Positions 1 through 64,000 of a stretch of DNA of 64,000 nt are shown piece by piece; within the stretch, counting starts at the first letter, position 1, and each line of letters opens with the position of its first letter. The stretch covers positions 124,001 to 188,000 of the forward strand of contig JAHHIA010000001.1 in the NCBI GenBank assembly GCA_019359045.1. Reading direction: 5' to 3'. This stretch comes from Scytolyngbya sp. HA4215-MV1. GTDB taxonomy: Bacteria > Cyanobacteriota > Cyanobacteriia > Leptolyngbyales > Leptolyngbyaceae. A program made the translations under genes and the position numbers. Under the pieces are notes generated by a model. It made no database searches. It was not told the DNA's origin and saw only the letters and a list, made by a program, of their open reading frames with translations.

Positions 1-169
1 GCTTACCCTCTTTAACCTGTTGCAAGCTCAGAACCGTCGTTTCACCCTTGTCATTCAATGGGACAGTGCGGGTCGCTTCGTCCAATTCAGCCGCTGTAGC
101 ACTCCCTACTGCCATTTGAAAGACGAAGAAAACAGTGACCACAGCAAGCCAGATGTATTTCTTAAGCAT
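1..169 (-). CDS. psbV: Cytochrome c550 of photosystem II (partial, N-terminus only)
   Basis: Only the first 56 codons are inside the window; the 3' part, including the haem-binding CxxCH, lies beyond position 1. The start is an ATG at 169. Residues 1-28 form a typical Sec signal peptide (MLKKYIWLAVVT, hydrophobic core, cleavage after GSATA-A), followed by AELDEATRTVPLND and TVLSLQQVKEGK, which is the characteristic N-terminus of mature PsbV. The family is an extrinsic lumenal PSII subunit that stabilises the Mn4CaO5 cluster. It lies downstream of accD on the same strand with a gap of about 190 bases, probably holding its own promoter. Identification rests on the recognised N-terminal sequence only. 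Confidence 0.9.
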   Translation of the reverse strand, partial: MLKKYIWLAVVTVFFVFQMAVGSATAAELDEATRTVPLNDKGETTVLSLQQVKEGK

Positions 170-361
170 GGTTCTCACTAAAACGATGTGGCTCAGTTAA
201 ATATCGACATGGTTCAGGCTCAATCCTCAAGCGCACAACATGCAGGCTTAGAACCCTTACATCGTCGCCCGTTTACAGTTAGGATTGAGTTTTTCTATAT
301 GAATATCATGCCACTGAGGGTGCGCTTTCCCACAAAGTTTCGTTGTGACTCTTTGATTCGG

Positions 362-1309
362 TTAAACCAACTCAGTTTTTGGGCCCCCTAAATGACGGGG
401 GGGAGTGGGTGCCATTTCAGCAACATGAACTCCAAAACGGGATGATTGGGCGGCGGGTTGATGTAATCGAATCAGTTGAGCCAGCGTCTTTTTCAGCTGA
501 GTCCGTGGAACGATCGCATCCACAAAACCGTGTTGCAACAAATATTCTGCTGATTGAAAACCTTCCGGCAATTTTTCGCGTAGCGTTTGCTCAACGACAC
601 GACGACCCGCAAACCCAATCGTCGCTTTAGGCTCTGCTAAAATAATATCGCCTAACATGGCAAAACTTGCTGTAACTCCACCCGTCGTGGGATGCGTCAA
701 GACAGGAATATATAACAAACGGGCTTCTTGATGTCGCGATAGCGCACCGGATATTTTAGCCATTTGCATAAGGCTTAGCATACCTTCTTGCATTCGTGCC
801 CCACCAGAGGCACAAACAATAATTACAGGGAGGCGTTCACGGGTTCCTCGTTCAATCAACCGGGTCAATTTTTCACCGACCACTGATCCCATGCTACCGC
901 CCATAAATCGAAAGTCCATCACTCCTAATGCAATCGGAAGACTCTCTAATTTGGCGATGCCAGTTTGAACTGCATCAATCAATCCAGTTTTTTCTTGCAT
1001 TTCTCGCAAGCGATCGCTGTAGGTTTTGCGATCCCGAAACTTTAAGGGATCCATAGATTTCAAGGCTTCATCGATTGGCGTCCAAGTGTTTGCATCAGCG
1101 AGCTGTCGAATTCGTTCATCGCTAAATACTCTCAAATGATGCCCGCAATCTAGGCAAACCATTTGATTAGCTCTGAGATCTTTTGTGTAAGTCAAAACGC
1201 TGCATGATTCACACTTAGTCCATAAACCATCGGCAATTTCACGTTCTTGCCGTTCCTTACCGATGGGACCTGTCTTCCGGCGATTTGCAAACCAATCAAA
1301 TAAAGACAT
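362..1309 (-). CDS. accD: Acetyl-CoA carboxylase carboxyltransferase beta subunit
   Basis: 315 residues, full length for bacterial AccD. The N-terminus carries the four-cysteine zinc ribbon (C33, C36, C52, C55), followed by the crotonase-fold carboxyltransferase core with [18 protein letters not shown] and the oxyanion-hole region [20 protein letters not shown]. With AccA it transfers the carboxyl group from biotin-BCCP to acetyl-CoA, giving malonyl-CoA for fatty acid synthesis. The start is an ATG at 1309 ([12 protein letters not shown]), which is typical of the cyanobacterial protein. The gene stands alone; no other acc gene is in the window. Confidence 0.97.
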
Positions 1310-1859
1310 GAAACCTTTTACTTCCTTTAATACTTAGAGACCCGCAACTCACCCAGATTAAAACCTCAGTTACATCTCCAATATTCTTTCAAATGTTATT
1401 TCCTCAGCTTTTCTAAGCTAAATAACAACGCAAATAGATTCCAAGTCACAAATTAAGACTAATAAATCCCTTAAATGTATTGATGAAATCTAGGTGAAAC
1501 CGCAACTTCTGAAACATGATTTGTCAAGTTAAATTATTTTTTTAGATGAAACTACTCTAAAGGATTTGGAAAAACCCAAACATGAAATAGATGAGTTGGC
1601 AGAATGTACAACTTAGAAAAACTAATTTCTAAAGACAAAATAGAATTGAAAAAAGAGAGCATGAAGATTGTCACAATTTTCCTAAAGATTCCAAAAAAAC
1701 TACTTTTCTCAACGACTCTAGAAGACTATCTTAGTTTTTATAGCACTTTATCAATCGTTGTTTCTTTTATTCTGTTTGTCTAACCGGGCTGAAGTCAAAC
1801 CTATCATTTGTCGATATTATGTTCAGCTCAACTTCAAACAAGCAGACTTTACACAAGCA

Positions 1860-1901
1860 GGACATTCATCCAAGCATCTTTGTAGATTGGGATGAATGTC
1901 C
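1860..1901. repeat. Perfect 12-bp inverted repeat
   Basis: GGACATTCATCC at 1860-1871 and its exact complement GGATGAATGTCC at 1890-1901, with an 18-base loop. It overlaps the end of the candidate micro-ORF, so it could be a hairpin at the end of that transcript. There is no U-tract, so a classical intrinsic terminator is not supported. Confidence 0.6.
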
Positions 1902-1955
1902 AACCCATGTCAGGATAACAGCAAGAGTAATATTAAGAGCGGCATTTCTGCGCAT
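1866..1955 (-). CDS. Candidate 29-residue single-helix membrane peptide
   Basis: On the minus strand an ATG at 1955 is preceded, six bases upstream, by a perfect AGGAGG ribosome binding site. It opens a 29-codon frame that begins MRRNAALNITLAVILTWVGH and ends at TGA 1866-1868. Residues 5-18 are hydrophobic, so a single transmembrane helix with a basic N-terminus is plausible, as in small photosystem or cytochrome b6f subunits. I do not recognise the family. The 3' end overlaps a 12-bp inverted repeat. The ideal Shine-Dalgarno is the main support; chance occurrence cannot be excluded. Confidence 0.35.
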   Translation of the reverse strand: MRRNAALNITLAVILTWVGHSSQSTKMLG

Positions 1956-2064
1956 TGTCAACCTCCTAGTCAGCTTTTGAGCCTCTTGAAATCTATCCCA
2001 GACATAGAGTTAATTTTATCAAAAGTTGGGAACTCTGTTGGTTAAGCGTAGGAGAGTCGGGTGC

Positions 2065-3054
2065 ATGTATACCAAAATATCTTACCTAGTCGGTTCTTCC
2101 CAGTACCGAGCGGTTGCAGATGATGCATTGAAAGATGAGGACAATGCTGCTTGGGTGATGGAACTGGAGCCGGAAGTCCGTGATGAGTGGATCAAGCGAA
2201 TTGGTTGGATTCGTCTCGTTGATCGACTCGCTGAAAATAATTTGCTAGATAGTCATAGTAATGAGTTTCAAGATTTTCATGTCGGTTGGAACTTACTACA
2301 AACTGAACAAAGGGTAGATCCAAATTCTTCTTGGAGTGAGATATTAGAACAGATGCAGGCACGCTGGTTTGGCAAGCCTGGTGCTTACTCTGCGGATACC
2401 CTTTCGATTCAATCCTGGAATACTTATTTAATTGCGATCTCGCGATATCACAAAAACGGGTTGGTGATTGAGACCCTGGATGAATATGAAGCCATGCTAG
2501 AAGCATTAGCAGGTGCCTTCTTCCAGGTTTTGCCATTTTTACCCAAAAAATATTGGCAATCCGCACTCTACTTTGGTGTAGTTGATCAGTTCTATAACAA
2601 TTTGCGGGATCTTTGGGAAGATGCCAGTCAAGGGATTTGCTATTTCCCAACCGAGTTGCTAGAAAAATTTAAGGTTAGCCGAGAAGAGATTCTGCATCCT
2701 GGAGATTTTACCAACCCTGGCTACTATCGCATGATGTTGTTCTGGCTCGATGAGTATCTCCCAAAACTGCGTCAGAGAGCTTATGGACTGGCTCTTGCGA
2801 ATGACCTGCACCCCTCCTGGCAAATTTTGCGAGATTGGTCTCTGCATCGATATCGTCGAATTGAACGAATTTTTCGGCGCTGCCAGTTTGATTACGTTGC
2901 TTTTCCTGAGCAATATTGGGTAGAAGTCAAACGAGAACTTAAGCAACAACTTCGTCGCAGTCGTCGCCAAGTCAAAATGGCACAAACTGCGCCCACTCCT
3001 CTATCGATCGTTTATCTGAACCAACCTACGCTACTTTGCTACGGCGGTATATAA
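2065..3054 (+). CDS. Squalene/phytoene synthase-like protein (divergent)
   Basis: 329 residues. The stretch NNLRDLWEDASQGICYFP, around residues 180-197, matches the second aspartate-rich motif and following segment of squalene/phytoene synthases (NILRDVGEDA..GRIYLP), and the downstream helices (YLPKLRQRAYGLALA) also fit. The first Asp-rich motif is not intact: the corresponding helix reads WIRLVDRLAEN rather than DDxxD. It may therefore be an altered or non-catalytic member of the family; condensation of two isoprenoid diphosphates is known for the family but not shown here. The ATG at 2065 is chosen because TAGGAG lies about 10 bases upstream; an in-frame TTG at 2026 has no such site. No carotenoid gene is adjacent. 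Confidence 0.55.
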   Translation: MYTKISYLVGSSQYRAVADDALKDEDNAAWVMELEPEVRDEWIKRIGWIRLVDRLAENNLLDSHSNEFQDFHVGWNLLQTEQRVDPNSSWSEILEQMQARWFGKPGAYSADTLSIQSWNTYLIAISRYHKNGLVIETLDEYEAMLEALAGAFFQVLPFLPKKYWQSALYFGVVDQFYNNLRDLWEDASQGICYFPTELLEKFKVSREEILHPGDFTNPGYYRMMLFWLDEYLPKLRQRAYGLALANDLHPSWQILRDWSLHRYRRIERIFRRCQFDYVAFPEQYWVEVKRELKQQLRRSRRQVKMAQTAPTPLSIVYLNQPTLLCYGGI

Positions 3055-3097
3055 ATCGATCACATCTGCTTCGAACCACATGCACATTTTGAGACGG

Positions 3098-3137
3098 TTG
3101 ACACTCAGCCAAACCTGAAATATAGTACTTGTGTACT
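3098..3137 (+). promoter_or_regulatory. Consensus promoter with palindromic operator
   Basis: TTGACA at 3098-3103 and TATAGT at 3121-3126 are separated by exactly 17 bases, a near-perfect primary-sigma promoter. The palindrome AGTAC-TTGT-GTACT (3124-3137) overlaps the -10 box and the start region, where a repressor would block transcription. It sits about 60 bases upstream of the ParM-like gene. By analogy with ParR/parC autoregulation, the small DNA-binding-like protein at 4279-4557 may bind here; that is inference. Confidence 0.6.
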
Positions 3138-3198
3138 AACGGGTTTAGATGGGAACAGGTGGGGACATTCCCCCTGAGATGACAACCGAGGAAAAACC

Positions 3199-4254
3199 AT
3201 GACTACGACCATTAGACAGGCAAGAACCAAAAAAGATCAAGCAGTAAGTGTCGCTTCGATAAGCAGTGTCAACCCCACCACTGCTCGTGTACTGGCGTTG
3301 GATGCTGGTAATTATGACCTCAAATTTTGGGATGGTGGAGGTCACCCTAAGGCGATTAGATCGGTGCGCTTTCGTTTGCCACAGGGGCGAGATTCTGTGC
3401 GCTATTCCGATGCTTCTCCCCTCATCGAACTATCTGATGGTAGTCGCTACCACTTTGGTGCACAAGCCTACAAATATCGCAGGCAGCAACAAACCGTAAT
3501 TGAGAATAAGGTGGACCTAGCAAAGCTGCATCTCTATGCCTGTCTGGAACCTTGGGAAGATAGTACTGAGTTTCCGTTGCACCTGTATGTCAGCACTCCT
3601 GAACCAGCCAAAAACCAGGATGCGATTCAAAAACAGCTGTTGGGATTACATGAATTTCGCCGCAATGATCTAGACTACCGCATCATGGTCGAGCGAGTCG
3701 AGGTTGAGCGAGAAGGCATGGGGGCTTACCGTTATGCGCAACGCCTAGGATTGATTCCTGATAGTGGCTATACCATTGTCATTGACATTGGAGGGGGCAC
3801 GTGGCTAACCCGACTCGTTGATGCTGAGAGCGAAGTCATTGATGAGAATGTAATGGATCGAGGGGGTGCTTATGAACTGGCAACATCCATTAGTTTTGAC
3901 AAACGGTTAACTGATGTTTTGGGTACGACTGCTGACCCCAGTGTTGTGATGGATGGGTTTAGAAGCGGACATACCTATGCGGATACGGGATTGTCTTGGT
4001 CACCCTGGTTAGAGGAGCATCTCGATCCCTGGTTTAAGGGTATCTTTCAGACTGTTCGCGCACAGTACACTCCTTACATGGCAAGAGTGACCCGCTTTTT
4101 AGTCACGGGTGGCAGCACCCATCTGATTTCAGAACGGTTGCAAGGACGTAGGCTATTTGCGGTTATGAGCGACCCTCAGTTTGCCAATGTGCGGGGACTA
4201 TTTCCCATGCACAACGGCACACAACTCAGCATGGAACGGAATTACATTATTTAG
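3199..4254 (+). CDS. ParM/StbA-like actin-fold ATPase
   Basis: 351 residues. Residues from about 30 read LALDAGNYDLKFW, the phosphate-1 motif of ParM/Alp-type actins (usually DxGxxxxK). The centre holds IVIDIGGGTWLTRLV, the phosphate-2 motif, and RFLVTGGSTHLI near the C-terminus fits the adenosine motif. Such proteins polymerise to push apart plasmids or other DNA. The gene starts with ATG at 3199 behind GAGG and is followed 24 bases later by a small protein with a ribbon-helix-helix-like start, the usual ParM-ParR arrangement. On a chromosome such a pair may be a plasmid relic or have a different cargo. The family call is firm; the role is not. Confidence 0.75.
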   Translation: MTTTIRQARTKKDQAVSVASISSVNPTTARVLALDAGNYDLKFWDGGGHPKAIRSVRFRLPQGRDSVRYSDASPLIELSDGSRYHFGAQAYKYRRQQQTVIENKVDLAKLHLYACLEPWEDSTEFPLHLYVSTPEPAKNQDAIQKQLLGLHEFRRNDLDYRIMVERVEVEREGMGAYRYAQRLGLIPDSGYTIVIDIGGGTWLTRLVDAESEVIDENVMDRGGAYELATSISFDKRLTDVLGTTADPSVVMDGFRSGHTYADTGLSWSPWLEEHLDPWFKGIFQTVRAQYTPYMARVTRFLVTGGSTHLISERLQGRRLFAVMSDPQFANVRGLFPMHNGTQLSMERNYII

Positions 4255-4278
4255 TCGTGGTTCAGGTGGAAGTGCTTT

Positions 4279-4557
4279 ATGTATGACAATAAAATCAGAC
4301 TGAGCCAAGATGTGCTTGAAAAAGCTGAACAGATTGCCCAGGAATGGGGACTTAAGAATGCACGAGCGGCAGTTGAAGCAGTTTTTCGACGTTATTCTGA
4401 TGCCTATTTGCGGAGTACGGGCGGGAGTGGCAATTCGATGCCAACTGCGTTTGCGCCTCTTCAACCTGCTGCGGCAAACGCTTTACTCCAAAATCGCACT
4501 GAACCACGATCTCACTGCGAAGCCTTGGATGAATTGGATGACTTATTAGGACTTTGA
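4279..4557 (+). CDS. Small ParR-like DNA-binding protein
   Basis: 92 residues starting at ATG 4279. The N-terminus MYDNKIRLSQDVLEKAEQIA resembles the beta strand and first helix of ribbon-helix-helix proteins, and the C-terminus is acidic (EALDELDDLLGL), as in ParR adaptors where the tail contacts the actin filament. It follows the ParM-like gene by 24 bases and is presumably co-transcribed. Function as centromere adaptor and repressor of the upstream promoter is inferred from context; sequence similarity to known ParR proteins is weak by eye. Confidence 0.6.
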   Translation: MYDNKIRLSQDVLEKAEQIAQEWGLKNARAAVEAVFRRYSDAYLRSTGGSGNSMPTAFAPLQPAAANALLQNRTEPRSHCEALDELDDLLGL

Positions 4558-4583
4558 TATTAAATGCTCGGACAACGTTACCT

Positions 4584-4671
4584 TGGCATTTGAGGCAAAT
4601 GAGGACAAAGATGCGGAGATTCGTGAAATTGCTTGGTGCTTATGCCAATATCTCCGCCTTTCTATGTCCTC
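4584..4671. terminator. Long inverted repeat between convergent genes
   Basis: GAGGACA at 4601-4607 pairs with TGTCCTC at 4665-4671, and GCGGAGAT at 4613-4620 pairs with ATCTCCGC at 4650-4657. A further pair, TTGGCAT (4584-4590) and ATGCCAA (4642-4648), could compete with these. The structure lies between the end of the ParR-like gene and the end of the convergent gene at 4699, so a bidirectional terminator is the simplest reading. There is no strong U-run. Confidence 0.45.
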
Positions 4672-4698
4672 GTCTCTTTAAATGATGGGTTGAGCGCA

Positions 4699-5763
4699 TC
4701 AGGCAACACAGATTCGATATTGGGGTAATAATTCATGGATGACATAAAAATGATGGGCTTGTAGCGCATCGTGAAAGAGCTTCCAGTCACTGGTCAAAAA
4801 ATGAGGATGGTAAGTGAAAACCTCATCGACCTGATCAATTTCTCCTTCAGTTTTCAATGCTAGATACTTCCAGGAATTTTTTCCCTTTGGTTGATAGCTG
4901 ACAGTGGCAGGTCCAAAACTAAATTTGCCATCGGCGATAGCCTGTAACCATTGTTGATGTCGAATATGACGATTATCTGAGGTCAGAGTCTGAAACATCT
5001 GAGCTATTAGCAATTTATCAGAAGCCGGTAAGCCAACCACCGGGGCATCAGGGTCTGCTTTTTGGTAGCGCTGCATGGCTTTGTACATTTGCTCTGCTGC
5101 TTCTAAAAAATCTTTGGGGTTGTTCCTTAAGATTTGTTGCCCCTGCCCATTGATATAGCCCCAACACAGGAATGGTTTATCGGGATTGCCAAGAACTGCC
5201 CCATGTCCTAATGGAAATGCACCACTAATAAAATAACCCTTTAAACGAGTCATTAAGTTGCGATCGGTCTTTCCTGTTTCATCCACTAAGCGGCGTGCTT
5301 CGTTCACTTGATGATTGACCCCAGCAAATCCTTGATGTGCCCAAGTATCGGCGTAAACATGCATCGTAATACCTAAACGGTGCAATCCATAAAGTGCATC
5401 TTGGCGGGCAATGCACTCTCTCACGACGTCTTGAGCGACGCAACTATTGGGACGACAAATGAGCTTTTCAATAAACTCCCCTTGTGGATCTTGGTCTGCG
5501 GGCAGTCCACCATTACCGGGTAGGAAATGAAAGGGAATCCAAACTCGATGATTGGCGAGTTCGTTGAAGTTACGATAATCCAACATTTTGTGAGCAGAAC
5601 TGATGCGGCTGAAGAGCGCCCCATTGTTAAATCGAATCAGTCCACCGTTCGTAGCATCGTCTACATACTGAGCAGCATAGGCGATCGTGTTGGCAGCTTT
5701 ATGGTCAAATCCTGCCAGTCTTGCCACAACATAGGTTACACCATGGTGAAAGTCAATTTGCAT
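4699..5763 (-). CDS. DUF6765-like conserved protein
   Basis: 354 residues from ATG 5763. The N-terminus MQIDFHHGVTYVVARLAGFD, then AYAAQYVDDAT and GITMHVYADTWAHQGFAG, give a set of conserved His and Asp residues resembling the metal-binding helices of zinc-dependent phospholipase C-like folds. I recognise the pattern as that of the DUF6765 family, function unknown. No signal peptide or membrane segment is visible. It lies 58 bases downstream of the histidine kinase gene on the same strand and may be co-transcribed with it. Hydrolase activity is speculation. Confidence 0.55.
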   Translation of the reverse strand: MQIDFHHGVTYVVARLAGFDHKAANTIAYAAQYVDDATNGGLIRFNNGALFSRISSAHKMLDYRNFNELANHRVWIPFHFLPGNGGLPADQDPQGEFIEKLICRPNSCVAQDVVRECIARQDALYGLHRLGITMHVYADTWAHQGFAGVNHQVNEARRLVDETGKTDRNLMTRLKGYFISGAFPLGHGAVLGNPDKPFLCWGYINGQGQQILRNNPKDFLEAAEQMYKAMQRYQKADPDAPVVGLPASDKLLIAQMFQTLTSDNRHIRHQQWLQAIADGKFSFGPATVSYQPKGKNSWKYLALKTEGEIDQVDEVFTYHPHFLTSDWKLFHDALQAHHFYVIHELLPQYRICVA

Positions 5764-5821
5764 CAAATCTATCTTGACGGTTTTCTAGTGATGCATTGTG
5801 CCATCTGTCAGGTTTGTTTTC

Positions 5822-7987
5822 TCAAAGATCTCCAGCCCAAAATACCTTTTCCAGATCTACCTTTTGCGAGACATAAGTAAAGGGAAGTTTAACAACAAAG
5901 GTAGTACCAGTACCGAGCTGGCTATGCAGACTAATACTCCCGCCCATTAATTCCACACATTGTTTAACGATCGACAAGCCCAAACCATTGCCAGGAATTG
6001 TGTCTACATTGGCAGCCCGATGAAAAGATTCAAAAACGTGAGGGAGATCAGGAGGAGGAATCCCAATTCCTTGATCTTTAACCTGCAAAATAATTTCGTT
6101 GTCCGGATTCAACAAGTCAATCTCAATATTTGTATGGGGATGGGAATATTTAATCGCGTTCGATAACAAATTCATGAAAATTTGACGAAATAATTTTGAA
6201 TCGAGATAGGTTAGTCGAGAGGGGAATTGGCTAACAAATTCGATCCGGTGCTGATTGCCCAATCCTATCTGCATTTCATAAGTCAGATTGCGACAAAAAT
6301 ATTCAAGATCGACTTCGATCGGTTCAACTTGCACCCGTCCAGCTTCGGCTGTTCCAAATAACAAAACGTCTTCTAGTAGCCTATTAATATGGTCCACACA
6401 TGATTGGATCAGATGCAACTGTTCTAAGCGTTCGTCTTCTGAGAGTTTATGGCTATAGTATTCTAATAGTTCTGAGGCGGAGAGGATTGTACTCAATGGA
6501 GTACGAAATTCGTGAGAGGTGTTTGCAATAAAGCGAGACTTCAATCCACTGAGTTCTTTTTCCCTTTGTAGTGTTTTTAAGAGTTTTGCTTCTAATTGCT
6601 TACGCTCAGTGATATCGCGCTGAATGGCAATCCAGTGAGTATACCAACCTGAATCGTCTGCAACGGGTACAATGCTCAACTCTACCCAAAACTCCGTGCC
6701 ATCTTTGCGGTAGTTGATTAATTCAACCAAGACAGGTTGCCAAGTCTGAAGGGCAGAGCGAATCTTTTGTCGAGCTTCTGGCGCAGTTTTTTCACCCTGA
6801 AGAATTCGAGGAGAAAACCTTAATACTTCCTGGGCAGTATAGCCCGTCATTTGAGTAAACGCTTCGTTGACATAGAGAATGCGGGGACCAGGTTCTTCAA
6901 TGGGTTCTGCTTCAGTAATGATGACTGCATCGTTGGCATGGACAACCACAGATTCTAGTAGACGGATGCGTTGCTCAGAACGCTTCCGTGCGTTTTCAAG
7001 TTGTTGGCGATCCTCTATTTCGCGACGGATCGCTTGTTGGCGTTCAATCACAGAGCCTAAGATTCGGCAAGCAACGATCGCCATTTCATACTGATAAGAG
7101 GGTTGCCAATCATTTTGAGTTGGGAAGACCAACATCAATACGCCAATTGTGACTGAATGGGCACCTGAAATTGGATAAATATTAATTTTCCTACCGCCTA
7201 AGCAAGAGAGTGTTGAAATTGCTTGGGGATGATTCACATAATCATCAATAAATAAGGGTTCATCTGTATCGACAACTTGCCAAAATGTACCCTGTCCATC
7301 AGGAATACTACTATCTAAAAAAAATCGAAGATCTTGGATTTCCGATTCGGTATGAGTGCTTAGAAATTGTTCCGAAATTTTATTAGCGACCGGATCAGCT
7401 TGGCGATGAGGAGCTTTACCGTTAATAAGTTTGATGTAACCGAATAGGGCATCGAGTTCTTCAACTAAATAACTCAAAATCAGCTGACTGATTTCAAGCA
7501 TGTGGTCAGAACTTTGAATTTGTGCCGTTAGATCGAGTAAAAACTTGAGTCCTTTTTTCTGAGCTTGTGTTGTTTGTAGATTATCCGGAAGCAATGATGG
7601 GGGCAAATATTCTGATGGATGAATGACGAGAAGATAGCCACCATTAGCTCTGGAAGTAGCTTTAATGTTTAGCTGGATATCATTAGTTTGCAATAAGTGA
7701 AAAACTGAGGAAGTAGTGGTTCGTTGATTAATAAATTGTTGAAATTGCTGAGTTTGCTCTTGATGCCAATACCCTTTTATTAAAATGCTCGCGAAGATTT
7801 CATGACAGGTTGGTTGCTGATGCAACCAATCTGTAGACAATTGCCACAGCTGCACAAATCTAGAATTAAATCGCTCAAGCCGATCGTCTTGAGCAAACAA
7901 GGCGATCGCAACATCCATTTGTTCAAGTAGGAGATTTATATCTGAATGATCTTCTTGAGAATCAGCTTTAGCCAGTTCTGAATTCAT
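5822..7987 (-). CDS. PAS/GAF-domain hybrid sensor histidine kinase
   Basis: 721 residues from ATG 7987, preferred over an in-frame TTG at 8053 because MNSELAKADSQEDHSD looks like a natural start. The order is an N-terminal PAS-like region (LEQMDVAIALFAQDDRLERFN), a GAF-like region (about 150-320), a PAS/PAC module (about 345-470, with NYRKDGTEFWVELSIVPV and DITERKQLE), the HisKA dimerisation helix with FIANTSHEFRTPLS (phospho-accepting His), and the HATPase domain with N box (NLLSNAIKYS), G1 (DQGIGIP) and G2 (GNGLGLSIVK). No transmembrane helix is visible, so it is cytoplasmic. No receiver or partner response regulator is adjacent. The signal is unknown. Confidence 0.9.
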   Translation of the reverse strand: MNSELAKADSQEDHSDINLLLEQMDVAIALFAQDDRLERFNSRFVQLWQLSTDWLHQQPTCHEIFASILIKGYWHQEQTQQFQQFINQRTTTSSVFHLLQTNDIQLNIKATSRANGGYLLVIHPSEYLPPSLLPDNLQTTQAQKKGLKFLLDLTAQIQSSDHMLEISQLILSYLVEELDALFGYIKLINGKAPHRQADPVANKISEQFLSTHTESEIQDLRFFLDSSIPDGQGTFWQVVDTDEPLFIDDYVNHPQAISTLSCLGGRKINIYPISGAHSVTIGVLMLVFPTQNDWQPSYQYEMAIVACRILGSVIERQQAIRREIEDRQQLENARKRSEQRIRLLESVVVHANDAVIITEAEPIEEPGPRILYVNEAFTQMTGYTAQEVLRFSPRILQGEKTAPEARQKIRSALQTWQPVLVELINYRKDGTEFWVELSIVPVADDSGWYTHWIAIQRDITERKQLEAKLLKTLQREKELSGLKSRFIANTSHEFRTPLSTILSASELLEYYSHKLSEDERLEQLHLIQSCVDHINRLLEDVLLFGTAEAGRVQVEPIEVDLEYFCRNLTYEMQIGLGNQHRIEFVSQFPSRLTYLDSKLFRQIFMNLLSNAIKYSHPHTNIEIDLLNPDNEIILQVKDQGIGIPPPDLPHVFESFHRAANVDTIPGNGLGLSIVKQCVELMGGSISLHSQLGTGTTFVVKLPFTYVSQKVDLEKVFWAGDL

Positions 7988-8459
7988 GGCGCTGAATATA
8001 GTAGGTGAATAGAGGCAAAATGGAATATTTCCTAATACATAAATCTGCCCCAAAAAATACCAGAAATTAAATCATTAATTTAAAGTTTTTTGGAGCTTAG
8101 TCGGATGGATTCTCTGCTGCTCATTGCCAAATTCTAAGATGATGTGTTGTGGTAGCTCGGTGACATTTTAAGTAGCCTTATAGAATAAATTCCTGGCTTC
8201 ATGGATGATTTGCTGCGTCGATGACTAAATGTTGCAATCCTTAATGATGTCTGTGCATAAAAGGATCTGCAAGCAAGTTTTCTAAATGGGACTTCCTTTA
8301 AAACTCGGATGGATTGATCTCACCTTTCAGCTAAAAGACTGATACTGCATTCTGTGGATTTAAGATCTCTTGATATTAAAAGTTTGAGATTGCCAAATTC
8401 CTTCCTGGCCAATTAAAAGCAGAGTAGCAGAAATCCAATTCTTCCAGTGCTCATAATGT

Positions 8460-8489
8460 GTAAAAGAGTATCAGTGGATACTCTTTTAC
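8460..8489. terminator. Perfect 13-bp stem-loop
   Basis: GTAAAAGAGTATC at 8460-8472 and its exact complement at 8477-8489 enclose a four-base loop AGTG. It is located between aroA's end and the kinase's promoter region. The stem is AT-rich with no U-tail, so it may be a weak terminator or a palindromic repeat unit rather than a canonical intrinsic terminator. Confidence 0.5.
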
Positions 8490-8697
8490 GTTAATACGGA
8501 AGAACTCTATTGTCATCATGTCGATACCGGTTTCAAAGCAAAATGACAATATCGCTGGGATCATACATAAAAGACTGTGCCAATATAAAGATTTTAAGTA
8601 TGTCTACTGAATCCAGGATCGGGAAAAAGATGTTAAGCAAATTGCTTCAAGTGATTGAATCTATGCATTTGGTCATAGTAAAAACTTGAGAGACAAG

Positions 8698-8830
8698 GTG
8701 ATTTTAATTTAGGGAAAAGAAGTGATTTTAACTACATGAGGCCCGAGACGATGGGATTTCTAACTACATCAGATGCGAGATAAGGTAATTTTAGCTACAT
8801 TAGACGCCGTGAAAATGCAGATTTTAGAAG
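8698..8830. repeat. Degenerate tandem repeat, unit of about 31-32 bp
   Basis: Three copies of TAACTACAT/TAGCTACAT begin at 8729, 8761 and 8792, so the period is 32 then 31 bases. Each is preceded by GATTTT/GATTTC/AATTTT and followed by nAGnnnnGnGA. A more degenerate flanking half-unit (GGTGATTTTAATTT) precedes them. It lies just past the 3' end of aroA. The unit diversity is too high for a CRISPR array. Confidence 0.5.
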
Positions 8831-8846
8831 ATGTGATGGAAATCAT

Positions 8847-10211
8847 TTAATATTCCCCACAAATTTGCTGAAGCGTAGCTGTGAAGTTTGGATAAGAGAT
8901 GGCAGCGGCTTCAGCTCGATGGATATGGGTTGTCCCAGAGGCATTGAGGGCAGCGATCGCTAGACTCATGGCGATACGGTGGTCGGTGTAGCTATCGACC
9001 TGGGTGCCATATAAAGGAGTGCCTCCGATGATTTCTAACCCATCGGGAAGTTCGCTGACTCTAGCGCCCAAGTGATTGAGTTCGGTTGCCATTGCCTTAA
9101 TGCGATCGCTCTCTTTAACTCTTAGCTCGGCGGCATCTCGAATCACGGTAGTGCCTTCAGCAAACACTGCTGCAACAGCTAGAATCGGGATCTCATCAAT
9201 GAGGCGCGGGATTAAATTTCCTGAAATTGTACAGGCACTCAGGGGAAGACTGCCCGAATGGCTGAGACAACGGACTCGTAAATCGGCAACAGGTTCTCCA
9301 GCAACATCTCTTGGATTTTCAAGCGTAATGTTTGCACCCATGCTTTGGAGGGCTTCTAAAATACCAGTGCGAGTAGGATTGACGCCCACATTTTCAATCG
9401 TCAAGTCAGAACCAGGAACGATCGCTCCTGCTACTAACCAAAAGGCAGCAGAACTGATATCTCCCGGAACCACCACAGTTTGCCCGGTCAGGTGGGCAGG
9501 TCCAGTCACAGTTGCACTATGGGTTTCTGGGTCAGTGGTCAGTTGGGCGCCAAAAGCCCGCAGCATTCGCTCGCTATGATCTCGCGAAAGGGCGGGTTCG
9601 GTAACCGTAGTTTGCCCTTCTGCCATCAGCCCTGCCAACAAAATACAGGATTTAACTTGGGCAGACGCAATTTTAGAGCGGTAATGGATTGGGTGGAGGG
9701 TCTGTCCTTGAATTGCCAGCGGAGCCAAGGCGCCTTGTCGTCTGCCCCAAATTTGTGCTCCCATTTGCTTTAAGGGATCGACAACGCGGGACATCGGACG
9801 AGTTCGCAGCGAAGCATCTCCTGTCACTGCAAAAAAACGATCGGGGTGAGATGCCAGAATTCCTAGCATCAGTCGCAGGGTAGTCCCTGAATTGCCTGAA
9901 TTGAGAACATCTTTAGGTTCAATTAAATTTCCTAGTCCAATACCTCGCACGCGCACTTCTTCTGAGTTGAGTTCGGAAATAGTTGCACCCAAAGCCCGAA
10001 AACACTCTGCTGTACTGCGTGGGTCTTCCCCTAGCAATAGTCCATGAATAATAGTTTCTCCCTGGGCGAGTGCTCCCAACATGAGCGATCGGTGGGAGAT
10101 GGATTTATCACCAGGAATACGAATTCGCCCCTGCAAAGCTAACCCTGATTCAGGTTGCTGAATGGTCAGCGTGTGCTGGAGATCCGTTACATTCAGGGTT
10201 ACGACTGGCAT
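8847..10211 (-). CDS. aroA: 3-phosphoshikimate 1-carboxyvinyltransferase (EPSP synthase)
   Basis: 454 residues from ATG 10211. [20 protein letters not shown] near the N-terminus and [13 protein letters not shown] are the two diagnostic EPSP synthase signatures; [14 protein letters not shown] near the C-terminus carries the catalytic region. The enzyme joins PEP to shikimate 3-phosphate in the chorismate pathway. The length is normal with a slightly extended N-terminus, as often in cyanobacteria. It stands alone as a single-gene unit. Confidence 0.97.
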
Positions 10212-10378
10212 AGGGATCAGATAGACTATCGAGAGGTTGCGCCTGTTATCCTACCGCTTTCTCAGGGATCTGATCAGTTTTGAAGACTGAGTTTTGACTT
10301 TTCGTTGAATTTTCTAAGTAAAATCGAGAACTCGCTACAATCTCTGTTCGCTTTTCTCTTCACCAGCTCCTCTTTACC

Positions 10379-10861
10379 ATGCTGACGAATCACCGCATGC
10401 CTATTACGCTTTCGCTCGTTTCAACGGATTTACCGATCGGCTGTGGCATTGAGACCGTAGGCACTTTGTATCAAAAAGACACCGAACGGTTCCATTTGTT
10501 ACTCACTGAGCCTCACACAAAGGAGTGGCAACTGGGCGAAGACGAGCAATTTTCTCTCCTGCCGCAACCCCCTCGGCTACTCTGGTTAGAGATTTCTCCC
10601 TATCGAGTCATTTTAACGATGCAGGGAGATGAGCGATTTAGTTATCGCCATCTGTGGGAGCGTGGTATCTATGGGTTAAGCCGCTTTTGGTTACAGGGTG
10701 AAGAGGAAATTGGCAACAGCACTTTGCGACTGCGAAACTTTACCCGCGAATTGACTTTGGAGGGGCGATCGCTCCCACGCGCTCTGCGGATTGATTATGA
10801 ACTCTGGACAGCCAATTTGCAGTTGGGGCGCTATATCTTGAATTTAGAGATTCAGCATTAG
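10379..10861 (+). CDS. Conserved hypothetical protein
   Basis: 160 residues from ATG 10379; an internal ATG at 10397 (MPITLSLVSTDL) is an equally plausible start. It is rich in alternating hydrophobic and polar residues suggesting beta structure, has no signal peptide or membrane helix, and a basic, aromatic centre (SYRHLWERGIYGLSRFWLQ). I do not recognise the family. It is divergent from aroA and convergent with the flavin-binding protein at 10906. Confidence 0.7.
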   Translation: MLTNHRMPITLSLVSTDLPIGCGIETVGTLYQKDTERFHLLLTEPHTKEWQLGEDEQFSLLPQPPRLLWLEISPYRVILTMQGDERFSYRHLWERGIYGLSRFWLQGEEEIGNSTLRLRNFTRELTLEGRSLPRALRIDYELWTANLQLGRYILNLEIQH

Positions 10862-10905
10862 GCTTCAACCCAATTCATGCTTCTAAAATCCTCTCAAACA
10901 GAAAT

Positions 10906-11448
10906 TTACTCGATTAAATACGTGGGTAAACCATCGATGCTGGTCTGATTTTTCTCTTGCCAGTATTGGCGTACTCCTTCCGTTCCTTTTTTTTCTGCCC
11001 ATTGAGTCAAGGTTTCCCGTTCGCCTTCGTACTGATAAAGCGGGACGCCAAAGCCGCAAGAAGTTTGGACGGAATCGATCGTCAGTTGAATAATTTGTCG
11101 CGTCCCGGGTAGAGGCTTAAAGCGAGCATAGAGGGGGTGCCATTCGGCATCTTTGGGACGGATCACACTGCCCTGCCCATATAAACGTAAGATCAGGGGT
11201 TTTTCGGTAAAGCTACAGAACATAATAGTCAGTCGTCTATTTTCGATCAGGTGGGCACTGGTTTCGTTACCGCTGCCAGTGAGATCGAGATAGGCAACTG
11301 TGTGGTCACTGAGACAGCGAAAGGTATTGATGCCTTTGGGAGACAGATTAATCCGTCCAACTTGGGGAGCCGAGGCAGTGAAGAAAATTTGCTGTTGGGC
11401 GATAAATTCTCGCAGAGCATCGGTCAGTGCGGGATAGAACTTTGCCAT
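10906..11448 (-). CDS. Pyridoxamine 5'-phosphate oxidase family (FMN-binding split-barrel) protein
   Basis: 180 residues from ATG 11448; the frame is open two codons further to a TTG, which is less likely. The N-terminal half (FFTASAPQVGRINLSPKG, YLDLTGSGNETSAHLIENRRLTIMFCSF) has the order of strands and the N-E-T region seen in FMN-binding split barrels. Family members reduce or oxidise small substrates with FMN or F420; substrate is unknown here. It sits upstream of nothing obvious, 108 bases beyond the end of tmk in transcription order, so co-transcription with tmk is possible. Confidence 0.75.
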   Translation of the reverse strand: MAKFYPALTDALREFIAQQQIFFTASAPQVGRINLSPKGINTFRCLSDHTVAYLDLTGSGNETSAHLIENRRLTIMFCSFTEKPLILRLYGQGSVIRPKDAEWHPLYARFKPLPGTRQIIQLTIDSVQTSCGFGVPLYQYEGERETLTQWAEKKGTEGVRQYWQEKNQTSIDGLPTYLIE

Positions 11449-11562
11449 ACGCAATTGGGAATAGATTGTAGAGTCTGGAACTCTAATAATTAATCTAATT
11501 GAGGTATTTTTTTAAGAAAAATTTGATGGTTATAGCATTGAGATTTTTAAAGTCTAAATCCT

Positions 11563-12234
11563 TTATGATTCATACCATTGGGTCAGTTTTTCGGTCAGGA
11601 TTTCTTGAATTTGCTGAGTCACTTCGATTTCGCTGAAACTGGCATCAATGCGGATAATCCGTTCAGGAAAGCTGATTGCCAGGGCGTTGAAACCTTGCTG
11701 AACTCGTTGATGAAATGAGAGATCGGCTTTTTCCAGACGATCGCCCTCTCCCCGATTGCGGGTGCGAGTTAACCCCTCTGCCGCGTCCACATCCAGCCAT
11801 AGGGTGAGGTCACTCTGAAGTCCATCGGTGGCGATTTGATTGAGTTGATCGATTAATTCCAGACTCAGACCACGACCGTAGCCCTGATAGGCAATTGTGG
11901 AATCGGTATAGCGATCGCACAAAATTAAAGATCCAGCCGTGAGTTCTGGCTTTAGCATTTGCTGAATGTGTTGTGCCCGATCAGCCGCATACAGTAGCAA
12001 TTCTGCCTGATCCCAGAGGGGTTCCTGAGGAGGGGGGGTAAGGAGGAGTTGTCTGATTTCGCGCCCAACCTCAGTTCCCCCTGGTTCGCGAGTAATAATC
12101 AAACGACGGAGCACATCTCTGGCTTGCAAGCGCTCGCACCAACCACTTTCTAGAAGCCACTGGTACGATCGCTTTAACTGCGTCGTCTTGCCACTGCCTT
12201 CTACTCCTTCAAACACAATCAAGCGACCGTTCAT
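11563..12234 (-). CDS. tmk: Thymidylate kinase
   Basis: 223 residues from ATG 12234. The P-loop FEGVEGSGKTTQLK is at residues 8-21, the DR(Y/H) motif LCDRYTDSTIAYQGYGRG is central, and the LID region is rich in arginine (TRTRNRGEGDRLEKAD). It phosphorylates dTMP to dTDP for DNA synthesis. The length is normal. Confidence 0.95.
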   Translation of the reverse strand: MNGRLIVFEGVEGSGKTTQLKRSYQWLLESGWCERLQARDVLRRLIITREPGGTEVGREIRQLLLTPPPQEPLWDQAELLLYAADRAQHIQQMLKPELTAGSLILCDRYTDSTIAYQGYGRGLSLELIDQLNQIATDGLQSDLTLWLDVDAAEGLTRTRNRGEGDRLEKADLSFHQRVQQGFNALAISFPERIIRIDASFSEIEVTQQIQEILTEKLTQWYES

Positions 12235-12454
12235 AAATGCAGCGACCGTCCATTCTAGAATGATCTGAAATGTCTCTGTATAAGCCTACATGAGTTCCCG
12301 CTTAGTTGGGGATGGAATGTGCCAGAGGACACTCAGGAATCTAAGTTCGTTAACGAGAGGTTTTTCAGTGTATGGTTTTGTCTTGTTGTCATAACACCGA
12401 ATGTTGAGTAGCTAAATTCTCCTGCTTGAGAAGAATGGGGTTAAGAGGAATTGG

Positions 12455-13789
12455 ATGACGGCAAACGAACAGATAGATACGGGCTGGTCAGGAATACAAG
12501 CGATCGTTGGGACGACAGGAATACAACTGGCGCAGGAGCAACCTCAAGACTGGCACGATCGCATGAACCAGGTTTTGAGTCAACCCCAGCAGTTGCAATG
12601 GCTGGTTTCACCTCATAGCCCTGAAGCGTTGGCAGAGGTGGTTGCTTGTGCAGCTCAAAACCGATGGAAGATGTTGCCTTGCGGGGCAGGGAGCAAACTG
12701 GGCTGGGGTGGACAGGTTGCCGGAGTGGATCTCTTGATCAGTACGGCTCGGTTGAATCGGGTGATTGAACATGCGATCGGAGATTTAACGGTTACCGTCG
12801 AAGCGGGCACCCGTTTGGCAGATCTCCAGGCAGTGTTGGCAAAAGCGGGACAGTTTTTGGCGATCGACCCAACGTATCCAGCGCAGGCGACGATCGGGGG
12901 GATTGTTGCCACGGCAGATGCAGGTTCCTGGCGGCAACGGTATGGTGGCGTGCGCGATATGTTGCTGGGGGTGTCTTTTGTGCGATCGGATGGGCAACTG
13001 GTAAAAGCTGGGGGGCGAGTCGTCAAGAATGTGGCGGGCTACGACCTCATGAAGCTATTTACCGGATCGTATGGGACCTTGGGCATTCTCACTCAACTCA
13101 CCTTGCGAGTTTATCCTTTGCCAGAAGCGTCTCAAACAGTAATGCTCACTGGGGATGCAACGGCGATCGCCCAGGCAAGTCAAACCCTGCTCAACTCGGC
13201 ACTGACGCCAACAGCCCATGATTTACTGTCGTCTCAAGTGGTCGATCGTTGGGAAACTGGCAAGGGTATGGGACTAGTACTACAGTTCCAAGGCATTCTT
13301 CCCAGTGTCCAGGAGCAAGTTGATCGGGTTCTAGGTTTGGCCCAGCAACTTGGGCTGAGACAAACTCTAGTTAAAGAGGTAGAGGAATCTGCTTTATGGC
13401 AGAGATTGACAGAATTGATGCAACTTGCTCCCTTCAGCGAAGTGATTACTTGCAAAATAGGAGTACAGGCAACCGGAGCAGTGCGGAGTTTGAGTGAGTT
13501 GGAAAAAATTTGCGATCGCCCAATACGGGGACGCGTTCATGTCGGGAGTGGGGTAGGTCAACTTGCCCTCTTGCAGCCAGAATGTTCACCTGAAATGCTC
13601 TCCCAAATGAGACATTTGTGTCAGGAGGAAGGCGGGTTTCTTTCCGTTCTTCAGGCGCCAGTTGCGTTGAAGCAGAAAATTGACGTTTGGGGATATCGCG
13701 GCAATGCCCTGGATTTGATGAAAACGCTGAAACATCAATTCGATCCGCTGCATTTGTTGAGTCCGCAACGTTTTGAGAGAGATATTTAA
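12455..13789 (+). CDS. glcE: Glycolate oxidase FAD-binding subunit GlcE-like
   Basis: 444 residues. The N-terminal half is a PCMH-type FAD-binding domain (KMLPCGAGSKLGWGG, VEAGTRLADLQAVLAKAGQFLAIDPTYP, ATIGGIVATADAG, GGRVVKNVAGYDLMKLFTGSYGTLGILTQLTLRVYPLPE). GlcE is a subunit of the GlcDEF glycolate dehydrogenase, which feeds the photorespiratory pathway. glcF follows one base after the stop codon, so the two are translated as an operon. No glcD is in the window; in cyanobacteria it is usually elsewhere. Confidence 0.88.
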   Translation: MTANEQIDTGWSGIQAIVGTTGIQLAQEQPQDWHDRMNQVLSQPQQLQWLVSPHSPEALAEVVACAAQNRWKMLPCGAGSKLGWGGQVAGVDLLISTARLNRVIEHAIGDLTVTVEAGTRLADLQAVLAKAGQFLAIDPTYPAQATIGGIVATADAGSWRQRYGGVRDMLLGVSFVRSDGQLVKAGGRVVKNVAGYDLMKLFTGSYGTLGILTQLTLRVYPLPEASQTVMLTGDATAIAQASQTLLNSALTPTAHDLLSSQVVDRWETGKGMGLVLQFQGILPSVQEQVDRVLGLAQQLGLRQTLVKEVEESALWQRLTELMQLAPFSEVITCKIGVQATGAVRSLSELEKICDRPIRGRVHVGSGVGQLALLQPECSPEMLSQMRHLCQEEGGFLSVLQAPVALKQKIDVWGYRGNALDLMKTLKHQFDPLHLLSPQRFERDI

Positions 13790-13790
13790 A

Positions 13791-15146
13791 ATGAATCAAG
13801 AAGTGAGGAATCAGCCTTCAACCCTTAACCCTCCTATCTTTTTCCCAGCCTTTGATGCGGATCATCCGCCTGACTCCAAACTCATCGATACCTGTGTTCA
13901 CTGTGGTTTTTGTCTGTCTACTTGCCCCAGCTATCGGGTGATTGGCAAAGAGACCGATTCACCCAGAGGGCGCATCTATTTAATGGATGGAGTCAATGAG
14001 GGCGAAATTCCCCTTTCACCTGCCACAGTAGAACACTTCGATTCTTGTCTGGGTTGTCTTGCCTGTGTCACGACCTGTCCCTCTGGGGTGCAGTACGACC
14101 AGTTGATTGCGGCTACTCGCCCCCAAATTGAGCGCAATCATACTCGCTCTCTGCCAGAAAAGCTGTTGCGACAATTGATCTTTTCGCTCTTTCCCTACCC
14201 CGATCGCATGAGGTGGTTGCTGCGTCCGCTGGGACTCTATCAACAATCTGGGTTGCAAAAGCTAGTGCGATCGCTCAATTTCCTGAACCGGATCTCGCCG
14301 CAACTGGCAGCGATGGAAGCGATCTTGCCACGCATCTCTCCCCAAGCTTTCCAAGATGCCGTACCCGAACGAGTGCCTGCCCAGGGTAAAACGCGCTATC
14401 GGGTAGGACTGTTGTTGGGCTGTGTACAGCGACTGTTTAATCCAGAGGTGAACGATGCGACAGTCCGAGTTTTGACTGCCAATGGCTGCGAAGTGATTGC
14501 ACCGAAAAGTCAGGGCTGTTGTGGGGCGCTATCGCATCACCAGGGACAGGAAGCTCAGGCAAAAGCGTTGGCAAGACAAACGATCGACAGCTTTAGCCAT
14601 GCCAATTTGGATTTTGTCTTAACTAATGCTTCTGGGTGTGGACATACCTTAAAAGAATATGCTCACATTTTGCAAGACGATCCTATCTATGCCGACCAAG
14701 CCAAAGCTTTTGTCACTAAAGTGCGAGATGTACAGGAATTTTTAGCAGAAGTAGGGGTGACTGCCAAGCTTTTCCCACTGCAAACCACGCCTTTAACCGT
14801 GGTATATCAAGATGCTTGCCATATGTTGCATGGACAAAAAATCAGTGTGCAACCCCGCCAATTGCTAAAGCAAATTCCGGGAATACAGCTCCGTGAGCCC
14901 GTAGACGCTGCGCTTTGTTGTGGTAGTGCTGGGGTTTATAACATTTTGCAACCGGAGGTAGCAGCCGAACTGGGGCAACAGAAAGTTGAAAATCTTACGA
15001 ACACAGGTGCTTCTGTGATTGCTTCTGCCAATATTGGTTGCTATGTCCAGATCACTCGGCATTTGCAACTTCAGGGCAAAAACATCTCTGTGCTTCACCC
15101 GATGCAACTGTTGGATTACTCGATTCGTCATATCAACCTCCCATAA
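13791..15146 (+). CDS. glcF: Glycolate oxidase iron-sulfur subunit GlcF
   Basis: 451 residues from ATG 13791, one base after the glcE stop. Two ferredoxin-type clusters are visible: CVHCGFCLSTCPSY and CLGCLACVTTCPSG. Two CCG-type cysteine-rich domains follow (GCCGALSHHQGQ and ACHMLHGQKISVQP..ALCCGSAGVY), which place it in the GlcF/HdrB-like family. It carries electrons from glycolate oxidation to the respiratory chain. A hairpin at 15190-15214 probably ends the operon. Confidence 0.92.
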   Translation: MNQEVRNQPSTLNPPIFFPAFDADHPPDSKLIDTCVHCGFCLSTCPSYRVIGKETDSPRGRIYLMDGVNEGEIPLSPATVEHFDSCLGCLACVTTCPSGVQYDQLIAATRPQIERNHTRSLPEKLLRQLIFSLFPYPDRMRWLLRPLGLYQQSGLQKLVRSLNFLNRISPQLAAMEAILPRISPQAFQDAVPERVPAQGKTRYRVGLLLGCVQRLFNPEVNDATVRVLTANGCEVIAPKSQGCCGALSHHQGQEAQAKALARQTIDSFSHANLDFVLTNASGCGHTLKEYAHILQDDPIYADQAKAFVTKVRDVQEFLAEVGVTAKLFPLQTTPLTVVYQDACHMLHGQKISVQPRQLLKQIPGIQLREPVDAALCCGSAGVYNILQPEVAAELGQQKVENLTNTGASVIASANIGCYVQITRHLQLQGKNISVLHPMQLLDYSIRHINLP

Positions 15147-15189
15147 CGAACGATCGCGCCGTTTTTCAATTAGCGCTAAAAAATTTTGT

Positions 15190-15214
15190 CCCCGAATTCC
15201 TTAGGAATTCGGGG
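15190..15214 (+). terminator. Strong stem-loop after glcF
   Basis: CCCCGAATTCC (15190-15200) and GGAATTCGGGG (15204-15214) form a perfect 11-bp stem with loop TTA, about 45 bases after the glcF stop. AT-rich flanks (AAATTTTGT before, AATTTG after) fit an intrinsic terminator, though the U-run is short. Confidence 0.65.
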
Positions 15215-15442
15215 AATTTGGCGCGATCGTCCCATCAGAATTTGCCAGACACCTGTCATCTTGCTAAGATATATAAAGTCGTAATGACTATGACTTAATA
15301 TACTGAATTGCCTCTGATTGAGTGGAATCACTGTTGATGCCATTTTTTCGGAGCGACTAAGACAGATCAAAACGAATCATCAACATCACGCACTTTGATG
15401 AGTAAAAAAATCACTTAAAGTTCAAGTTGCGGTATCAGTCCT

Positions 15443-15994
15443 ATGGTGAAAATTGTTGGTATTAGTGGTAGCTTACGGCAAGGCTCTCATAGCCAGCAGG
15501 CGTTGCAACTCGTTGCAGCAAGGTTAGAAGCTTTGGGTGCTTCGGTGGAGATTCTGGATCTCCGGACGCTGAATTTGCCATTTTGTGATGGTTCCCAAGA
15601 TTATCCAGACTATCCAGATGTTGAGCGGTTACGAGACACGGTGAAACAAGCAGATGGACTCATTCTGGCGACGCCAGAATACCACGGTAGCCTCAGTGGT
15701 GTCCTCAAAAATGTTCTGGATTTGATGAGTTTTGATCAGCTTTCCAACAAAGTAGCCGGTTTGATTAGTGTTCTGGGCGGGCAATCAAACAGTAACTCTT
15801 TAAATGATTTGCGCGTGATTCTGCGCTGGGTTCATACCTGGGTGATTCCGGAACAAGTTGCGATTGGACAGGCATGGCAAGCCTTTGGAGAGGATGGCAA
15901 ATTACTGGATAAAAAGCTATCTCAACGCTTTGATCAATTTTCCGAAAGCTTGCTTGAGAACACCCGTCGCTTGAGAGGTTCAATTATCGAATAA
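15443..15994 (+). CDS. NADPH-dependent FMN reductase
   Basis: 183 residues from ATG 15443. The N-terminal flavodoxin-like phosphate loop VGISGSLRQGSHSQQAL and the central ATPEYHGSLSGVLKNVLDLM motif are diagnostic of the NAD(P)H-dependent FMN reductase/azoreductase/ChrR group. It reduces quinones, chromate or azo compounds with NAD(P)H in related proteins; the in vivo substrate here is unknown. Single-gene unit, convergent with the small gene at 16245, with a shared hairpin at 16193-16215. Confidence 0.88.
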   Translation: MVKIVGISGSLRQGSHSQQALQLVAARLEALGASVEILDLRTLNLPFCDGSQDYPDYPDVERLRDTVKQADGLILATPEYHGSLSGVLKNVLDLMSFDQLSNKVAGLISVLGGQSNSNSLNDLRVILRWVHTWVIPEQVAIGQAWQAFGEDGKLLDKKLSQRFDQFSESLLENTRRLRGSIIE

Positions 15995-16192
15995 AACAAA
16001 ATCCTTGATTGCCTGAACATCACGCCAAGAAATTATGGGTGTTATTCCCATGGCTTATCTGATGTTCTTCTAATTTAAGCAACAAAAAATACCCAAGTGA
16101 TGAAAATGCTAGCTTATTTTTAGAAAGATTTCTCAAAGAGACGTTTCAAAATCTAGACAGAATCTCATCAGCTTTGTTGCAGGAAAGATCAG

Positions 16193-16215
16193 TCTCGCCA
16201 AAATTCTTGGCGAGA
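16193..16215. terminator. Bidirectional stem-loop between convergent genes
   Basis: TCTCGCCAA (16193-16201) and TTGGCGAGA (16207-16215) form a perfect 9-bp stem with loop AATTC, placed 30 bases from the end of the small minus-strand gene and 200 bases from the FMN reductase end. It probably serves the minus-strand gene or both. Confidence 0.55.
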
Positions 16216-16244
16216 TTGGATATTTCACTCGTACCATAAATGGA

Positions 16245-16475
16245 TCAGAATTCTAAAGCTCGATAAAGAGCTGGTAACTCCGTGGAAACAGCGTCCAGTT
16301 CAAACAAACTGTCCAAGCGTTTACTCTTCATCCGAGCAGAAAGAAATTCATTTAGAGCAAGTAGGTACGAACAGCGCTTTCTTTTATCTCCACGCACCTG
16401 AATATTTAGTAAAGAAGTGAGTTCTCGTAAATCATCCAGATCAAGTTCAAGCGCAACAGACTTTTTGGTAGCCAT
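16245..16475 (-). CDS. Small hypothetical protein (76 aa)
   Basis: ATG at 16475, 76 residues: MATKKSVALELDLDDLREL then a basic centre (QVRGDKRKR) and an acidic, leucine-rich C-terminus. No cysteine pair, signal or membrane segment. I do not recognise it. It is divergently arranged with the PadR regulator, with a 249-base shared upstream region containing an inverted repeat; it may be the regulator's target, which is inference only. Confidence 0.55.
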   Translation of the reverse strand: MATKKSVALELDLDDLRELTSLLNIQVRGDKRKRCSYLLALNEFLSARMKSKRLDSLFELDAVSTELPALYRALEF

Positions 16476-16590
16476 TTTGACCGTTAGTTTTCAAATACGG
16501 AGCTGCAAGTTGCGACCAGATTTTCGAAGCTGCCCACTTAAAGCAGAAAAAGGCGTTTTTCGTAAGATAGAGTAAGCTATGTATAGGTGT

Positions 16591-16616
16591 CTAGGGGTGT
16601 GTTTTTTTACCCCTAG
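16591..16616. promoter_or_regulatory. Inverted repeat in divergent promoter region
   Basis: CTAGGGGT (16591-16598) and ACCCCTAG (16609-16616) are perfect 8-bp arms with a 10-base spacer containing seven T. It lies between the divergent small gene (16475) and padR-like gene (16725). It could be a regulator binding site, or a weak terminator. PadR operators usually have ATGT-N8-ACAT arms, which this does not match. Confidence 0.4.
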
Positions 16617-16724
16617 TACTTTAGGACATAACGTAACTCCAAAACTGCTGATTAGTTTAGGGAAATTCAACAAAAGTCGCAAGACTAGAACGAGTGATTT
16701 TATTGCTGGACAGGTTGGACCATT

Positions 16725-17090
16725 ATGCAGCTTGAAGATGTTTATCAATTTTTCAAGAATCCTCCGATAGCCTATCTCAATTACGAGCTAGCGGTAGGCT
16801 ATATTTTCTCGGTGTTGCTGAAGAAAGATTCGTACGGTACTGAATTGATTCAATTGCTTGAGGTAGAGCACCCAAACTATCGATTGTCAGACACTGTACT
16901 GTATGGTGCACTTAATTTTCTGGAAGGAGAAGGACTGATTACAAGTTATTGGAAAAAATTGGAAGGTCGAGGACGACCTCGCCGAATGTATCAAATTCTT
17001 CCGCAGGCGCAAACCAATGCCGAAGACTTGGCGCAGCTCTGGGAAACATATATGGAAAATAATCGTAAAACTAGAGATCCCGCGGAATAA
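16725..17090 (+). CDS. PadR family transcriptional regulator
   Basis: 121 residues from ATG 16725. The winged-helix domain spans about residues 20-95, with VGYIFSVLLKKDSYGTELIQ, RLSDTVLYGALNFLEGEGLI and the wing WKKLEGRGRPRRMYQI, which is the characteristic PadR core. The N-terminal MQLEDVYQFFKNPPIAYLN extension is seen in cyanobacterial members. It lacks the long C-terminal dimerisation helix of subfamily 1. The target is unknown. A perfect 12-bp terminator hairpin follows at 17114-17150. Confidence 0.88.
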   Translation: MQLEDVYQFFKNPPIAYLNYELAVGYIFSVLLKKDSYGTELIQLLEVEHPNYRLSDTVLYGALNFLEGEGLITSYWKKLEGRGRPRRMYQILPQAQTNAEDLAQLWETYMENNRKTRDPAE

Positions 17091-17113
17091 TTGCCTGAAA
17101 AATGTCAGTTATT

Positions 17114-17152
17114 AAAATTCATCGGCATTGCTAGACAACCGATGAATTTTTT
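17114..17152 (+). terminator. Intrinsic terminator of the PadR gene
   Basis: AAAATTCATCGG (17114-17125) and CCGATGAATTTT (17139-17150) form a perfect 12-bp stem with a 13-base loop, and T continues to 17152. It begins 24 bases after the padR stop. The U-tract is built into the 3' arm. Confidence 0.75.
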
Positions 17153-17348
17153 ACTGCAAAAATATTAAGCTAAATTGAGTAATTCTAAAAATATTCTTAA
17201 GTTGCTACCCATGTTAAGTTGGGTAGTTTGACCTCTCCCTTTATTTATTGGGATCTGGGAAGATCAAAGAGTAATAGTAAATCGCTGGCTGAAGAGCTGG
17301 TATTTAATAACCTGAGACCCTAGGCTGCTAAAGCTTGGGGTCTCTTTT
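17153..17348 (+). ncRNA. Candidate small RNA ending in a strong terminator
   Basis: This stretch has no credible reading frame but ends in a strong intrinsic terminator (17314-17348), and it begins after the PadR gene's own terminator. A second terminator with no gene in front implies a separate non-coding transcript. Inside it a hairpin CTACCCA/TGGGTAG (17205-17211 with 17220-17226) is present. The 5' end is not determined. It does not match the 6S RNA or Yfr1 patterns I know. It could alternatively be a read-through safeguard. Confidence 0.4.
17314..17348 (+). terminator. Strong Rho-independent terminator
   Basis: GAGACCCTAGGCT (17314-17326) pairs with AGCTTGGGGTCTC (17332-17344) as a 13-bp stem including two G-U wobbles, with loop GCTAA, followed by TTTTAT. 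It is the most canonical terminator in the window. Confidence 0.8.
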
Positions 17349-17664
17349 ATGGAAAATTAGCAGACCTCAATCTGTCCTTTCGTCGGCTCGATTTAGATCC
17401 CTCCATGGCTCTGACATTTTTTGCTGATCTGGTTAGCTGAAAAAATTAAGTGGGTTGGATAGAATCATGTGCCATTTAATATGAGTACCAATTCTACAAG
17501 GTTCGCTGGTGTAACGCCTGGTCAATAAGATTTTAAGAATACTTGTTTTCTTGGAGCACCTCTATTACTCCCACCTGTAAGGAACCAGTTTAGGGATTGT
17601 CCTTTGGCTCACTTCTAGCTGAAAATGGGAATACATTTATCCAATGAGATCTTAATGGGTATCC
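17349..17664. other. Intergenic region, nothing assignable
   Basis: About 315 bases between the orphan terminator and yjbQ. I see no gene, clear promoter or repeat in it. Confidence 0.5.
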
Positions 17665-18105
17665 ATGTTGATTATTCATCAAATATTTGGGCTAGAAACT
17701 GAGCAGGGAATTGGTGTCTACAACATTACACCTCAAATCAATCATTTCCTCAAATCCAGCCTGATTCAACAGGGTCAGGTTCTCATTTTTTCTCGCCACA
17801 CAACCACAGCTTTAGCGATTAATGAACATGAAGAAAGGTTATTGAAAGATATTAAAAAGTATCTCAGAAAATTAGCCCCAGAATCAGATAAATATTTGCA
17901 CAATGATCTCCATTTAAGACCTGATATTCCTGCGGATGAGCCAATGAATGCCCATTCGCACTTAATGGCAATGACGTTGAGTACCAGCGAAGTAATTCCA
18001 ATTGTGGATGGCAAATTGGCGTTGGGAACTTATCAGTCAGTTCTGTTTTTTGAGTTGGATGGACCTCGTCAACGAACAGTATCTTGTCAGATCTTTGGAA
18101 ATTGA
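17665..18105 (+). CDS. YjbQ family protein (UPF0047)
   Basis: 146 residues from ATG 17665. FSRHTTTALAINEHEERLLKDI, HNDLHLRPDIPADEPMNAHSHL and LALGTYQSVLFFELDGPRQRTV are the conserved YjbQ blocks; the histidines form the presumed metal site. Members have weak thiamine-phosphate synthase activity in E. coli complementation, but the physiological role is unsettled. The O-methyltransferase gene follows after 9 bases, so they are probably co-transcribed. Confidence 0.9.
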   Translation: MLIIHQIFGLETEQGIGVYNITPQINHFLKSSLIQQGQVLIFSRHTTTALAINEHEERLLKDIKKYLRKLAPESDKYLHNDLHLRPDIPADEPMNAHSHLMAMTLSTSEVIPIVDGKLALGTYQSVLFFELDGPRQRTVSCQIFGN

Positions 18106-18114
18106 GATCCTCAA

Positions 18115-18783
18115 ATGATGCCCCTTAAAACTGCTGGACTCGATCGCCCGTTTTACGAATATTTGCTATCGGTTTCCTTGCGAGAACTACCGATTTTAAG
18201 CCAGTTGCGACAAGAAACAGGGTTGCATCCTAGGGCTAGAATGCAAATTGCGCCAGAGCAAGGACAATTCATGGCTTTACTGGTGCAGCTAATAGGCGCG
18301 AAAAAAACACTAGAAGTTGGGGTGTTTACAGGCTACAGCGCTTTGGTGATTGCTCTGGCATTGCCGCCTGATGGCAAGGTGGTGGCTTGTGAAGTGAATG
18401 AGGACTATGCTACTATTGCTCGCCGTTACTGGCAGCAGGCAGGGGTTGCTGATAAGATCGAACTCCATTTAGCTCCAGCATTAGAAACCCTCGATCGTCT
18501 GCTGTCAATGGGGCAAGCGAATACCTTTGATTTTGCTTTTATTGATGCAGATAAAAGCTGTTACGACCTTTACTACGAACGAGCTTTGCAACTGGTGCGA
18601 CCGGGAGGATTGATTGCGATCGATAATGTGCTCTGGTCGGGACGCGTTGCTGACCCCGGCGTGCAAGATAACCGCACCAGGCAAATGCGAAGTTTAAATC
18701 AAAAGCTACACCAAGACATCCGCATTTCTCTAAGCATGTTGGCGATCGCGGATGGATTAACTCTGGTAATCAAAAATTCATGA
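18115..18783 (+). CDS. Class I SAM-dependent O-methyltransferase (CCoAOMT-like)
   Basis: 222 residues; ATG at 18115 or the adjacent 18118. The SAM motif LEVGVFTGYSALVIALALP and the metal-binding FIDADKSCYDLYYERALQLVRPGGLIAIDNVLWSGRV are diagnostic of the caffeoyl-CoA/catechol O-methyltransferase type. It methylates a catechol-like hydroxyl in a Mg-dependent reaction; the substrate is not evident. It lies 9 bases after yjbQ. Confidence 0.9.
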   Translation: MMPLKTAGLDRPFYEYLLSVSLRELPILSQLRQETGLHPRARMQIAPEQGQFMALLVQLIGAKKTLEVGVFTGYSALVIALALPPDGKVVACEVNEDYATIARRYWQQAGVADKIELHLAPALETLDRLLSMGQANTFDFAFIDADKSCYDLYYERALQLVRPGGLIAIDNVLWSGRVADPGVQDNRTRQMRSLNQKLHQDIRISLSMLAIADGLTLVIKNS

Positions 18784-18852
18784 AATCTTGCATAATTTCG
18801 ACTAATCCCCATGAGAGAATATGGGTCATTTACAAACTAGTTGAGATTTGCA

Positions 18853-19953
18853 ATGTTTTCAACTCCAAGGATTTTGAGAAGGCTGAATTTAACGCTATTG
18901 CTAGCGGTTCCTGTTTTAGGGGTAATTTTAGTGCCTCATTGGACTGGGAATTTGTTGATCAATCGAGCGATCGCCCAAGATCAACAATGCAGTTCCTGGC
19001 GCAAAGGCAATTTGGAATTAGCGGATAGACAAGCGAAAGATCCTAAGAAAAGAAGCCGTATTTATTCGATCGCCTTTAATCCTGATGGTGCGTTTTTGGC
19101 GGTAGGAAATTACGATAAAAAAGTTGAAGTCTGGGAAGTTTCAAAACTTTGGACTAGTAAAGCAGCAAAAAGACCTAAGGTTGCGCTAGATTTTCCTCGG
19201 GGTGAAATTTTGACCGTCAATTTTAGCCCAAACGGCACAATATTAGCCAGTGGGGGTGGTAATGGAATCATTAAAGTGTGGAATTGGCAAAGGGAAGTGA
19301 CAATGCTCACTTTAACTAAACATTCAAAGGCAGTCCCCTCCGTTTTATTCAGCCCAGATGGACAGTTTTTGATCAGTGGTAGCCGAGATCAAACTGTTAA
19401 GATTTGGAACTTAAAAACGGGCGCAATTAGCGGTGGATGGACAGAGAATGAAGAAATTCAAAAATTAGCGCTAAGCCCAGATGGACGGACATTAGCAGTG
19501 AGTCTTGGGGGTGGAGAAATCCAATTTCGAGATTGGCAGACAGGCAACTCAATCGGTGAGATTGGCAAATCTAAAACTCCCATGTACCTAATCTCGGATA
19601 TGGCATTTAGCCCTGATGGCAAAACGTTGGCGTTTAGTCCTTACAGTGCTCCGATCGCTCAGCAGCCTAATCAAGTTTGTTTTTGGAATTTACAAAGTAA
19701 TCAGTTAGAACAATGTTTAAGCGGACATACTGCTAAGGTTTCATCACTTGCCTTCTCTCCCGATGGACATTGCCTCATCAGTGGCAGTTTTGACCGATCG
19801 GTCAAAGTCTGGCGAGTGGCTAGCCGTCAACTCGCGTATGATTCGATCGAAAATTTGGACTCTGTTTTTTCCGTTGCTTTTAGTCCCAATGGGCGATCGT
19901 TTGCTAGAGGAAGCGCTGACGGAAGTTTCAACGTTTTGAGATACAAGCAATAA
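18853..19953 (+). CDS. Exported WD40-repeat protein
   Basis: 366 residues from ATG 18853. The first 35 residues are a signal peptide or membrane anchor (LNLTLLLAVPVLGVILV, then AIAQ-D as a possible cleavage site). It then has about six or seven WD40 blades, recognisable by repeated FSPDG/FSPNG..L.SGS.D..V.VW segments (for example FSPDGQFLISGSRDQTVKIW). It should be a periplasmic or lumenal beta-propeller scaffold. It may be read from the upstream pair, but the gap of 69 bases does not require it. Partner unknown. Confidence 0.85.
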   Translation: MFSTPRILRRLNLTLLLAVPVLGVILVPHWTGNLLINRAIAQDQQCSSWRKGNLELADRQAKDPKKRSRIYSIAFNPDGAFLAVGNYDKKVEVWEVSKLWTSKAAKRPKVALDFPRGEILTVNFSPNGTILASGGGNGIIKVWNWQREVTMLTLTKHSKAVPSVLFSPDGQFLISGSRDQTVKIWNLKTGAISGGWTENEEIQKLALSPDGRTLAVSLGGGEIQFRDWQTGNSIGEIGKSKTPMYLISDMAFSPDGKTLAFSPYSAPIAQQPNQVCFWNLQSNQLEQCLSGHTAKVSSLAFSPDGHCLISGSFDRSVKVWRVASRQLAYDSIENLDSVFSVAFSPNGRSFARGSADGSFNVLRYKQ

Positions 19954-19983
19954 ACTTGTACAGCTTAAAGGCAAAACTATTCC

Positions 19984-21549
19984 TTATCTGGGTTTGACTC
20001 CACCTCCATAAGGTTCATCAGGCGGCGGTTGGACGGGAGTTGAGTTTCCACCACCTCCATAGGATGGAGCCTGATAGCTAGGACCAGGATCGGTAACTGG
20101 ATCCGTAACGACAGGGAATGGCGATGGCATGGGAGGGGGAACAAGTCTGGCATTGGCTTCGCGAATAATGGCGTTGGCGCGTTCAATTTGGTTTTGACTA
20201 ATGAACTTCTGCTCGGCGGGGATTTTGGGGTTGCTATCGGGGGCGAGTACCTTTTTCGCTTCGGTAATGGCATCTTTTAATCGATCGCGCTTAAGATGTT
20301 GGGTCGCAGTTTGCAAGTAAGTTTCTCGTTTCGTCCAGCTCACTTTCATGGCAAGCCAGCGAGTTTGGAGTTGTCCGCAGGCAGGTTGGGTCTGGCTAAC
20401 GATCGCATCTCCTTCCTTGGGCATCATGCCCTGATTAAAATAATCAGTCACCATTCCCTGGAGCTTCACACAAATCTCACCCGTTAGTTTTGCCGCCTCT
20501 GACTGGTAGGTACTACCCGGACGGATTTGTTGGAGAGGCTTCAGGGCTACGATCAGCGGATCACCGTTCACAGAAGTTTGAGAGATCGCTTTTTGCGCCG
20601 TGCTAATCCATGCAAATTCTTGCAAGATTTGCGCTTTGAGTGCGCTGGCAGTAGAGAGGGTGTCGCGCATCTGCAAGGATTGCGGTGCTTGCAGGGAGGG
20701 AAAAGCAGCGATCGCGGCAACTGCGACCCCTACCCCAGCAATCACAGGGACAAACTTCCACTTTTCTAAAAAAAGTCGAGGAAATGACTGGGATGGCATT
20801 TCTGGCTGAACGGGAGCATTGTCTTCGGCAAGTTCTGTCAAAGTCCGAGGGGTCTGGATAGCTTGATGAATATCCTGAACCAATCGTTCATCTAGCCAGT
20901 GCCCCACCAATAAAGCTTTCCAAAACTCAGGATCAGGCAATTGCTTAAACTTGGCGATATGGTCTAGCAGCTTTTTGTGGTATTCTTGCCGCTTTTGATC
21001 CACTAGGTTTTGTTCTATCTGCTGAGCGATGCCAGGTGACAGCGTTTGTCGCGCTCTTTCTAATTGGGCACGATCGTCTTCACTAAAAACCAACGATTGT
21101 TTTTGCTGAGCCAGGGCATAAACTGTTTGGGCATAGTGCTCCAGGTTTTTGCGGTGTCGTTTGACAATGGCGTTGGGGTCGGTGCGACGATCGCTCAGCC
21201 CCAATTCGGTTTGCAAAGCTTTTCTTTTTTGTATTAATTGAGTTTCAAAATCATCCGTATCCAGACGATAAAATTGCTCAACAAAAGCAGCCACCTCAGC
21301 TCGATAGGTTCGCAGTTTATGATGTCGTTCTTTAAACAACGCTTCAATATCATGCAAGATTTGAGGGGCAGCTTCTAAACTTTGAATCTCAGACCAAAAC
21401 TCTTCTCGGACGAAATCGCAATCCGCGTCGTCCATATCGTAAAGCTGTTTCCAACTCTCTAGGGCCTGCTCGAGTTGCCGTTCCAGATCCTCTTTAGAAA
21501 AGTCTAGTTCGTCGTTCATTTTGTTGTTGTTTTCTACGCTGCTCAACAT
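19984..21549 (-). CDS. Single-pass membrane protein with coiled coil and proline-rich tail
   Basis: 521 residues from ATG 21549 (or ATG 21519, MNDELDFSKE). The first 260 residues are charged and helical; one membrane helix lies about residues 268-285 (FVPVIAGVGVAVAAIAAF); then a helical region and a Pro/Gly-rich tail (YGGGGNSTPVQPPPDEPYGGG). The start overlaps the end of the caspase-like gene by 56 bases, so the two are translationally coupled and probably work together. Segments such as LSPGIAQQIEQNLVDQKRQEY resemble the helical repeats of the caspase protein. Family not recognised. It is the last gene of the block. Confidence 0.75.
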   Translation of the reverse strand: MLSSVENNNKMNDELDFSKEDLERQLEQALESWKQLYDMDDADCDFVREEFWSEIQSLEAAPQILHDIEALFKERHHKLRTYRAEVAAFVEQFYRLDTDDFETQLIQKRKALQTELGLSDRRTDPNAIVKRHRKNLEHYAQTVYALAQQKQSLVFSEDDRAQLERARQTLSPGIAQQIEQNLVDQKRQEYHKKLLDHIAKFKQLPDPEFWKALLVGHWLDERLVQDIHQAIQTPRTLTELAEDNAPVQPEMPSQSFPRLFLEKWKFVPVIAGVGVAVAAIAAFPSLQAPQSLQMRDTLSTASALKAQILQEFAWISTAQKAISQTSVNGDPLIVALKPLQQIRPGSTYQSEAAKLTGEICVKLQGMVTDYFNQGMMPKEGDAIVSQTQPACGQLQTRWLAMKVSWTKRETYLQTATQHLKRDRLKDAITEAKKVLAPDSNPKIPAEQKFISQNQIERANAIIREANARLVPPPMPSPFPVVTDPVTDPGPSYQAPSYGGGGNSTPVQPPPDEPYGGGVKPR

Positions 21550-23719
21550 CTTGTTCGACCTCTTTATGAATTGCAGTGATTACGTCGTCTCTCAAAAATC
21601 TTCGTTGTGCTTGTAAAGCTTCAATGACATCGGGATCTTGAATTTTTTTCCGTTTAATCATCAACCATGCGTGAGTGATTTGGCGATAATTTGCCAGTGC
21701 GGCTCGATATTCATGGATAATATTTTGCTTGATTGTTTGAACAGTGCGATCGCCTAAATCTAATCTTCTTTGTAGTTTGATGAGCTCAGGCTCCAAAACA
21801 TTGCTAACTGTTGCTTCATCAATAGGATAAAGGGCATAAACCAGATTAGGAAGTTCTATACGATACTGACTAAGATTTTTTTCCAGTTCTTGATTGATAT
21901 CTGTTTCAATCAAGGCAATATCATTTTCGTGAAGTCCTAAAAATTCTTTAATTTGAAGTAGGGTTGTCCTAATTTCTTCAGGGATAGGATAGCATTCTTT
22001 AGCGCTTTGATTATAGGTTTGGGTGTACTGATTACAGCGATCGTCATAGCTGAGAAGTTGCTTCTCACAAATACTGGCTGCGACTTCGTTTCTTAATCCC
22101 AAAACAGTTTGGTGAGATTGCAATTGTTCCAATAAAATATCGATATTAATTGATTTTCCATACTGTTGAATTGTATTTTTTGCTTCTATTTGGTAAGTAA
22201 TTTTTTTATTGTAATAAGCCTCTTTACATTGCGATTCAATCGTTCTTACAGTGCATTCGCTCAAGTTCAGGCTAAGCGCTAAGTGTTCCCAGTTTGCTTC
22301 ATGTTCTAAGCGAATTGGATCATATCGATGCAAGTCGGAAGAAACGCGGGCTTCGTATTGCGCTATCTTATCGCCTAAACGTTTCTCATAGTCAGCAATC
22401 AAACTTTGTCTAGCCTGGGCGACATTATTTTCAGATAGCCCTTCGGGCAAAATTGTCCACAGGCTAGATTCATCCTCTAAACCCTGTTGGTTGAGAATAT
22501 CCGTAATGTGTTGAAGATAAGCTTTTAACCTCTGGTTAAATTCACGCGCAATACGTAGATAGATATAGGCAATATCTTCATTTCGCAAGTGCAATTCCTG
22601 ACGACAGGCAGATAACACTTCTCCATCGCAAGTCTCTTGAATAGGCAGAGATTGTGACTGTATATACTGAAATATATAGTCTTCACAATGTTGAAAAAGA
22701 TGGTTTACATCCTCTTCAATTTGGAGGGCTGTCTGTTCTCTTAATAGCTTGAGTCGTTGACGTGTTTGGCGTAAATCTGCTCTGGTTTCATTCTGAATTG
22801 GTAAACCCGCTCGACGCGCATTTCGATAAATTTTTTCATATTCCTCAAGTTGCTTTTGGCGAGCTTGTTGAAGATCTCGATCCTCTTGTTGATGTTGAAC
22901 AATTCCAATTTCAAAGTCAGTAGCAGCATTAGTAATAATGCGTGGAGTTTGTTGTAATTGTTCTTTTTCTGTATATTCTTGTGTGCGCCTCAATACATAG
23001 CTAAAGAGTTGCAAGGGGCGAATCATGCCTGCATCCGCAGCTTCGCCTTCTAATCCTTTAATTAAAAAATGAGTAAATACACCATGTTTTAAATCTGAAA
23101 ATTCGTAGGATAGTTGATCGCGATCGCAGGATAACAATGCGTAAAAGCCTAATCCTGGAATAATCGTATTTTTGACGTATTGATCAAATGCACCGACTAA
23201 TTCAGTAGCAGGAGTTTGTTGCCTCTGGCTCTGCGTCGATCGCAGACTTTGAATGTCTCCACTATGGCAAGCATCTACTAGAACTAACTGTTTTTTTGCT
23301 GAACATCGCCGCAAATAGTGAAACAATTCTGATAATGCTAGACTTTCCTTCGACGGATTATTTAAATGTGTTTTAGTGAGGCAAAGATAGGTTTGTTCGT
23401 GATCAACATATCCGTGTCCAGAAAAATAGATTAAAACAATGTCTTCTTTTTGAGCACTTCGAGCAATTTGCTCCAAACTGGCTAAAACATTTTTTCGGTT
23501 AGGGTCTAAAGATCCCACACAGTGAATCAGTTTTTCTTTTCCTAGAAAACCTTTTGTAGCTTGATCAAGGGCTTGTTCGATGCCCCGACAATCTGCGACG
23601 GCATAGTTGAGATGACCCAAAGCAGGATCTTCGTAGTCATCAATTCCAATTAGGAGTATCCAGAACCTGGAGAGACCTTTTCTAAAAATATCCAGAGGAT
23701 CTTTAGCTCTGAGTGACAT
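21494..23719 (-). CDS. Caspase-fold protease (peptidase C14/orthocaspase) with long helical repeat region
   Basis: 741 residues from ATG 23719 (MSLRAKDPLDIF); an in-frame TTG lies at 23755. Residues about 18-250 form a caspase domain: WILLIGIDDYED, VLIYFSGHG with H102, and LVLVDACHSGD with C151 give the catalytic dyad, and LLSCDRDQLSYE..HGVFTHFL completes the p10-like part. The remaining 480 residues are helical and contain about six degenerate repeats of the form L-x-L-x(3-5)-V-x-x-I-x-x ending in Y-x(3)-L (for example LGLHENDIALIETDI, LDLGDRTVQTIKQNI). No membrane helix. Proteolytic activity is likely; substrate unknown. Overlaps the next gene by 56 bases. Confidence 0.88.
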   Translation of the reverse strand: MSLRAKDPLDIFRKGLSRFWILLIGIDDYEDPALGHLNYAVADCRGIEQALDQATKGFLGKEKLIHCVGSLDPNRKNVLASLEQIARSAQKEDIVLIYFSGHGYVDHEQTYLCLTKTHLNNPSKESLALSELFHYLRRCSAKKQLVLVDACHSGDIQSLRSTQSQRQQTPATELVGAFDQYVKNTIIPGLGFYALLSCDRDQLSYEFSDLKHGVFTHFLIKGLEGEAADAGMIRPLQLFSYVLRRTQEYTEKEQLQQTPRIITNAATDFEIGIVQHQQEDRDLQQARQKQLEEYEKIYRNARRAGLPIQNETRADLRQTRQRLKLLREQTALQIEEDVNHLFQHCEDYIFQYIQSQSLPIQETCDGEVLSACRQELHLRNEDIAYIYLRIAREFNQRLKAYLQHITDILNQQGLEDESSLWTILPEGLSENNVAQARQSLIADYEKRLGDKIAQYEARVSSDLHRYDPIRLEHEANWEHLALSLNLSECTVRTIESQCKEAYYNKKITYQIEAKNTIQQYGKSINIDILLEQLQSHQTVLGLRNEVAASICEKQLLSYDDRCNQYTQTYNQSAKECYPIPEEIRTTLLQIKEFLGLHENDIALIETDINQELEKNLSQYRIELPNLVYALYPIDEATVSNVLEPELIKLQRRLDLGDRTVQTIKQNIIHEYRAALANYRQITHAWLMIKRKKIQDPDVIEALQAQRRFLRDDVITAIHKEVEQDVEQRRKQQQNERRTRLF

Positions 23720-24016
23720 TGCACTTATTGATTCAGTGACAATTTGCTGTAACAACTGACTACTTGAGTCAGAGCTTGGAATTTTTTAGCCGACAGAAAT
23801 CTCTCTCAACTATGGTTTGAGAGAGGTCAAAAAATTGGTCCGGTTTGTCTAAAGGGAAGACTTTGTAGGTGTTTGTTTAGACGAAGGTAAGGTTTCGACA
23901 AATTGATTTAATCAAGGCAAAGGCTTCCCTGTTGTAAGCTGATCCCACTGCTATCGAATATTATTGCTAAAAAAGCATAATATTGGGAACGGTCGTATGA
24001 ATAATTTAAGATTGCT
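23720..24016. other. Intergenic region with 9-bp hairpin
   Basis: About 300 bases between the DUF1822 gene and the caspase gene. CTCTCTCAA (23801-23809) and TTGAGAGAG (23817-23825) form a perfect 9-bp stem with a 7-base loop, a possible terminator after DUF1822 or attenuator. The gap suggests the caspase pair may have its own promoter. Confidence 0.5.
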
Positions 24017-25312
24017 TTATTCAGGAAACCGCAGATGTTCGGTTTTTGGAGTCGGCTCCTCAGCGGTGGAAAGCTCGACGATGTATTCTTCGTTAGGAGA
24101 GCCGATGATGCAGGCTTGCAAGCATTCTAAAGAAGCGCCGGGAATTGCCCGATCGCCATCAATCAGATTTCGTTGCGCATCTCGAATCGTCAGCGTGAGT
24201 CCTGCTGGGAGAGTGACTTGAGCCTCACTGGAATTCACTTTGATATCAGCGTTGATTTCCGGTGCGGTTTCAAGATCAGTAGGGGTGTCGTAGTAAATTG
24301 CCAGGTTGAATTCTTGTCCATTCAGAATAATCTTTTTACCAGCCGGAGAAATTTCAGCCCGTTTTGATTGCCCACTTCTTGCCACGATTGCAGCTGTGAA
24401 TGTAGGGGGATTGGTCAATTCGCTTAGCAGACTCCAACCTTCACCAAAGATTTCTGAGACTTTACGTTTCATTTCTACGAACGAGTCGCTTGAGCGATCA
24501 GCTTCGCCTTCAGTTGGGAGAGTGATTTGAGATTGGAGATCAGTTGCCGTCAGTGTTTGAGTCTCAGACTGGGTGCGTGCTCTGTACAACTGCTGCAGCC
24601 TTGCCGGGTCCGCAATAAAGGACAACCAATCGGTGAAAGCCTTGTCCGTATCTTGCGATAAAAGTCGGGGAGAATGGGGCAACGGTTGGCTAAAGTGATG
24701 GTGCAACGCAGCAATTTGGTCAGAGGGCAGTAGCGGCAAAGACGTGACGATTGGTTGCGGATCGGGATAGTAGTCGCGCAGCAACCAGATAGTGCTGAGG
24801 TTTTCGTTGAGGTTACTGATGGGGAGGGAGTAGGTGCGATCGCCCACATCGTAGTAACCTTGTTTGATTTGAGGGTGGGTGGCATAACCGATGATGCGGA
24901 GCCAGTGATCGTCCAAATCCAGCTGACAAGCAACATAGTAGGGAACTGCCCAAGTTTCAATATCTACCCACTCACTGGGTACACGCAATTCCTCCAGGGT
25001 GATGGCATCGCTGGGGATCACGACCAGGTTCACCTCTTCCATCTTCAAGGGCAACCCCGTTACCAATTCCCATCGTTGGGGCAGATCGATCGTAGCTGTG
25101 TGAAGCGGTGCTTGAACATCAAGGGCGATCGGCAATTCTCGTTGCAAGCATTGCAGGCAAAGGGTGTTGAGGTAGGCGCGCCAGCGAGCACCATCATGAG
25201 AATAAGGGTGCTGCTCGGTTTGGGCGGCGGCTAATTGGTCGTCTGAGGCGATCGCGCACCAAAGTGATTCGGGATAGATTTCGATTAACTGTCTGAGGGT
25301 CAACATGGTCAT
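24017..25312 (-). CDS. DUF1822 family protein
   Basis: 431 residues from ATG 25312, with AAGGAG five bases before it and a second ATG at 25306 better spaced from that site. The N-terminal half contains the DUF1822 pattern (WELVTGLPLKMEEVNLVVIP, VDIETWAVPYYVACQLDLDDHWLRIIGYATH and a long linker with LSTIWLLRDYYP), a cyanobacteria-restricted family of unknown function. The C-terminal 110 residues look like a beta-sandwich appended to it. It follows the sigma-like gene by 21 bases, so they form an operon. DUF1822 proteins commonly occur beside such sigma-like factors and CHAT or caspase proteins. Confidence 0.85.
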   Translation of the reverse strand: MTMLTLRQLIEIYPESLWCAIASDDQLAAAQTEQHPYSHDGARWRAYLNTLCLQCLQRELPIALDVQAPLHTATIDLPQRWELVTGLPLKMEEVNLVVIPSDAITLEELRVPSEWVDIETWAVPYYVACQLDLDDHWLRIIGYATHPQIKQGYYDVGDRTYSLPISNLNENLSTIWLLRDYYPDPQPIVTSLPLLPSDQIAALHHHFSQPLPHSPRLLSQDTDKAFTDWLSFIADPARLQQLYRARTQSETQTLTATDLQSQITLPTEGEADRSSDSFVEMKRKVSEIFGEGWSLLSELTNPPTFTAAIVARSGQSKRAEISPAGKKIILNGQEFNLAIYYDTPTDLETAPEINADIKVNSSEAQVTLPAGLTLTIRDAQRNLIDGDRAIPGASLECLQACIIGSPNEEYIVELSTAEEPTPKTEHLRFPE

Positions 25313-25333
25313 TTCTCCTTGGATCTGGATGGG

Positions 25334-26872
25334 CTAGTAAGTGCGGCGTAGCCAGGATTCAACAAAGGTCGTGATTTTGGGTTCGACCGTTGAACCAGCA
25401 TCCAGTTGTTTGACATGCAACTCTTGCGTGAGCCATTGTTTGAGTGCGATGGTCAGGGAAGCGATCTGATCATCGAGGGACTGATTCACCAAGTTTTGCC
25501 TGTGCCAGTGGTTTGTCAGAACTTGGTCAATGACTCCCTGGCAATGGAGCGCAGCGTTTTCAGATAAATCGAAGGCTTTGAGTCGTTGATTGAGTTGTTC
25601 GCGATCGGGTAAATCGGGATGGTTGCGATATTGCTCATATAGGAGCTTGATCAGTGACTGAGTTAAAGGTTGGGACACAATACGAGAAACGTTTGATTGG
25701 GATACCCCACATTGCACCGCAGCTTCAGTCGTGGTGAAGCCGATCTCCATGAGTATGAGGGCGGCTTGTTTGGGTTCAGGTAGCGTGTAGAAAGCTTGCG
25801 CGATCGTGTCGCGAATATCGGTTTGTTCAACGAACTGATCAGGGGTGATTGTCGTAGCAACCTGAAGCTCTTCCAATTCGCTGGAATGCTCGCCGTCAGT
25901 GGGGTGCAGCAAGGCACTGAGACTGAGTGGTGGAGTAGGGGATGGGCTACTTTCCAGATAGTCATTGATGGCTTTTAGATAGGTGTCCATCAATAGCGCT
26001 TGAGCCAAGGAGGCATCGATCGAGGCAATCCGGCTTTCTGGCGAGAGTTGTTTGGACTGACGTTGATTGAACAGGTGAGCGATGGCTTGCCATTGCTCGG
26101 CGGTGGGTTCCGTCCACCGAATGCCAGGACTATTGGGCTTGGCAGGTTGGTAAATTTCGTCGTAACAACTCCAGAGCAGACGATCGCTGAGAATTTGCTG
26201 ATCCGATCGTCCGCCTAGCCGAAGCACCTCTTCAAATTTTTCTTTGCTAATGCCTTTTAACCGCCCATGCGGCGATCGTTTTCGTAGTTTGGCTTCGGGA
26301 TCGCCTTTCACTAGCCCATCTCTGGCCTTGAGAAAGAGCGATCGCTCGGCATAAGTCCGGATCTGGTAGGTAAAGTCGTAAGCCTGTAACAGCTTAGCGG
26401 GAACATGAGAAGCCTGTTGTGCGGCGGTGAAGGATTTTTGTCGGCTTTCTGGGCTATCACTGAGTCCCAGTTTGAGGCATAACTTGTATGCAGCATACCA
26501 GGCAGATTTTTGCAGATAGGCAGACAACAGGGCAAAGTTGGTATCGGGTTTATGGGTTCGCGCTTTGAGTTCAGCGGTGGATCGCATATCGAGATGCTGA
26601 ATGATCCAAACGGCTTCTTGATTTCTGGCTGCACCAACTGCATTTTTGAGGTTGGGTTGCTTGTCCTTCAACGTCCTCAGCAAGAAGCATCGTGCCCAGG
26701 CATCATCGTGAAATTCTTGTCTGACCAGGGCTTCGTCAATCAGTTGTTCCATCAAGTGTTTGAGTTGGGGAATAACCTGGCATTCATAGTTACCCGGATG
26801 CTCTTGGTCAAGCTCCCACAATCTAGAAAACTCACTGATGAGTTTGGTCTTGTAATCATGCATGATCGACAT
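25334..26872 (-). CDS. Divergent sigma-70-like regulator (C-terminal region-4-type HTH)
   Basis: 512 residues from ATG 26872; a second ATG at 26863 has the better spacing from GGGAG. The sequence has a long N-terminal helical part and, near residues 350-395, DTIAQAFYTLPEPKQAALILMEIGFTTTEAAVQCGVSQSNVSRIVSQPL, which has the form of a sigma region 4 helix-turn-helix (LP..QR.vL.L...G.T..EIA...g.s.s.VSR). A clear region 2 -10-recognition helix is not evident. It is probably a cyanobacterial sigma-like protein of the type paired with DUF1822. Whether it binds RNA polymerase is not known. Confidence 0.7.
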   Translation of the reverse strand: MSIMHDYKTKLISEFSRLWELDQEHPGNYECQVIPQLKHLMEQLIDEALVRQEFHDDAWARCFLLRTLKDKQPNLKNAVGAARNQEAVWIIQHLDMRSTAELKARTHKPDTNFALLSAYLQKSAWYAAYKLCLKLGLSDSPESRQKSFTAAQQASHVPAKLLQAYDFTYQIRTYAERSLFLKARDGLVKGDPEAKLRKRSPHGRLKGISKEKFEEVLRLGGRSDQQILSDRLLWSCYDEIYQPAKPNSPGIRWTEPTAEQWQAIAHLFNQRQSKQLSPESRIASIDASLAQALLMDTYLKAINDYLESSPSPTPPLSLSALLHPTDGEHSSELEELQVATTITPDQFVEQTDIRDTIAQAFYTLPEPKQAALILMEIGFTTTEAAVQCGVSQSNVSRIVSQPLTQSLIKLLYEQYRNHPDLPDREQLNQRLKAFDLSENAALHCQGVIDQVLTNHWHRQNLVNQSLDDQIASLTIALKQWLTQELHVKQLDAGSTVEPKITTFVESWLRRTY

Positions 26873-27141
26873 CTCCCAAAATTACTGTCGGAATTTGAGG
26901 ATGGGGCTGGTATCTGATTGAGGGATTTACCCTATTAAGACAGTCAGGGCAACTGATTGGAGTCATGGAAGTTCATTGATCAGATTCTGTGATCCCTGTA
27001 GGGTAAAGCATGGGGAATTATGCAAAACCTGACAAGATTTTTCAAAAATTTTTGTGATGGTGTTGTCTGCACTGATGCTGAGGGGTTTGCTTTCGTAGCA
27101 TTGGGTTTGTGATTTTCAGTTCGTAAGGGATGAAGAACCCA

Positions 27142-29604
27142 TTAACTGGCTCGACCGTTGGAGACCAGCTTCGGGCCTCGATCGGTGGTCAGGGCACGTT
27201 TTAGACGGCTGATGGTGGCTAGGGCTTGCTGATGATTGTCCCGATCACCAGCACGGGCAAACAGACGAGCGGCTTCAGACAGATCTGCGATCGCAGCAGT
27301 TTTGTCGCCAATTTTAATCTGAGCTAGCCCCCGATAGAGGTAGGCATTGGCGTTTTCGGGTTCAATGCGGATCACTTCACTATAGTCATAGATGGCACCC
27401 AACTTATTGCCCAGACGACTGCGTTCCAGCCCCCGATAGAAATAGGCAATGGCGCAGTCGGGATCGACCTGGGTGGCGTAGCTGTAGTCTTCAATCGCGC
27501 CTAATTTGTCACCCTGTTCTGAACGAATCGTACCGCGATTGTAGTAGGCGGCGGTATTTTCTGGATTCAGATGTAGAGCTGCTTCAAAATCGGAGATCGC
27601 GGCGGTTTTATCTTCCAGGTCATAGAAGGCAATGCCCCGATTGTTACAAGCAATGTGATCATCGGGGTTTATATTCAAAACCTCGGTGTAGTCGGCAATG
27701 GCTCCGTTTTTGTCGCCCAAATCGTAGCGAGTGATTGCCCGGTTAAAGTAGGCATTGGCATCGCCAGGATTTAGCATGGGGTCTTCAAAGCGGTTGATCA
27801 GTTGTTGAATCACCTGAGTATCAGTGGTCCGTAGCCCGATCGCCACTTCAGGCAGGTCAGTTTCTTGAACAGCGAAGGGATGAATCCCCAGAACGGCAAA
27901 GGTGCGATCGCAGATCAGGAAGTTTTCATCTGTACCCAGTAACTTAAAGCGCAACTGATTAGGGTAGTCTTGTTTGAGCTGTGCCAGTTGGTTTAAAGCA
28001 TCGCGTAGAAGTTGCTTTTCGTGAGAGTCAATTCCCCAACGCTGATTTAGAAAGCGCGGCGATCGCCCCTTTAGAGTCTCTTCAAGACGTCCCCAGCCAA
28101 TGTCGAGGCAACCTCCGCGATCGAGAAAAGATTGAAATTTCTGAATCACGCCAGGGTCAAGCATTCCCTGATCGGGGCGTGACCAGACCAACACGATTTG
28201 CGTCTGAGCACTTTCCAATGCCTCTTCCAGCACGGTGCGACTACTATGAGCAGATTCAACCTCATTGTTCGCTTGTCCAGCAGCAGATTGGTTGCCCTTA
28301 AAATCCAGCACCAGTCCGTAATTCGTAGCTGGTTGAACTTTCTGCAACTGCTGATTCATTTCTTCTATGCGGTTTTGCAGCGATTCTTCAACCCAAATCT
28401 GCATCCGAGCGATGCCACTTTCTGCACCATCAATGCGGTGGGTGAGAAACTTCAACTGATTCTGAAGCCCACTGAAATCCAGCAATTTGGGCAAATGATT
28501 GATGCAATCGCGAAGGGTTTGCTGTTGTCGTTCCAAATTTTGAGCAAATTGTTGTACGGTATCAAGTTGTTGTTGCAGATTCCCCATATGGGTTTCGGCA
28601 ATGCCCTGAATTTCGGCTCGCAGACTGGACGGATCAGCAGCGGGTAAGTGGTTAAGCCGTTGTTCTAGATGGTTAACCGTTTGTTGCAGATCTTCAATCA
28701 CTCCCGCTTCGAGTTGAGGAGAAAGCGTTGGGGTTTGCTCCGATTGCTGATGATTTAATCGGGTATGGAGACTGTCCAGTTGCTTTTTAAAAATTGTATG
28801 GGTCACTCGAGTCGGTGCGATCGTTTGTTCTAAGGCTTGATTTTGCTGGCTTAGTTTTTCGACCTGAGCAGCCAACCGCGCCAATTCTCGCCGCGAAACC
28901 ATATCGCCTGCCACTTTCATGAGTGAGGCAATGTCTTGTTTGAGGGCGCTGGCATCGAAGGGTTGGGGCAGTTGATTGAGCCGACGTTGTAGATGACTAA
29001 TCTGCTCTTGTAGAGTACGAGTGCTGAATTGTTTTTGCTCATTCGTGAAAGTTTCCAGGCTGGATCGCAACTCCGCTAGCTCGAGTCGAAGTTGAGAAAC
29101 GCTTCCTTCCAAATGCTCAACTCGACTGATATCCGTGAGGCGATGGAGTCGTGAAGTGATATTTGAAAGTGATTCTCCCACATGATTATATTGATTTTTC
29201 AAGTGAGAGATATCATACCGAACTTTGCCCAAACTGTGGGTTTCGATCGCTTCAATTCTCTGCGTTGTTTCATATTGCAAGCGCGCAATCGCATCGTGAC
29301 TATTTTGCAAAACATTTTGTCGTAGCGCTGCCAGATCTTCAAAACTGGGCAAAGTGCGCGTTTGCTGTTGCAACTGCTTCAGGTTGATCGACAACCGCTG
29401 ATCGACCCGGGAAATCGCCACCGTTGTCTTTTGCTGCGTCAATTGCTCAACCCGTCGTCGATTGACCAGACTGAGCAACAAAAAGAGCGAAAGAGGCGTT
29501 GCCGTGTAGAGAATCTGTTTGGTCAGCAGGGTGGCGATCGCACCTACCCCGGTTCCTGCCAATGTGGCGTATTCTGCTAAATCCAGCCAATTTCGATTTT
29601 TCAC
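27142..29604 (-). CDS. Membrane-anchored coiled-coil protein with PLD-like region and TPR domain
   Basis: 820 residues from ATG 29604. Two adjacent hydrophobic segments lie in residues 12-47, then about 380 residues of glutamine-rich coiled coil. Residues about 455-600 (TQIVLVWSRPDQGMLDPGVI, DENFLICDRTFAVLGIH) resemble a phospholipase D-like fold without an HxK(x)4D motif. Residues about 625-800 contain five to six tetratricopeptide repeats of the A.aY.NRG....GDK.GAI.DY..a pattern. It lies 270 bases upstream of the sigma-like gene on the same strand and is possibly part of the same functional block. A scaffold role is inferred. Confidence 0.75.
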   Translation of the reverse strand: MKNRNWLDLAEYATLAGTGVGAIATLLTKQILYTATPLSLFLLLSLVNRRRVEQLTQQKTTVAISRVDQRLSINLKQLQQQTRTLPSFEDLAALRQNVLQNSHDAIARLQYETTQRIEAIETHSLGKVRYDISHLKNQYNHVGESLSNITSRLHRLTDISRVEHLEGSVSQLRLELAELRSSLETFTNEQKQFSTRTLQEQISHLQRRLNQLPQPFDASALKQDIASLMKVAGDMVSRRELARLAAQVEKLSQQNQALEQTIAPTRVTHTIFKKQLDSLHTRLNHQQSEQTPTLSPQLEAGVIEDLQQTVNHLEQRLNHLPAADPSSLRAEIQGIAETHMGNLQQQLDTVQQFAQNLERQQQTLRDCINHLPKLLDFSGLQNQLKFLTHRIDGAESGIARMQIWVEESLQNRIEEMNQQLQKVQPATNYGLVLDFKGNQSAAGQANNEVESAHSSRTVLEEALESAQTQIVLVWSRPDQGMLDPGVIQKFQSFLDRGGCLDIGWGRLEETLKGRSPRFLNQRWGIDSHEKQLLRDALNQLAQLKQDYPNQLRFKLLGTDENFLICDRTFAVLGIHPFAVQETDLPEVAIGLRTTDTQVIQQLINRFEDPMLNPGDANAYFNRAITRYDLGDKNGAIADYTEVLNINPDDHIACNNRGIAFYDLEDKTAAISDFEAALHLNPENTAAYYNRGTIRSEQGDKLGAIEDYSYATQVDPDCAIAYFYRGLERSRLGNKLGAIYDYSEVIRIEPENANAYLYRGLAQIKIGDKTAAIADLSEAARLFARAGDRDNHQQALATISRLKRALTTDRGPKLVSNGRAS

Positions 29605-29819
29605 AATTCCCTAAAGCCGCTGTTTTCAAGAGGTTAATCACTCATCCCACACTGCGGCTGCTATTAGGTAGATCGCACTCCAGCAGTTAGAGATGTTAAC
29701 CTTTTCAAGCGAGTTGCAAAGTGATCAGGAAAGCTTTAAGTCCAGGTGGCGAGGTAGAAAGGTGAAAGCGTGGAAGGCTGGAGCAGCCAGAACTCAAAAT
29801 TTTCCATCTGCCCCTATCC

Positions 29820-31331
29820 CTATCCCTCCTCTCCTCCTGCCATCAACAACCCCACCTTCTCTACCGAAGCAGCTTTGGCATCCAGGGTTTCGATAAATTG
29901 TCCGGCATAGATGATGGCGATGCGATCGCTCATAGTCATGACTTCTTCCAACTCGGTCGAGATATAAAGAATCGCGGCTCCCCGCTGCCGTTCGGCTAGG
30001 AGAGCTTGTTGAACATATTCAGTTGCACCGACATCGAGTCCGCGCGTGGGCTGCATTGCCACAATCAGACAGGGGTCGCCGCTGAGTTCGCGTGCCAGAA
30101 CAACTTTTTGTTGGTTGCCGCCGGAGAGTTGGCTGACTTTGAGTTGACTGTTGATGGCACGGATATCAAAGGTTTGAATGACGGTATTCGCATAGTGGGC
30201 GATCGTCCTGGGTCTGAGGAAAAATCGGCGGCAGAAAGGCAGGCGTTTAAATCGCTTCAGGATCAAATTACGGGCAATACTGAAGCTCATCACCAGCCCC
30301 ATTTTTTGACGATCTTCAGGAATGTAGCCCATTTTCAACTGCTTGACTCGTTGCTGAGGCGTCCAGTGGGTGACATTTTGTCCGACTAGGAAAATGCTGC
30401 CCTGGCGAATGGGGCGAAGTCCGGCGATCGCATCTGCCAGTTCGCGTTGCCCATTGCCATCGACTCCGGCAATTCCTAAAATTTCGCCTGCCCGTATCTG
30501 AAAGGAGATTCCTCGAATGGCTGGCAAGTTGCGATCGTCTACTACCTGGAGATTTTGCACCTCCAGCACCACAGAGCCAGGCGCGATCGCAGGTTTGTTG
30601 AGATGGAACAGCACTTCGCGTCCCACCATCAGTTGTGCCAGATCTGGGCGAGTAGTACTCTGACTGGAGCAGGTTGCAGCAACTTTGCCGCGGCGTAAGA
30701 CAGTGACTTGGTCACACAGGCTCAATACTTCGTCGAGTTTATGGCTGATAAAGATGATCGTGTGATCGCGAGCCGCTAATTGACGCAAAATTATGAACAG
30801 CGACTCAACTTCCGGCGGCGTGAGAACTGCGGTGGGTTCATCCAAAATCAACAATTTTGCCTGTCGATACAGTGCTTTGAGGATTTCGACTCGTTGTTGT
30901 ATGCCAACGGGTAAATCACCCACGATCGCCAGTGGATCGACCTCCAACCCATAGGCTTGCGACATTGCCGCGATCGCTTCTGCCTTTTGCCGCAGATTGA
31001 GATTCAAGCTAAAGTCCTGACCTAGGATAATATTCTCGGTGACTGAAAGCTGCGGCACCAGCATAAAGTGCTGATGGATCATGCCAATGCCATGCCGAAT
31101 CGCTGTACCAGGAGACGAGAGCTTAACCGATTGACCTTGCAGAAAGATCTGTCCCTCGTCTGGTTGGTACAACCCACAGAGAATATTCATCAGAGTCGAT
31201 TTCCCTGCTCCATTTTCGCCAAGCAACGCATGGATGCTGCCTGCTTCGATGCTTAGAGTAATCTGGTCGTTAGCGGTGAAGGAACCAAATCGCTTGGTGA
31301 TGTTTTCAAGATGCAGATAGGGAGATGACAC
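29820..31331 (-). CDS. Two-domain ABC transporter ATPase (sugar/nucleoside importer type)
   Basis: 503 residues with two ABC domains. The first has GENGAGKSTLMNILCGL, LPVGIQQRVEILKALYR and LLILDEPTAVL; the second has a degenerate Walker A (VDGNGQRELADAI) and an intact signature (LSGGNQQKVVLARE). This is the layout of YufO/NupO/RbsA-type ATPases paired with BMP-family binding proteins. No permease or binding protein is in the window. The start is a GTG at 31331 (MSSPYLHLENITKRFG); no in-frame ATG upstream of the first Walker motif is available. Confidence 0.88.
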   Translation of the reverse strand: MSSPYLHLENITKRFGSFTANDQITLSIEAGSIHALLGENGAGKSTLMNILCGLYQPDEGQIFLQGQSVKLSSPGTAIRHGIGMIHQHFMLVPQLSVTENIILGQDFSLNLNLRQKAEAIAAMSQAYGLEVDPLAIVGDLPVGIQQRVEILKALYRQAKLLILDEPTAVLTPPEVESLFIILRQLAARDHTIIFISHKLDEVLSLCDQVTVLRRGKVAATCSSQSTTRPDLAQLMVGREVLFHLNKPAIAPGSVVLEVQNLQVVDDRNLPAIRGISFQIRAGEILGIAGVDGNGQRELADAIAGLRPIRQGSIFLVGQNVTHWTPQQRVKQLKMGYIPEDRQKMGLVMSFSIARNLILKRFKRLPFCRRFFLRPRTIAHYANTVIQTFDIRAINSQLKVSQLSGGNQQKVVLARELSGDPCLIVAMQPTRGLDVGATEYVQQALLAERQRGAAILYISTELEEVMTMSDRIAIIYAGQFIETLDAKAASVEKVGLLMAGGEEG

Positions 31332-31433
31332 GATGGGGTTAAGTGTGCAACCTGTATTTGGCTACTCAATATTAACCCCAAACTCTAGGTGGCTGTGGTT
31401 CACCAAGATGCTGATTGAAACTTATGCTGGTCA

Positions 31434-31865
31434 CTACAGATTTCGCGATTCTAGGGCGCGCGCCAACCGATCCAGAGAAGCCGCAGTCCGTTCTTGTAAA
31501 ACAACAACGGAATCAGGCGGTGTTTCAGTTGCTGCAACTGCCTCCTGGCGTGCCAACTTCTTCTGAGCTTGCTCGAACGCCCGCACCAGCAGAAAGATTG
31601 ACAAAGCAATCACCAAAAAATTCAACACTGCTGCCAAAAATGAACCATATTTAATGCCATTCGCCGACAGACTTTTCAAGTCATCTACATTGGCAGCCTT
31701 CAACGCGGGGTTGAGAATGGCTGGCGTAATCACATCTGCCACAAACGACTCAATAATTTTGCCAAACGCACCACCAATAATCACAGCAACCGCTAGATCG
31801 ACCACATTGCCACGCATGATGAACTTGCGAAAATCTGACCAGAATCCACCATTCCCGTTCGCCAT
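31434..31865 (-). CDS. mscL: Large-conductance mechanosensitive channel
   Basis: 143 residues from ATG 31865. GGFWSDFRKFIMRGNVVDLAVAVIIGGAFGKIIESFVADVITPAI is the hallmark MscL N-terminal helix plus TM1 pore region; TM2 is FLAAVLNFLVIALSIFLLVRAF. It is a homopentameric inner-membrane tension valve that releases solutes on hypo-osmotic shock. It is slightly short at the C-terminal bundle but complete. Confidence 0.95.
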   Translation of the reverse strand: MANGNGGFWSDFRKFIMRGNVVDLAVAVIIGGAFGKIIESFVADVITPAILNPALKAANVDDLKSLSANGIKYGSFLAAVLNFLVIALSIFLLVRAFEQAQKKLARQEAVAATETPPDSVVVLQERTAASLDRLARALESRNL

Positions 31866-32134
31866 GGCTTTCACCCTTTTTTTGCAATCCTAAGTAATAT
31901 TTCAATGCAGGGCATTATATAAGAATTCTAAAATTCTCTGAGTCATTTGCAATAAACCTTGTTCTCTGCATTTCTGCGTCTCCCCTTTCCTTGACCAGCC
32001 CTGTAATCTCACTGGGGGCTTTTCATCATAGAACGAATGTATTAAATTAGATCAGGCGTATTATAAACGGCCCATTTGCTCCCCGATCTATTTTTGGTTG
32101 GGGCAGGGTAAATCCAGCTTGTTGCAGGTCTGGC

Positions 32135-33871
32135 ATGAATTTAGAAACCCCGCTCGGCTCGGTCATTCAAGGTTCCCTTAGTCAAGGATTGGAAGTGCGC
32201 CTCCATGCCGATGTCTCGGTAGAAGACATGCGGGTGGGTAAATTTCTGGTGGTTCAGGGTGTGCGATCGAGCTTCTTTTGCATGTTAACGGACGTTACGC
32301 TGGGCACCTCCAGCCAGCGGATTCTGGCAAATCCCCCGGACCCGAGCAATACTTTCCTGCAAGAAGTGCTTGCGGGTACTGGAACCTATGGCACGATCGA
32401 CCTCACGCCCATGCTGATGTTTACGCCCGAAGCCGCTATCAGCGAACAGTCTGCCGCCCACAGTACTCGCAACGCTGAAAGCCGAAAGCTGAAGCCTGGA
32501 AGTTTGGCATCCTATCAACCCCAAACCAGTGCCAATATCGAACTCTTGCCCGTCAAGACGATTCCTAGTCACTTTAGCCAGGTGTTTGATGCCTGTGAAC
32601 GAGATTTTCGGGCTGTCTTTGGTTGGGAAGATGACCCCCATCGCCGCAATTTTGTCATCGGTCAACCGATCGATATGGAAGTGCCCATCTGTATCGATCT
32701 CGATCGGTTTGTGGAGCGCAGTAACGGTGTCTTCGGCAAATCGGGTACGGGCAAATCCTTTCTCACCCGTCTATTGTTGTCCGGCATCATCCGCAAACAG
32801 GCTGCTGTCAACCTGATCTTCGACATGCACTCCGAATATGGTTGGGAAGCTGCCAGAGAGGGCAAACATTTCAGCACAGTGAAAGGATTACGCCAACTTT
32901 TTCCTGGTCAGGTTCAGATCTACACCCTCGATCCCCAATCGACAAAGCGCCGAGGTGTGCGCGATGCCCAGGAACTATACATCAGCTACGACCAAATTGA
33001 TGTGGAAGATCTGCAATTGGTGCGACAAGAACTGAACCTTTCCGAAGCAAGTTTGGAAAACGCCATCATCTTGCGCAACGAATTCGGCAAAGCCTGGATT
33101 TCTCGGCTCCTGACCATGAATAACGAAGAAATCCAGGAGTTTTGTGAAACCAAGATGGGCAGTAAATCGTCAATCATGGCATTGCAGCGCAAACTGACGC
33201 GCTTGGATGATTTGAAGTACATCCGCAATAGCTGTCCTCATAACTATGTGGCGCAAGTGCTCGAATCACTCAACGCCGGAAAGCATGTGGTGATTGAGTT
33301 TGGCTCTCAGTCCAATCTGCTGTCCTATATGTTGGCAACCAATGTCATTGCTCGTCGCATTCACCAAGCCTATGTGCATAAAGCAGAAAAGTTTTTGCAA
33401 ACCAAAAATGTAAGCGATCGTCCTCAACAGCTAGTAATCACGATTGAAGAAGCCCATCGCTTTCTCGATCCTGCTACTGCCCGCCAAACCATCTTCGGCA
33501 CGATCGCCCGCGAAATGCGGAAATACTTCGTTACCTTGCTGGTGGTCGATCAACGCCCCTCCGGGATTGACAACGAAGTGATGTCCCAAATCGGCACCCG
33601 CATCACCGCCCTACTGAACGACGAAAAAGACATTGATGCCATCTTTACCGGAGTTTCCGGAGCGCAAAGTTTGCGATCGGTATTAGCAAAACTCGATTCC
33701 AAACAGCAAGCGCTCATTTTGGGACATGCTGTGCCCATGCCAGTAGTCATTCGTACTCGCCCTTATGACGAAACCTTTTACGCCGAAATTGGTGATACTG
33801 CCTGGGAAGAACTTCCCACTGCAACCTTACTCAAAGCTGCCCAATCCGCCAAAGCCGATCTGGGATTTTAA
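32135..33871 (+). CDS. HerA-type hexameric ATPase
   Basis: 578 residues from ATG 32135. An N-terminal HAS-barrel-like domain (MNLETPLGSVIQGSLSQGLEVRL..VEDMRVGKFLVVQG) precedes a RecA/FtsK-like core with Walker A GVFGKSGTGKSFLTRLLL (about residues 194-211), Walker B LVITIEEAHRFL (about 433-444), a sensor region VVDQRPSG and a terminal arginine-rich strand. HerA family proteins pump DNA, often with NurA nuclease in repair or with defence nucleases. No nuclease gene is adjacent, and this form is widespread in cyanobacteria. Confidence 0.85.
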   Translation: MNLETPLGSVIQGSLSQGLEVRLHADVSVEDMRVGKFLVVQGVRSSFFCMLTDVTLGTSSQRILANPPDPSNTFLQEVLAGTGTYGTIDLTPMLMFTPEAAISEQSAAHSTRNAESRKLKPGSLASYQPQTSANIELLPVKTIPSHFSQVFDACERDFRAVFGWEDDPHRRNFVIGQPIDMEVPICIDLDRFVERSNGVFGKSGTGKSFLTRLLLSGIIRKQAAVNLIFDMHSEYGWEAAREGKHFSTVKGLRQLFPGQVQIYTLDPQSTKRRGVRDAQELYISYDQIDVEDLQLVRQELNLSEASLENAIILRNEFGKAWISRLLTMNNEEIQEFCETKMGSKSSIMALQRKLTRLDDLKYIRNSCPHNYVAQVLESLNAGKHVVIEFGSQSNLLSYMLATNVIARRIHQAYVHKAEKFLQTKNVSDRPQQLVITIEEAHRFLDPATARQTIFGTIAREMRKYFVTLLVVDQRPSGIDNEVMSQIGTRITALLNDEKDIDAIFTGVSGAQSLRSVLAKLDSKQQALILGHAVPMPVVIRTRPYDETFYAEIGDTAWEELPTATLLKAAQSAKADLGF

Positions 33872-34781
33872 AGGAGGCAAACAAACTATTACCCTTGAAA
33901 ACTTGACTGAGATCCAAATTCTGCAAGATCCAATTCAGACAAAACAGCGTATTTCTCCTAGAAAGCAATTGTGGGAAGGTGTCAGAAATTTGGTAAGGGG
34001 TCAGTCATCAACTCAAAATTACCCTTGACTTCTCTACGCCTTCACCCATTTCCCTCTTTCCTTCCACCCGCAACTCGTCACACCAGAGACACATCAATTC
34101 ATTACAAAATTGATACTCAGTTCGTATTCTGGCAAAATATGCCCTTTTCTAACTTGTTGTAAGCCTTCTTCTTTTCGATTGCGGACATCCCCCTATGCAA
34201 ACATGCAAATAGTACGGTTATCCCTCGTCAAAGCCCCTATTCATCAGCGGTGTAAAGTTCCATGATTAAAGAAGCAACGAAGCAAAGACTCTGCCCTAGT
34301 TTGAGGTCCGCTATCGGCACTTCCAAATCTTGCATGGCCTTTTTCAGAGAGTGGCGTTTCTTATTTTCATCCCTTTAGTTCACCCAACAGGATGATCAAG
34401 AAGCACTTTACGTCAGCCTATAATATAGGCTATCCTTAAATCAAAGTCATACTGACTCCGACTTGGAAAGTCTGGCATTGAGAAAGTCTGATATTGAGAA
34501 AAGCCTGACATCGTCTACTAAATCTTTGCCACCGTTCGTCGGAGTTAATCGAGACCATTAAACCTAGTCCTTTCTCGGTTGGTTATGCCTCCATTTAAAG
34601 TTGGAAAAGGAATTTTTTGACCCAGAGAGAACCCTCAATCCCTACAACTTTATTCGTTCCTGCAACCAACTTCAGAGTTTTTTGATTTCAATTCGTTCCT
34701 TATTCTTTCTGGCATCGCAGTTCCGCGTTTGCCACACGTTTTGAGTTTTCCATTCGTTTCTTCAAGGGAGTTCATGCGCCC
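33872..34781. other. Long intergenic/leader region before the sigma factor gene
   Basis: About 900 bases with no credible gene. It contains a palindromic -10 element (34416-34430) and three imperfect 16-bp repeats of GAAAGTCTGGCATTGA type at about 34466-34513. If transcription starts near 34435 the sigma gene has a leader of about 350 bases. Confidence 0.5.
34416..34430 (+). promoter_or_regulatory. Palindrome containing a TATAAT -10 box
   Basis: GCCTATA-A-TATAGGC is a perfect 7-bp-arm palindrome with TATAAT at 34419-34424 inside it. A promoter whose -10 element is embedded in a symmetric site is a good candidate for a repressor-controlled start for the group 2 sigma gene. No clear -35 is present at 17 bases. 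Confidence 0.45.
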
Positions 34782-35768
34782 ATGGCTACCGCTACCAGGA
34801 CACAATCTAAGACTAGCAAACCTCTCTTCACTGCGGATATGGTGCGGACTTATCTGCATGAAATTGGACGGGTGCCAATGCTGACCCATGAGCAAGAAAT
34901 TGTTTATGGCAAGCAGGTACAACAAATGATGAAGATTCAGGAAACGAAGGAAGCCCTGAAGAAACAGCTGGATCGTGAGCCGACCCAGCAAGAGTTGTTA
35001 GAGCAAACCGCCCTATCTGAAAATGAGTTAAACCAAGCCCTCCGGCAAGGTCGGCGTGCGAAAGAAAAAATGATCGAAGCGAATCTGCGGCTAGTCGTGT
35101 CGATCGCCAAAAAATATCAAAAGCGCAACCTGGAATTTTTGGACCTGATTCAGGAAGGCACGCTGGGGCTGGAGCGTGGGGTCGAGAAATTTGACCCGAC
35201 TCGGGGCTACAAATTCTCCACTTATGCATACTGGTGGATTCGGCAGGCAATTACCCGAGCGATCGCACAGCAAGCGCGCACGATCCGCTTACCGATCCAT
35301 ATCACCGAAAAGCTCAACAAGATTAAGCGCGTTCAGCGAGAGCTGGCGCAAAAACTGGGTCGCAGTGCCAGTGCTGCCGAGATTGCCGAAGCGTTGGAAT
35401 TGGAACCCGCCCAAATTCGTGAGTATCTCACGGCATCCCGCCAACCTGTCTCGCTGGACATGCGGGTGGGAGACAACCAGGACACGCAGTTGCAAGACTT
35501 ACTGGAAGATGAAGGACCCTCGCCCGAAACCTATACGGCTCAGGAAGCCCTGCGGCAAGATCTGGATAAGTTGCTAGCAGAACTGACACCGCAACAACGA
35601 GAAGTTCTTAGCCTGCGGTTTGGTTTGGAAGACGGTCGTGAACTCTCGTTGGCGAAGGTCGGCGAACGGCTGAGCTTGAGTCGCGAACGGGTACGACAGT
35701 TGGAACGGCAAGCGCTCGATCATCTGCGTCGTCGCAAGATCACAGTACGTGAGTACTTGGCAAGCTAG
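34782..35768 (+). CDS. Group 2 RpoD-like sigma factor
   Basis: 328 residues from ATG 34782. It has region 1.2 ([16 protein letters not shown]), region 2 ([62 protein letters not shown] spans it), region 3 and region 4 ([30 protein letters not shown]). Without a long region 1.1 it is a group 2 (non-essential, stress or light responsive) cyanobacterial sigma of the SigB/SigD kind. I cannot say which. Its stop codon overlaps that of the convergent cruG. Confidence 0.93.
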
Positions 35769-36973
35769 CCCTGTCCATAACTCCTCCCTCGCCAATGTTT
35801 GGGCGTTCGGGTAGATGAAAGCCAGATGCGGATGACTGCCAGGGGATCTGCTAAGGGAGAGAACCAAAACAGCCAACCCGCTCTGGCTTGAGTGAAGTCA
35901 TAGGAGGGCACGATCGCCCCCAGTAAAGCAACCCGAATCAGCAACAGTAGAAGGTTCCAGCCAAATGCTGCCAGAACGGGCAGAGTAGTACTACCCGAAT
36001 TGAGCCAAAATGCTAGCAGCATCACTACCAGCAACGGCATCCCTTGCACAAATGCCAAAAACCAGAGATCACCCCAAATCTGTGCTCGAGATGAAGCATC
36101 TTTGAGATCCAGAGATCGTCCCCATTCTCGCCAGGTTTCGATCGCCCCTTCGTACATCCGCACCTTTAATACTTTTGCCCCATCCAAAAAACCGACTTTG
36201 GCACCTTGTGCAGCAGCATAGCGTGCCAAGGTGACATCATCGCAGAAAGAACTGCGGGCGTAGGTATAGCCAGCCAACCGAGTCAGCAGCGATCGGCGAC
36301 AGAGAAAACATTGACCATTTGCCATTACCCGTTCAGCAGACTCAGTCTCTGCACCAGTGGGTCCAAACCGATACACCAGCGTCATTAATAGGGCTGGTTG
36401 CAACCACAGTTCGCCTGGAGATTTGAGAATGAACTGGGGCGATAGAGAAACCAGATCATAACCTTCTGCCTCAGCCGTGTTGACCAGACTGGCAACTAAG
36501 CCGGGGTGGGGCTGGGTATCTGCATCTACCCCTAAAATCCACTCACTGCCCGAAGCACTTGCCAAAAATCCGGTATGCAATGCCCAGGGTCTACCCACCC
36601 ACCCCTCAGGTAGAGGATCGTCGGTGAGGAGGCGAAATCGGGGGTCGATCGCAGCCACAGCTTTGACTAAATCAGGGGTGCCATCCTGCGATCGGCTATC
36701 GACCACCAAAATTTCTCGCACCTCATAGCTTTGTCGGCTCAATCCGGTAAGACAGGGCTTAATCCGTTGAGCTTCGTTCAAGGTTGGCACTACAACACTG
36801 ACCGCCCCAATCAATTCGGGACGGGCTGGCTGGGGCATTAACGGGGGGCGTCGCCCAGGTCCACGTAGGAGTCGTGCCAGCAACACTGCCCCGGCAGGGA
36901 TTTGCAATAACAGCAACCCCAGACAAAAAGCACTTTGCCCGATGCTTTCTATCTGAGGTGTTAATAGACTCAT
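35765..36973 (-). CDS. cruG: Carotenoid glycosyltransferase CruG (family 2)
   Basis: 402 residues from ATG 36973. An N-terminal hydrophobic segment, then the GT2 core: VSVVVPTLNEAQRIKPCL, ILVVDSRSQDGTPDLV, ILGVDADTQPHPGL (DxD), SSFCDDVTLARYA. The C-terminus has two to three membrane helices. In cyanobacteria a GT2 protein next to CruF is the 2'-O-glycosyltransferase that adds fucose or another sugar to 2-hydroxy-myxol in myxoxanthophyll synthesis; the gene order here (cruF-cruG, 80 bases apart) supports that. Sugar specificity is not evident. Its 3' end overlaps that of the convergent sigma gene by 4 bases (CTAG). Confidence 0.82.
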   Translation of the reverse strand: MSLLTPQIESIGQSAFCLGLLLLQIPAGAVLLARLLRGPGRRPPLMPQPARPELIGAVSVVVPTLNEAQRIKPCLTGLSRQSYEVREILVVDSRSQDGTPDLVKAVAAIDPRFRLLTDDPLPEGWVGRPWALHTGFLASASGSEWILGVDADTQPHPGLVASLVNTAEAEGYDLVSLSPQFILKSPGELWLQPALLMTLVYRFGPTGAETESAERVMANGQCFLCRRSLLTRLAGYTYARSSFCDDVTLARYAAAQGAKVGFLDGAKVLKVRMYEGAIETWREWGRSLDLKDASSRAQIWGDLWFLAFVQGMPLLVVMLLAFWLNSGSTTLPVLAAFGWNLLLLLIRVALLGAIVPSYDFTQARAGWLFWFSPLADPLAVIRIWLSSTRTPKHWRGRSYGQG

Positions 36974-37053
36974 CACTCAATTTAATTCACTCAATTAATT
37001 CACTTAACCAAACAATTGCCATTCAGAAACAATTTCTGATGTCTTGATCCCGT

Positions 37054-37980
37054 CTATTTTGAAGCAACGATCGCGGGTATTGATTGAGCAGTTTTTGTCA
37101 CATCCACTGATGCAGCGAAGTGATCTGAGGTTGTTCCGGTTCCAGCAAGCCACCACAGCACAAGAGCAGGAACAACTCCCAACAACGCTCCGATCGCCGT
37201 TGGAATCCAAAAACGTCCATCCAACTGATTCACTGTAATCACTGCACCAAAGGCAAAATTCACCAGGTAAATCATCAACGGCACACTCAATTGAGCGCGG
37301 CTCAGCGGCAACGAGGCATTGCGCCAAAAGAAAGCTGCTACCGACATAAAGAATGCTCCTGTCCCCAACCAACCTGTCAAGTTGCGGTAGGGCATCCCAA
37401 AAAATTGCCCTAGATCCTGAAATTCCCAAAACGGATAAGGAGTTTGGCTCATGGCAGGATCAAGCACAAAGTCCCAGGCAGTGAGTAAGATCGCCCCGAT
37501 CGCCACGGATGCCAAATGCTTTCTCCAACCCTTTGTGCCGATCGCTTCGAGTCCTGCCCGCGCCAAAACATAAGTTGAAAACCCGACATAAAACCAGGAA
37601 AGCGGAATTGTAAACGGCACCAACCCAGCAATCTTATAGCCCAGTCCACTCAAGTAGGCATAGTGCCCAAAGGGAAACCCTGTACTAGTGCCAAGCAACT
37701 CACTGCCTAAGGATAGACCAATGGCTGGCAACATGAAGGTCAGCCATTGATTCAGTCCCAAATTACGATAGGCATAAAGAGAAACTGCGATCGCTGCCAG
37801 CACAATATAAACGGCTCCACCTCCGATCATAGATAAGCCAAATAGGGTTTGTCCAAAAGGCGGCAACGTTGCAATAAATTCAGGATGTGGCAAGACCAGC
37901 AACAATCCAGCTAGCCCAAATGCCATTGCCACCACATGCCCCGCCAAGCAAAAGCGCTCAATCATCACCCATCGCTTCAT
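37054..37980 (-). CDS. cruF: Carotenoid 1',2'-hydratase CruF
   Basis: 308 residues from ATG 37980, about seven transmembrane helices. It belongs to the former DUF422 carotenoid-synthesis family: SLGSELLGTSTGFPFGHYAYLSGLGYKI, AWDFVLDPAMSQTPYPFWEF and FGMPYRNLTGWLGTG carry the conserved polar residues. CruF adds water across the 1',2' double bond of gamma-carotene or lycopene ends, the step before CruG in myxoxanthophyll and 2-hydroxycarotenoid synthesis. The cruG gene follows on the same strand. Confidence 0.87.
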   Translation of the reverse strand: MKRWVMIERFCLAGHVVAMAFGLAGLLLVLPHPEFIATLPPFGQTLFGLSMIGGGAVYIVLAAIAVSLYAYRNLGLNQWLTFMLPAIGLSLGSELLGTSTGFPFGHYAYLSGLGYKIAGLVPFTIPLSWFYVGFSTYVLARAGLEAIGTKGWRKHLASVAIGAILLTAWDFVLDPAMSQTPYPFWEFQDLGQFFGMPYRNLTGWLGTGAFFMSVAAFFWRNASLPLSRAQLSVPLMIYLVNFAFGAVITVNQLDGRFWIPTAIGALLGVVPALVLWWLAGTGTTSDHFAASVDVTKTAQSIPAIVASK

Positions 37981-38190
37981 AGAATTTCCTCAAGTTGGAC
38001 ACCCCAAAAGTGCCTGAGCCTGAGACACCCGGAAAAGTGCCTCCTAACAGCTTACAAATGTTTATGAATTTTGTTGAACTTCAAATGATAGAAATGCCAG
38101 GAAATCCTGAAGTTAATGTTTTTTGTGGAGAGGGAATACTAAATTCGACCCAAGTTTTTCCTTTTTTCGATCGTTGATGCATTAACCCTT

Positions 38191-38922
38191 ATGACTTATT
38201 GCCTAAGAGTGGCAGACCTGCCAGTCAGCGAACGTCCTCGTGAGCGCTTGATTACCCATGGTCCCAGAACCCTTTCCAATGCTGAATTAATCGCTATTTT
38301 GCTGGGCACTGGTCAAGGACCCGGTAAGTTGTCTGCGGTTGGGCTGGGACAATACCTCCTGCAAGAACTGAGCCAACACCAGCGCGATCCGATCGCAGTC
38401 TTACGAGAAAGCACGGTTCCTCAACTCACAAAAATTCACGGGATTGGCGCAGCGAAAGCAACGACGATTTTGGCAGCGATCGAGTTGGGCAAGCGAGTGT
38501 TTCAGTCTCGCCCTCTCGACAAACCTGTCATTGATGACCCTGCCGTCGCTGCGGCGATTCTCGGTCATGATTTGATGTGGCAAAGCCAGGAACGCTTTGC
38601 AGTATTGCTGCTGGATGTCAAGCATCGTTTAATTGGCACCCAGGTGATTTCGATCGGGACTGCAACCGAAACCCTGGCACATCCTCGCGATATTTTCCGG
38701 GAGGTGTTACGCCAAGGGGCAACTCGACTGATCGTGGCACATAATCATCCTTCGGGTAGCGTTGAACCTAGTTCAGAAGACATCTCGCTCACGCGCCAAT
38801 TGCTCCAAGGTGCCCATTACCTGGATATTCCCCTATTGGATCACTTGATTTTGGGCAATGGCGACTTTGCCAGCTTGCGCCAGATGACAACTTTATGGAA
38901 TGAGCTTCCCCAGAATGATTAA
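38191..38922 (+). CDS. radC: RadC family (MPN+/JAMM) protein
   Basis: 243 residues from ATG 38191. An N-terminal helix-hairpin-helix region ([39 protein letters not shown]) is followed by the JAMM-like metal site in [23 protein letters not shown]. The family was named for DNA repair but its biochemical role is not settled. Complete and of normal length. Confidence 0.93.
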
Positions 38923-38964
38923 ATCGAGAAGACACATTCAGTCAAATCCGATCAGCCCCAATCC

Positions 38965-39132
38965 ATGACACGAAACTTTGACCAAAAAGCGAGAATCCTC
39001 AAAATGATGATCACGAGTTTATTCATTGCTAGTTTTCTCGCATCGATTGGGGTCTATTGTTGGATGCATAGTTCTGTAGTAATCTCTCCCGATGGTAGCC
39101 TCCACTTCACGTGGAGCCCTCCATGGGACTAA
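38965..39132 (+). CDS. Candidate 55-residue single-pass membrane protein
   Basis: ATG at 38965, TAA at 39130-39132. The frame reads MTRNFDQKARILKMMIT, a hydrophobic helix (SLFIASFLASIGVYCWM) and a tail ISPDGSLHFTWSPPWD. Positive-inside N-terminus and one membrane helix look like a real small protein. No ideal ribosome binding site is visible. I do not recognise the family. It lies 42 bases after radC. Confidence 0.45.
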   Translation: MTRNFDQKARILKMMITSLFIASFLASIGVYCWMHSSVVISPDGSLHFTWSPPWD

Positions 39133-39222
39133 ACCTTGGCTTGAGCTAGAAGCGAGGCAGAAATTTTCTCATTCCAAGCACTGTTGATTTGCCTTCTAAT
39201 TGTGATAAATTAGGAATCCTGC

Positions 39223-39294
<72 letters not shown>

Positions 39295-39750
39295 TACATA
39301 TGTCCCGAATACCGCTACCGTTGATTGCCATGTCACAAATTTGCTGCTTGACCTTGGGTAGCAATCCAGCATAACTATACGCTCGAATAAAGGTGCTGCG
39401 ATTCCACTCTGCATCTTGGCAGTGATAACGCTGTTTACCTTCAGAGGATGTTTTAAAAGTCCTTTGTAAGTACCAAAAGACACGAGCCCCCTAAATCCCC
39501 GTCATGGGACTTTGAGGCTGATCCCTTTTTTAGGAAGGCTAGGGGGGATCTCTGAGTGCTTAACATCACAGCGAGCACCTGCGGTCTTCTCTATTCCAAC
39601 AGATTCACCCGTTAAAAACAACACATCTATAGCATTACCGACATCTCGTCGAGTCCATCATCGCTAGATAACCAACAGATGAGAAGAACCCGAGGTTGTG
39701 AAAATACAGCACCCCTGTAATATTGACGCCCCCAAAATGGTTGTAAGGGA
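39295..39750. repeat. Intergenic region with a dispersed repeat fragment
   Basis: Between tRNA-Val and the NIL gene. About 39484-39560 (CCCCCTAAATCCCCGTC..GACTTTGAGGCTGAT..GGGGGGATCTCTGAGTG) is a fragment shared, in reverse orientation, with the sbpA-cysT gap near 41876-42030. It is the kind of palindromic, G/C-tract intergenic repeat common in cyanobacteria. Nothing else assignable. Confidence 0.5.
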
Positions 39751-40029
39751 TCACCAGCCATCCTGATCCGTTTCTCGCCAAACTTCTAATCCTAAGTCGT
39801 TGAGATAGCCTAGAGCCTCTTGAACATGATTTTCTATGCCTCGCAACTCCAGATCAAACCACCCATCGCCATTGGCGTTGGCACCCAGAATCGCAGCGGT
39901 GATGTTGACTGTCACGTGATAGTCAGAAACCAAACGAGAAATCACGGGTTCTTGATGAAAATATTTGGGAATTTGCAATCGAACCCGTCGTTGAGTAAAT
40001 CGGTTATCTTGGGTCATAGCTGTTTTCAT
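39751..40029 (-). CDS. NIL-domain protein of the sulfate permease operon
   Basis: 92 residues from ATG 40029 (or ATG 40017). RRVRLQIPKYFHQEPVISRLVSDYHVTVNITAAILGANANGDGWFDLELRG is the NIL (ACT-like ligand-binding) domain, otherwise found at the C-terminus of methionine importer ATPases. It starts two bases after the cysW stop codon, so it is part of the sulfate permease operon. A sensor role for a sulfur-containing ligand, or an accessory to the transporter ATPase, is plausible but not shown. Confidence 0.85.
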   Translation of the reverse strand: MKTAMTQDNRFTQRRVRLQIPKYFHQEPVISRLVSDYHVTVNITAAILGANANGDGWFDLELRGIENHVQEALGYLNDLGLEVWRETDQDGW

Positions 40030-40031
40030 GA

Positions 40032-40916
40032 CTAATGCACTTTTTTGCGATATCCACCCGTTCTCTGTTCCAAAACCTCTTTCACCACCAACGTCACGAC
40101 TGCTAGTAAAGCCAACAATACTGCTGCAGAGTACGCCGCTTCTGTTTCATACCCCTTATAGGCTTCTTCGACATAAAGGGGTAAGCTCTGTGTTTTTCCT
40201 GCAATGTTGCCAGAGACCACAGAAACGGCACCAAACTCACCCATTGCCCGAGCATTGGTTAGCAAGATGCCATAGAGCAACCCCCAACGAATGTTGGGTA
40301 CGGTCACGCGCCAAAACGTTTGCCAGGGATTAGCACCCAGCGTATAAGCGGCTTCTTCCTGATCCAGGCCTTCTTCTTCCAGAACTGGAATCACTTCACG
40401 GGCAACAAAGGGCATACTGACAAAAATAGTTGCTAACAACATGGCTGGAAAAGCAAACACGATGTTGATGTTATGTGCTTGTAGCCATCCACCAAACCAA
40501 CCATTTCGTCCATAGAGCAACACAATCATCAAACCTGCAACCACAGGTGAGATGGCAAAGGGCAAGTCAATAATACTCAGCAACAGAGTGCGTCCACGAA
40601 ACCGTTTGCGAGCGAGTGCCCAGGCTGTTGCCAATCCAAAGATGGTGTTGAGCGGAACTGCGATCGCAGCCAGCGCCAACGTCATCTGAATTGCGTGCAA
40701 AAAGTTTGGTTCTTTGAGGTTCTTGAGAAAAGGTCCTATTCCTTTATGAAATGCCTGATAGAAGACATTGATTGCGGGAATGTAAAGCACAAATCCCAAA
40801 AAAAGAATGGCAACTCCGATTAAGACCGCAGGAACCCAGCTCTTTGTCCTGGCATCTCCGGGTTGGGGTATCGGACCAGACGGGGGCAACGAAGCATCAA
40901 TAACCGAGTTAGTCAT
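40032..40916 (-). CDS. cysW: Sulfate ABC transporter permease CysW
   Basis: 294 residues from ATG 40916. Six membrane helices and the EAA loop [33 protein letters not shown]. It overlaps the end of cysT by 8 bases (start within the cysT stop region), typical of translational coupling. With CysT it forms the membrane channel of the sulfate/thiosulfate importer; the ATPase gene (cysA) is not in the window. Confidence 0.95.
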
Positions 40917-41787
40917 ATCGTTTCCCCCAAGCTTGAATAAAGTTAATCACCAGCAACATCAAGAGCGAAAGAATCAACAGCACCATGCCAATCACGGTGG
41001 CACCAGCATAGTCATACTGCTCCAGTCGCTGAAAGATCAAAATGGGGGCAATCAGATCTTTAAAGGGAGTGTTGGAGGAGACGATAACAGTAGATCCATA
41101 CTCACCCACTGCCCGTGAAAACCCTAATGCAACCCCCGTTAAAATAGCAGGGAACAGCGGTGGTAGAAGGACGCGCCAGAAGGTTTCCAGTGCAGAGGCG
41201 CCTAAAGACCAAGCAGCTTCTTCTGTTTCCCTTTCCATTTGCATTAAAACGGGTTGCACCGTCCGCACGACAAAAGGAAGCGAAATAAACATCATGGCAA
41301 TGCCAACGCCCAGACGAGTAAAAGCAATTTTGATGCCGAATGGAGCAAACAATGAACCAATCCATCCATTCTCACTGTAAACCGTTGCCAGGGTTAAACC
41401 TGCCACCGCGGTTGGTAACGCAAACGGTAAATCGATCGACGCATCAATAAACCGCTTGAGCGGAAAGTCGTATCGGACTAAAACCCAAGCAACCAACACT
41501 CCAAATACCCCATCAATCAACGCTGCGATCAAAGATGTGGTAAAGGTAACATCATAGGTTGACAACGCAATAGGGCTGGTTGCAATCCGCCAAAACTCTG
41601 CCAAACCAATACCGCTTGCTTTGGTCAACATTGCTGCGGTTGGCAAAAACAGCATCACCGCTAGATAGCCCAGCATAATTCGCCAGGTCCACGGCATATG
41701 AATCAAAGAATGCAGAAATACTTGCCAAGGCGAATCGCCTGGAGAACGAGAAATCTGTTGAGAAGAAGCAGCCATTGAGCCATTCAT
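40909..41787 (-). CDS. cysT: Sulfate ABC transporter permease CysT
   Basis: 292 residues from ATG 41787. Membrane helices and the EAA motif [26 protein letters not shown] (starting ERETEEAAW) identify it as the CysT/CysU permease. It is the second gene after sbpA, separated by 523 bases containing repeats, and overlaps cysW by 8 bases. Confidence 0.95.
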
Positions 41788-42310
41788 CCATTGCGAACTG
41801 TTGAGTCAAGGAACCATTGAGTGAGCAATGCTCGCCCAACGATTAGAGGGTGTTTGAAAAGGCTGGATGTGTGAGCACTCAGAGATCCCCCTTAGGACTT
41901 TGGGGCACAAGTTAGGCAACCATTCTGAGGAAGTCAGGAGTCAGGAGCTAGGAGTCAGAATGGTAGGCGGATTTCCGCCAAATTCTACTACCCCCTTAAA
42001 ATCAGCCTCAAAGTCCCCCTTTTAAGGCTACCGTGTATACACAAGGCTTCTGATCGAGCCTAGGTCAGGTTGTGATCCTCCCTAGCCCTCCTTAAAAAGG
42101 AGGGAACCAGATCGGAAGTCCCCCTTTTTAAGGGGATTTAGGAAGATCTTTAACGCTTAGCTACAGACGCAGCACTTGTGTGTACACCGTAGCTTTTTAA
42201 GGGAGGTTGGGGGGATCTCCAGTGGTTTCGCCTTGAATCTGAGATTTGTGTGTACACCGTTGCCTTTTAAGGGAGATCGTGTCTGTTGGTACTTATGTAA
42301 GGACTTTCTA
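41788..42310. repeat. Repeat-filled gap inside the sulfate permease operon
   Basis: 523 bases between sbpA and cysT with no gene. GTGTGTACACCGTAGC/TTGC followed by TTTTAAGGGAG occurs at about 42178 and 42248, and inverted (GTGTATACAC) near 42031-42041. Several C- and G-tract stretches (AAAGTCCCCC, CTCCTTAAAAAGGAGG) form hairpins. Part of it is shared with 39484-39560. The stretch probably arose by insertion of intergenic repeats and could uncouple expression of the binding protein from that of the permeases. Confidence 0.6.
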
Positions 42311-43459
42311 CTAGGATTTACCGAGTTGAGCGCGGATCTTATCAAAGGTTCCGTCATCATCAAAGGTCTTCTGAGCTTCCTTCCAGCCACCGTATTCGTC
42401 AATCTTGCCAAGTTGTTTTACGGGAGGAAACTGAGCAATAAACTCTTTCTCTTGACCCAAATCTCCCAACGGACGGAAGCCCACTTTGGCAAATTCCCGC
42501 TGTGCCTCTGGCGTAAACAGGTATTTCACGAATCCTTCAGCAACTTCCCGTGTACCGTGCTTGTCCACGTTCTTGTCCACCACAGCAGTTGGGGTATCAA
42601 TCGAAATGTTAATCTCGGGCACAACATAGTCGAGCTTTTCGCCTTTTTGCTTTGCCAGGATAACCTCGTTTTCGTAGTTCACCAGAGCATCTCCCTGTCC
42701 CTGCTTCGCAAAAGCATCGGTCGATTCCCGCGCATCCTTTGCTAAGACCGCAACATTTTTGTATGCCTTGGTGACAAAATCTAGCGCTTTCGCGTCATCC
42801 AGCCCCGTTTTCTTGGCATAATTCCACAGGGCAAAATAGTTCCAACGAGCACCCCCAGAAGTTTTGGGATCGGCTGTCACCCATTTGACACCCTCTTTGG
42901 TCAGGTCTGCAAAGGTTTTGATGTTTTTTGGGTTACCTTCTCGTGTAATGATCGCCGCAACTGTTTCGCCTACAATGCCACTGTTGGGAACTCGCTGCGT
43001 CCAGTTCTCATTCACAAATCCAGCTTTCACCAGTTTGTTGACATCGGCTCCGATCGCCAGGTGTACAACATCAGCTTCCAGCCCATCAATCACAGCTCGT
43101 GTTTGGGAACCAGAGCCTCCATAGCTCTGCTTGAAAGTCACATTTTGTCCATGCTCCGTCTTCCACTGTGCAGCAAATTTGGGGATGATGGCATCATGTG
43201 CGGCTTTAGGCACGGCATAGCCTACCAGGGTCAACTCCACATCCTGCTTTTGTGCTGCGGCAGGACTGGCTTCTCCTCCAGCAGGACTTGCATCCGTCGA
43301 AGCTGTATTATTGCCAGAACAAGCGGCAACTGCAACGCTCAGTACAGCTCCAACCAGAAACAGTGAAATAAAGCCTTTCAGTGAATTTAGCCTGAGTCGA
43401 TATACCAAGGATGCGGCGAAGCATTCCCATCGGCTCAGGAGCGAATGCCATCGATTCAT
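42311..43459 (-). CDS. sbpA: Periplasmic sulfate-binding lipoprotein
   Basis: 382 residues from ATG 43459, with AAAGGAG nine bases upstream. A signal with lipobox AVAAC gives a lipid-anchored protein. The mature part contains ELTLVGYAVPKAAHDAIIPKF, SYGGSGSQTRAVIDGLEADVV and WNYFALWNYA, the ProS/sulfate-binding family signatures. After the lipobox cysteine the protein has no methionine and no other cysteine over about 335 residues, which is unusual and fits a protein made in quantity when sulfur is short. The palindromic site ACGGTA-N12-TACCGT lies just upstream of its ribosome binding site. Confidence 0.94.
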   Translation of the reverse strand: MNRWHSLLSRWECFAASLVYRLRLNSLKGFISLFLVGAVLSVAVAACSGNNTASTDASPAGGEASPAAAQKQDVELTLVGYAVPKAAHDAIIPKFAAQWKTEHGQNVTFKQSYGGSGSQTRAVIDGLEADVVHLAIGADVNKLVKAGFVNENWTQRVPNSGIVGETVAAIITREGNPKNIKTFADLTKEGVKWVTADPKTSGGARWNYFALWNYAKKTGLDDAKALDFVTKAYKNVAVLAKDARESTDAFAKQGQGDALVNYENEVILAKQKGEKLDYVVPEINISIDTPTAVVDKNVDKHGTREVAEGFVKYLFTPEAQREFAKVGFRPLGDLGQEKEFIAQFPPVKQLGKIDEYGGWKEAQKTFDDDGTFDKIRAQLGKS

Positions 43460-43482
43460 ATCATGCTCTCCTTTAACAAACT

Positions 43483-43506
43483 ACGGTAATACACTAGGAA
43501 TACCGT
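43483..43506 (-). promoter_or_regulatory. Operator-like palindrome upstream of sbpA
   Basis: ACGGTA (43483-43488) and TACCGT (43501-43506) are perfect 6-bp arms with a 12-base spacer. It ends nine bases before the AAAGGAG ribosome binding site of sbpA and is followed upstream by TTTTATATCATGAAG. The same arrangement occurs at 43717-43740. It is a good candidate for the binding site of a sulfur regulator (a CysR- or LysR-type protein in other cyanobacteria), which is inference. Confidence 0.6.
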
Positions 43507-43553
43507 TTTATATCATGAAGCTGATGGTACAGTGGGGTGAGGTAAAAAGCAAG

Positions 43554-43593
43554 AAAAAATCCCCTTTATCTTGAGTGATAAACAAGGGATTTT
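43554..43593 (-). terminator. Intrinsic terminator (minus strand) of a short orphan unit
   Basis: Read on the minus strand, AAAATCCC-TTG-TTTATC, loop ACTCAA, GATAAA-G-GGGATTTTTT gives a 6-bp plus 8-bp stem with a small internal bulge, followed by a run of six U. It lies between the upstream operator copy at 43717-43740 and the sbpA operator, and so ends a transcript that contains no recognised gene. Confidence 0.65.
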
Positions 43594-43716
43594 AGATGAG
43601 CAAATTTTAGGAGAAAAATGAATGGAACTTACCCAATTTGGGTGAGTTGGGTCAACGATCTTCCAGCGCGCCTTCAATCAGTCACTGCACTATGATGACT
43701 CCTTTAATCTGAATTT
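43594..43716 (-). other. Short orphan transcription unit under the duplicated operator
   Basis: Minus-strand stretch bounded by the operator copy (43717-43740) and the terminator at 43554-43593. A ribosome binding site AAAGGAG lies at 43699-43705, as before sbpA, but the nearest start codon (GTG) is followed by CAG TGA, so only a two-codon frame follows. A TTG further on opens a frame reading LKARWKIVDPTHPNWV. It may be a gene remnant, a leader RNA or a small RNA. Confidence 0.35.
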
Positions 43717-43740
43717 ACGGTTAATCGATAGGAATACCGT
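43717..43740 (-). promoter_or_regulatory. Second copy of the sbpA-type operator
   Basis: ACGGTT-N12-TACCGT at 43717-43740, the same 24-base length as the site at 43483-43506 and sharing AGGAATACCGT with it. The flank towards higher coordinates (GTTATACATGAAGTGATGATACAG) is closely similar to that of the first copy (TTTATATCATGAAGCTGATGGTACAG), so the whole promoter region appears duplicated. Confidence 0.55.
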
Positions 43741-44017
43741 GTTATACATGAAGTGATGATACAGGCAGGCCGTGGAAAAAGCAACTCGTCGTCAGTAAGC
43801 GCCTAAATACCCTTGCCACCTGCTATGTGCGCAAGGTCGCACCAATGAGCAACCTGTAAAGATCAGCTAGAACTGATTTGGAGAGGGAGATCGCCGTTGT
43901 GATGTTGTCAATGGAAAATGCCAGATTCAGTTAAAGCAAGCACATACCGTTCTGAAGCGTTGAGCTTCCATGAAGCGAACTCCGACTCATCTGAGCATTC
44001 GGAGATCTCGAGGGGGA

Positions 44018-44665
44018 TTAGTCGTTAATCGGGGCGTTGGGAAACTGACGATCGATCATTGCCTGCGTAAAATTCGGAACGTCCCACTGAGCACCGGGTT
44101 GATAAATCTGGGCTGGAGCTAGACTGAGTGACCATTCTGCACGCCCTGGATAGGACATCACCATTAACTGGCTACCATCCACAGTTGCAGCCGCTACCGG
44201 ACCTCTGGCTTGCCCATCCGCAGGCTCCAACGCCGCCACTTTTACCTCGGCTGGAATGTAAACTCCATCGCAATCCCATTCATCATCTGTTGCCTGACCA
44301 CTTGCCAAATAGTACATCGAGCTGGGTGCCTGACCGAAAGGAAACCGCTTTTTAACACTTTTGTCCTTGCCATAAATCGCCAGGGTATGCCCAGTCATGT
44401 TAAAACACTGTCCCCAGTTTTCTCCCGTTTCCAGAGCATATTTTTGCATCTGCAAATTCATGATCTGATTTTGAATGGCTTGCATTTCCTCAGGCGTTGC
44501 ATTCTGAGCATCTTTTGCCATCCATTCATTGAGTTGTTGGGTTACTTGGGTGTACTCTGGGTTGCGCATGAGATCGAAGTAATTCGGTTCTGCCAGAGTG
44601 GGACGGGAGATCGCTAGATTGACTAGCATCACGAGTGCAATCAGGGCAATTTTGAACCATTTCAT
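44018..44665 (-). CDS. Secreted hypothetical protein
   Basis: 215 residues from ATG 44665, AGGAG upstream (AAGGAGAATCTCT). MKWFKIALIALVMLVNLAISRPTLAE is a signal peptide with cleavage after TLA. The mature part has a glutamine-rich helix (EEMQAIQNQIMNLQMQKYALETG) and two cysteines (QCFNMTGH, WDCDGVY) that may form a disulfide. I do not recognise the family. It is on the same strand as sbpA but 558 bases upstream of it. Confidence 0.7.
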   Translation of the reverse strand: MKWFKIALIALVMLVNLAISRPTLAEPNYFDLMRNPEYTQVTQQLNEWMAKDAQNATPEEMQAIQNQIMNLQMQKYALETGENWGQCFNMTGHTLAIYGKDKSVKKRFPFGQAPSSMYYLASGQATDDEWDCDGVYIPAEVKVAALEPADGQARGPVAAATVDGSQLMVMSYPGRAEWSLSLAPAQIYQPGAQWDVPNFTQAMIDRQFPNAPIND

Positions 44666-44754
44666 AGAGATTCTCCTTAATTCATCAAAGTGTATTCAGG
44701 TGTCTGAAGTCAGAGAGAGCGACAAACCGAACAAGCTGGAATTTGCCGCAAGGT

Positions 44755-45495
44755 TCATCTATGAGTGGGGAGGGTTTCAGGTTTAGGAAGCATAGAGATC
44801 GATCGTTCCGCAATTTGCCTGATCAAAAAGATCAGCCAGCAACCGCTGATAATCAATGTCAGCACTGCGAGACCTCGATCCTCTAAGGTGTGACTATCCA
44901 GCAAAATCAAAATTCCCAAGCCTATTAGCACAAAGGGAACCAGTTGGCTGCCATCGCAGGTCAGGGTATCGGCGATCGCAGGCACTTGGGTCAGGCAGTA
45001 GGCAGCAAAACACCAGATCCCTACTAGCAAGAAAAAGACAGTCAAAATGAGTACCAGAGTTTGCCAGGTGCAGTTGGCAAACAAGGGCATGTAGATACCG
45101 ATGTTGTCTCCACCATTGGCAAATGTCACCGCTGCCACACTGTAAGCCTGGGGAGAAACCAAACTGCTGAACCAGGTTTGCTGAGGTTGCGTTTCTTCGA
45201 AAGTAGAATTGTCATCTTCATTCTTTGAGTTAACCAGGCGACTAATGCCAATTGAGATCGGGACTAAACCGAGGAGTCCAATGCAGGGACGAGGCAGCAA
45301 CAGGCTACCGAAGAATCCAGGCAGACTGGCAATGACTAAAGCGGTAAAGCCCAAATATTGTCCAGTGACGATGTGCTTTTTCTGAAAGACAGCATTGGTT
45401 TGGGAAAAGAAGAGCATCAGAATCAAAATGTCATCCAGATTTGTTGCGGTGAATGCAGTCAAGCCAGTAGAAATTGCCGTAGCCAGTCCGTTCAT
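44755..45495 (-). CDS. CadD-family cation transporter
   Basis: 246 residues from ATG 45495. Six to seven hydrophobic segments; TATNLDDILILMLFFSQ near the N-terminus and FANGGDNIGIYMPLFA in the middle are the two repeats' acidic metal-binding motifs of the CadD cadmium-resistance family. It is expected to be an inner-membrane exporter of Cd2+ or another divalent cation. The metal is inferred from the family only. DUF1003 gene lies upstream, 180 bases away. Confidence 0.85.
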   Translation of the reverse strand: MNGLATAISTGLTAFTATNLDDILILMLFFSQTNAVFQKKHIVTGQYLGFTALVIASLPGFFGSLLLPRPCIGLLGLVPISIGISRLVNSKNEDDNSTFEETQPQQTWFSSLVSPQAYSVAAVTFANGGDNIGIYMPLFANCTWQTLVLILTVFFLLVGIWCFAAYCLTQVPAIADTLTCDGSQLVPFVLIGLGILILLDSHTLEDRGLAVLTLIISGCWLIFLIRQIAERSISMLPKPETLPTHR

Positions 45496-45674
45496 AGTGT
45501 GATGAGTTGTCTAAAGTGTTGGGTGTATTAGTCCGGACTATTGAGCATGCCTGATCAGTCGTAACTCGGTCATATCAAGGAAAGAGGTGGATAGCGATCG
45601 CTAGCCAATGAATTCTGATTGAATCTATTGCTGAGACTCTAAATTTCCAAATTAAAGTTGAGCACCTTCCCGAT

Positions 45675-46352
45675 TCAAGCGTGATGCACTGAGTTGCTTT
45701 CTAAGGGAGAAGTAATCACTTTGGCATGATTCAGATTGAGAAAGGATTGAAAACATTTCTCATCAATAACATTGATAAAGTCCTTTTCGTTGGATTCGGA
45801 ATTGAGTACAGGCAGCATGGAAATAGCTGGTTCAGCATTGGGTTGCGGGTCACGTAGCACAACCACTCTCATTTCATTAGCAGTTTGCTGCTTAATTAAA
45901 GTGCTCAATTCTTCCAATTTTTTCGTATACATTGCATCCATTTTGTCATGGAGCAATTCAATATTTTGAGCTGCCTGCAACGTCACTTGATAGTTATGAT
46001 TAGCATTTTCTCGATCTTCTTCTGACTGGCGATTTTGGCTCATCAGTACAACGGGAGCTGTATAAGCAGAAGCAAAAGAAAACACGAGATTGAGCAAAAT
46101 GAACGGAGATTCATCCCAGTGAGGAACACCTGGCATAAGATTGCAACCGACCCATCCGGCTAACACGACGGATTGTCCAATCAAGAAGCTCCAGGAACCT
46201 ACTTTGGTCGCCATTTTGTCGGCGAGACATTGACCAAAGGTCGGTGGTATCTTTTCAGGAGGTTGCAGTCTAACTCGTGTTGTTGGTTCCGACATCACAA
46301 CGGACTGTAGTGTCGATTTCAACGGTTGTTGCATCTCTAAATTTGGCTTCAT
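45675..46352 (-). CDS. DUF1003 family membrane protein
   Basis: 225 residues from ATG 46352. The core FGQCLADKMATKVGSWSFLIGQSVVLAGWVGCN, FILLNLVFSFASAYTAPVVLMSQNRQSEEDR is the DUF1003 signature with two membrane helices, followed by a helical tail (LLHDKMDAMYTKKLEELSTLI). The family is of unknown function. C-terminus extends beyond the family core by about 70 residues. Confidence 0.88.
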   Translation of the reverse strand: MKPNLEMQQPLKSTLQSVVMSEPTTRVRLQPPEKIPPTFGQCLADKMATKVGSWSFLIGQSVVLAGWVGCNLMPGVPHWDESPFILLNLVFSFASAYTAPVVLMSQNRQSEEDRENANHNYQVTLQAAQNIELLHDKMDAMYTKKLEELSTLIKQQTANEMRVVVLRDPQPNAEPAISMLPVLNSESNEKDFINVIDEKCFQSFLNLNHAKVITSPLESNSVHHA

Positions 46353-46954
46353 GATTGACTACTTAAGTTGGCATATTTCTCAAAAGATTGCATCAATGCA
46401 GGGGTGTTACTGATAGCTTTTTGCGAAATTCATTACTAAGTCGTCCTTGCTGCATTTGAATCTTTTCTTACTCTACGGAGTACGATCGATAGAAGCAAAT
46501 ATTCTTTTTTGTCAAAACGATAAATTGAATTAATTGATGCAAGGGTTCACAGGCGATCGCATTTCAAGTAGGAGGTTCAACGGAATGGGTTCAACCCCTT
46601 CATTTAACTAGAGTAAAATTAATAGCTAGCGCAAAATTGCAATGCGGTTCTGTACTGTAATCACCCATTGGGTACACTCAGAAACCCTGATCAGCACACA
46701 GAGCCTGCCGCACGATGTAGCAGAGCTTGGTTGAACAATAGAAAAAAAGTGCTCTCCATCAGACAGCAAATGGTTAAAGATGCCCTAATGGGCAATGGAT
46801 TGAGTAATGTTTTGAAGAACCCGATACAACTGCTTGAAGGGTGGCTTTCAAAGGTATTAGTGAATACTAAAATCCTGTAGCGAGTTGACTTGCAAAATAT
46901 CCAGCCTCCACTTAAATTAAATCTACTAATTATCTATCGGAGTATCGGCTTTTA
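46353..46954. other. Intergenic region, no clear gene
   Basis: About 600 bases. An open frame at 46668-46880 begins without a ribosome binding site and has no family resemblance. I see no promoter or repeat that I can support. Confidence 0.4.
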
Positions 46955-47227
46955 ATGGAAGACCTGACGATCTCAATTCAAACTCAGCCTGTTGCGCAAT
47001 CTAGACTTCTGAGCTTTGGTCATTCCCTACACTGGGTGATGGCACCGCTTTATCGTATTGGGTGGCATACCCATGCTTACGCCACCATCTTTGGCATCAT
47101 GTTTCTTACCTTACTGAGTTTGATTGCGTTGTACTTCCATAGCCAGTTCGGCAAGCTCCTTAAACTTCATCCCCGATCGGGGCAGTCGGCGCAACGGTTG
47201 CCAGTCCCTGCTCGCAGAAGCCAGTAA
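46955..47227 (+). CDS. Small single-pass membrane protein (hypothetical)
   Basis: 90 residues from ATG 46955, with CGGAG about 14 bases upstream. One membrane helix, ATIFGIMFLTLLSLIALYF, and a basic C-terminus rich in R, P and Q. No recognised family. Confidence 0.5.
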   Translation: MEDLTISIQTQPVAQSRLLSFGHSLHWVMAPLYRIGWHTHAYATIFGIMFLTLLSLIALYFHSQFGKLLKLHPRSGQSAQRLPVPARRSQ

Positions 47228-48175
47228 TTTATGCGAGTCAATTCAAGCGCAGGCATTAAGTAGCTGGGCTAAATTAAATTGAGATGTTTTTGGGAGTGGA
47301 GGGGGTAAAACCCTCTGCCTGGGGATGCAGCTCCCAAAACCCTTTCTTACAATCAATTAAGGCTACTTACTGATTAACTTATTCTCATAAAAATAGAATA
47401 GACGAACTTTAGTTGTCTGTTCGAGTTGAAAATTGGTGTCCGATAAATAATCTTGCAGGTTGAGTGGTCGCTTTGACTGATCGCTCAGCTTTTTTTTGCA
47501 ATGTGAATACTATTTTTTGTATTCTCAGTCACAATCTTTACCCAGCTTAAAAATATAAATGGTCAGTCGATCGCTACCCAAAAATAGGAATTACTCATGA
47601 CCAAAGTCTCTTATTTATGCAAATAAAATCAACAATTAAATGAAATGAAGTATACCGTAAACTTGTAATAGCTATCACAATTCTGGTGAACTAAAAAAAC
47701 ACTTCTTCCATAAATTAAATTTATTAATTAGCTTGAAACGCTTTTATATCAGTAGTTTTAGTACTTTGTAAAAAGTAGTATTTAATTTTAATTAATCAGA
47801 ATAAATAGATTTAAAACAAGGCAGGGTAAATTAGCAAAAATCAAATTCTAAACAATTTGTAATGGAAACGATGCAGTTGTCGTTGTACAAAATACTTGTA
47901 GGGATTGAGATTAAGACAGAGCGATTTAACTCTGTTAAATTGACTTTCATTTCCCACATAAGATTTGCAAGCATGAATAAATAACCTGAGAAAACAGCTA
48001 ATTTTTTCGGGCATTTTATATGGGTTAAAGGTAAGATCTGGAATTTCCTTAGATCTGTTTTTTGACCTTATTTTGACTTGCTTTTCGTGTAACAAGATGA
48101 AAGTTCAATCCTGCAATGTTTGGGTTTTAACCAAAACATATTCTCAACCAAATCAACATTTAGGAGATTAAAACC
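47228..48175. other. Long AT-rich upstream region of the phycocyanin operon
   Basis: About 950 bases. It begins with a dispersed repeat (47254-47370) and then is very AT-rich. TATACCGTAA at 47651-47660 resembles part of the sbpA operator. AGGAG lies eight bases before the cpcB start. A minus-strand open frame at 47841-48095 has no ribosome binding site and is judged spurious. A long regulated leader is possible. Confidence 0.5.
47254..47370 (+). repeat. Dispersed repeat, family 2, copy 1
   Basis: Starts near TTAAGTAGCTGGG and AATTAAATTGAGAT, then TTTTGGGAGTGGAGGGGG, CCTCTGCCTGGGG and CTTTCTTACAA. The reverse complement of 52547-52664 shows the same series of blocks. A shorter relative is near 63690-63760. 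The G and C tracts can fold back on each other. Confidence 0.6.
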
Positions 48176-48697
48176 ATGGTGTTAGATGCTTTTGCGAAGG
48201 TTGTCTATCAAGCGGATACTCGAGGAGAGTACCTCAGCAATTCTCAAGTAGACGCGCTGATTGCCCTCGTCAAAGATGGCAACAAGCGAGTAGATATCGT
48301 CAACCGGATTAGTAGCAATGCTTCTACCATTGTGACGAGTGCAGCCCGTGATCTGTTTGCTGAGCAACCTCAGTTGATCGCACCCGGCGGAAATGCTTAT
48401 ACCAACCGTCGTGCAGCTGCTTGCTTGCGGGATCTGGAAATTATTCTGCGCTATGTCACCTATGCCATTTTTACAGGAGATTCCAGCATTCTGGAGGATC
48501 GGGCACTGAATGGACTACGCGAAACCTATCTAGCACTGGGTACACCCGGAACTTCCGTCGCTGTTGGTATTCAAAAGTTGAAGCAAGCCTCGTTGGCGAT
48601 CGCGAGCGATCCCAACGGCATCACCAAAGGCGATTGTAGTTCTTTGCTTTCAGAAGTTGCGGGCTACTTCGATCGTGCAGCTGCTGCGGTTGGCTAA
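48176..48697 (+). CDS. cpcB: Phycocyanin beta subunit, sulfur-poor (phycocyanin-3 type)
   Basis: 173 residues from ATG 48176, AGGAG upstream. Matches CpcB along its length ([74 protein letters not shown]). Bilin-binding cysteines C83 and C154 are kept. All other sulfur is gone: no methionine after the initiator, the usual CpcB methionines are L, A or I, and the usual non-bilin Cys near 109 is A110. This is how phycocyanin-3 of Calothrix PCC 7601, made during sulfur starvation, differs from the normal one. The cysK and sulfate permease genes nearby fit. It is a light-harvesting rod protein. Confidence 0.9.
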
Positions 48698-48753
48698 TCA
48701 ATTTCCCGTCATAATCTCAACGTCGTAAACCTGAATTAGGAGATATCCCATCC

Positions 48754-49245
48754 ATGAGTAAAACACCCTTAACCGAAGCCGTTGCTGCTGCTGATTCCCA
48801 AGGTCGCTTTTTGGGCAGCACCGAATACCAGGTTGCTTTTGGACGGTTTCGGCAAGCCGCTAACACGCTTGAAGCCGTTAAGGTTTTATCTAGTAAAGCA
48901 CAAAGCTTAGCGGAAGGGGCTGCAAACGCGGTCTATCAAAAGTTTCCTTACACGACCCAACTCCAGGGACCCAACTATGCTCATGATGCACGGGGTAAGT
49001 CCAAATGTGTGCGTGACATTGGCTACTATTTGCGGATCATTACCTATGCGCTAGTGGTGGGTGGCACAGGTCCCATCGATGATTACCTGATCGGTGGTTT
49101 ATCGGAAATTAATCGTTCCTTTGAGCTATCACCTAGCTGGTATATCGAAGCGCTGAAGCACATCAAGGCAAATCATGGCTTGTCCGGTGATCCAGCGGTT
49201 GAGGTCAATTCCTACATTGACTATGTCGTCAATGCTTTGAGCTAG
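48754..49245 (+). CDS. cpcA: Phycocyanin alpha subunit, sulfur-poor (phycocyanin-3 type)
   Basis: 163 residues from ATG 48754, AGGAGA about 12 bases upstream. It matches CpcA ([77 protein letters not shown]). C85 is the single bilin attachment site and the only cysteine; there is no methionine after the initiator. The usual ITYCLV cysteine is alanine (ITYALV), and common methionines are replaced by L, I or V. It starts 56 bases after cpcB and is presumably co-transcribed. Confidence 0.9.
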
Positions 49246-49425
49246 CCAAAGGCTTGCACAATCAAGAGGTTGCAAATGCGTTAAGCCAATTGCGTAGCCA
49301 ATAGAGGAAGTAATTTTCCATTCCAGCTGGCAGCAATGACTGGAGCGATGGAAATAAATTTGCTTCTGTTGACTATGCAATTGGTTTTTCTAAATCTGGC
49401 AGAAGGTGGCTAAGGCAATATCAGT

Positions 49426-49735
49426 ATGGCAATTTTAGGAGAAGCAAGTCGTTTAGACATTCATCATTCCTATATTGATTCTCTGGAATATCAACAACGC
49501 TTCGGCGAAGCCATCGTGCCCTATTATCAGGATTTTTAAACCCCCATCGTGCGTTGCCCGATCGGCTTTCCTCATTTCTTTCAGCTCTATCGCGGCTATG
49601 CCAATAGCGATCGTGCCCAAAAGCAAATCACAGGTCATCTCACTGGAATCTAGCCAAAAGTCTGACATCGCCCGTTTATCCTCCTGCGGCTGGATCCTTG
49701 AAGACCACGAACAATCCAACCGCAAGGCGCTGACT
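49426..49735 (+). pseudogene. Remnant of a phycobilisome rod-linker gene
   Basis: Reading from ATG 49426 gives YIDSLEYQQRFGEAIVPYYQDF, then an in-frame TAA (49537-49539), then [21 protein letters not shown] and a TAG at 49651. These match the linker downstream ([38 protein letters not shown]). A shifted frame continues SPVYPPAAGS, similar to the next linker region. The N-terminal part of the domain is missing. It lies between cpcA and the intact linker, the position of cpcH3 in the known operon, so this may be a decayed second linker. Alternatively, a truncated duplicate. Confidence 0.8.
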
Positions 49736-49797
49736 CTTCCTCTGGGAGTCCAAAAAATTCTCAACTGACATTTCAAATCATCACGGAGATTTTTTTA

Positions 49798-50664
49798 ATG
49801 GCTATTACAACCGCAGCCTCTCGACTTGGTACCTCTGCTTTTAGTAATGCAGCCCCCTTAGAACTGCGTGCCAAAGCCAGTGCCGCAGAGATAGCTAGAG
49901 TAATTGCCGCTGTTTACCGCCAGGTATTAGGCAACGACTATCTGCTGCAAGCCGAACGATTGCTCGGAGCAGAATCATTGCTAGCAAGTGGCACAATTAC
50001 AGTTCAGGAATTTGTGCGGCAAGTTGCTAAGTCGGAACTTTACAAGACCAAATTTTTCTACAATAATTTTCAGACCCGCACCATTGAGTTGAACTATAAG
50101 CACCTCCTCGGTCGTGCCCCTTATGATGAATCGGAGGTGACTGAGCATTTGGATCGGTATCAAAACCAAGGATATGAGGCCGATATCGATTCTTATATTG
50201 ACTCAACCGAATACGAGCAAAATTTTGGTGATAATGTTGTGCCTTATTACCGCAGTTTTGTGACTCAACCTGGGCACCAAACCGTGGGTTTTACCCGGAT
50301 CTTCCAACTCTATCGGGGATATGCCACTAGCGATCGCGCCCAAATTGCTGGAACTTCTTCTCGTTTGGCGGGTGAATTGGGGAGAAATCGCACATCTGCA
50401 ATTATTCCTCCTGCGACTTCTGGAAATGGCTTTGCCTATCGTCCGTCACTGAAAGGGGTCACCCCTGCTAGTACTTTTGGTGGCTCAAAAGCTTATGGTG
50501 AAAGGCAACTCTACCGAATTGAAACTGCAGGCATTTCCCGACCCGGCTATCCCAGAGTGCGGCGAGTAAATCAGGCGGTGATTGTTCCCTATGAAGAATT
50601 GTCCAACCATTTGCGACGAATCCAGCGCCAAGGCGGCAAAATTGCCAGCATTACCCCACTTTAA
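49798..50664 (+). CDS. Phycobilisome rod linker (CpcC/CpcH/CpcI type), sulfur-free
   Basis: 288 residues from ATG 49798, CGGAG upstream. The N-terminal PBS-linker domain (about 20-180: [46 protein letters not shown]) and the C-terminal CpcD-like domain (about 235-288: [40 protein letters not shown]) identify it. It contains no cysteine and no methionine beyond the start. It joins phycocyanin hexamers into rods. It is the third intact gene of the sulfur-poor operon; no cpcD gene is present. Confidence 0.9.
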
Positions 50665-50711
50665 ACCTAGGGGTCTGTACAGGCTCAAAAAGTGTCAAAT
50701 CCCTCTGGTTC

Positions 50712-50846
50712 CACCTCAGTTTGTGTTGATCTGGTGTAGGGGCTTAGCATTCGGCTAAAAATCGATGCAATTTTGCAAAGAATATTACCCGAATGCTAAG
50801 CCCTTAGAGGATTTGAGAGATCCAGCACAAAATCCGTCAGAATCAG
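50712..50846 (+). repeat. MITE-like palindromic repeat, copy A
   Basis: Outer TTTGTGTTGAT and AGCACAAAATCCGTCAGAA ends; inner inverted repeat GGGGCTTAGCATTCGG at about 50739 with CCGAATGCTAAGCCC at about 50789. About 130 bases. It is very similar to copy D (61459-61600) in reverse orientation, differing by a few bases. It lies between the linker gene and cysK. Confidence 0.75.
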
Positions 50847-50930
50847 AAACCCTAAAAACAATCAAAAAAAGGCAGGGGCGATCGCTCCTGCCAAGGTCTG
50901 AGAGTCCTGCCGAAAGAACACTGTCAGCCG

Positions 50931-51923
50931 TTAACGAATTGCCGATAGTTCTCGATTTGCACCATCTAAATTGGCTACTTCGACCTCTGGCAAATCTTGG
51001 AATAGCGGTGTGCTGAGGTAACGTTCACCATAGCTAGGCTGGATAAAGACTACCAACTTTCCAGCGTTCTCTGGGCGTTTTGCCACCTGGATCGCGGCTG
51101 CCAGCGCTGCCCCAGAAGAGATCCCCGATAACACTCCTTCTTCGCGTGCTAAACGGCGACTGTAAGCGATCGCGTTTTCACTACTAATTTGAATCACTTC
51201 ATCAATCAATTCCCGCTTCAAGACTGTTGGGATGAACCCTGCTCCAATCCCTTGAATCTTATGCGGTCCTGGTTGCCCACCCGAAAGCACATGGCTTTCT
51301 TCTGGCTCAACTGCGATCGCTTGAAAGCTTGGCTTGCGTTGCTTGAGTATCTCTGCTACACCTGTAATGGTCCCGCCCGTGCCCACACCTGAAATCAGGA
51401 TATCAATCTTGCCATCTGTATCTTCCCAAAGTTCTTCGGCAGTGGTTTCACGATGAATTCTAGGATTGGCGGGATTCGCAAACTGTTGCGGTAAGAAGGC
51501 ATGGGGAATTTGCTGAGCAATCTCCTCTGCCCGTGCCACGGCTCCCTTCATGCCTTGAGCACCTGGAGTCAGTTCCAATTGAGCACCATAGGCTTTCAGC
51601 ATTGCCCGCCGTTCCAGACTCATGGTATCAGGCATCGTTAAAATCAATTGATAGCCTCTGGCAGCGGCAACCATTGCCAGAGCAATTCCTGTATTGCCGG
51701 AAGTCGGCTCCACCAACACTGTTTTACCAGGTTGAATCAATCCGGCTTCTTCAGCTGCGCGAACCATACTGATACCGATTCGATCTTTAACCGATGCTGC
51801 TGGGTTAAATCCCTCCAACTTGGCGACAACTTCAGCCACACACCCTTCTGCCTGAGGAATGTGACCCAGCCGCACAAGAGGGGTTTTACCAATTAATTCA
51901 GTAATGTCGTTTGCAATTCGCAT
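50931..51923 (-). CDS. cysK: Cysteine synthase A (O-acetylserine sulfhydrylase)
   Basis: 330 residues from ATG 51923. The PLP-binding lysine is in [20 protein letters not shown], the [12 protein letters not shown] loop binds substrate, and [16 protein letters not shown] binds the phosphate. It makes cysteine from O-acetylserine and sulfide. Upstream, ACTACGGTAAT at 52010-52020 is identical to an 11-base part of the sbpA control region. It is convergent with the phycocyanin operon across MITE copy A. Confidence 0.95.
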
Positions 51924-52009
51924 TGCTCTACTCCGTCGCTAGAAAAGGGTGATGAATTTCCAAAGGCAGTGCCATCGAAACTCAATCCGATAGTCTGTGT
52001 ATTGAGTAT

Positions 52010-52020
52010 ACTACGGTAAT
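52010..52020 (-). promoter_or_regulatory. cysK upstream element shared with sbpA
   Basis: ACTACGGTAAT is found here and, identically, at 43480-43490 upstream of sbpA, in the same orientation relative to the gene. It is a half of the palindrome at sbpA; here the second half is degenerate. It lies about 87 bases upstream of the cysK start. Common regulation by sulfur supply is inferred. Confidence 0.45.
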
Positions 52021-52172
52021 CCGATGGATTTTAAGGATTTAATTTAATATTCAAAAAGAGAGATCAGTTTAATCTCTGACTCTGCGATCGCTGAGATGCA
52101 ACATCGATAAAACCTATTTTCGAGGTGTTTTGAGGGTTTGAAGACCCACAAATCTTCAACAATCTAATGTCG

Positions 52173-52526
52173 CTAGAGCATCTCCTCAGAAGGATGAATG
52201 GTACTGATTTTCTGCGATCGTAGTAAACATTCGCTATCCCAACGCATGACCCAATCCTGCTGTTTGCAGCGTAAGCAAATCAGCGTTTTGCCATGTTGAT
52301 GATGCGTCAGCTTTGCCATTTCTACCAACCGTTTGTAGAGTTCTATCGGCACACCGTCTACTTCATGACAAGTTACAAGCAATGCATTGCCAGATGGAAA
52401 TCTCAGCAAGCTCACGCTGCATCGATCCAACACATCCCAGTCTGGTTCCGCCACACTATCAATCAAATTGCGGGTGAGGATCAGATCCAACATTAACTCT
52501 TTTTCATCCATGAGGTTATCCATCAT
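52173..52526 (-). CDS. Hypothetical protein (117 aa)
   Basis: ATG at 52526 or 52523. Acidic N-terminus (MDEKELMLDLILTRNLIDSVAEPDWDV), then alternating strands (SVSLLRFPSGNALLVTCHEVDGVP) and a basic CxxC (LICLRCKQQDWVMRW), which could bind metal. I do not recognise it. Confidence 0.55.
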   Translation of the reverse strand: MMDNLMDEKELMLDLILTRNLIDSVAEPDWDVLDRCSVSLLRFPSGNALLVTCHEVDGVPIELYKRLVEMAKLTHHQHGKTLICLRCKQQDWVMRWDSECLLRSQKISTIHPSEEML

Positions 52527-53072
52527 CCCAACTTTCCATTCCAGCTAAATAGGTAGGCGTAATGAGTTGTAAGAAGGGGGGTGAGGCGTTGCCCCGGCAG
52601 GGGGGTTGCCCCCCTCCACCCCCAAAATCCATCTTCAATTTAATTGCACCCAGCTACTTAAAAGACCTTGCGACTTCCCGATAGGAACTGTCCTATCGAC
52701 TCTCTGCTACTTGAGCAATACTCCGCCTCTCTTTCTACTCCACTCGATCGATAGCGAATCTACAATAAATCGACCGATATACCGTGCTTATTGCTCAGAC
52801 TATGCCACATCTGCTTCAGGAATGCGAGCAATAGCGGATACAAAATTTACTTAAAAGAGTGGATTTGGGAAGATATAGCGGTAGTTACGATCATTAGGAC
52901 GTTTTAAAGGCTGGAAGCTGCCAGGGGCTTAAGCCCCTTGTCCCAACCTAAATGACCATGGCTATAGAAAACGACTGGAGACAGTGCTTTTGTGACGACC
53001 AATGCCTGAGCCGTACCATCCAGGGCGTCGCGATGAGAATATTTTCACCCAGTCAATTCACACATGTTGAGT
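52527..53072. other. Intergenic region with inverted copy of repeat family 2
   Basis: About 545 bases. It begins with a dispersed repeat (52547-52664) that is the reverse complement of the block at 47254-47370. TATACCGT near 52778 resembles part of the sbpA operator but there is no gene start nearby. Nothing else is assigned. Confidence 0.5.
52547..52664 (-). repeat. Dispersed repeat, family 2, copy 2 (inverted)
   Basis: Read on the minus strand it runs TAAGTAGCTGGG, AATTAAATTGAAGAT, TTTTGGGGGTGGAGGGGGG, CCTGCCGGGG, CTTCTTACAA, the same order as copy 1 at 47254-47370. With copy 1 it flanks the phycocyanin/cysK segment as inverted repeats about 5.2 kb apart. Confidence 0.6.
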
Positions 53073-54284
53073 TCACATCACCGTCATCCCAGCCCGACGT
53101 AACCGTTCTACCAGCACATTACCCAATCCAGTGGCTGGGGTCAAAATACCTCCCCGTGCGGGACCACCGGGTAACTCATCCATTTGGAGCGCCAAACTCA
53201 ATGCAGATTCACAGACAAATTTGACTGTCGCTCGGTTGCCCGGATCTCCTTGATCCCGAATCAGTCCCCGCACCTTGCGCCCATCAAGGGCAGTACCAAC
53301 TACTTCACAGGAAAACCAGCCCTCTTGCATGGTTTGCTCTGAGGGGCCATCACCGGGCTGAGGCAGAATGGGTTGCAAGAGCGATCGCAGTTGGGGCTGC
53401 TGTAGGATGCTTGCAAACAGAGCAAGTCCGGCAGTGCCCCCCGTTGCTTGGAGCCATGCCAACGGTTCATCAAACTTGAGATACTCCTGATAGGTGAAAC
53501 CAGGTCCATAAGATTCTTGCCATCCCTCGGCCAATGCACAACTGCGGCGGACGACGCGAGTGTTAACCGGTGCCATCAAGAAGGGAGCCACCCAGGTGTT
53601 GATATCGGGGTCAAAGGATGGCGTTTGGGGATCACAGTTGCGATCGATTTCTGCTTGAGTCGGGGAGGGCGGTGGATTGAGCAAGAAAGGATCACGCAAG
53701 TGTGCTATTCCTTGGGAGTCATACAGATTGAAAGCGGATGCGAGTGTGCCGCCATTGAAGCCACCAACCATCTGAAAATAGGCTTTGACGTTCGCGCAAG
53801 GGATGCCTAATTCTTGTTGCAGACGCTGGACAACCCGATAGGTGCCGAGGTCTGACGGGACAGAATCAAAGCCACAGCAGGGAATGATGCGAGTGCCATC
53901 GGCAGTTGCCTGGGTGTGGTAGCGATCGATCAGCGTTTTGACCCAAAAAGTTTCCCCAGTGATATCGACATAATGGGTTTTGAACCGAACACAGGCATCC
54001 ACCATGGCATTGCCATAGAGGGCAAAGGGACCAGCGGTGGTGAGTAGCACCCGCGTTTGTGACACAATCGCATCGATCGCTGGTTGATCTTGACTGTCAG
54101 CAACCAGCACATCCACTGTTACGCCAATCTCATCTCTAACGGCTTCTAACTTTTGGCGGTTTCGTCCAGCGATCGCCCAACGCACTCGAGCAGAAGAGGC
54201 ATGGCGAGTAAAGTACTGTACGGTTTGTTTGCCAACAAATCCACTGGCACCATAGAGGACAACATCGTAGGAATGATCAGACAT
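53073..54284 (-). CDS. Saccharopine dehydrogenase-like oxidoreductase (trans-acting enoyl reductase family)
   Basis: 403 residues from ATG 54284 (MSDHSYDVVLYGASGFVGKQT), preferred to a TTG at 54305. The N-terminal Rossmann motif YGASGFVGKQTVQYF binds NAD(P); IIPCCGFDSVPSDLGTY and GGFNGGTLAS are conserved blocks of the group that includes mycobacterial trans-acting enoyl reductase and saccharopine reductase homologues. Substrate unknown. A MITE-like repeat (copy B) lies just upstream. Confidence 0.82.
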   Translation of the reverse strand: MSDHSYDVVLYGASGFVGKQTVQYFTRHASSARVRWAIAGRNRQKLEAVRDEIGVTVDVLVADSQDQPAIDAIVSQTRVLLTTAGPFALYGNAMVDACVRFKTHYVDITGETFWVKTLIDRYHTQATADGTRIIPCCGFDSVPSDLGTYRVVQRLQQELGIPCANVKAYFQMVGGFNGGTLASAFNLYDSQGIAHLRDPFLLNPPPSPTQAEIDRNCDPQTPSFDPDINTWVAPFLMAPVNTRVVRRSCALAEGWQESYGPGFTYQEYLKFDEPLAWLQATGGTAGLALFASILQQPQLRSLLQPILPQPGDGPSEQTMQEGWFSCEVVGTALDGRKVRGLIRDQGDPGNRATVKFVCESALSLALQMDELPGGPARGGILTPATGLGNVLVERLRRAGMTVM

Positions 54285-54369
54285 AAGACAAGGCAATTTT
54301 GGCAAGACTACACGGCAACTTTAACGGAAGCGGTTTGTGGAGCGGTTTGGTGTGGCTTTCAAATTTTCT

Positions 54370-54506
54370 AGTTCTAACTTAATTTGTGTTGATCCGGCGT
54401 AGGGGCGCGGCATTTGGTGCGAAATCCTGGCTTAGCCTGAAAATCGTTGTCCAAATGCCACGCCCCTACAGGGTTTGACAGCTCCAACACAAAATCCATC
54501 AGAAGC
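54370..54506 (+). repeat. MITE-like palindromic repeat, copy B
   Basis: Begins TTCTAACTTAATTTGTGTTG and ends CCAACACAAAATCCATCAGAAG. Inner inverted repeat GTAGGGGCGCGGCATTTGG with CCAAATGCCACGCCCCTAC. About 137 bases and nearly identical to the reverse complement of copy C (56863-57000), with about five differences by eye. Confidence 0.8.
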
Positions 54507-54519
54507 AGCGAATTTCTAT

Positions 54520-55169
54520 TTATTTGAGTAGAAGAGAATGGGCAAGGAAGGCTGCCTGAGTACGATCGCGTAAATTCAATCGACTTAAAATATGGGTGAC
54601 ATAGTTCTTTACCGTGTTTTCTGACAGAAATAAGGACTGAGCAATCTCACGATTATTCACTCCAGATACAATTAATCGCAAGACCTTCAATTCTCGATAG
54701 GTGAGTTGGGCTAATTCCGGAGGGGGACGATCTCTGGAGTCGCTACCGCAGCACCTGTGAGGAGTGTTTTTGCAAATAAACCTGGATCAAAGTGGGTGTG
54801 TCCTTTGTCAACCGAGCGAATGGCTAAAGCGAGTTCATCCGGTTCCGTATCTTTGAGTAAATAACCTTTTGTCCCCAAACGCATTGCCTGAGAGAGATAT
54901 TCTTCATTATCGAAGGTGGTCAAGACTAAAACTTTGATAGCAGGATACTGTTGAGTCGTGACCTGGGTTGCCGCAACCCTGTCCATTACAGGCATTCGGA
55001 TATCCATCAACACCAGATCTGGCTGTAAGGTCGGAATTTGCTCGATCGCCCGCTGCCCGTTCTCTGCTTCGCCGATCACCTGCATGTCCGCATTCGACTC
55101 CAACATGCTTTTGAGTCCCTGACGAATAATATGCTGATTCTGGGGATTCTCTACGAAGATTTCCTTCAT
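54520..55169 (-). pseudogene. Frameshifted NarL/FixJ-type response regulator
   Basis: The receiver part reads HIIRQGLKSMLESNADMQVIGEAENG, DLVLMDIRMPVMD (phospho-Asp), VLVLTTFDNEEYLSQAMRLGTKGYLLKD. The LuxR helix-turn-helix (LTYRELKVLRLIVSGVNNREIAQSLFLSENTVKNYVTHILSRLNLRD) is intact in another frame from about 54715 down to the TAA at 54520. The two frames would join with one extra C in the run at about 54719-54723, so a single-base deletion (or sequencing error) breaks the gene. The first residues (MKEIFVENPQNQ) are encoded antisense to an RND pump gene, so the acidic N-terminus of a normal receiver is missing. Likely inactive. Confidence 0.8.
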
Positions 55170-55634
55170 CCTTTGACGATTTTGTCGGGCTTGCCCTCTG
55201 CTGGCTTTGGTGCTCTACTAACATTGTTGATCTTTCAAGTGGAATTAAATCTCTACTCCTCTATTGGCATGATTCTACTGGTAGGGATTGTTAAGAAAAA
55301 CGGCATGATGTTGATGGATTTTGCGATCGAACGACAGCGCCATGCAGGCAAAAGTGCTTCTGATGCCATTTATGAAGCCTGCATTGTGTGCTTTCGCCCG
55401 ATTATGATGCCAAAAATGGCAGCACTGATTGGCAAGTTGCCCATTGTTTTAGGAACGGGATCGGGACCGGAAGCCCGTCGCCCGTTGGAGATTGAGATCG
55501 TTGGGGGTTTACTGTTTTCACAGATTTTGACCCTGTACTTAACACCTGTGTTTTATACCTATCTGGAAAACTGGCGAAAGCAACTGGATCAACCAAAGCC
55601 AAAGCTGCGTCAAATTCTTCTGAATCTAAAATAG
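55131..55634 (+). pseudogene. C-terminal fragment of an RND-family efflux transporter
   Basis: About 167 residues: LYEDFLHPLTILSGLPSAGFGALLTLL, SSIGMILLVGIVKKNGMMLMDFAI and LLFSQILTLYLTPVFYTYLENW are the last four membrane helices of AcrB/MdtB-type RND pumps, which are usually over 1000 residues. The preceding 850 or so residues are absent; upstream is the response regulator on the opposite strand. The truncation cannot give a functional pump. It is followed 25 bases later by the SGNH hydrolase gene. Confidence 0.85.
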
Positions 55635-55659
55635 CAATCGGAAAACCAAGGAGATAGCC

Positions 55660-56781
55660 ATGCAGTTCTGGAAGCGTTTCAAGCAGCTTTTTACCCTGGC
55701 TGGAATTGTGGTAGGCTGCAATCTCTCGATCGCTCCAACCATTTCAGCGGCTGAAGAGATCACGGTGCGCTATGGTCTATTTACCCAATCGGTTGCGATC
55801 GCAGATCTGCGTCAATATGCTAAAACGGGCGATGTTTCGACCGCCCTACAAGATTTTCTGCGCTACCTGAAGCGAGAGGATCAAATCATCCTGCGTAACG
55901 CGCTACAAGTCCAGTTCCCCGTAAATTTAGTTGCCCTCGATCGCACCCTCAACTCAGCTCTGGGGCAGCGCTTTCTGGCACAGGTTGCCCAGGCAGATGA
56001 TCGGCAGGATAGTGCAGGTGTGCAGGCACTCCGAGCCGCTCTAATTCTCGGCACAAGACCTGGAGAAGGATTGAGTATCCTTAGCGTTCTGGAAGCCTAC
56101 CCCAGTCGTCGGCTGAAGATTAATCTCCCGAAGGCATTACAAGTGATTGCCGAATCTACACCTCATCCGCCCCAGGATCAACTCCCCACCCTCCCAGCTT
56201 GGCAGGCTTTGGTGGAGTATCAAGCGATCGTGAGTCAGGGGCAACAATACCAGGGCTGCTTGTTTGGCGATTCTATTTCATCGGGGTTGGGAAATAGTTT
56301 AGGGGAGAACCGATTCAATTTTGCGATCGGCGGCATGAGTACGGTTTCGCTGGTTGGGCAACTTCAAACCCTCCTACCTCGACAGGTGCACTGTCAAACG
56401 GTGATTATTGCCATTGGAACCAACGATGCGTGGTATCACATCGAAGATCAGCAGTTTAAGCAGAACATGACCCAGATCATCACGCTGGCTCGATCACTCT
56501 CAGCAAAAAATATTTATATATTACCCGCCTTCTACTCAACCGTAGCGGCGAGCCATAACCCAGAACTAGCAGGGCCGATTCAGAGGGTTGATGAAATTAA
56601 TGGCTTATTGCAGGAAGTTGCCGACGAACAACATCTGACGATCGCAGCAGCGACGATTCAACCACTTTTTGAGCAGAAGGCGTTGCTGCTATCTCTGACG
56701 ACGGATGGAGTGCATCTGAATGCGGCAGGTCAAGCAATTTATCGAAAGGCTCTCTTGCAATTACTCAATGCTAATACTTAA
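55660..56781 (+). CDS. Exported SGNH-family hydrolase with N-terminal DUF1400-like domain
   Basis: 373 residues from ATG 55660, AAGGAGATAG upstream. Residues 1-31 are a signal peptide (ending ISAAEE). Residues about 32-160 resemble the DUF1400 helical domain that in cyanobacteria precedes alpha/beta hydrolases (ITVRYGLFTQSVAIADLRQYAKTGD). Residues from about 200 are SGNH hydrolase: GCLFGDSISSGLG (catalytic Ser), IAIGTNDAW, and TDGVHLNAAG (Asp and His). It is an exported esterase or lipase-like enzyme; substrate unknown. Confidence 0.82.
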   Translation: MQFWKRFKQLFTLAGIVVGCNLSIAPTISAAEEITVRYGLFTQSVAIADLRQYAKTGDVSTALQDFLRYLKREDQIILRNALQVQFPVNLVALDRTLNSALGQRFLAQVAQADDRQDSAGVQALRAALILGTRPGEGLSILSVLEAYPSRRLKINLPKALQVIAESTPHPPQDQLPTLPAWQALVEYQAIVSQGQQYQGCLFGDSISSGLGNSLGENRFNFAIGGMSTVSLVGQLQTLLPRQVHCQTVIIAIGTNDAWYHIEDQQFKQNMTQIITLARSLSAKNIYILPAFYSTVAASHNPELAGPIQRVDEINGLLQEVADEQHLTIAAATIQPLFEQKALLLSLTTDGVHLNAAGQAIYRKALLQLLNANT

Positions 56782-56862
56782 CCCTCGCTCTCAGTTATGT
56801 TTAGGGTGTTTTGACTCAAAGGTTAGACCGAGCATCAAGAACACCCCAAACCTGCATCTTCC

Positions 56863-57000
56863 TGCTTCTGATGGATTTTGTGTTGGAGCTGTTAAACCCT
56901 GTAGGGGCATGGCATTTGGACAACAATTTTCAGGCTAAGCCAGGATTTCGCACCAAATGCCACGCCCCTACGCCGGATCAACACAAATTGAGTTAGAACC
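56863..57000 (-). repeat. MITE-like palindromic repeat, copy C
   Basis: Reverse complement of copy B (54370-54506) with about five differences. Begins CTTCTGATGGATTTTGTGTTGG and ends AACACAAATTGAGTTAGAACC. With copy B it flanks a 2.4-kb segment holding the two broken genes and the SGNH hydrolase. Confidence 0.8.
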
Positions 57001-57092
57001 AGGCACTTCCCTGATCTCTCGATTTCATCTGCATCAATCCTAAAACCATGCCATCGCAGGAAACTTCCATGACGTCCTAGTTACACCGAACT

Positions 57093-58217
57093 TTGCCTGC
57101 TCAAAAGGGTAAACAGAACATCCGCTACGCCGTAGTAGGACTTGGCTGGTTTGCTCAAGCGGCGGCATTACCCGCTTTTGCCCATGCCGAAAATTCTGAG
57201 CTGGTTGCACTGGTTTCAGATGACCCAAGCAAGTTAGCAGAACTTTCTCAGAAGTATCCAGGCATGAAATGTACTTTCTCTTATGAGGAATACGATGATT
57301 TACTCAGCAGTGGATTGATTGATGCGGTCTACATCGCTCTACCCAACCATTTGCATTGCGATTACACCGTGCGGGCTGCTAGTGCAGGGATTCATATCCT
57401 ATGTAAGAAACCGATGGCAGTGACCGTGTCAGAGTGTGAGGCAATGATCAAAGCGGCAGAGAAGAACCACCTCAAATTGAGGATTGCCTATCGTCTACAT
57501 TTTGAAGCAGCAAATTTGCAGGCGGCAGAAGTGATGAGATCGCACCAAATTGGCGAACCTCGTATTTTCAACTCTTTGTTTACCCAACAAACTACAGCAG
57601 GCAACATTCGGCTTGAAAAAGAAAAAGGTGGTGGCACTCTCGACGATATTGGCATCTATTGCATCAATGCTGTCCGTTCTCTGTTTCAAGCTGAACCGAT
57701 CGCTGTCTTCGCAACCAGTGCCAATAACGGAGAGGAACGATTTCAAGAAGTTGCAGAAATGACTACTGCAATCCTGCGCTTTCCAGGCAATCGCTTAGCA
57801 AGCTTTACCTATAGTTTTGGTGCAGCCAAAGTTTCGACGTATCAGGTCGTCGGTACGAAAGGTGATTTACGAGTCGATCCTGCATATAGCACGCAAGGTG
57901 AGATCAAACATGTTCTCACGATCGACGGCAAAACGCAGGAACATACCTTTGAACCTCACGATCAGATTGCTGCTGAGTTTGTTTACTTTTCAAACTGCAT
58001 TTTGCAGAACCACAATCCAAAACCGTCGGGAAAGGAAGGGCTGATTGATGTCCAAATTATTCGTGCCCTTGAGCAATCGATTGCAACGGGTTCATTCGTA
58101 CAGATCGAGAGTCCTGAACGTCATCAACGCCCCACCGCTGAACAAACAATAGATCGTTCTCCCGTTCAGGAAAAAGCTGCTTTGATTCATGCAACTGATC
58201 CATCCGGTAAGGCTTAG
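57093..58217 (+). CDS. Gfo/Idh/MocA family oxidoreductase
   Basis: 374 residues. The NAD(P)-binding N-terminus (IRYAVVGLGWFAQAAALPAFAHAENSELVALVSDD) is followed by HLHCDYTVRAASAGIHILCKKPMAVT with the conserved EKP-like motif (here KKP), and the alpha/beta C-terminal domain. Homologues act on sugars, including glucose-fructose oxidoreductase-like proteins. Frame is closed by TAG at 57078, and no ATG or GTG precedes the Rossmann motif, so a TTG at 57093 is the likely start. Substrate unknown. Confidence 0.87.
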   Translation: MPAQKGKQNIRYAVVGLGWFAQAAALPAFAHAENSELVALVSDDPSKLAELSQKYPGMKCTFSYEEYDDLLSSGLIDAVYIALPNHLHCDYTVRAASAGIHILCKKPMAVTVSECEAMIKAAEKNHLKLRIAYRLHFEAANLQAAEVMRSHQIGEPRIFNSLFTQQTTAGNIRLEKEKGGGTLDDIGIYCINAVRSLFQAEPIAVFATSANNGEERFQEVAEMTTAILRFPGNRLASFTYSFGAAKVSTYQVVGTKGDLRVDPAYSTQGEIKHVLTIDGKTQEHTFEPHDQIAAEFVYFSNCILQNHNPKPSGKEGLIDVQIIRALEQSIATGSFVQIESPERHQRPTAEQTIDRSPVQEKAALIHATDPSGKA

Positions 58218-58519
58218 GTTGTGAAAAGTGCTGATATTCAATGCAAATGCTCTCTATGAGCTAATCAAACTTATAAGTGGGTAGTTGTAATTAAATGTAG
58301 GATAGATAAAGGATATCGCCTACGCCCATCCTATGTTTAATAACTGTCTATTTTTATATTAGTTTTTGATAGTTTTATATCTCTATTAACTAATCGAATT
58401 AATTTCTAAAAATAAGACTTTAATCATCAAAAATATCCGATCTTACCGTAGATAGAGATAACAAAATTTGTAGGTTTTTAGAATGAGATAATTCAATTCC
58501 TGAATCAGGAGATCAAGTC
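58218..58519. other. AT-rich intergenic region
   Basis: About 300 bases, very AT-rich in the second half, with the AGGAGA ribosome binding site of the KGG protein at its end. No gene or repeat seen. Confidence 0.5.
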
Positions 58520-58825
58520 ATGGCTAATCAAAATAAATCATCAAATAGCGGTGAACAGGGATTTGCGTCCATGGATGCTAAAAAACAACGTGAAATTGCT
58601 AGCCAAGGTGGAAAGGCTGCTCACGAGAAAGGAACTGCCCATGAATTCACTTCTGAAGAAGCGAGAGAAGCCGGGCATAAAGGCGGACAGGTCGCTCATG
58701 AGAGAGGAACTGCCCATGAGTTCACCTCTGAAGAAGCGAAAGAAGCCGGTCGTAAGGGTGGGGAGAGCGTGAGTCAAGACCGTGAGCATATGTCTGACAT
58801 TGGTCGGAAGGGTGGCAAATCCTAG
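58520..58825 (+). CDS. KGG-repeat general stress protein
   Basis: 101 residues from ATG 58520, CAGGAGATC upstream. Contains repeated REIASQGGKAAHEKGTAHEFTSEEAREAGHKGG units, twice, and a final DIGRKGGKS. This KGG/stress-induced motif occurs in bacterial GsiB and Con-10-like proteins, which are strongly hydrophilic and desiccation- or stress-linked. Regulation not visible. A strong terminator follows 35 bases later. Confidence 0.88.
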   Translation: MANQNKSSNSGEQGFASMDAKKQREIASQGGKAAHEKGTAHEFTSEEAREAGHKGGQVAHERGTAHEFTSEEAKEAGRKGGESVSQDREHMSDIGRKGGKS

Positions 58826-58860
58826 TTTTGACTAAGCGAACTGTAAATCATCTCTGATAC

Positions 58861-58896
58861 AAAAAGCAGCACCCCTTTTAAGGGGTGCTGCTTTTT
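58861..58896 (+). terminator. Strong intrinsic terminator after the KGG gene
   Basis: A 15-bp perfect stem, AAAAAGCAGCACCCC (58861-58875) and GGGGTGCTGCTTTTT (58882-58896), with loop TTTTAA. It is symmetric with A and T tracts, so could terminate both the KGG gene and the convergent gene at 58972. Confidence 0.85.
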
Positions 58897-58971
58897 AAGT
58901 GAGGTGACCATCGTAATTTTGAAATCGAAACGATGGCTTGACAAGCATCTTCTAACTTAGCATCCTTGACT

Positions 58972-59874
58972 TCAGATTTCATAAGATAACTGCATTGTAG
59001 AGGCATGAAGATTGACAAATCTTTGGAACAGCCATACTGTTTTACGACTCGAGGCTTTGGCAGAGTTTAGTAAGCGATCGAATCCTCTTTCGGATAACTT
59101 TTTCAAGTAGGGAAGATCTTCATATAGAGTCACGAATGTCGCAAGATGTAAGACAAACCACAGCAAAAACTTGGGATATGGCAGATCAGTATAAATGTTG
59201 ATTAAAAACTCATGCGTCGTCTCAGTTAATGGAAGGACATTAAACAGGACAACGATTTTTTTCCCGCCATACACAGGAATACGCAACTCAATAGTGTAAG
59301 GCGTATGGAGCGTTAGCTCCACATCTACGATGGGCTGTCTCCAAATTTTTAAGAGATTGATTGGAGAGGTTAAAGTTGTTCTGAACTTCACAGATCCACC
59401 CAGCGCCGTAGGCTGAATCTCACAAATATCGATTACTTTCAATCCGCTCAGACTATTTTTGTGAACGGTTTCTAAATGCTTCAAATTCAACAGGTGATAG
59501 ATTTGGCTGAGATAGGGAAACGGCAGTATATGTAATTGGCTGATGATATGGTAATTCTGTAGCTCAAGCATTCTATTTTTAGCGACTAATAAGTGGGCTT
59601 TATTGGTATATAAACTGGGGTTTAGCTTAACAGTCTTCAATTTTTCAGTTGGCGTACTCAGTTCTTCTTCGATCGCAGGTCGTAGAACGATCCAACTAAT
59701 GAATAGAAAGGCTGCTGTAAGAAAATGGAAGAATTCTAAATACGAGACGTGATTGTCAGAAAAGCTCACAATGACTTGATCGATCATTCCAAATAAGCAG
59801 AGCAGAATTCCTAAAAACCAGATACTTTTTCTGAGGACGTTAACAGAAGATAATTGACGATTGATCCTGATCAT
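58972..59874 (-). CDS. Membrane protein of unknown function
   Basis: 300 residues from ATG 59874. Two membrane helices in the first 65 residues (SIWFLGILLCLFGMIDQVIVSF; FFHFLTAAFLFISWIVL). The rest is soluble, leucine-rich, with mixed strands; a hydrophobic stretch about 235-250 (FLLWFVLHLATFVTL) may be a third. I do not recognise the family. Confidence 0.6.
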   Translation of the reverse strand: MIRINRQLSSVNVLRKSIWFLGILLCLFGMIDQVIVSFSDNHVSYLEFFHFLTAAFLFISWIVLRPAIEEELSTPTEKLKTVKLNPSLYTNKAHLLVAKNRMLELQNYHIISQLHILPFPYLSQIYHLLNLKHLETVHKNSLSGLKVIDICEIQPTALGGSVKFRTTLTSPINLLKIWRQPIVDVELTLHTPYTIELRIPVYGGKKIVVLFNVLPLTETTHEFLINIYTDLPYPKFLLWFVLHLATFVTLYEDLPYLKKLSERGFDRLLNSAKASSRKTVWLFQRFVNLHASTMQLSYEI

Positions 59875-60224
59875 GAGGTTGCCTATCTTGACTAAATGAG
59901 CCTTCTATGGTTACAACTTCATGATGTTTACAAAATTCAATCTTTCCCTCCGTCACAAGTTGTGTCTCGTGGCTTAGACTCTCTAATTCAAGAGATATTC
60001 TCAAGCTTTATTCCACTTTAAAAAACTATCCGAGACCCACCCAATTAATCATTCGTGACAAAGAAAAATTGGGGGATTTCGGATAGTTTTTTAGAGGTCT
60101 AATATCGTAACCATTAACCCCCTTAAATCAGTAGAAAGGTGCAAACCTACGTTGAATTGCCACTGCCTACTTATTTGGGAATATCCACGTCAATGCCAGA
60201 AAATGAACCTGCAAGCGTCAATTT
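59875..60224. other. Intergenic region with a large hairpin
   Basis: About 350 bases between the hypothetical membrane gene and the alcohol dehydrogenase gene, both minus-strand. It contains the hairpin at 60021-60091 and otherwise nothing assigned. Confidence 0.5.
60021..60091 (-). terminator. Extended stem-loop terminator after the alcohol dehydrogenase gene
   Basis: AAAAACTATCCGA (60021-60033) and its exact complement TCGGATAGTTTTT (60079-60091) form the outer 13 bp, and CCCAATT (60040-60046) with AATTGGG (60067-60073) the inner 7 bp. On the minus strand it ends in a U-run, placing it after the alcohol dehydrogenase gene. Confidence 0.7.
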
Positions 60225-61403
60225 TTAGGCCGCTTGACCTGGCTTAAGCACAATCTTGATGCAACTGTCTTTTTTCTGCTTGAAAATTTCGTAACCGTGT
60301 GGTGCTTGCTCCAGTGGTAGACGATGCGTAATCACGAATGATGGGTCAATCTCACCTGCCTGAACCCGATCGAGTAACGTATGCAAATACCGATGAACAT
60401 GGGTTTGCCCAGTTTTCATGGTTAAGCCTTTATTCATGAAAGCACCCATAGGTATTTTGTCTACAAGTCCTGTGTAAACGCCTGGAACCGATACCGTGCC
60501 TCCTTTTCGACATGCCACGATCGCTTGACGCAACACGTTGGGGCGATCGGTTTCTAGCCTAACCGCTTGCATTGCCTTATCGTAGAACCCTTCCAGACCC
60601 ATGCCATGGGCTTCCATGCCGACTGCATCCATCACTGCATCCGGACCTCGTCCACCTGTCATTTCTTTCAGAGCTTCACCGACTTCAATTTCCTCATAGT
60701 TTAAGATTTCTGCCCCGCCCTCTTTTGCCATTTGCAGGCGTTCAGGAACCCGATCGATAGCGATCACCCGATCGGCACCCAGCATAAAGGCACTTCTAAT
60801 CGCAAATTGTCCAACTGGACCACATCCCCAAATCGCCACCGTGTCTCCGGGTTGGATGTTGCAGTTTTCTGCTGCCATGTAGCCTGTGGGAAAAATATCG
60901 GTTAGAAAGACAACCTGTTCGTCTGTCAGTCCATCAGGGATTTTGAACAGCCCTACATCAGCAAACGGAACGCGGGCATATTCAGCCTGCCCTCCTGCGT
61001 AACCTCCCGTTAAATGGGAATAACCAAAAAGACCTGAGGGAGAGTGCCCCATCACTTTTTCGACCATCCAAGCATTGGGGTTAGAGTTATCACACAACGA
61101 CGACAAATCTCGTTGACAGAAGAAACAATTACCGCACGAGATAGTAAAGGGAACGACCACACGATCGCCAATTTTCACGTTCTTTACTTCGGAACCCAGA
61201 TCAACCACTTCGCCCATGAATTCGTGACCCAGAATATCACCCTTTTTCATGGTGGGGTTGTAGCCGTTATACAGGTGTAAATCCGAACCACAGATTGCTG
61301 TAGTGGTAATTTTAACGATTGCATCCCGTGGATTAATAAGTTTTGGATCAGGTACAGTTTCAACCTGCACGTTTTCGGTTCCTTGCCAGCAAACTGCTTT
61401 CAT
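60225..61403 (-). CDS. Zinc-dependent alcohol dehydrogenase (glutathione-independent formaldehyde dehydrogenase-like)
   Basis: 392 residues from ATG 61403. Catalytic zinc: C38 in [12 protein letters not shown] and HE in [10 protein letters not shown]; structural zinc: [15 protein letters not shown]; the Rossmann motif is [11 protein letters not shown]. The overall pattern ([29 protein letters not shown]) is the FdhA-like subgroup of medium-chain dehydrogenases. It follows the SRPBCC gene after a repeat and hairpin. Substrate unknown. Confidence 0.9.
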
Positions 61404-61458
61404 GGTGATAGGCCTTAGAAATGATGATGGATAAGAGGTTAGAAATCAGGTAAAGGAG

Positions 61459-61600
61459 CTGATTTTGACGGATTTTGTGTCGGATCTCTGAAATCCTGTA
61501 AGGGCTTAGCATCCGGGCGGTATTTTTTGCAAGATTGCATCGACTTTTAGCTGAATGCTAAGCCCCTACGCCAGGTCAACACAAACTGAAGTCGAACCAG
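61459..61600 (-). repeat. MITE-like palindromic repeat, copy D
   Basis: Close to the reverse complement of copy A. GATTTTGACGGATTTTGTGTCGG at one end, AACACAAACTGAAG at the other; inner pair AGGGCTTAGCATCCGG and CTGAATGCTAAGCCCCTACG. Length about 140. Confidence 0.75.
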
Positions 61601-61666
61601 CTTTCCCTAGTAGTGCGTTGGTGTAAATTTGAGGAGTCTCTCAAATCTACAAAAATCATTTTTGAG

Positions 61667-61698
61667 CTGTTTTGGGGGGTTTTAACCCCTCAAAACAG
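61667..61698. terminator. Stem-loop between SRPBCC and ADH genes
   Basis: CTGTTTTGGGGGGTT (61667-61681) and AACCCCTCAAAACAG (61684-61698) form a 15-bp stem with one G-U pair and a minimal loop. It is 31 bases downstream of the SRPBCC stop codon, so a terminator or attenuator is likely. Confidence 0.6.
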
Positions 61699-61729
61699 TC
61701 TTGATAGACCACTAGGTTGGGACTTGGGA

Positions 61730-62443
61730 CTAGTGATGTCCGGTTGGTTGTCCTTCAGTAGTGGCAATCTCACCTGTCTCCATCAGCATTTTGAAGCGAC
61801 GTAGATCATCCCCAATTTGCTGTTCAGGCGCTTCGCCAAAAACCTTGGCGATCGCAGCAGAGAGTGCTCCACCAGGTAAGTTATATTCGATAACTACTTT
61901 TACTTCGGTACCCCGCTCATGTGATGCTGCTTTGAACCGGACAAATCCAGAATTCTCTACATCTGCACCTTCAACGGATGCCCAGGCAATTAACTGGTTC
62001 TCCTGATCGTTAATGATTTCGGCATCCCACTCCACACGGGTATCCAATGGCGCGCTGGCAACCCAGTGAGAGCGCTGATTGTCAAAAACCGTCACCGATT
62101 GGAGATGCTTCATGAATGTAGGCAGGTTCTCAAAATTTCGCCAGAAGCGATATAGCTCTTCAGGCGATTTATTTTGAATTGTGAGCGTTTTCTCAACCCG
62201 CAGCCCCTTGTCAATTCCGGTGGCTTCAGTCACTTTGTCCTGCAAGCTTTTTTGTCCCATCGCACCGTGATAGGCTAGCCCCCCCCCAGCGATCGCTAGT
62301 AGTACTCCTCGCAAGGAACGCTGACTTAACCCGGTTAAAACCATTGCGCCTCCTGTAATTAGAGAACCCCAGCGTTCTACATCGCTAGGAGCACTCGATT
62401 GATCAGCCTGTGGCTCAATTCTCTGCGTTGATTGCAATTCCAT
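61730..62443 (-). CDS. SRPBCC-family protein with small membrane-anchoring helix
   Basis: 237 residues from ATG 62443, with GGAAGG upstream. The N-terminal 80 residues contain one to two hydrophobic segments (WGSLITGGAMVLTGLSQRSLRGVLLAIAGGGLAYHGAMG, a DUF2892-like motif) and the remainder is a START/SRPBCC fold (VEKTLTIQNKSPEELYRFWRNFENLPTFMKHL, and DAEIINDQENQLIAWASVEG). Such proteins bind hydrophobic ligands, but the ligand is unknown. It starts 16 bases after the SDR stop, so the two form an operon. Confidence 0.82.
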   Translation of the reverse strand: MELQSTQRIEPQADQSSAPSDVERWGSLITGGAMVLTGLSQRSLRGVLLAIAGGGLAYHGAMGQKSLQDKVTEATGIDKGLRVEKTLTIQNKSPEELYRFWRNFENLPTFMKHLQSVTVFDNQRSHWVASAPLDTRVEWDAEIINDQENQLIAWASVEGADVENSGFVRFKAASHERGTEVKVVIEYNLPGGALSAAIAKVFGEAPEQQIGDDLRRFKMLMETGEIATTEGQPTGHH

Positions 62444-62459
62444 GGTGATAGCCTTCCAA

Positions 62460-63482
62460 TTATTTAAGGGATTCTGTATCTTGCAAAACATGAGTTGCTA
62501 ACAGGGCAAATGCTCCCAATCCGGCAACGGTTGCCCATTTTGCAGCAGGGTGAAAATCGAACCAGTCCAAGAAACTGGGGATTGTCTTATCGCTAAAATC
62601 TCCGATCGCTGTGTCGTAGCCTTCGATCGGTTCAAATAGATTATTGGGATCGGTTTCAAGTTTGGTGACGTGAGTGCGTTGCCCTTTAACAGCGATGAGA
62701 CTGAGCAGTGCATCACTGAATTCAGGTGAGAGTTTCTGGAGTAGATCCAGAAACCGACCCACATCGCCAACGATAATGTCACGGGTGCGATGTTCAGCAA
62801 CATGCAGAATTGCCTCGGCAACTAGGCTGGGTTGATAGTAGGGCGGCACTCCCGTCGGTTGAACGCCCAGTTTTGTCAGAGCCTTATTGTAGAAGGGGGT
62901 ATTAATGGTGGCAGGCATGACATTGGTCACGCTAATGGGAACTTCTTCATGCTGTAGCTCCACCCGCAATGAATCCAGAAACCCCTCAATCGCGTGTTTG
63001 GAGGCCGCATAAGAGCTTTGCAGAGGCAGCGATCGATGTGCCTCAACTGAAGAGAGGTGAATCAATGCACCACGTCCTTCACGCCTCAAATGGGGCAATG
63101 CTACCATTGCGCCATAAACTTGCCCCATCAAGTTCACATCGATGACACGCTTGAATTCGTCGGGTGTCACTTGCTCAAAAGGAGCAATAATTGCGGTCGC
63201 AGCTGTATGAACCCAGGTGTCTAGGCGTCCATAGTGTTCGACGGTTTTGTCGGCAATTTTCTGTACCTGTTCAAATACAGAGACATCCGCCAGCACCGCG
63301 ATCGCATCTCCCCCCAACTGAGTAATTTCATCGACCAATGAGAGCAACCCTGATTCGCTGCGGGCAGAAACTACTAACTTCGCCCGTCGCCTGGCAAACT
63401 GGAGCGCGGTTTCTCGCCCAATGCCACTGGATGCTCCAACAACCGCAACCACTTGTTGTTCAATGGGTTTAAGTTCTATCAC
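62460..63482 (-). CDS. Short-chain dehydrogenase/reductase
   Basis: 340 residues from GTG 63482, chosen for AAGG eight bases before it; an in-frame TTG at 63515 is possible. GASSGIGRETALQFARR is the NAD(P)-binding motif and YAASKHAIEGF carries the catalytic Tyr and Lys. The C-terminus has a membrane helix (WATVAGLGAFALLATHVL). It is followed 16 bases later by the SRPBCC gene. Substrate unknown. Confidence 0.88.
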   Translation of the reverse strand: MIELKPIEQQVVAVVGASSGIGRETALQFARRRAKLVVSARSESGLLSLVDEITQLGGDAIAVLADVSVFEQVQKIADKTVEHYGRLDTWVHTAATAIIAPFEQVTPDEFKRVIDVNLMGQVYGAMVALPHLRREGRGALIHLSSVEAHRSLPLQSSYAASKHAIEGFLDSLRVELQHEEVPISVTNVMPATINTPFYNKALTKLGVQPTGVPPYYQPSLVAEAILHVAEHRTRDIIVGDVGRFLDLLQKLSPEFSDALLSLIAVKGQRTHVTKLETDPNNLFEPIEGYDTAIGDFSDKTIPSFLDWFDFHPAAKWATVAGLGAFALLATHVLQDTESLK

Positions 63483-63791
63483 AGTTATAACCTTGAGACC
63501 CCAGTACCTTAACAACGCAAATGCTGGTGATCTTCTCCCCCAAGAGGTAGGCTGCTTTGAAAATTTGTAGATTTAATCGTTTGTATCTCTCTAGACAGAT
63601 TGAACTTTAATCTGTCTCTGCTGACATTAAGACTAGGAATTAAGCAGGCAATTGCCAATGTTTTCATTTGCAGACTAGTGTGGCAAGCACTAAATTTTGC
63701 AACATGGGGGCTTGGAGGCTCCGCTCCCAACAAGGGGTTCTACCCCTTTCAAAACTTTTGTTTTGCTGTACTAGTATTGAAAAGGCAAGAT
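63483..63791. repeat. Intergenic region with a short relative of repeat family 2
   Basis: About 310 bases between the divergent SDR and DUF2993 genes. Near 63700-63755 (GGGGGCTTGGAGGCTCCGCTCCC, AAGGGGTTCTACCCCTT) lies a G/C-tract repeat with a 7-bp inverted repeat, a short relative of family 2 (47254-47370 and 52547-52664). Nothing else assigned. Confidence 0.5.
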
Positions 63792-64000
63792 ATGGCACCA
63801 GATAATCCCGATTTGGGCGAGAAAGCGTTGAGCAAGGTGGCAGAAGTAGGGATTGCCAGCCAGTTGGATGAAGTTGAAGCGATTGATGTAGATGTTCGAA
63901 CAAATCCTGGAAAGCTGATTCAGGGCGAGGTCGATTCTGTCTCTATCTCTGGCAAAGGCTTAGTGATGCGGCAAGACCTTCGCATGGAGACGCTGGAAGT
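63792..64000 (+). CDS. DUF2993 family protein (partial, N-terminus)
   Basis: 69 codons from ATG 63792 to the window edge. PDLGEKALSKVAEVGIASQL, DVDVRTNPGKLIQGEVDSVSIS and GLVMRQDLRMETLE match the DUF2993/LmeA-like lipid-binding family seen widely in cyanobacteria. The C-terminal part lies outside the window. Expressed divergently from the SDR gene. Function unknown. Confidence 0.85.
   Translation, partial: MAPDNPDLGEKALSKVAEVGIASQLDEVEAIDVDVRTNPGKLIQGEVDSVSISGKGLVMRQDLRMETLE

Follow-up and report, generated by a model that had tools for sequence, protein, structure and literature searches.

A DUF1822 protein between a divergent sigma-like protein and a membrane-anchored caspase homolog: a possible protease-sigma switch

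The DUF1822 protein encoded in the 64 kb stretch of DNA analyzed here (the window) appears to connect a divergent sigma-70-family protein with a membrane-anchored caspase-fold protease (Table 1). The reading that we favor, if with only middling confidence, is that these proteins make up a membrane protease-sigma switch in which a sensor-triggered caspase would cut the connector DUF1822 and thereby free the sigma factor. The gene order, the fusion of the caspase with the membrane part, the orthology of the WD40 proteins and the inheritance of DUF1822 in two blocks are established by sequence comparison, and from these features we infer the physical binding, the anti-sigma action, the cleavage, the trigger and the target genes. 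We know of no function for DUF1822, which is encoded in 191 of the 291 sampled genomes of the class.

Table 1. Features of the predicted module and the adjacent upstream gene (window coordinates)
Feature	Coordinates	Strand	Remarks
Sigma-70-family protein, divergent	25334..26872	-	512 aa; region-2-like about 110-200, region-4 HTH about 345-401
DUF1822 N-domain, residues 1-254	24551..25312	-	block inherited with sigma
DUF1822 linker, residues 255-323	24344..24550	-	low-confidence; candidate protease site
DUF1822 C-domain, residues 324-431	24017..24343	-	eight-stranded beta sandwich; block inherited with protease
C14 caspase and about 450 aa of helical repeats	21494..23719 (ATG start; TTG at 23755)	-	PF00656
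Membrane half of protease: cytosolic repeats continued, one TM helix, C-terminal part predicted outside	19984..21549	-	
Secreted WD40 beta-propeller, convergent with membrane gene	18841..19953	+	PF00400
Membrane/coiled-coil/TPR protein	27142..29604	-	judged outside module

The original prediction delineated a block of five genes, and all five open reading frames are present, all on the minus strand, with the spacing of 21 bases between the sigma-like and DUF1822 genes, the intact H102/C151 dyad of the caspase (numbered from the ATG at 23719), the 56-base overlap of the caspase and membrane protein genes, and the single predicted TM helix of the latter. The four co-directed genes at 19984-26872(-) form a unit. 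The fifth, encoding the TPR/coiled-coil protein, is not conserved with them and was dropped as a component because no homolog was found in the fetched neighborhoods of the other loci with a C14 caspase. As judged from sequence, the module also takes in the secreted WD40 gene, which lies outside the originally noted block. A promoter and terminator scan yields no signals above the shuffled controls.

The order sigma-DUF1822-C14 caspase (hereafter type B, with type A denoting the sigma-DUF1822-CHAT/CHASE2-DUF928 loci) is found at eight loci, namely the window and seven others, so that the arrangement in the window is not a chance one. The best seven matches of the sigma profile in 390 genomes of the class all show this order (7/7), and when named genomes are searched with DUF1822-B, the loci recovered are mostly of type A. 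The genes are, then, found together elsewhere, and the lack of co-occurrence named in the original prediction as a refutation is not observed. The spacing between the sigma and DUF1822 genes is short (median 7 bp, 120 pairs). The complete C14 version was seen in only 7 of the 390 class genomes, as might be expected if the genes were merely adjacent and had no joint function, but the recurrence of the order in several families, the gene fusions and the joint replacement of blocks make such an explanation extremely improbable.

Two natural recombinants indicate how DUF1822 is partitioned. In the first (L118/L120; G002 vs G027), the flanks show 88-92% DNA identity and DUF1822-C and the caspase are retained (about 92-100% aa identity), whereas the identity drops to 23% aa in the sigma-like protein and to about 45% in DUF1822-N. 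Sigma and DUF1822-N have been exchanged as one, and the promoter stretch proximal to sigma has been kept. In the second (L175/L176; Oscillatoria PCC 10802 vs Prado101), the upstream flank, sigma and DUF1822-N are 92-95% identical at the DNA level, and divergence begins at DUF1822-C and continues through the protease. The recombinant sequences come mostly from metagenome-assembled contigs, and L176 may be chimeric, even if no close copy of its second half is present in PCC 10802.

The same partition is apparent across 36 sigma-DUF1822-CHAT/CHASE2 loci, where DUF1822-N correlates with sigma (0.84) and the partial correlations are 0.79 for sigma with N given C and -0.18 for sigma with C given N. 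DUF1822-C tracks the protease (Spearman 0.60) and not sigma (0.05), with a bootstrap 95% range for the difference between the two correlations of 0.16-0.47 (Pearson) or 0.28-0.78 (Spearman). DUF1822-N is correlated with the protease as well (0.83, Pearson), so that the two blocks are not wholly separate. Breaks inside DUF1822 are rare (2 of 55 close pairs), and a general exchange of sigma-DUF1822 blocks among type-A pairs was rejected, given that L067/L069 and L125/L127 show none.

The window protein matches the DUF1822 profile (PF08852) with 151 bits, well over the gathering cut-off of 25. Its predicted model consists of two domains, an N-terminal alpha/beta domain of high confidence and a C-terminal eight-stranded beta sandwich, joined by a low-confidence linker (pLDDT about 38-60), and both recombination breakpoints fall near residues 254 and 306. 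The two natural breaks, the tracking of sigma by the N-terminal and of the protease by the C-terminal part, and the two-domain model with the breakpoints in the linker are new here, and the recombinants supply natural domain boundaries. DUF1822 has been called a TPR protein (Kaur et al. 2021, PMC8195603); in contrast, the model comprises the alpha/beta domain, linker and beta sandwich, and a TPR fold is absent from it. A search of PDB sequences detects no significant relative of DUF1822, and the fold search yields beta-sandwich matches only, with low TM-scores; Csx30 is not among the 50 best matches shown.

The mechanism that we propose begins with a C14 caspase that is carried by helical repeats in the cytosol and held by the single TM helix. 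The sensor would consist of the outside domain and the secreted WD40 propeller. DUF1822 would be a two-headed connector, with the N-domain holding sigma, probably as an anti-sigma, and the C-terminal beta sandwich docking on the protease. Once the sensor is triggered, the caspase would cut DUF1822, with the flexible linker or its vicinity as the most likely site, and the sigma factor set free would switch on its target genes. Of the two substrates offered originally, DUF1822 and the sigma-like protein, the former is the likelier partner or substrate.

A precedent is the layout of Csx30, in which the N-domain resides on sigma and the C-domain on the CHAT protease, with a flexible linker in between (Strecker et al. 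2022, PMC10028731). By analogy with Csx30 in type III-E CRISPR, DUF1822 is probably an anti-sigma that proteolysis releases. The Csx29/Csx30/CASP-sigma system and the window have in common a caspase-fold protease, a sigma factor and a two-domain connector, with the contacts demonstrated in the former (PMC10028731) and inferred in the latter. The trigger, however, probably lies outside the cell in the case of the window and is not RNA, and array-like repeats are absent from the 64 kb, so that membership in type III-E CRISPR was rejected. The comparison with type III-E drawn in the original prediction is thus apt for the way of working; it fails for type III-E itself, given the missing array and the lack of a significant PDB sequence relative of DUF1822.

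The inheritance in two blocks tells the partners of DUF1822 rather than inhibition or cleavage, and it would also fit a DUF1822 that is a chaperone or co-activator bringing sigma to the membrane complex, with the caspase cutting itself or other proteins and the sigma output independent of DUF1822 cutting. Kaur et al. propose an autoproteolytically activated caspase with sigma as the final transcriptional step (PMC8195603). Nevertheless, a connector that is cut is the better match to the precedent of Csx30 and to the position of the low-confidence linker, exactly where the two blocks meet, and the chaperone explanation appears somewhat unlikely.

The association of sigma and DUF1822 with caspase-fold proteins is already known; the version in the window is a variant in which the caspase is of the C14 type and the membrane sensor is a different one. 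The EACC2-caspase systems described by Kaur et al. (2021, eLife) include an ECF sigma factor and DUF1822 (EACC2/CHAT type, PMC8195603), and the type-A loci seem to be these systems. Like them (PMC8195603), the window combines sigma, DUF1822, a caspase-fold protein and a membrane sensor; in contrast, its caspase is a Peptidase_C14 with helical repeats, a separate TM part and a secreted WD40 protein. No EACC2 domain precedes the caspase domain, and the match begins at residue 32, some 20 aa behind the ATG, which leaves no space for one; membership in EACC2 was therefore rejected. The two-gene EACC1-caspase system, prevalent in actinobacteria according to Kaur et al. (2020, PMC7159879), shows a likeness in that NF047832 is the model closest to the window caspase. 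The score of 108 bits is below the cut-off of 140, however, so that membership in this system was rejected as well; the gene upstream of the caspase is DUF1822, and general profile searches, run with no named EACC1 model, gave no EACC1 match. Parts of the survey of Asplund-Samuelsson et al. (2012, PMC3501461) describe operons of Myxococcus and others that combine metacaspase with sigma-70 genes; DUF1822, which is present in the window, is not mentioned in those parts.

In the proteolysis of anti-sigma factors of the DegS/RseA/RpoE and RsiW types, a membrane signal, a protease, an anti-sigma and a sigma factor act together. The switch proposed for the window resembles these systems in all four elements but differs in that its putative anti-sigma is not a membrane protein and its protease belongs to an unrelated family. 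Cyanobacterial caspase homologs are usually treated as death enzymes. If DUF1822 bridges sigma and caspase-fold proteases, many of them would instead, or in addition, be signaling receptors with an effect on transcription, and what Csx30 does in type III-E would have its widespread counterpart outside CRISPR. More tentatively than the switch itself, we suggest that DUF1822 defines a class of anti-sigma connectors that is widespread, independent of CRISPR and under the control of proteases. The N-part would bind sigma and the C-part a caspase at the membrane (of the CHAT/CHASE2 or the C14/TM/WD40 kind), with the two blocks exchangeable in nature, such that caspase-fold proteases would be transmembrane receptors switching on cyanobacterial genes.

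Taken singly, the sigma-like protein falls short of the TIGR02937 cut-off (34.4 vs 42.9 bits, E=1.5e-8), and its Sigma70_r4_2 match (E=0.017) is under the curated cut-off. The AlphaFold model (pLDDT 85) has Thermus sigma-A as the best PDB match (E=4.9e-3), with no strong full-length structural match in the fold search. The scores below the cut-offs and the lack of a strong full-length match would suit an HTH or scaffold protein that has ceased to be a sigma factor, and the activity of the protein may have been lost. Regions 2 and 4 are recognizable at the family level, though: the family profile matches the solved region 4 of FliA (FliA/SigF, E=2.9e-9) and a sigma region-2 fragment (E=1.8e-3), and the type-A relatives exceed the TIGR02937 cut-off with 112 bits, which makes loss of the sigma identity improbable.

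The window WD40 protein (PF00400, 168 bits) starts with a hydrophobic signal followed by AIAQ and is the reciprocal best hit of the G009 protein. A convergent secreted WD40 gene is found at 5 of 6 readable loci, in the same position in G009, G293, G183 and L168, damaged by an IS in G183 and frameshifted in G293; it is not seen beside the one readable G002 fragment. In G047 and G072, caspase, nSTAND1 (shown for G047), TM and WD40 are parts of one protein encoded right behind sigma-DUF1822, the same protease/TM/WD40 combination as in the window. All sensor parts found (CHASE2, post-TM WD40 and secreted WD40) point out of the cytoplasm. This orientation does not favor a caspase that is a cell-death or counter-invader effector, with sigma and DUF1822 chiefly controlling expression of the locus, even though related caspase and EACC-type systems have been proposed as conflict systems (PMC7159879, PMC8195603). 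Retention of the promoter stretch near a replaced sigma (L118/L120) also is a poor fit to simple self-regulation, and PADLOC identifies no defense system apart from a generic caspase model, so that an effector role appears quite unlikely.

The caspase matches Peptidase_C14 (PF00656) with 69 bits (cut-off 21.4), and the motifs SGHG and DACHSG carry the His/Cys dyad (codons 23414-23416 and 23267-23269, respectively), both residues of which are kept in all 8 type-B caspases read; a PDB search with the single sequence gives no match. The dyad is H114/C163 if counted from the TTG at 23755, but the ATG at 23719, close to which the homologs start, is the likelier start. The predicted TM helix of the membrane protein, which has a homolog in G009 (37% identity), spans residues 266-284 (about 20698-20754). 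The notion that this protein anchors the protease is borne out by G293 (L066), where caspase and membrane part form one polypeptide of 850 aa (TM 553-571). In G183 and L168, the two halves are split by frame, and a +1 offset is common to all 4 loci with split ORFs; the splits in L168 and G183 resemble single-base splits inside a repeat. Real splits, translational coupling and sequence errors are equally possible, and a programmed frameshift is not claimed. The overlap in the window would shrink to 26 bases with translation starting at the internal ATG (21519). The gaps between the DUF1822 and caspase genes are 174-552 bp, so that the caspase could be expressed separately.

The original prediction joined the window's sigma-like, DUF1822 and C14 caspase genes in one block, and their co-occurrence in the same order at eight loci bears this out. 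The five open reading frames named there all lie on the minus strand with the overlaps described, and the numbering of the caspase dyad, H102/C151, is correct provided that translation begins at the ATG at 23719, the position that matches the start of its homologues. In profile searches, the DUF1822 and C14 caspase proteins exceed Pfam cut-offs and the sigma-like protein on its own falls under curated ones; against solved structures, the profile of its family matches region 4 of FliA/SigF at E=2.9e-9 and, at E=1.8e-3, a fragment of region 2. A single TM helix is predicted in the membrane protein. About 80 bases ahead of the caspase start there is a 9-bp inverted repeat (CTCTCTCAA...TTGAGAGAG), a possible operator that is not above chance.

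Features and loci (L, contigs whose neighbourhoods were read; G, sampled genomes, the window's being G000)
Feature	Location	Remark
WD40 gene	window 18841-19953
Membrane protein	window 19984-21549	minus strand
C14 caspase	window 21494-23719	minus strand
Inverted repeat	window 23801-23825
DUF1822	window 24017-25312	minus strand
Sigma-like protein	window 25334-26872	minus strand
Coiled-coil/TPR protein	window 27142-29604	minus strand
Tandem repeats	window 58605-58754
Second DUF1822 gene	G000:C16:55121-56047 (L080:7538-11882)
Stretch ahead of sigma	L118:4285-4342 / L120:4255-4312	G002 / G027
Caspase with duplication	L064:10946-14248	G183
Helical-repeat protein fragment	L150:175-4227	G002
Type B locus	L064	G183
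Type B locus	L066	G293; seemingly same contig as Leptolyngbyaceae CSU_1_3 (L171)
Type B locus	L079	G298; seemingly PMM_0083 (L197)
Type B locus	L119	G009
Type B locus	L118	G002
Type B locus	L120	G027; seemingly Leptolyngbya DLM2.Bin15 (L177)
Type B locus	L168	contig placed in a Tatlockia MAG, maybe by misbinning
Type B locus	window	G000

Within the order, relatives of the window sigma factor mostly adjoin DUF1822, and the neighbourhoods sort into two kinds. In type A, sigma-DUF1822 precedes a CHAT-CHASE2 protein and, in many cases, DUF928; type B, to which the window belongs, has a longer sigma next to DUF1822 and a C14 caspase. Of the sigma matches that a profile search brought up in 390 class genomes, the seven strongest all have DUF1822 and then a C14 caspase after them; four of these (G000, G183, G293, G298) were used to build the profile and three (G009, G002, G027) were not; the next full-length matches come without a C14 caspase (none in G370, CHAT-CHASE2 in G252). 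In a set of 120 non-identical sigma-DUF1822 neighbours, the co-directed gene that comes next encodes CHAT-CHASE2 44 times, CHAT 13 times, and a C14 caspase, caspase-WD40 or caspase-repeat protein about nine times; these counts depend on a simple ORF caller. The window's genome has a second, shorter DUF1822 gene, followed by CHAT-CHASE2 and DUF928 and preceded by a gene for a 250-aa protein without a Pfam match rather than a window-type sigma factor.

Kaur et al. 2021 reported that EACC2-caspase genes neighbour ECF sigma and DUF1822, and suggested autoproteolysis with a sigma output. The window, by contrast, has no EACC2; its caspase is of the C14 type and its sensor is a different one, which makes it a variant, not described before, of this kind of system. 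No earlier report of two-block inheritance of DUF1822 or of a WD40 link was found in the open-licence literature searched.

Two natural recombinants, out of 55 close pairs, are broken within DUF1822. The congeners G002 and G027 share 88-92% DNA identity upstream and downstream, but their sigma factors are 23% identical and their DUF1822 proteins about 45% until the last third, where identity climbs to about 92-100% and remains high across the caspase. The 59 bp directly ahead of sigma are 85% alike despite the replaced sigma; the promoter region was therefore not carried along with sigma. Oscillatoria PCC 10802 and Prado101 display the reverse pattern: sigma and DUF1822 to residue 247 are at 92-95% DNA identity, and beyond that point DUF1822 and the CHAT-CHASE2 protein are divergent; no copy of the partner's protease above 58% identity was found in either genome. 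In the window DUF1822 the two breakpoints correspond to residues 306 and 254, both of them in the low-confidence linker that, in its AlphaFold model, joins an alpha/beta N-domain to a C-terminal beta sandwich of eight strands. Across 36 type A loci, sigma correlates with the DUF1822 N-domain at 0.84 and with the C-domain at 0.51 (Spearman 0.05); the protease correlates with the C-domain at 0.81 (Spearman 0.60) and also with the N-domain (0.83), so that the separation is clearest for sigma versus the C-domain.

The recombinants, the model and the covariation fit a connector role of DUF1822, which would hold sigma with one end and the protease with the other. Csx30 of type III-E CRISPR likewise has an N-domain on CASP-sigma, a flexible linker and a C-domain on the CHAT protease, and its authors back a model in which cleavage lifts inhibition (PMC10028731). 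By analogy, the connector of the window module would be cut and inhibition relieved; the likeness is in the way of working and is not meant to place the module within type III-E.

In G293, caspase, repeats and TM helix form one 850-aa protein. The caspase/membrane split falls within a repeat in G183 and L168, where it looks like a one-base frame change; in the window and G009 it coincides with the edge of a repeat, and the two ORFs overlap briefly. Given this fusion and these positions, the membrane protein is best regarded as the latter half of the protease. At four of four junctions (window, L064, L086, L168) the membrane ORF is offset by +1 from the caspase frame, unlike the short overlaps of stop and start codons that are usual; a +1 frameshift may occur here but is unproven. 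In the G183 caspase, an internal duplication of ~70-85 aa copies the segment with the active-site cysteine. A G002 protein fragment with caspase-type helical repeats has a CHAT-like C-terminal domain just under the cut-off, and thus two caspase-fold domains may share one protein.

A secreted WD40 gene is convergent to the membrane gene in the window, G009, G293 (spread over two frames), G183 (interrupted by an insertion sequence) and L168; among many WD40 proteins, the copies of the window and G009 are each other's best hits. In its place, a response regulator-cyclase gene is present on a G002 fragment that is maybe the sigma-linked copy. The gene after sigma-DUF1822 in G047 and G072 encodes a single protein that combines caspase, TM helix and WD40 and, in G047, has been shown to include an nSTAND1 NTPase; at L198, a caspase-nSTAND1-WD40 protein comes next. 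Because every sensor part found is past the TM helix or secreted, we propose that the trigger of the window module would come from outside. Elsewhere in the window, two 75-nt tandem direct repeats are 85% alike (25 codons each if coding).

Follow-up and report, generated by a model that had tools for sequence, protein, structure and literature searches.

Does a phycocyanin operon that lies among genes of sulfate uptake and cysteine synthesis serve to save sulfur? The question was raised by three genes of the window, that is, the whole 64-kb stretch of DNA that was analysed (positions 124001-188000 of contig C23, in a genome of 6.62 Mb and 33 contigs; Table 1). The open reading frames of cpcB3, cpcA3 and the rod linker (48176-50664) were all intact. 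Both subunits matched the Pfam family of phycobilisome alpha and beta subunits and had their bilin cysteines, the columns of which (82, 167 and 272) were invariant over the whole alignment. A sequence-only reading had claimed that CpcB, CpcA and the linker contained no methionine past the initiator and only the three bilin-binding cysteines, and the residue positions bore this out. In CpcB, methionine was present at M1 only and cysteine at the bilin sites C83 and C154 only, with alanine at position 110, where ordinary CpcB has cysteine. In CpcA, methionine was present at M1 only and the sole cysteine was C85, again a bilin site; the linker had M1 as its sole methionine and no cysteine. Window cpcB3 differed from its relatives by pN 0.09 and pS 0.69-0.82 (dN/dS roughly 0.04-0.05), and purifying selection on the gene is strong. 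The window operon yielded no cpcD, no excess of promoters or terminators was found upstream of cpcB3, and the 64-kb window contained no Rfam families but one tRNA.

Table 1. Positions of the phycocyanin operon, the sulfur genes and the operator candidates in the window, and of one purged operon in another genome.
Feature	Position	Strand	Evidence or remarks
cpcB3, phycocyanin beta subunit, 173 aa	48176..48697	+	PF00502, 173.9 bits
cpcA3, phycocyanin alpha subunit, 163 aa	48754..49245	+	PF00502, 159.2 bits
Pseudogene remnant, first rod linker (cpcH-type)	49465..49730	+	tblastn; queries were intact first linkers from related operons
Rod linker, CpcC/CpcI type, 288 aa	49798..50664	+	PF00427 + PF01383 (PBS_linker_poly + CpcD domain)
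sbpA, sulfate ABC transporter substrate-binding protein	42311..43459	-	TIGR00971, 260.8 bits (cut-off 155.5)
cysT, sulfate ABC transporter permease	40909..41787	-	TIGR02139, 398.9 bits
cysW, sulfate ABC transporter permease	40032..40916	-	TIGR02140, 389.5 bits
cysK, cysteine synthase A, converging on cpc operon	50931..51923	-	TIGR01139, 467.8 bits
Operator candidate	43482..43507		About 22 bp upstream of sbpA; score 21.4
Operator candidate	43716..43741		257 bp upstream of sbpA; score 28.2; also found in the whole-genome scan
Operator candidate	52012..52037		About 90 bp upstream of cysK; score 18.5
Operator candidate	52761..52786		235 bp upstream of a 117-aa ORF (52173-52526, -); score 21.5
Purged main phycocyanin operon (locus L140)	G336:C1:4195800-4211800		

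Three further cpcBA operons were found in the same genome (C15:393k, C15:399.8k and C23:402k). Their CpcB contained 6, 6 and 7 internal Met and 3 Cys each, and their CpcA 2, 2 and 3 internal Met and 2 Cys each. The sequence-only reading had depended on the genome having another phycocyanin operon, and had described ordinary CpcA and CpcB as carrying several Met and a non-bilin Cys. Both points held for these three operons, and the proposed comparison of Met and Cys counts among paralogs separated sulfur-rich paralogs from a purged window operon. Per alpha-beta pair, initiators left out, there were 3 sulfur atoms in the window operon versus 13 in ordinary operon o1. The ordinary operons resembled the window operon in fold, bilin cysteines and cpcB-cpcA order (70-80% identity), and differed from it in their Met and Cys content and in the absence of the sulfur operator upstream, unlike the window neighbourhood. 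The third of them (C23:396000-412000) was located beside a serine acetyltransferase, a heme-oxygenase-like gene and an AraC-type regulator, with a CpcG-type linker on the opposite strand; its CpcB was the most divergent in the genome (70-78% identity to the other three).

Relatives of CpcB were the best 80 from a scan of species genomes, and purged CpcB was searched for by Ala replacing its third Cys (alignment column 109). This pattern was present in 16/386 genomes of the phylum, 36/390 genomes of the class (in 16 of 155 genera), 12 of the 42 genomes of the own family and 69/206 genomes of one Nostocaceae-like family, counts that take in all purged groups and are wider than the clade of the window. 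The tree was built from concatenated CpcB and CpcA after deletion of all columns in which at least one row had Met or Cys, which prevented the purge from pulling rows together. A first, quick tree (141 rows) proved insufficient, as the AU run beat its free search, and was replaced by a careful tree of 67 rows. The window operon was placed in a clade of 42 sampled operons, designated PC3 (SH-aLRT 99 in the quick tree; UFBoot 100 and SH-aLRT 96 in the 67-row tree). In all 42 operons, CpcB had 0 Met and 2 Cys, and CpcA 0 Met and 1 Cys (initiators not counted). The tree that had been suggested as a check on the subunits set the window within a fully purged clade with the Met and Cys columns masked.

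Members of PC3 belonged to Leptolyngbyaceae, Oculatellaceae, Scytonemataceae, Nostocaceae, Hapalosiphonaceae, Microcystaceae and Chroococcidiopsidaceae. The gene order was cpcB-A-H-I-D, and all five genes were purged of Met and Cys, in five genomes of one Nostocaceae genus (loci L203-L208), and many PC3 operons consisted of cpcBA alone, with no linker. By parsimony on the careful tree, with the initiator columns excluded, none of the 621 substitutions inside PC3 produced a Met or Cys, whereas in the remainder of the tree 36 of 1010 did (Fisher p = 4.8e-8). This indicates that the purged state was kept by selection and not by passive inheritance. The purged state of PC3 is actively maintained, beyond chance or drift.

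The genes of sulfate uptake and cysteine synthesis that had been read beside the window operon were confirmed, SbpA, CysT, CysW and CysK all exceeding their NCBIfam cut-offs (Table 1). Genes of this set, the only one named beforehand, were present within 9.5 kb of 11/42 PC3 operons versus 0/77 other cpc operons, all of them located outside the PC3 loci; related PC3 loci are not independent of one another, and the count at the level of lineages was 9/26, the window included. Further recurrent neighbours of PC3 were the SsuA sulfonate-binding protein, the SsuC permease, an NtaA/DmoA-type monooxygenase, a taurine-dioxygenase-like protein, an SfnB-like dehydrogenase, and homoserine acetyltransferase with O-acetylhomoserine sulfhydrylase. 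Once genes for sulfonate, for taurine and for Met synthesis were added, a wider set picked after the neighbourhoods had been seen, 31/42 PC3 operons had a sulfur-acquisition neighbour. Gene content and order of these neighbourhoods varied by lineage. The linkage with sulfur genes recurs across many lineages and so is no coincidence of the window.

An inverted repeat was noticed in several cpcB3 upstream regions and was refined to a palindrome of 26 bp, TACGGTAAnTCGATCGAnTTACCGTA, with TACGGTA arms and a spacer fixed at 12. With a matrix built without the window sites, four matches were found in the window (Table 1); the next unrelated site scored 7.7, and the highest score in ten shuffled versions of the window was 13.7. 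The 117-aa ORF behind one of them had no NCBIfam match and is possibly a new gene of the sulfur regulon. In the own genome, only four sites had one mismatch or less, and these were located upstream of sbpA (in the window), at a second sulfate-binding protein, in a cysA/TauE-like gap and at a Crp/Fnr-family regulator. The exact pattern TACGGTA-N(6-18)-TACCGTA, with no mismatch, was absent from the own genome, one mismatch being needed. At two mismatches, the palindrome was genome-wide no commoner than its reversed control, and weak sites were therefore not trusted on count alone. The site C5:84175-84200 (L252:1501-1526) was 122 bp upstream of the Crp/Fnr-family gene, which, having its own upstream palindrome, is a candidate for an autoregulated sulfur regulator. 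A homologue of this gene in another genome (G403) had the palindrome 36 bp upstream. Assignment of the gene to NtcA or PtrA was rejected, as it scored below the cut-off for both.

Across loci, 790 kb of PC3 sequence contained 62 palindromic sites and 1.36 Mb of control cpc loci contained one, with a matrix trained on 14 of the PC3 sites. The palindrome was present in the cpcB3 promoter of 8/42 PC3 operons (6 lineages) versus 0/63 ordinary cpc operons. It was absent from the cpcB3 promoter of the window itself (best score -4.3, equal to background), so that control there would be exerted via another element or an unrecognised regulator, or else the link is merely positional. In other genomes of the family, the palindrome was located directly upstream of SbpA, CysA, a monooxygenase and the Crp/Fnr-family gene. 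Sites with one mismatch or less were about four times as numerous as those of the reversed-pattern control in 12 own-family genomes with purged CpcB; in 30 own-family genomes without it they were at control level overall, with some directly before SbpA. A search of the open literature found no published report of the palindrome.

The gap of 552 bp between cpcA and the linker contained a decayed rod-linker pseudogene. In tblastn searches (E down to about 1e-26), the stretch 49465-49644, which is interrupted by an in-frame stop, aligned at 60-70% identity with first linkers from related operons; past a frameshift near 49644 the match changed frame and ran on as far as 49730, and the N-terminal half was missing. 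The decayed linker that had been read from the letters of the window is thus real. In ordinary operon o1 the first rod linker was decayed too (L019, about 6406-7018, two frames with an internal gap), and among these operons of the genome it was intact in operon o3 alone. With one of its two linkers decayed and no cpcD found, the window operon may encode a reduced rod architecture.

Phycocyanin-3 (cpcB3A3H3I3D3) of Calothrix/Fremyella/Tolypothrix PCC 7601 is reportedly the subject of work by Mazel and Marliere in 1989 and by Gutu et al. in 2011. Like the window operon, it is purged of Met and non-bilin Cys, has purged linkers and coexists with sulfur-rich paralogs. Its quoted layout (B-A-H-I-D) matches that of the PC3 members L203-L208, the likeness being one of layout and Met and Cys content. 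The window operon differs from it in the broken first linker, the lack of a cpcD in the operon and the position between sulfate-transport and cysteine-synthase genes. The purged operons of Microcystis, Fischerella muscicola PCC 7414, Leptolyngbyaceae and others belong to the clade of the window and have identical Met and Cys counts, and that of Microcystis is beside cysK and sbpA, as in the window. Unlike the window operon, they are mostly cpcBA alone, and some have the palindrome in the cpcB3 promoter.

Four cpc operons in one genome suggest a division of labour, and the window operon could instead serve acclimation to light colour or intensity, with Met and Cys lost incidentally, by drift or by accident of ancestry. 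Several cyanobacterial phycocyanin paralogs are light-regulated, for example cpc2 of PCC 7601, and some PC3 operons adjoin an ordinary cpc operon with no sulfur gene nearby. Neighbourhoods and operators indicate sulfur, however, and 0/621 substitutions into Met or Cys in PC3 is not drift, so that a light role is improbable. Methionine and cysteine are also the most easily oxidised residues, and their removal could have favoured resistance to oxidation or heat rather than sulfur economy. That explanation is considered very improbable, for it predicts neither the repeated siting among genes for sulfate, for sulfonate, for taurine and for Met synthesis nor an operator common to PC3 operons and sulfur genes.

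The state of the first linker bears on a different question, whether the window operon is decaying and out of use. The stop and frameshift of the cpcH remnant and the lack of cpcD would agree with this, but cpcB, cpcA and the second linker are undamaged, and cpcB has a dN/dS of about 0.05. Many PC3 operons lack linkers altogether, and ordinary operon o1 is also without its first linker. An operon out of use is hardly credible on these observations.

The window operon is, with high probability, a facultative sulfur-saving phycocyanin of the phycocyanin-3 kind. The proposal that it follows the same strategy as phycocyanin-3 gained support from the purge, the sulfur-rich paralogs, the placement in the purged clade and the recurrent linkage with sulfur genes; upkeep of the purge by selection and operator-like sites at sulfur genes were observed as well. 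Under sulfate shortage, cpcB3A3 and the sulfur-free linker would be transcribed along with the genes of sulfate uptake and cysteine synthesis, and ordinary phycocyanin would meanwhile be degraded or its production stopped. New rods would be assembled from subunits with fewer sulfur atoms (3 versus 13 per alpha-beta pair), light harvesting would go on, and the sulfur of old phycobilisomes would be set free. Induction by sulfate limitation here, rod assembly and the physiological saving are what we infer from the genes. In Tolypothrix PCC 7601 at low sulfate, the antenna proteins are depleted in sulfur amino acids (PMC4424289, with reference to Mazel and Marliere and to Gutu et al.). Sulfur starvation increases sulfate transport genes in cyanobacteria (PMC8049743), and in Synechocystis it decreases cpcA and increases cysW and nblA2 (PMC2491639).

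Some Nostocaceae have a main cpcBACDEFG operon that is likewise purged, completely so in loci L052, L061, L077, L140, L147 and L211. These operons (Nostoc sp. T09, FACHB-110, CHAB 5844 and others) had the same counts as the window operon (CpcB 0 Met and 2 Cys; CpcA 0 Met and 1 Cys), and were nested among relatives with 1-5 Met. Union of the Nostocaceae main operons and PC3 in one clade was rejected (AU p = 1e-5). Unlike the window operon, they have a separate origin, are apparently the only phycocyanin and are without the sulfur palindrome. The purged cpcBACDEFG operon was apparently the sole phycocyanin in four genomes (G336, G620, G641 and G731), in which the purge thus appears permanent, with no switchable spare. 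The phycoerythrocyanin subunits of one of them (G336) were likewise Met-free. Union with PC3 was not rejected for group g2 (Nostoc cpcBA-linker-linker-D-E-F, purged; AU p 0.16) or for locus L173 (AU p 0.35), and hence no more than two origins are claimed, despite 8 changes by parsimony on the best tree.

The Calothrix phycocyanin-3 kind was already known, and the window adds another member to it. The spread of PC3, the sulfur islands, the operator and the separate purge of a sole phycocyanin in some Nostocaceae appear to be undescribed. We consider it moderately likely that purged phycocyanin is a widespread and ancient part of a cyanobacterial sulfur regulon, one defined by an undescribed palindromic operator of 26 bp, and that the purge occurred at least twice, once yielding a switchable spare in sulfur-scavenging islands (the kind of the window) and once permanently replacing the sole phycocyanin of some Nostocaceae. 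Elemental sparing through protein sequence has been a textbook example that depends on a single strain. An old, widely kept and selected clade, grouped with genes of sulfur uptake and scavenging and partly under their operator, turns the anecdote into a testable regulon. With the purged sole phycocyanin of some Nostocaceae, nature offers a comparison of facultative with permanent sulfur saving. The clade takes in Microcystis, a common bloom former, and a sulfur-free antenna protein is a ready marker for sulfate limitation in lakes.
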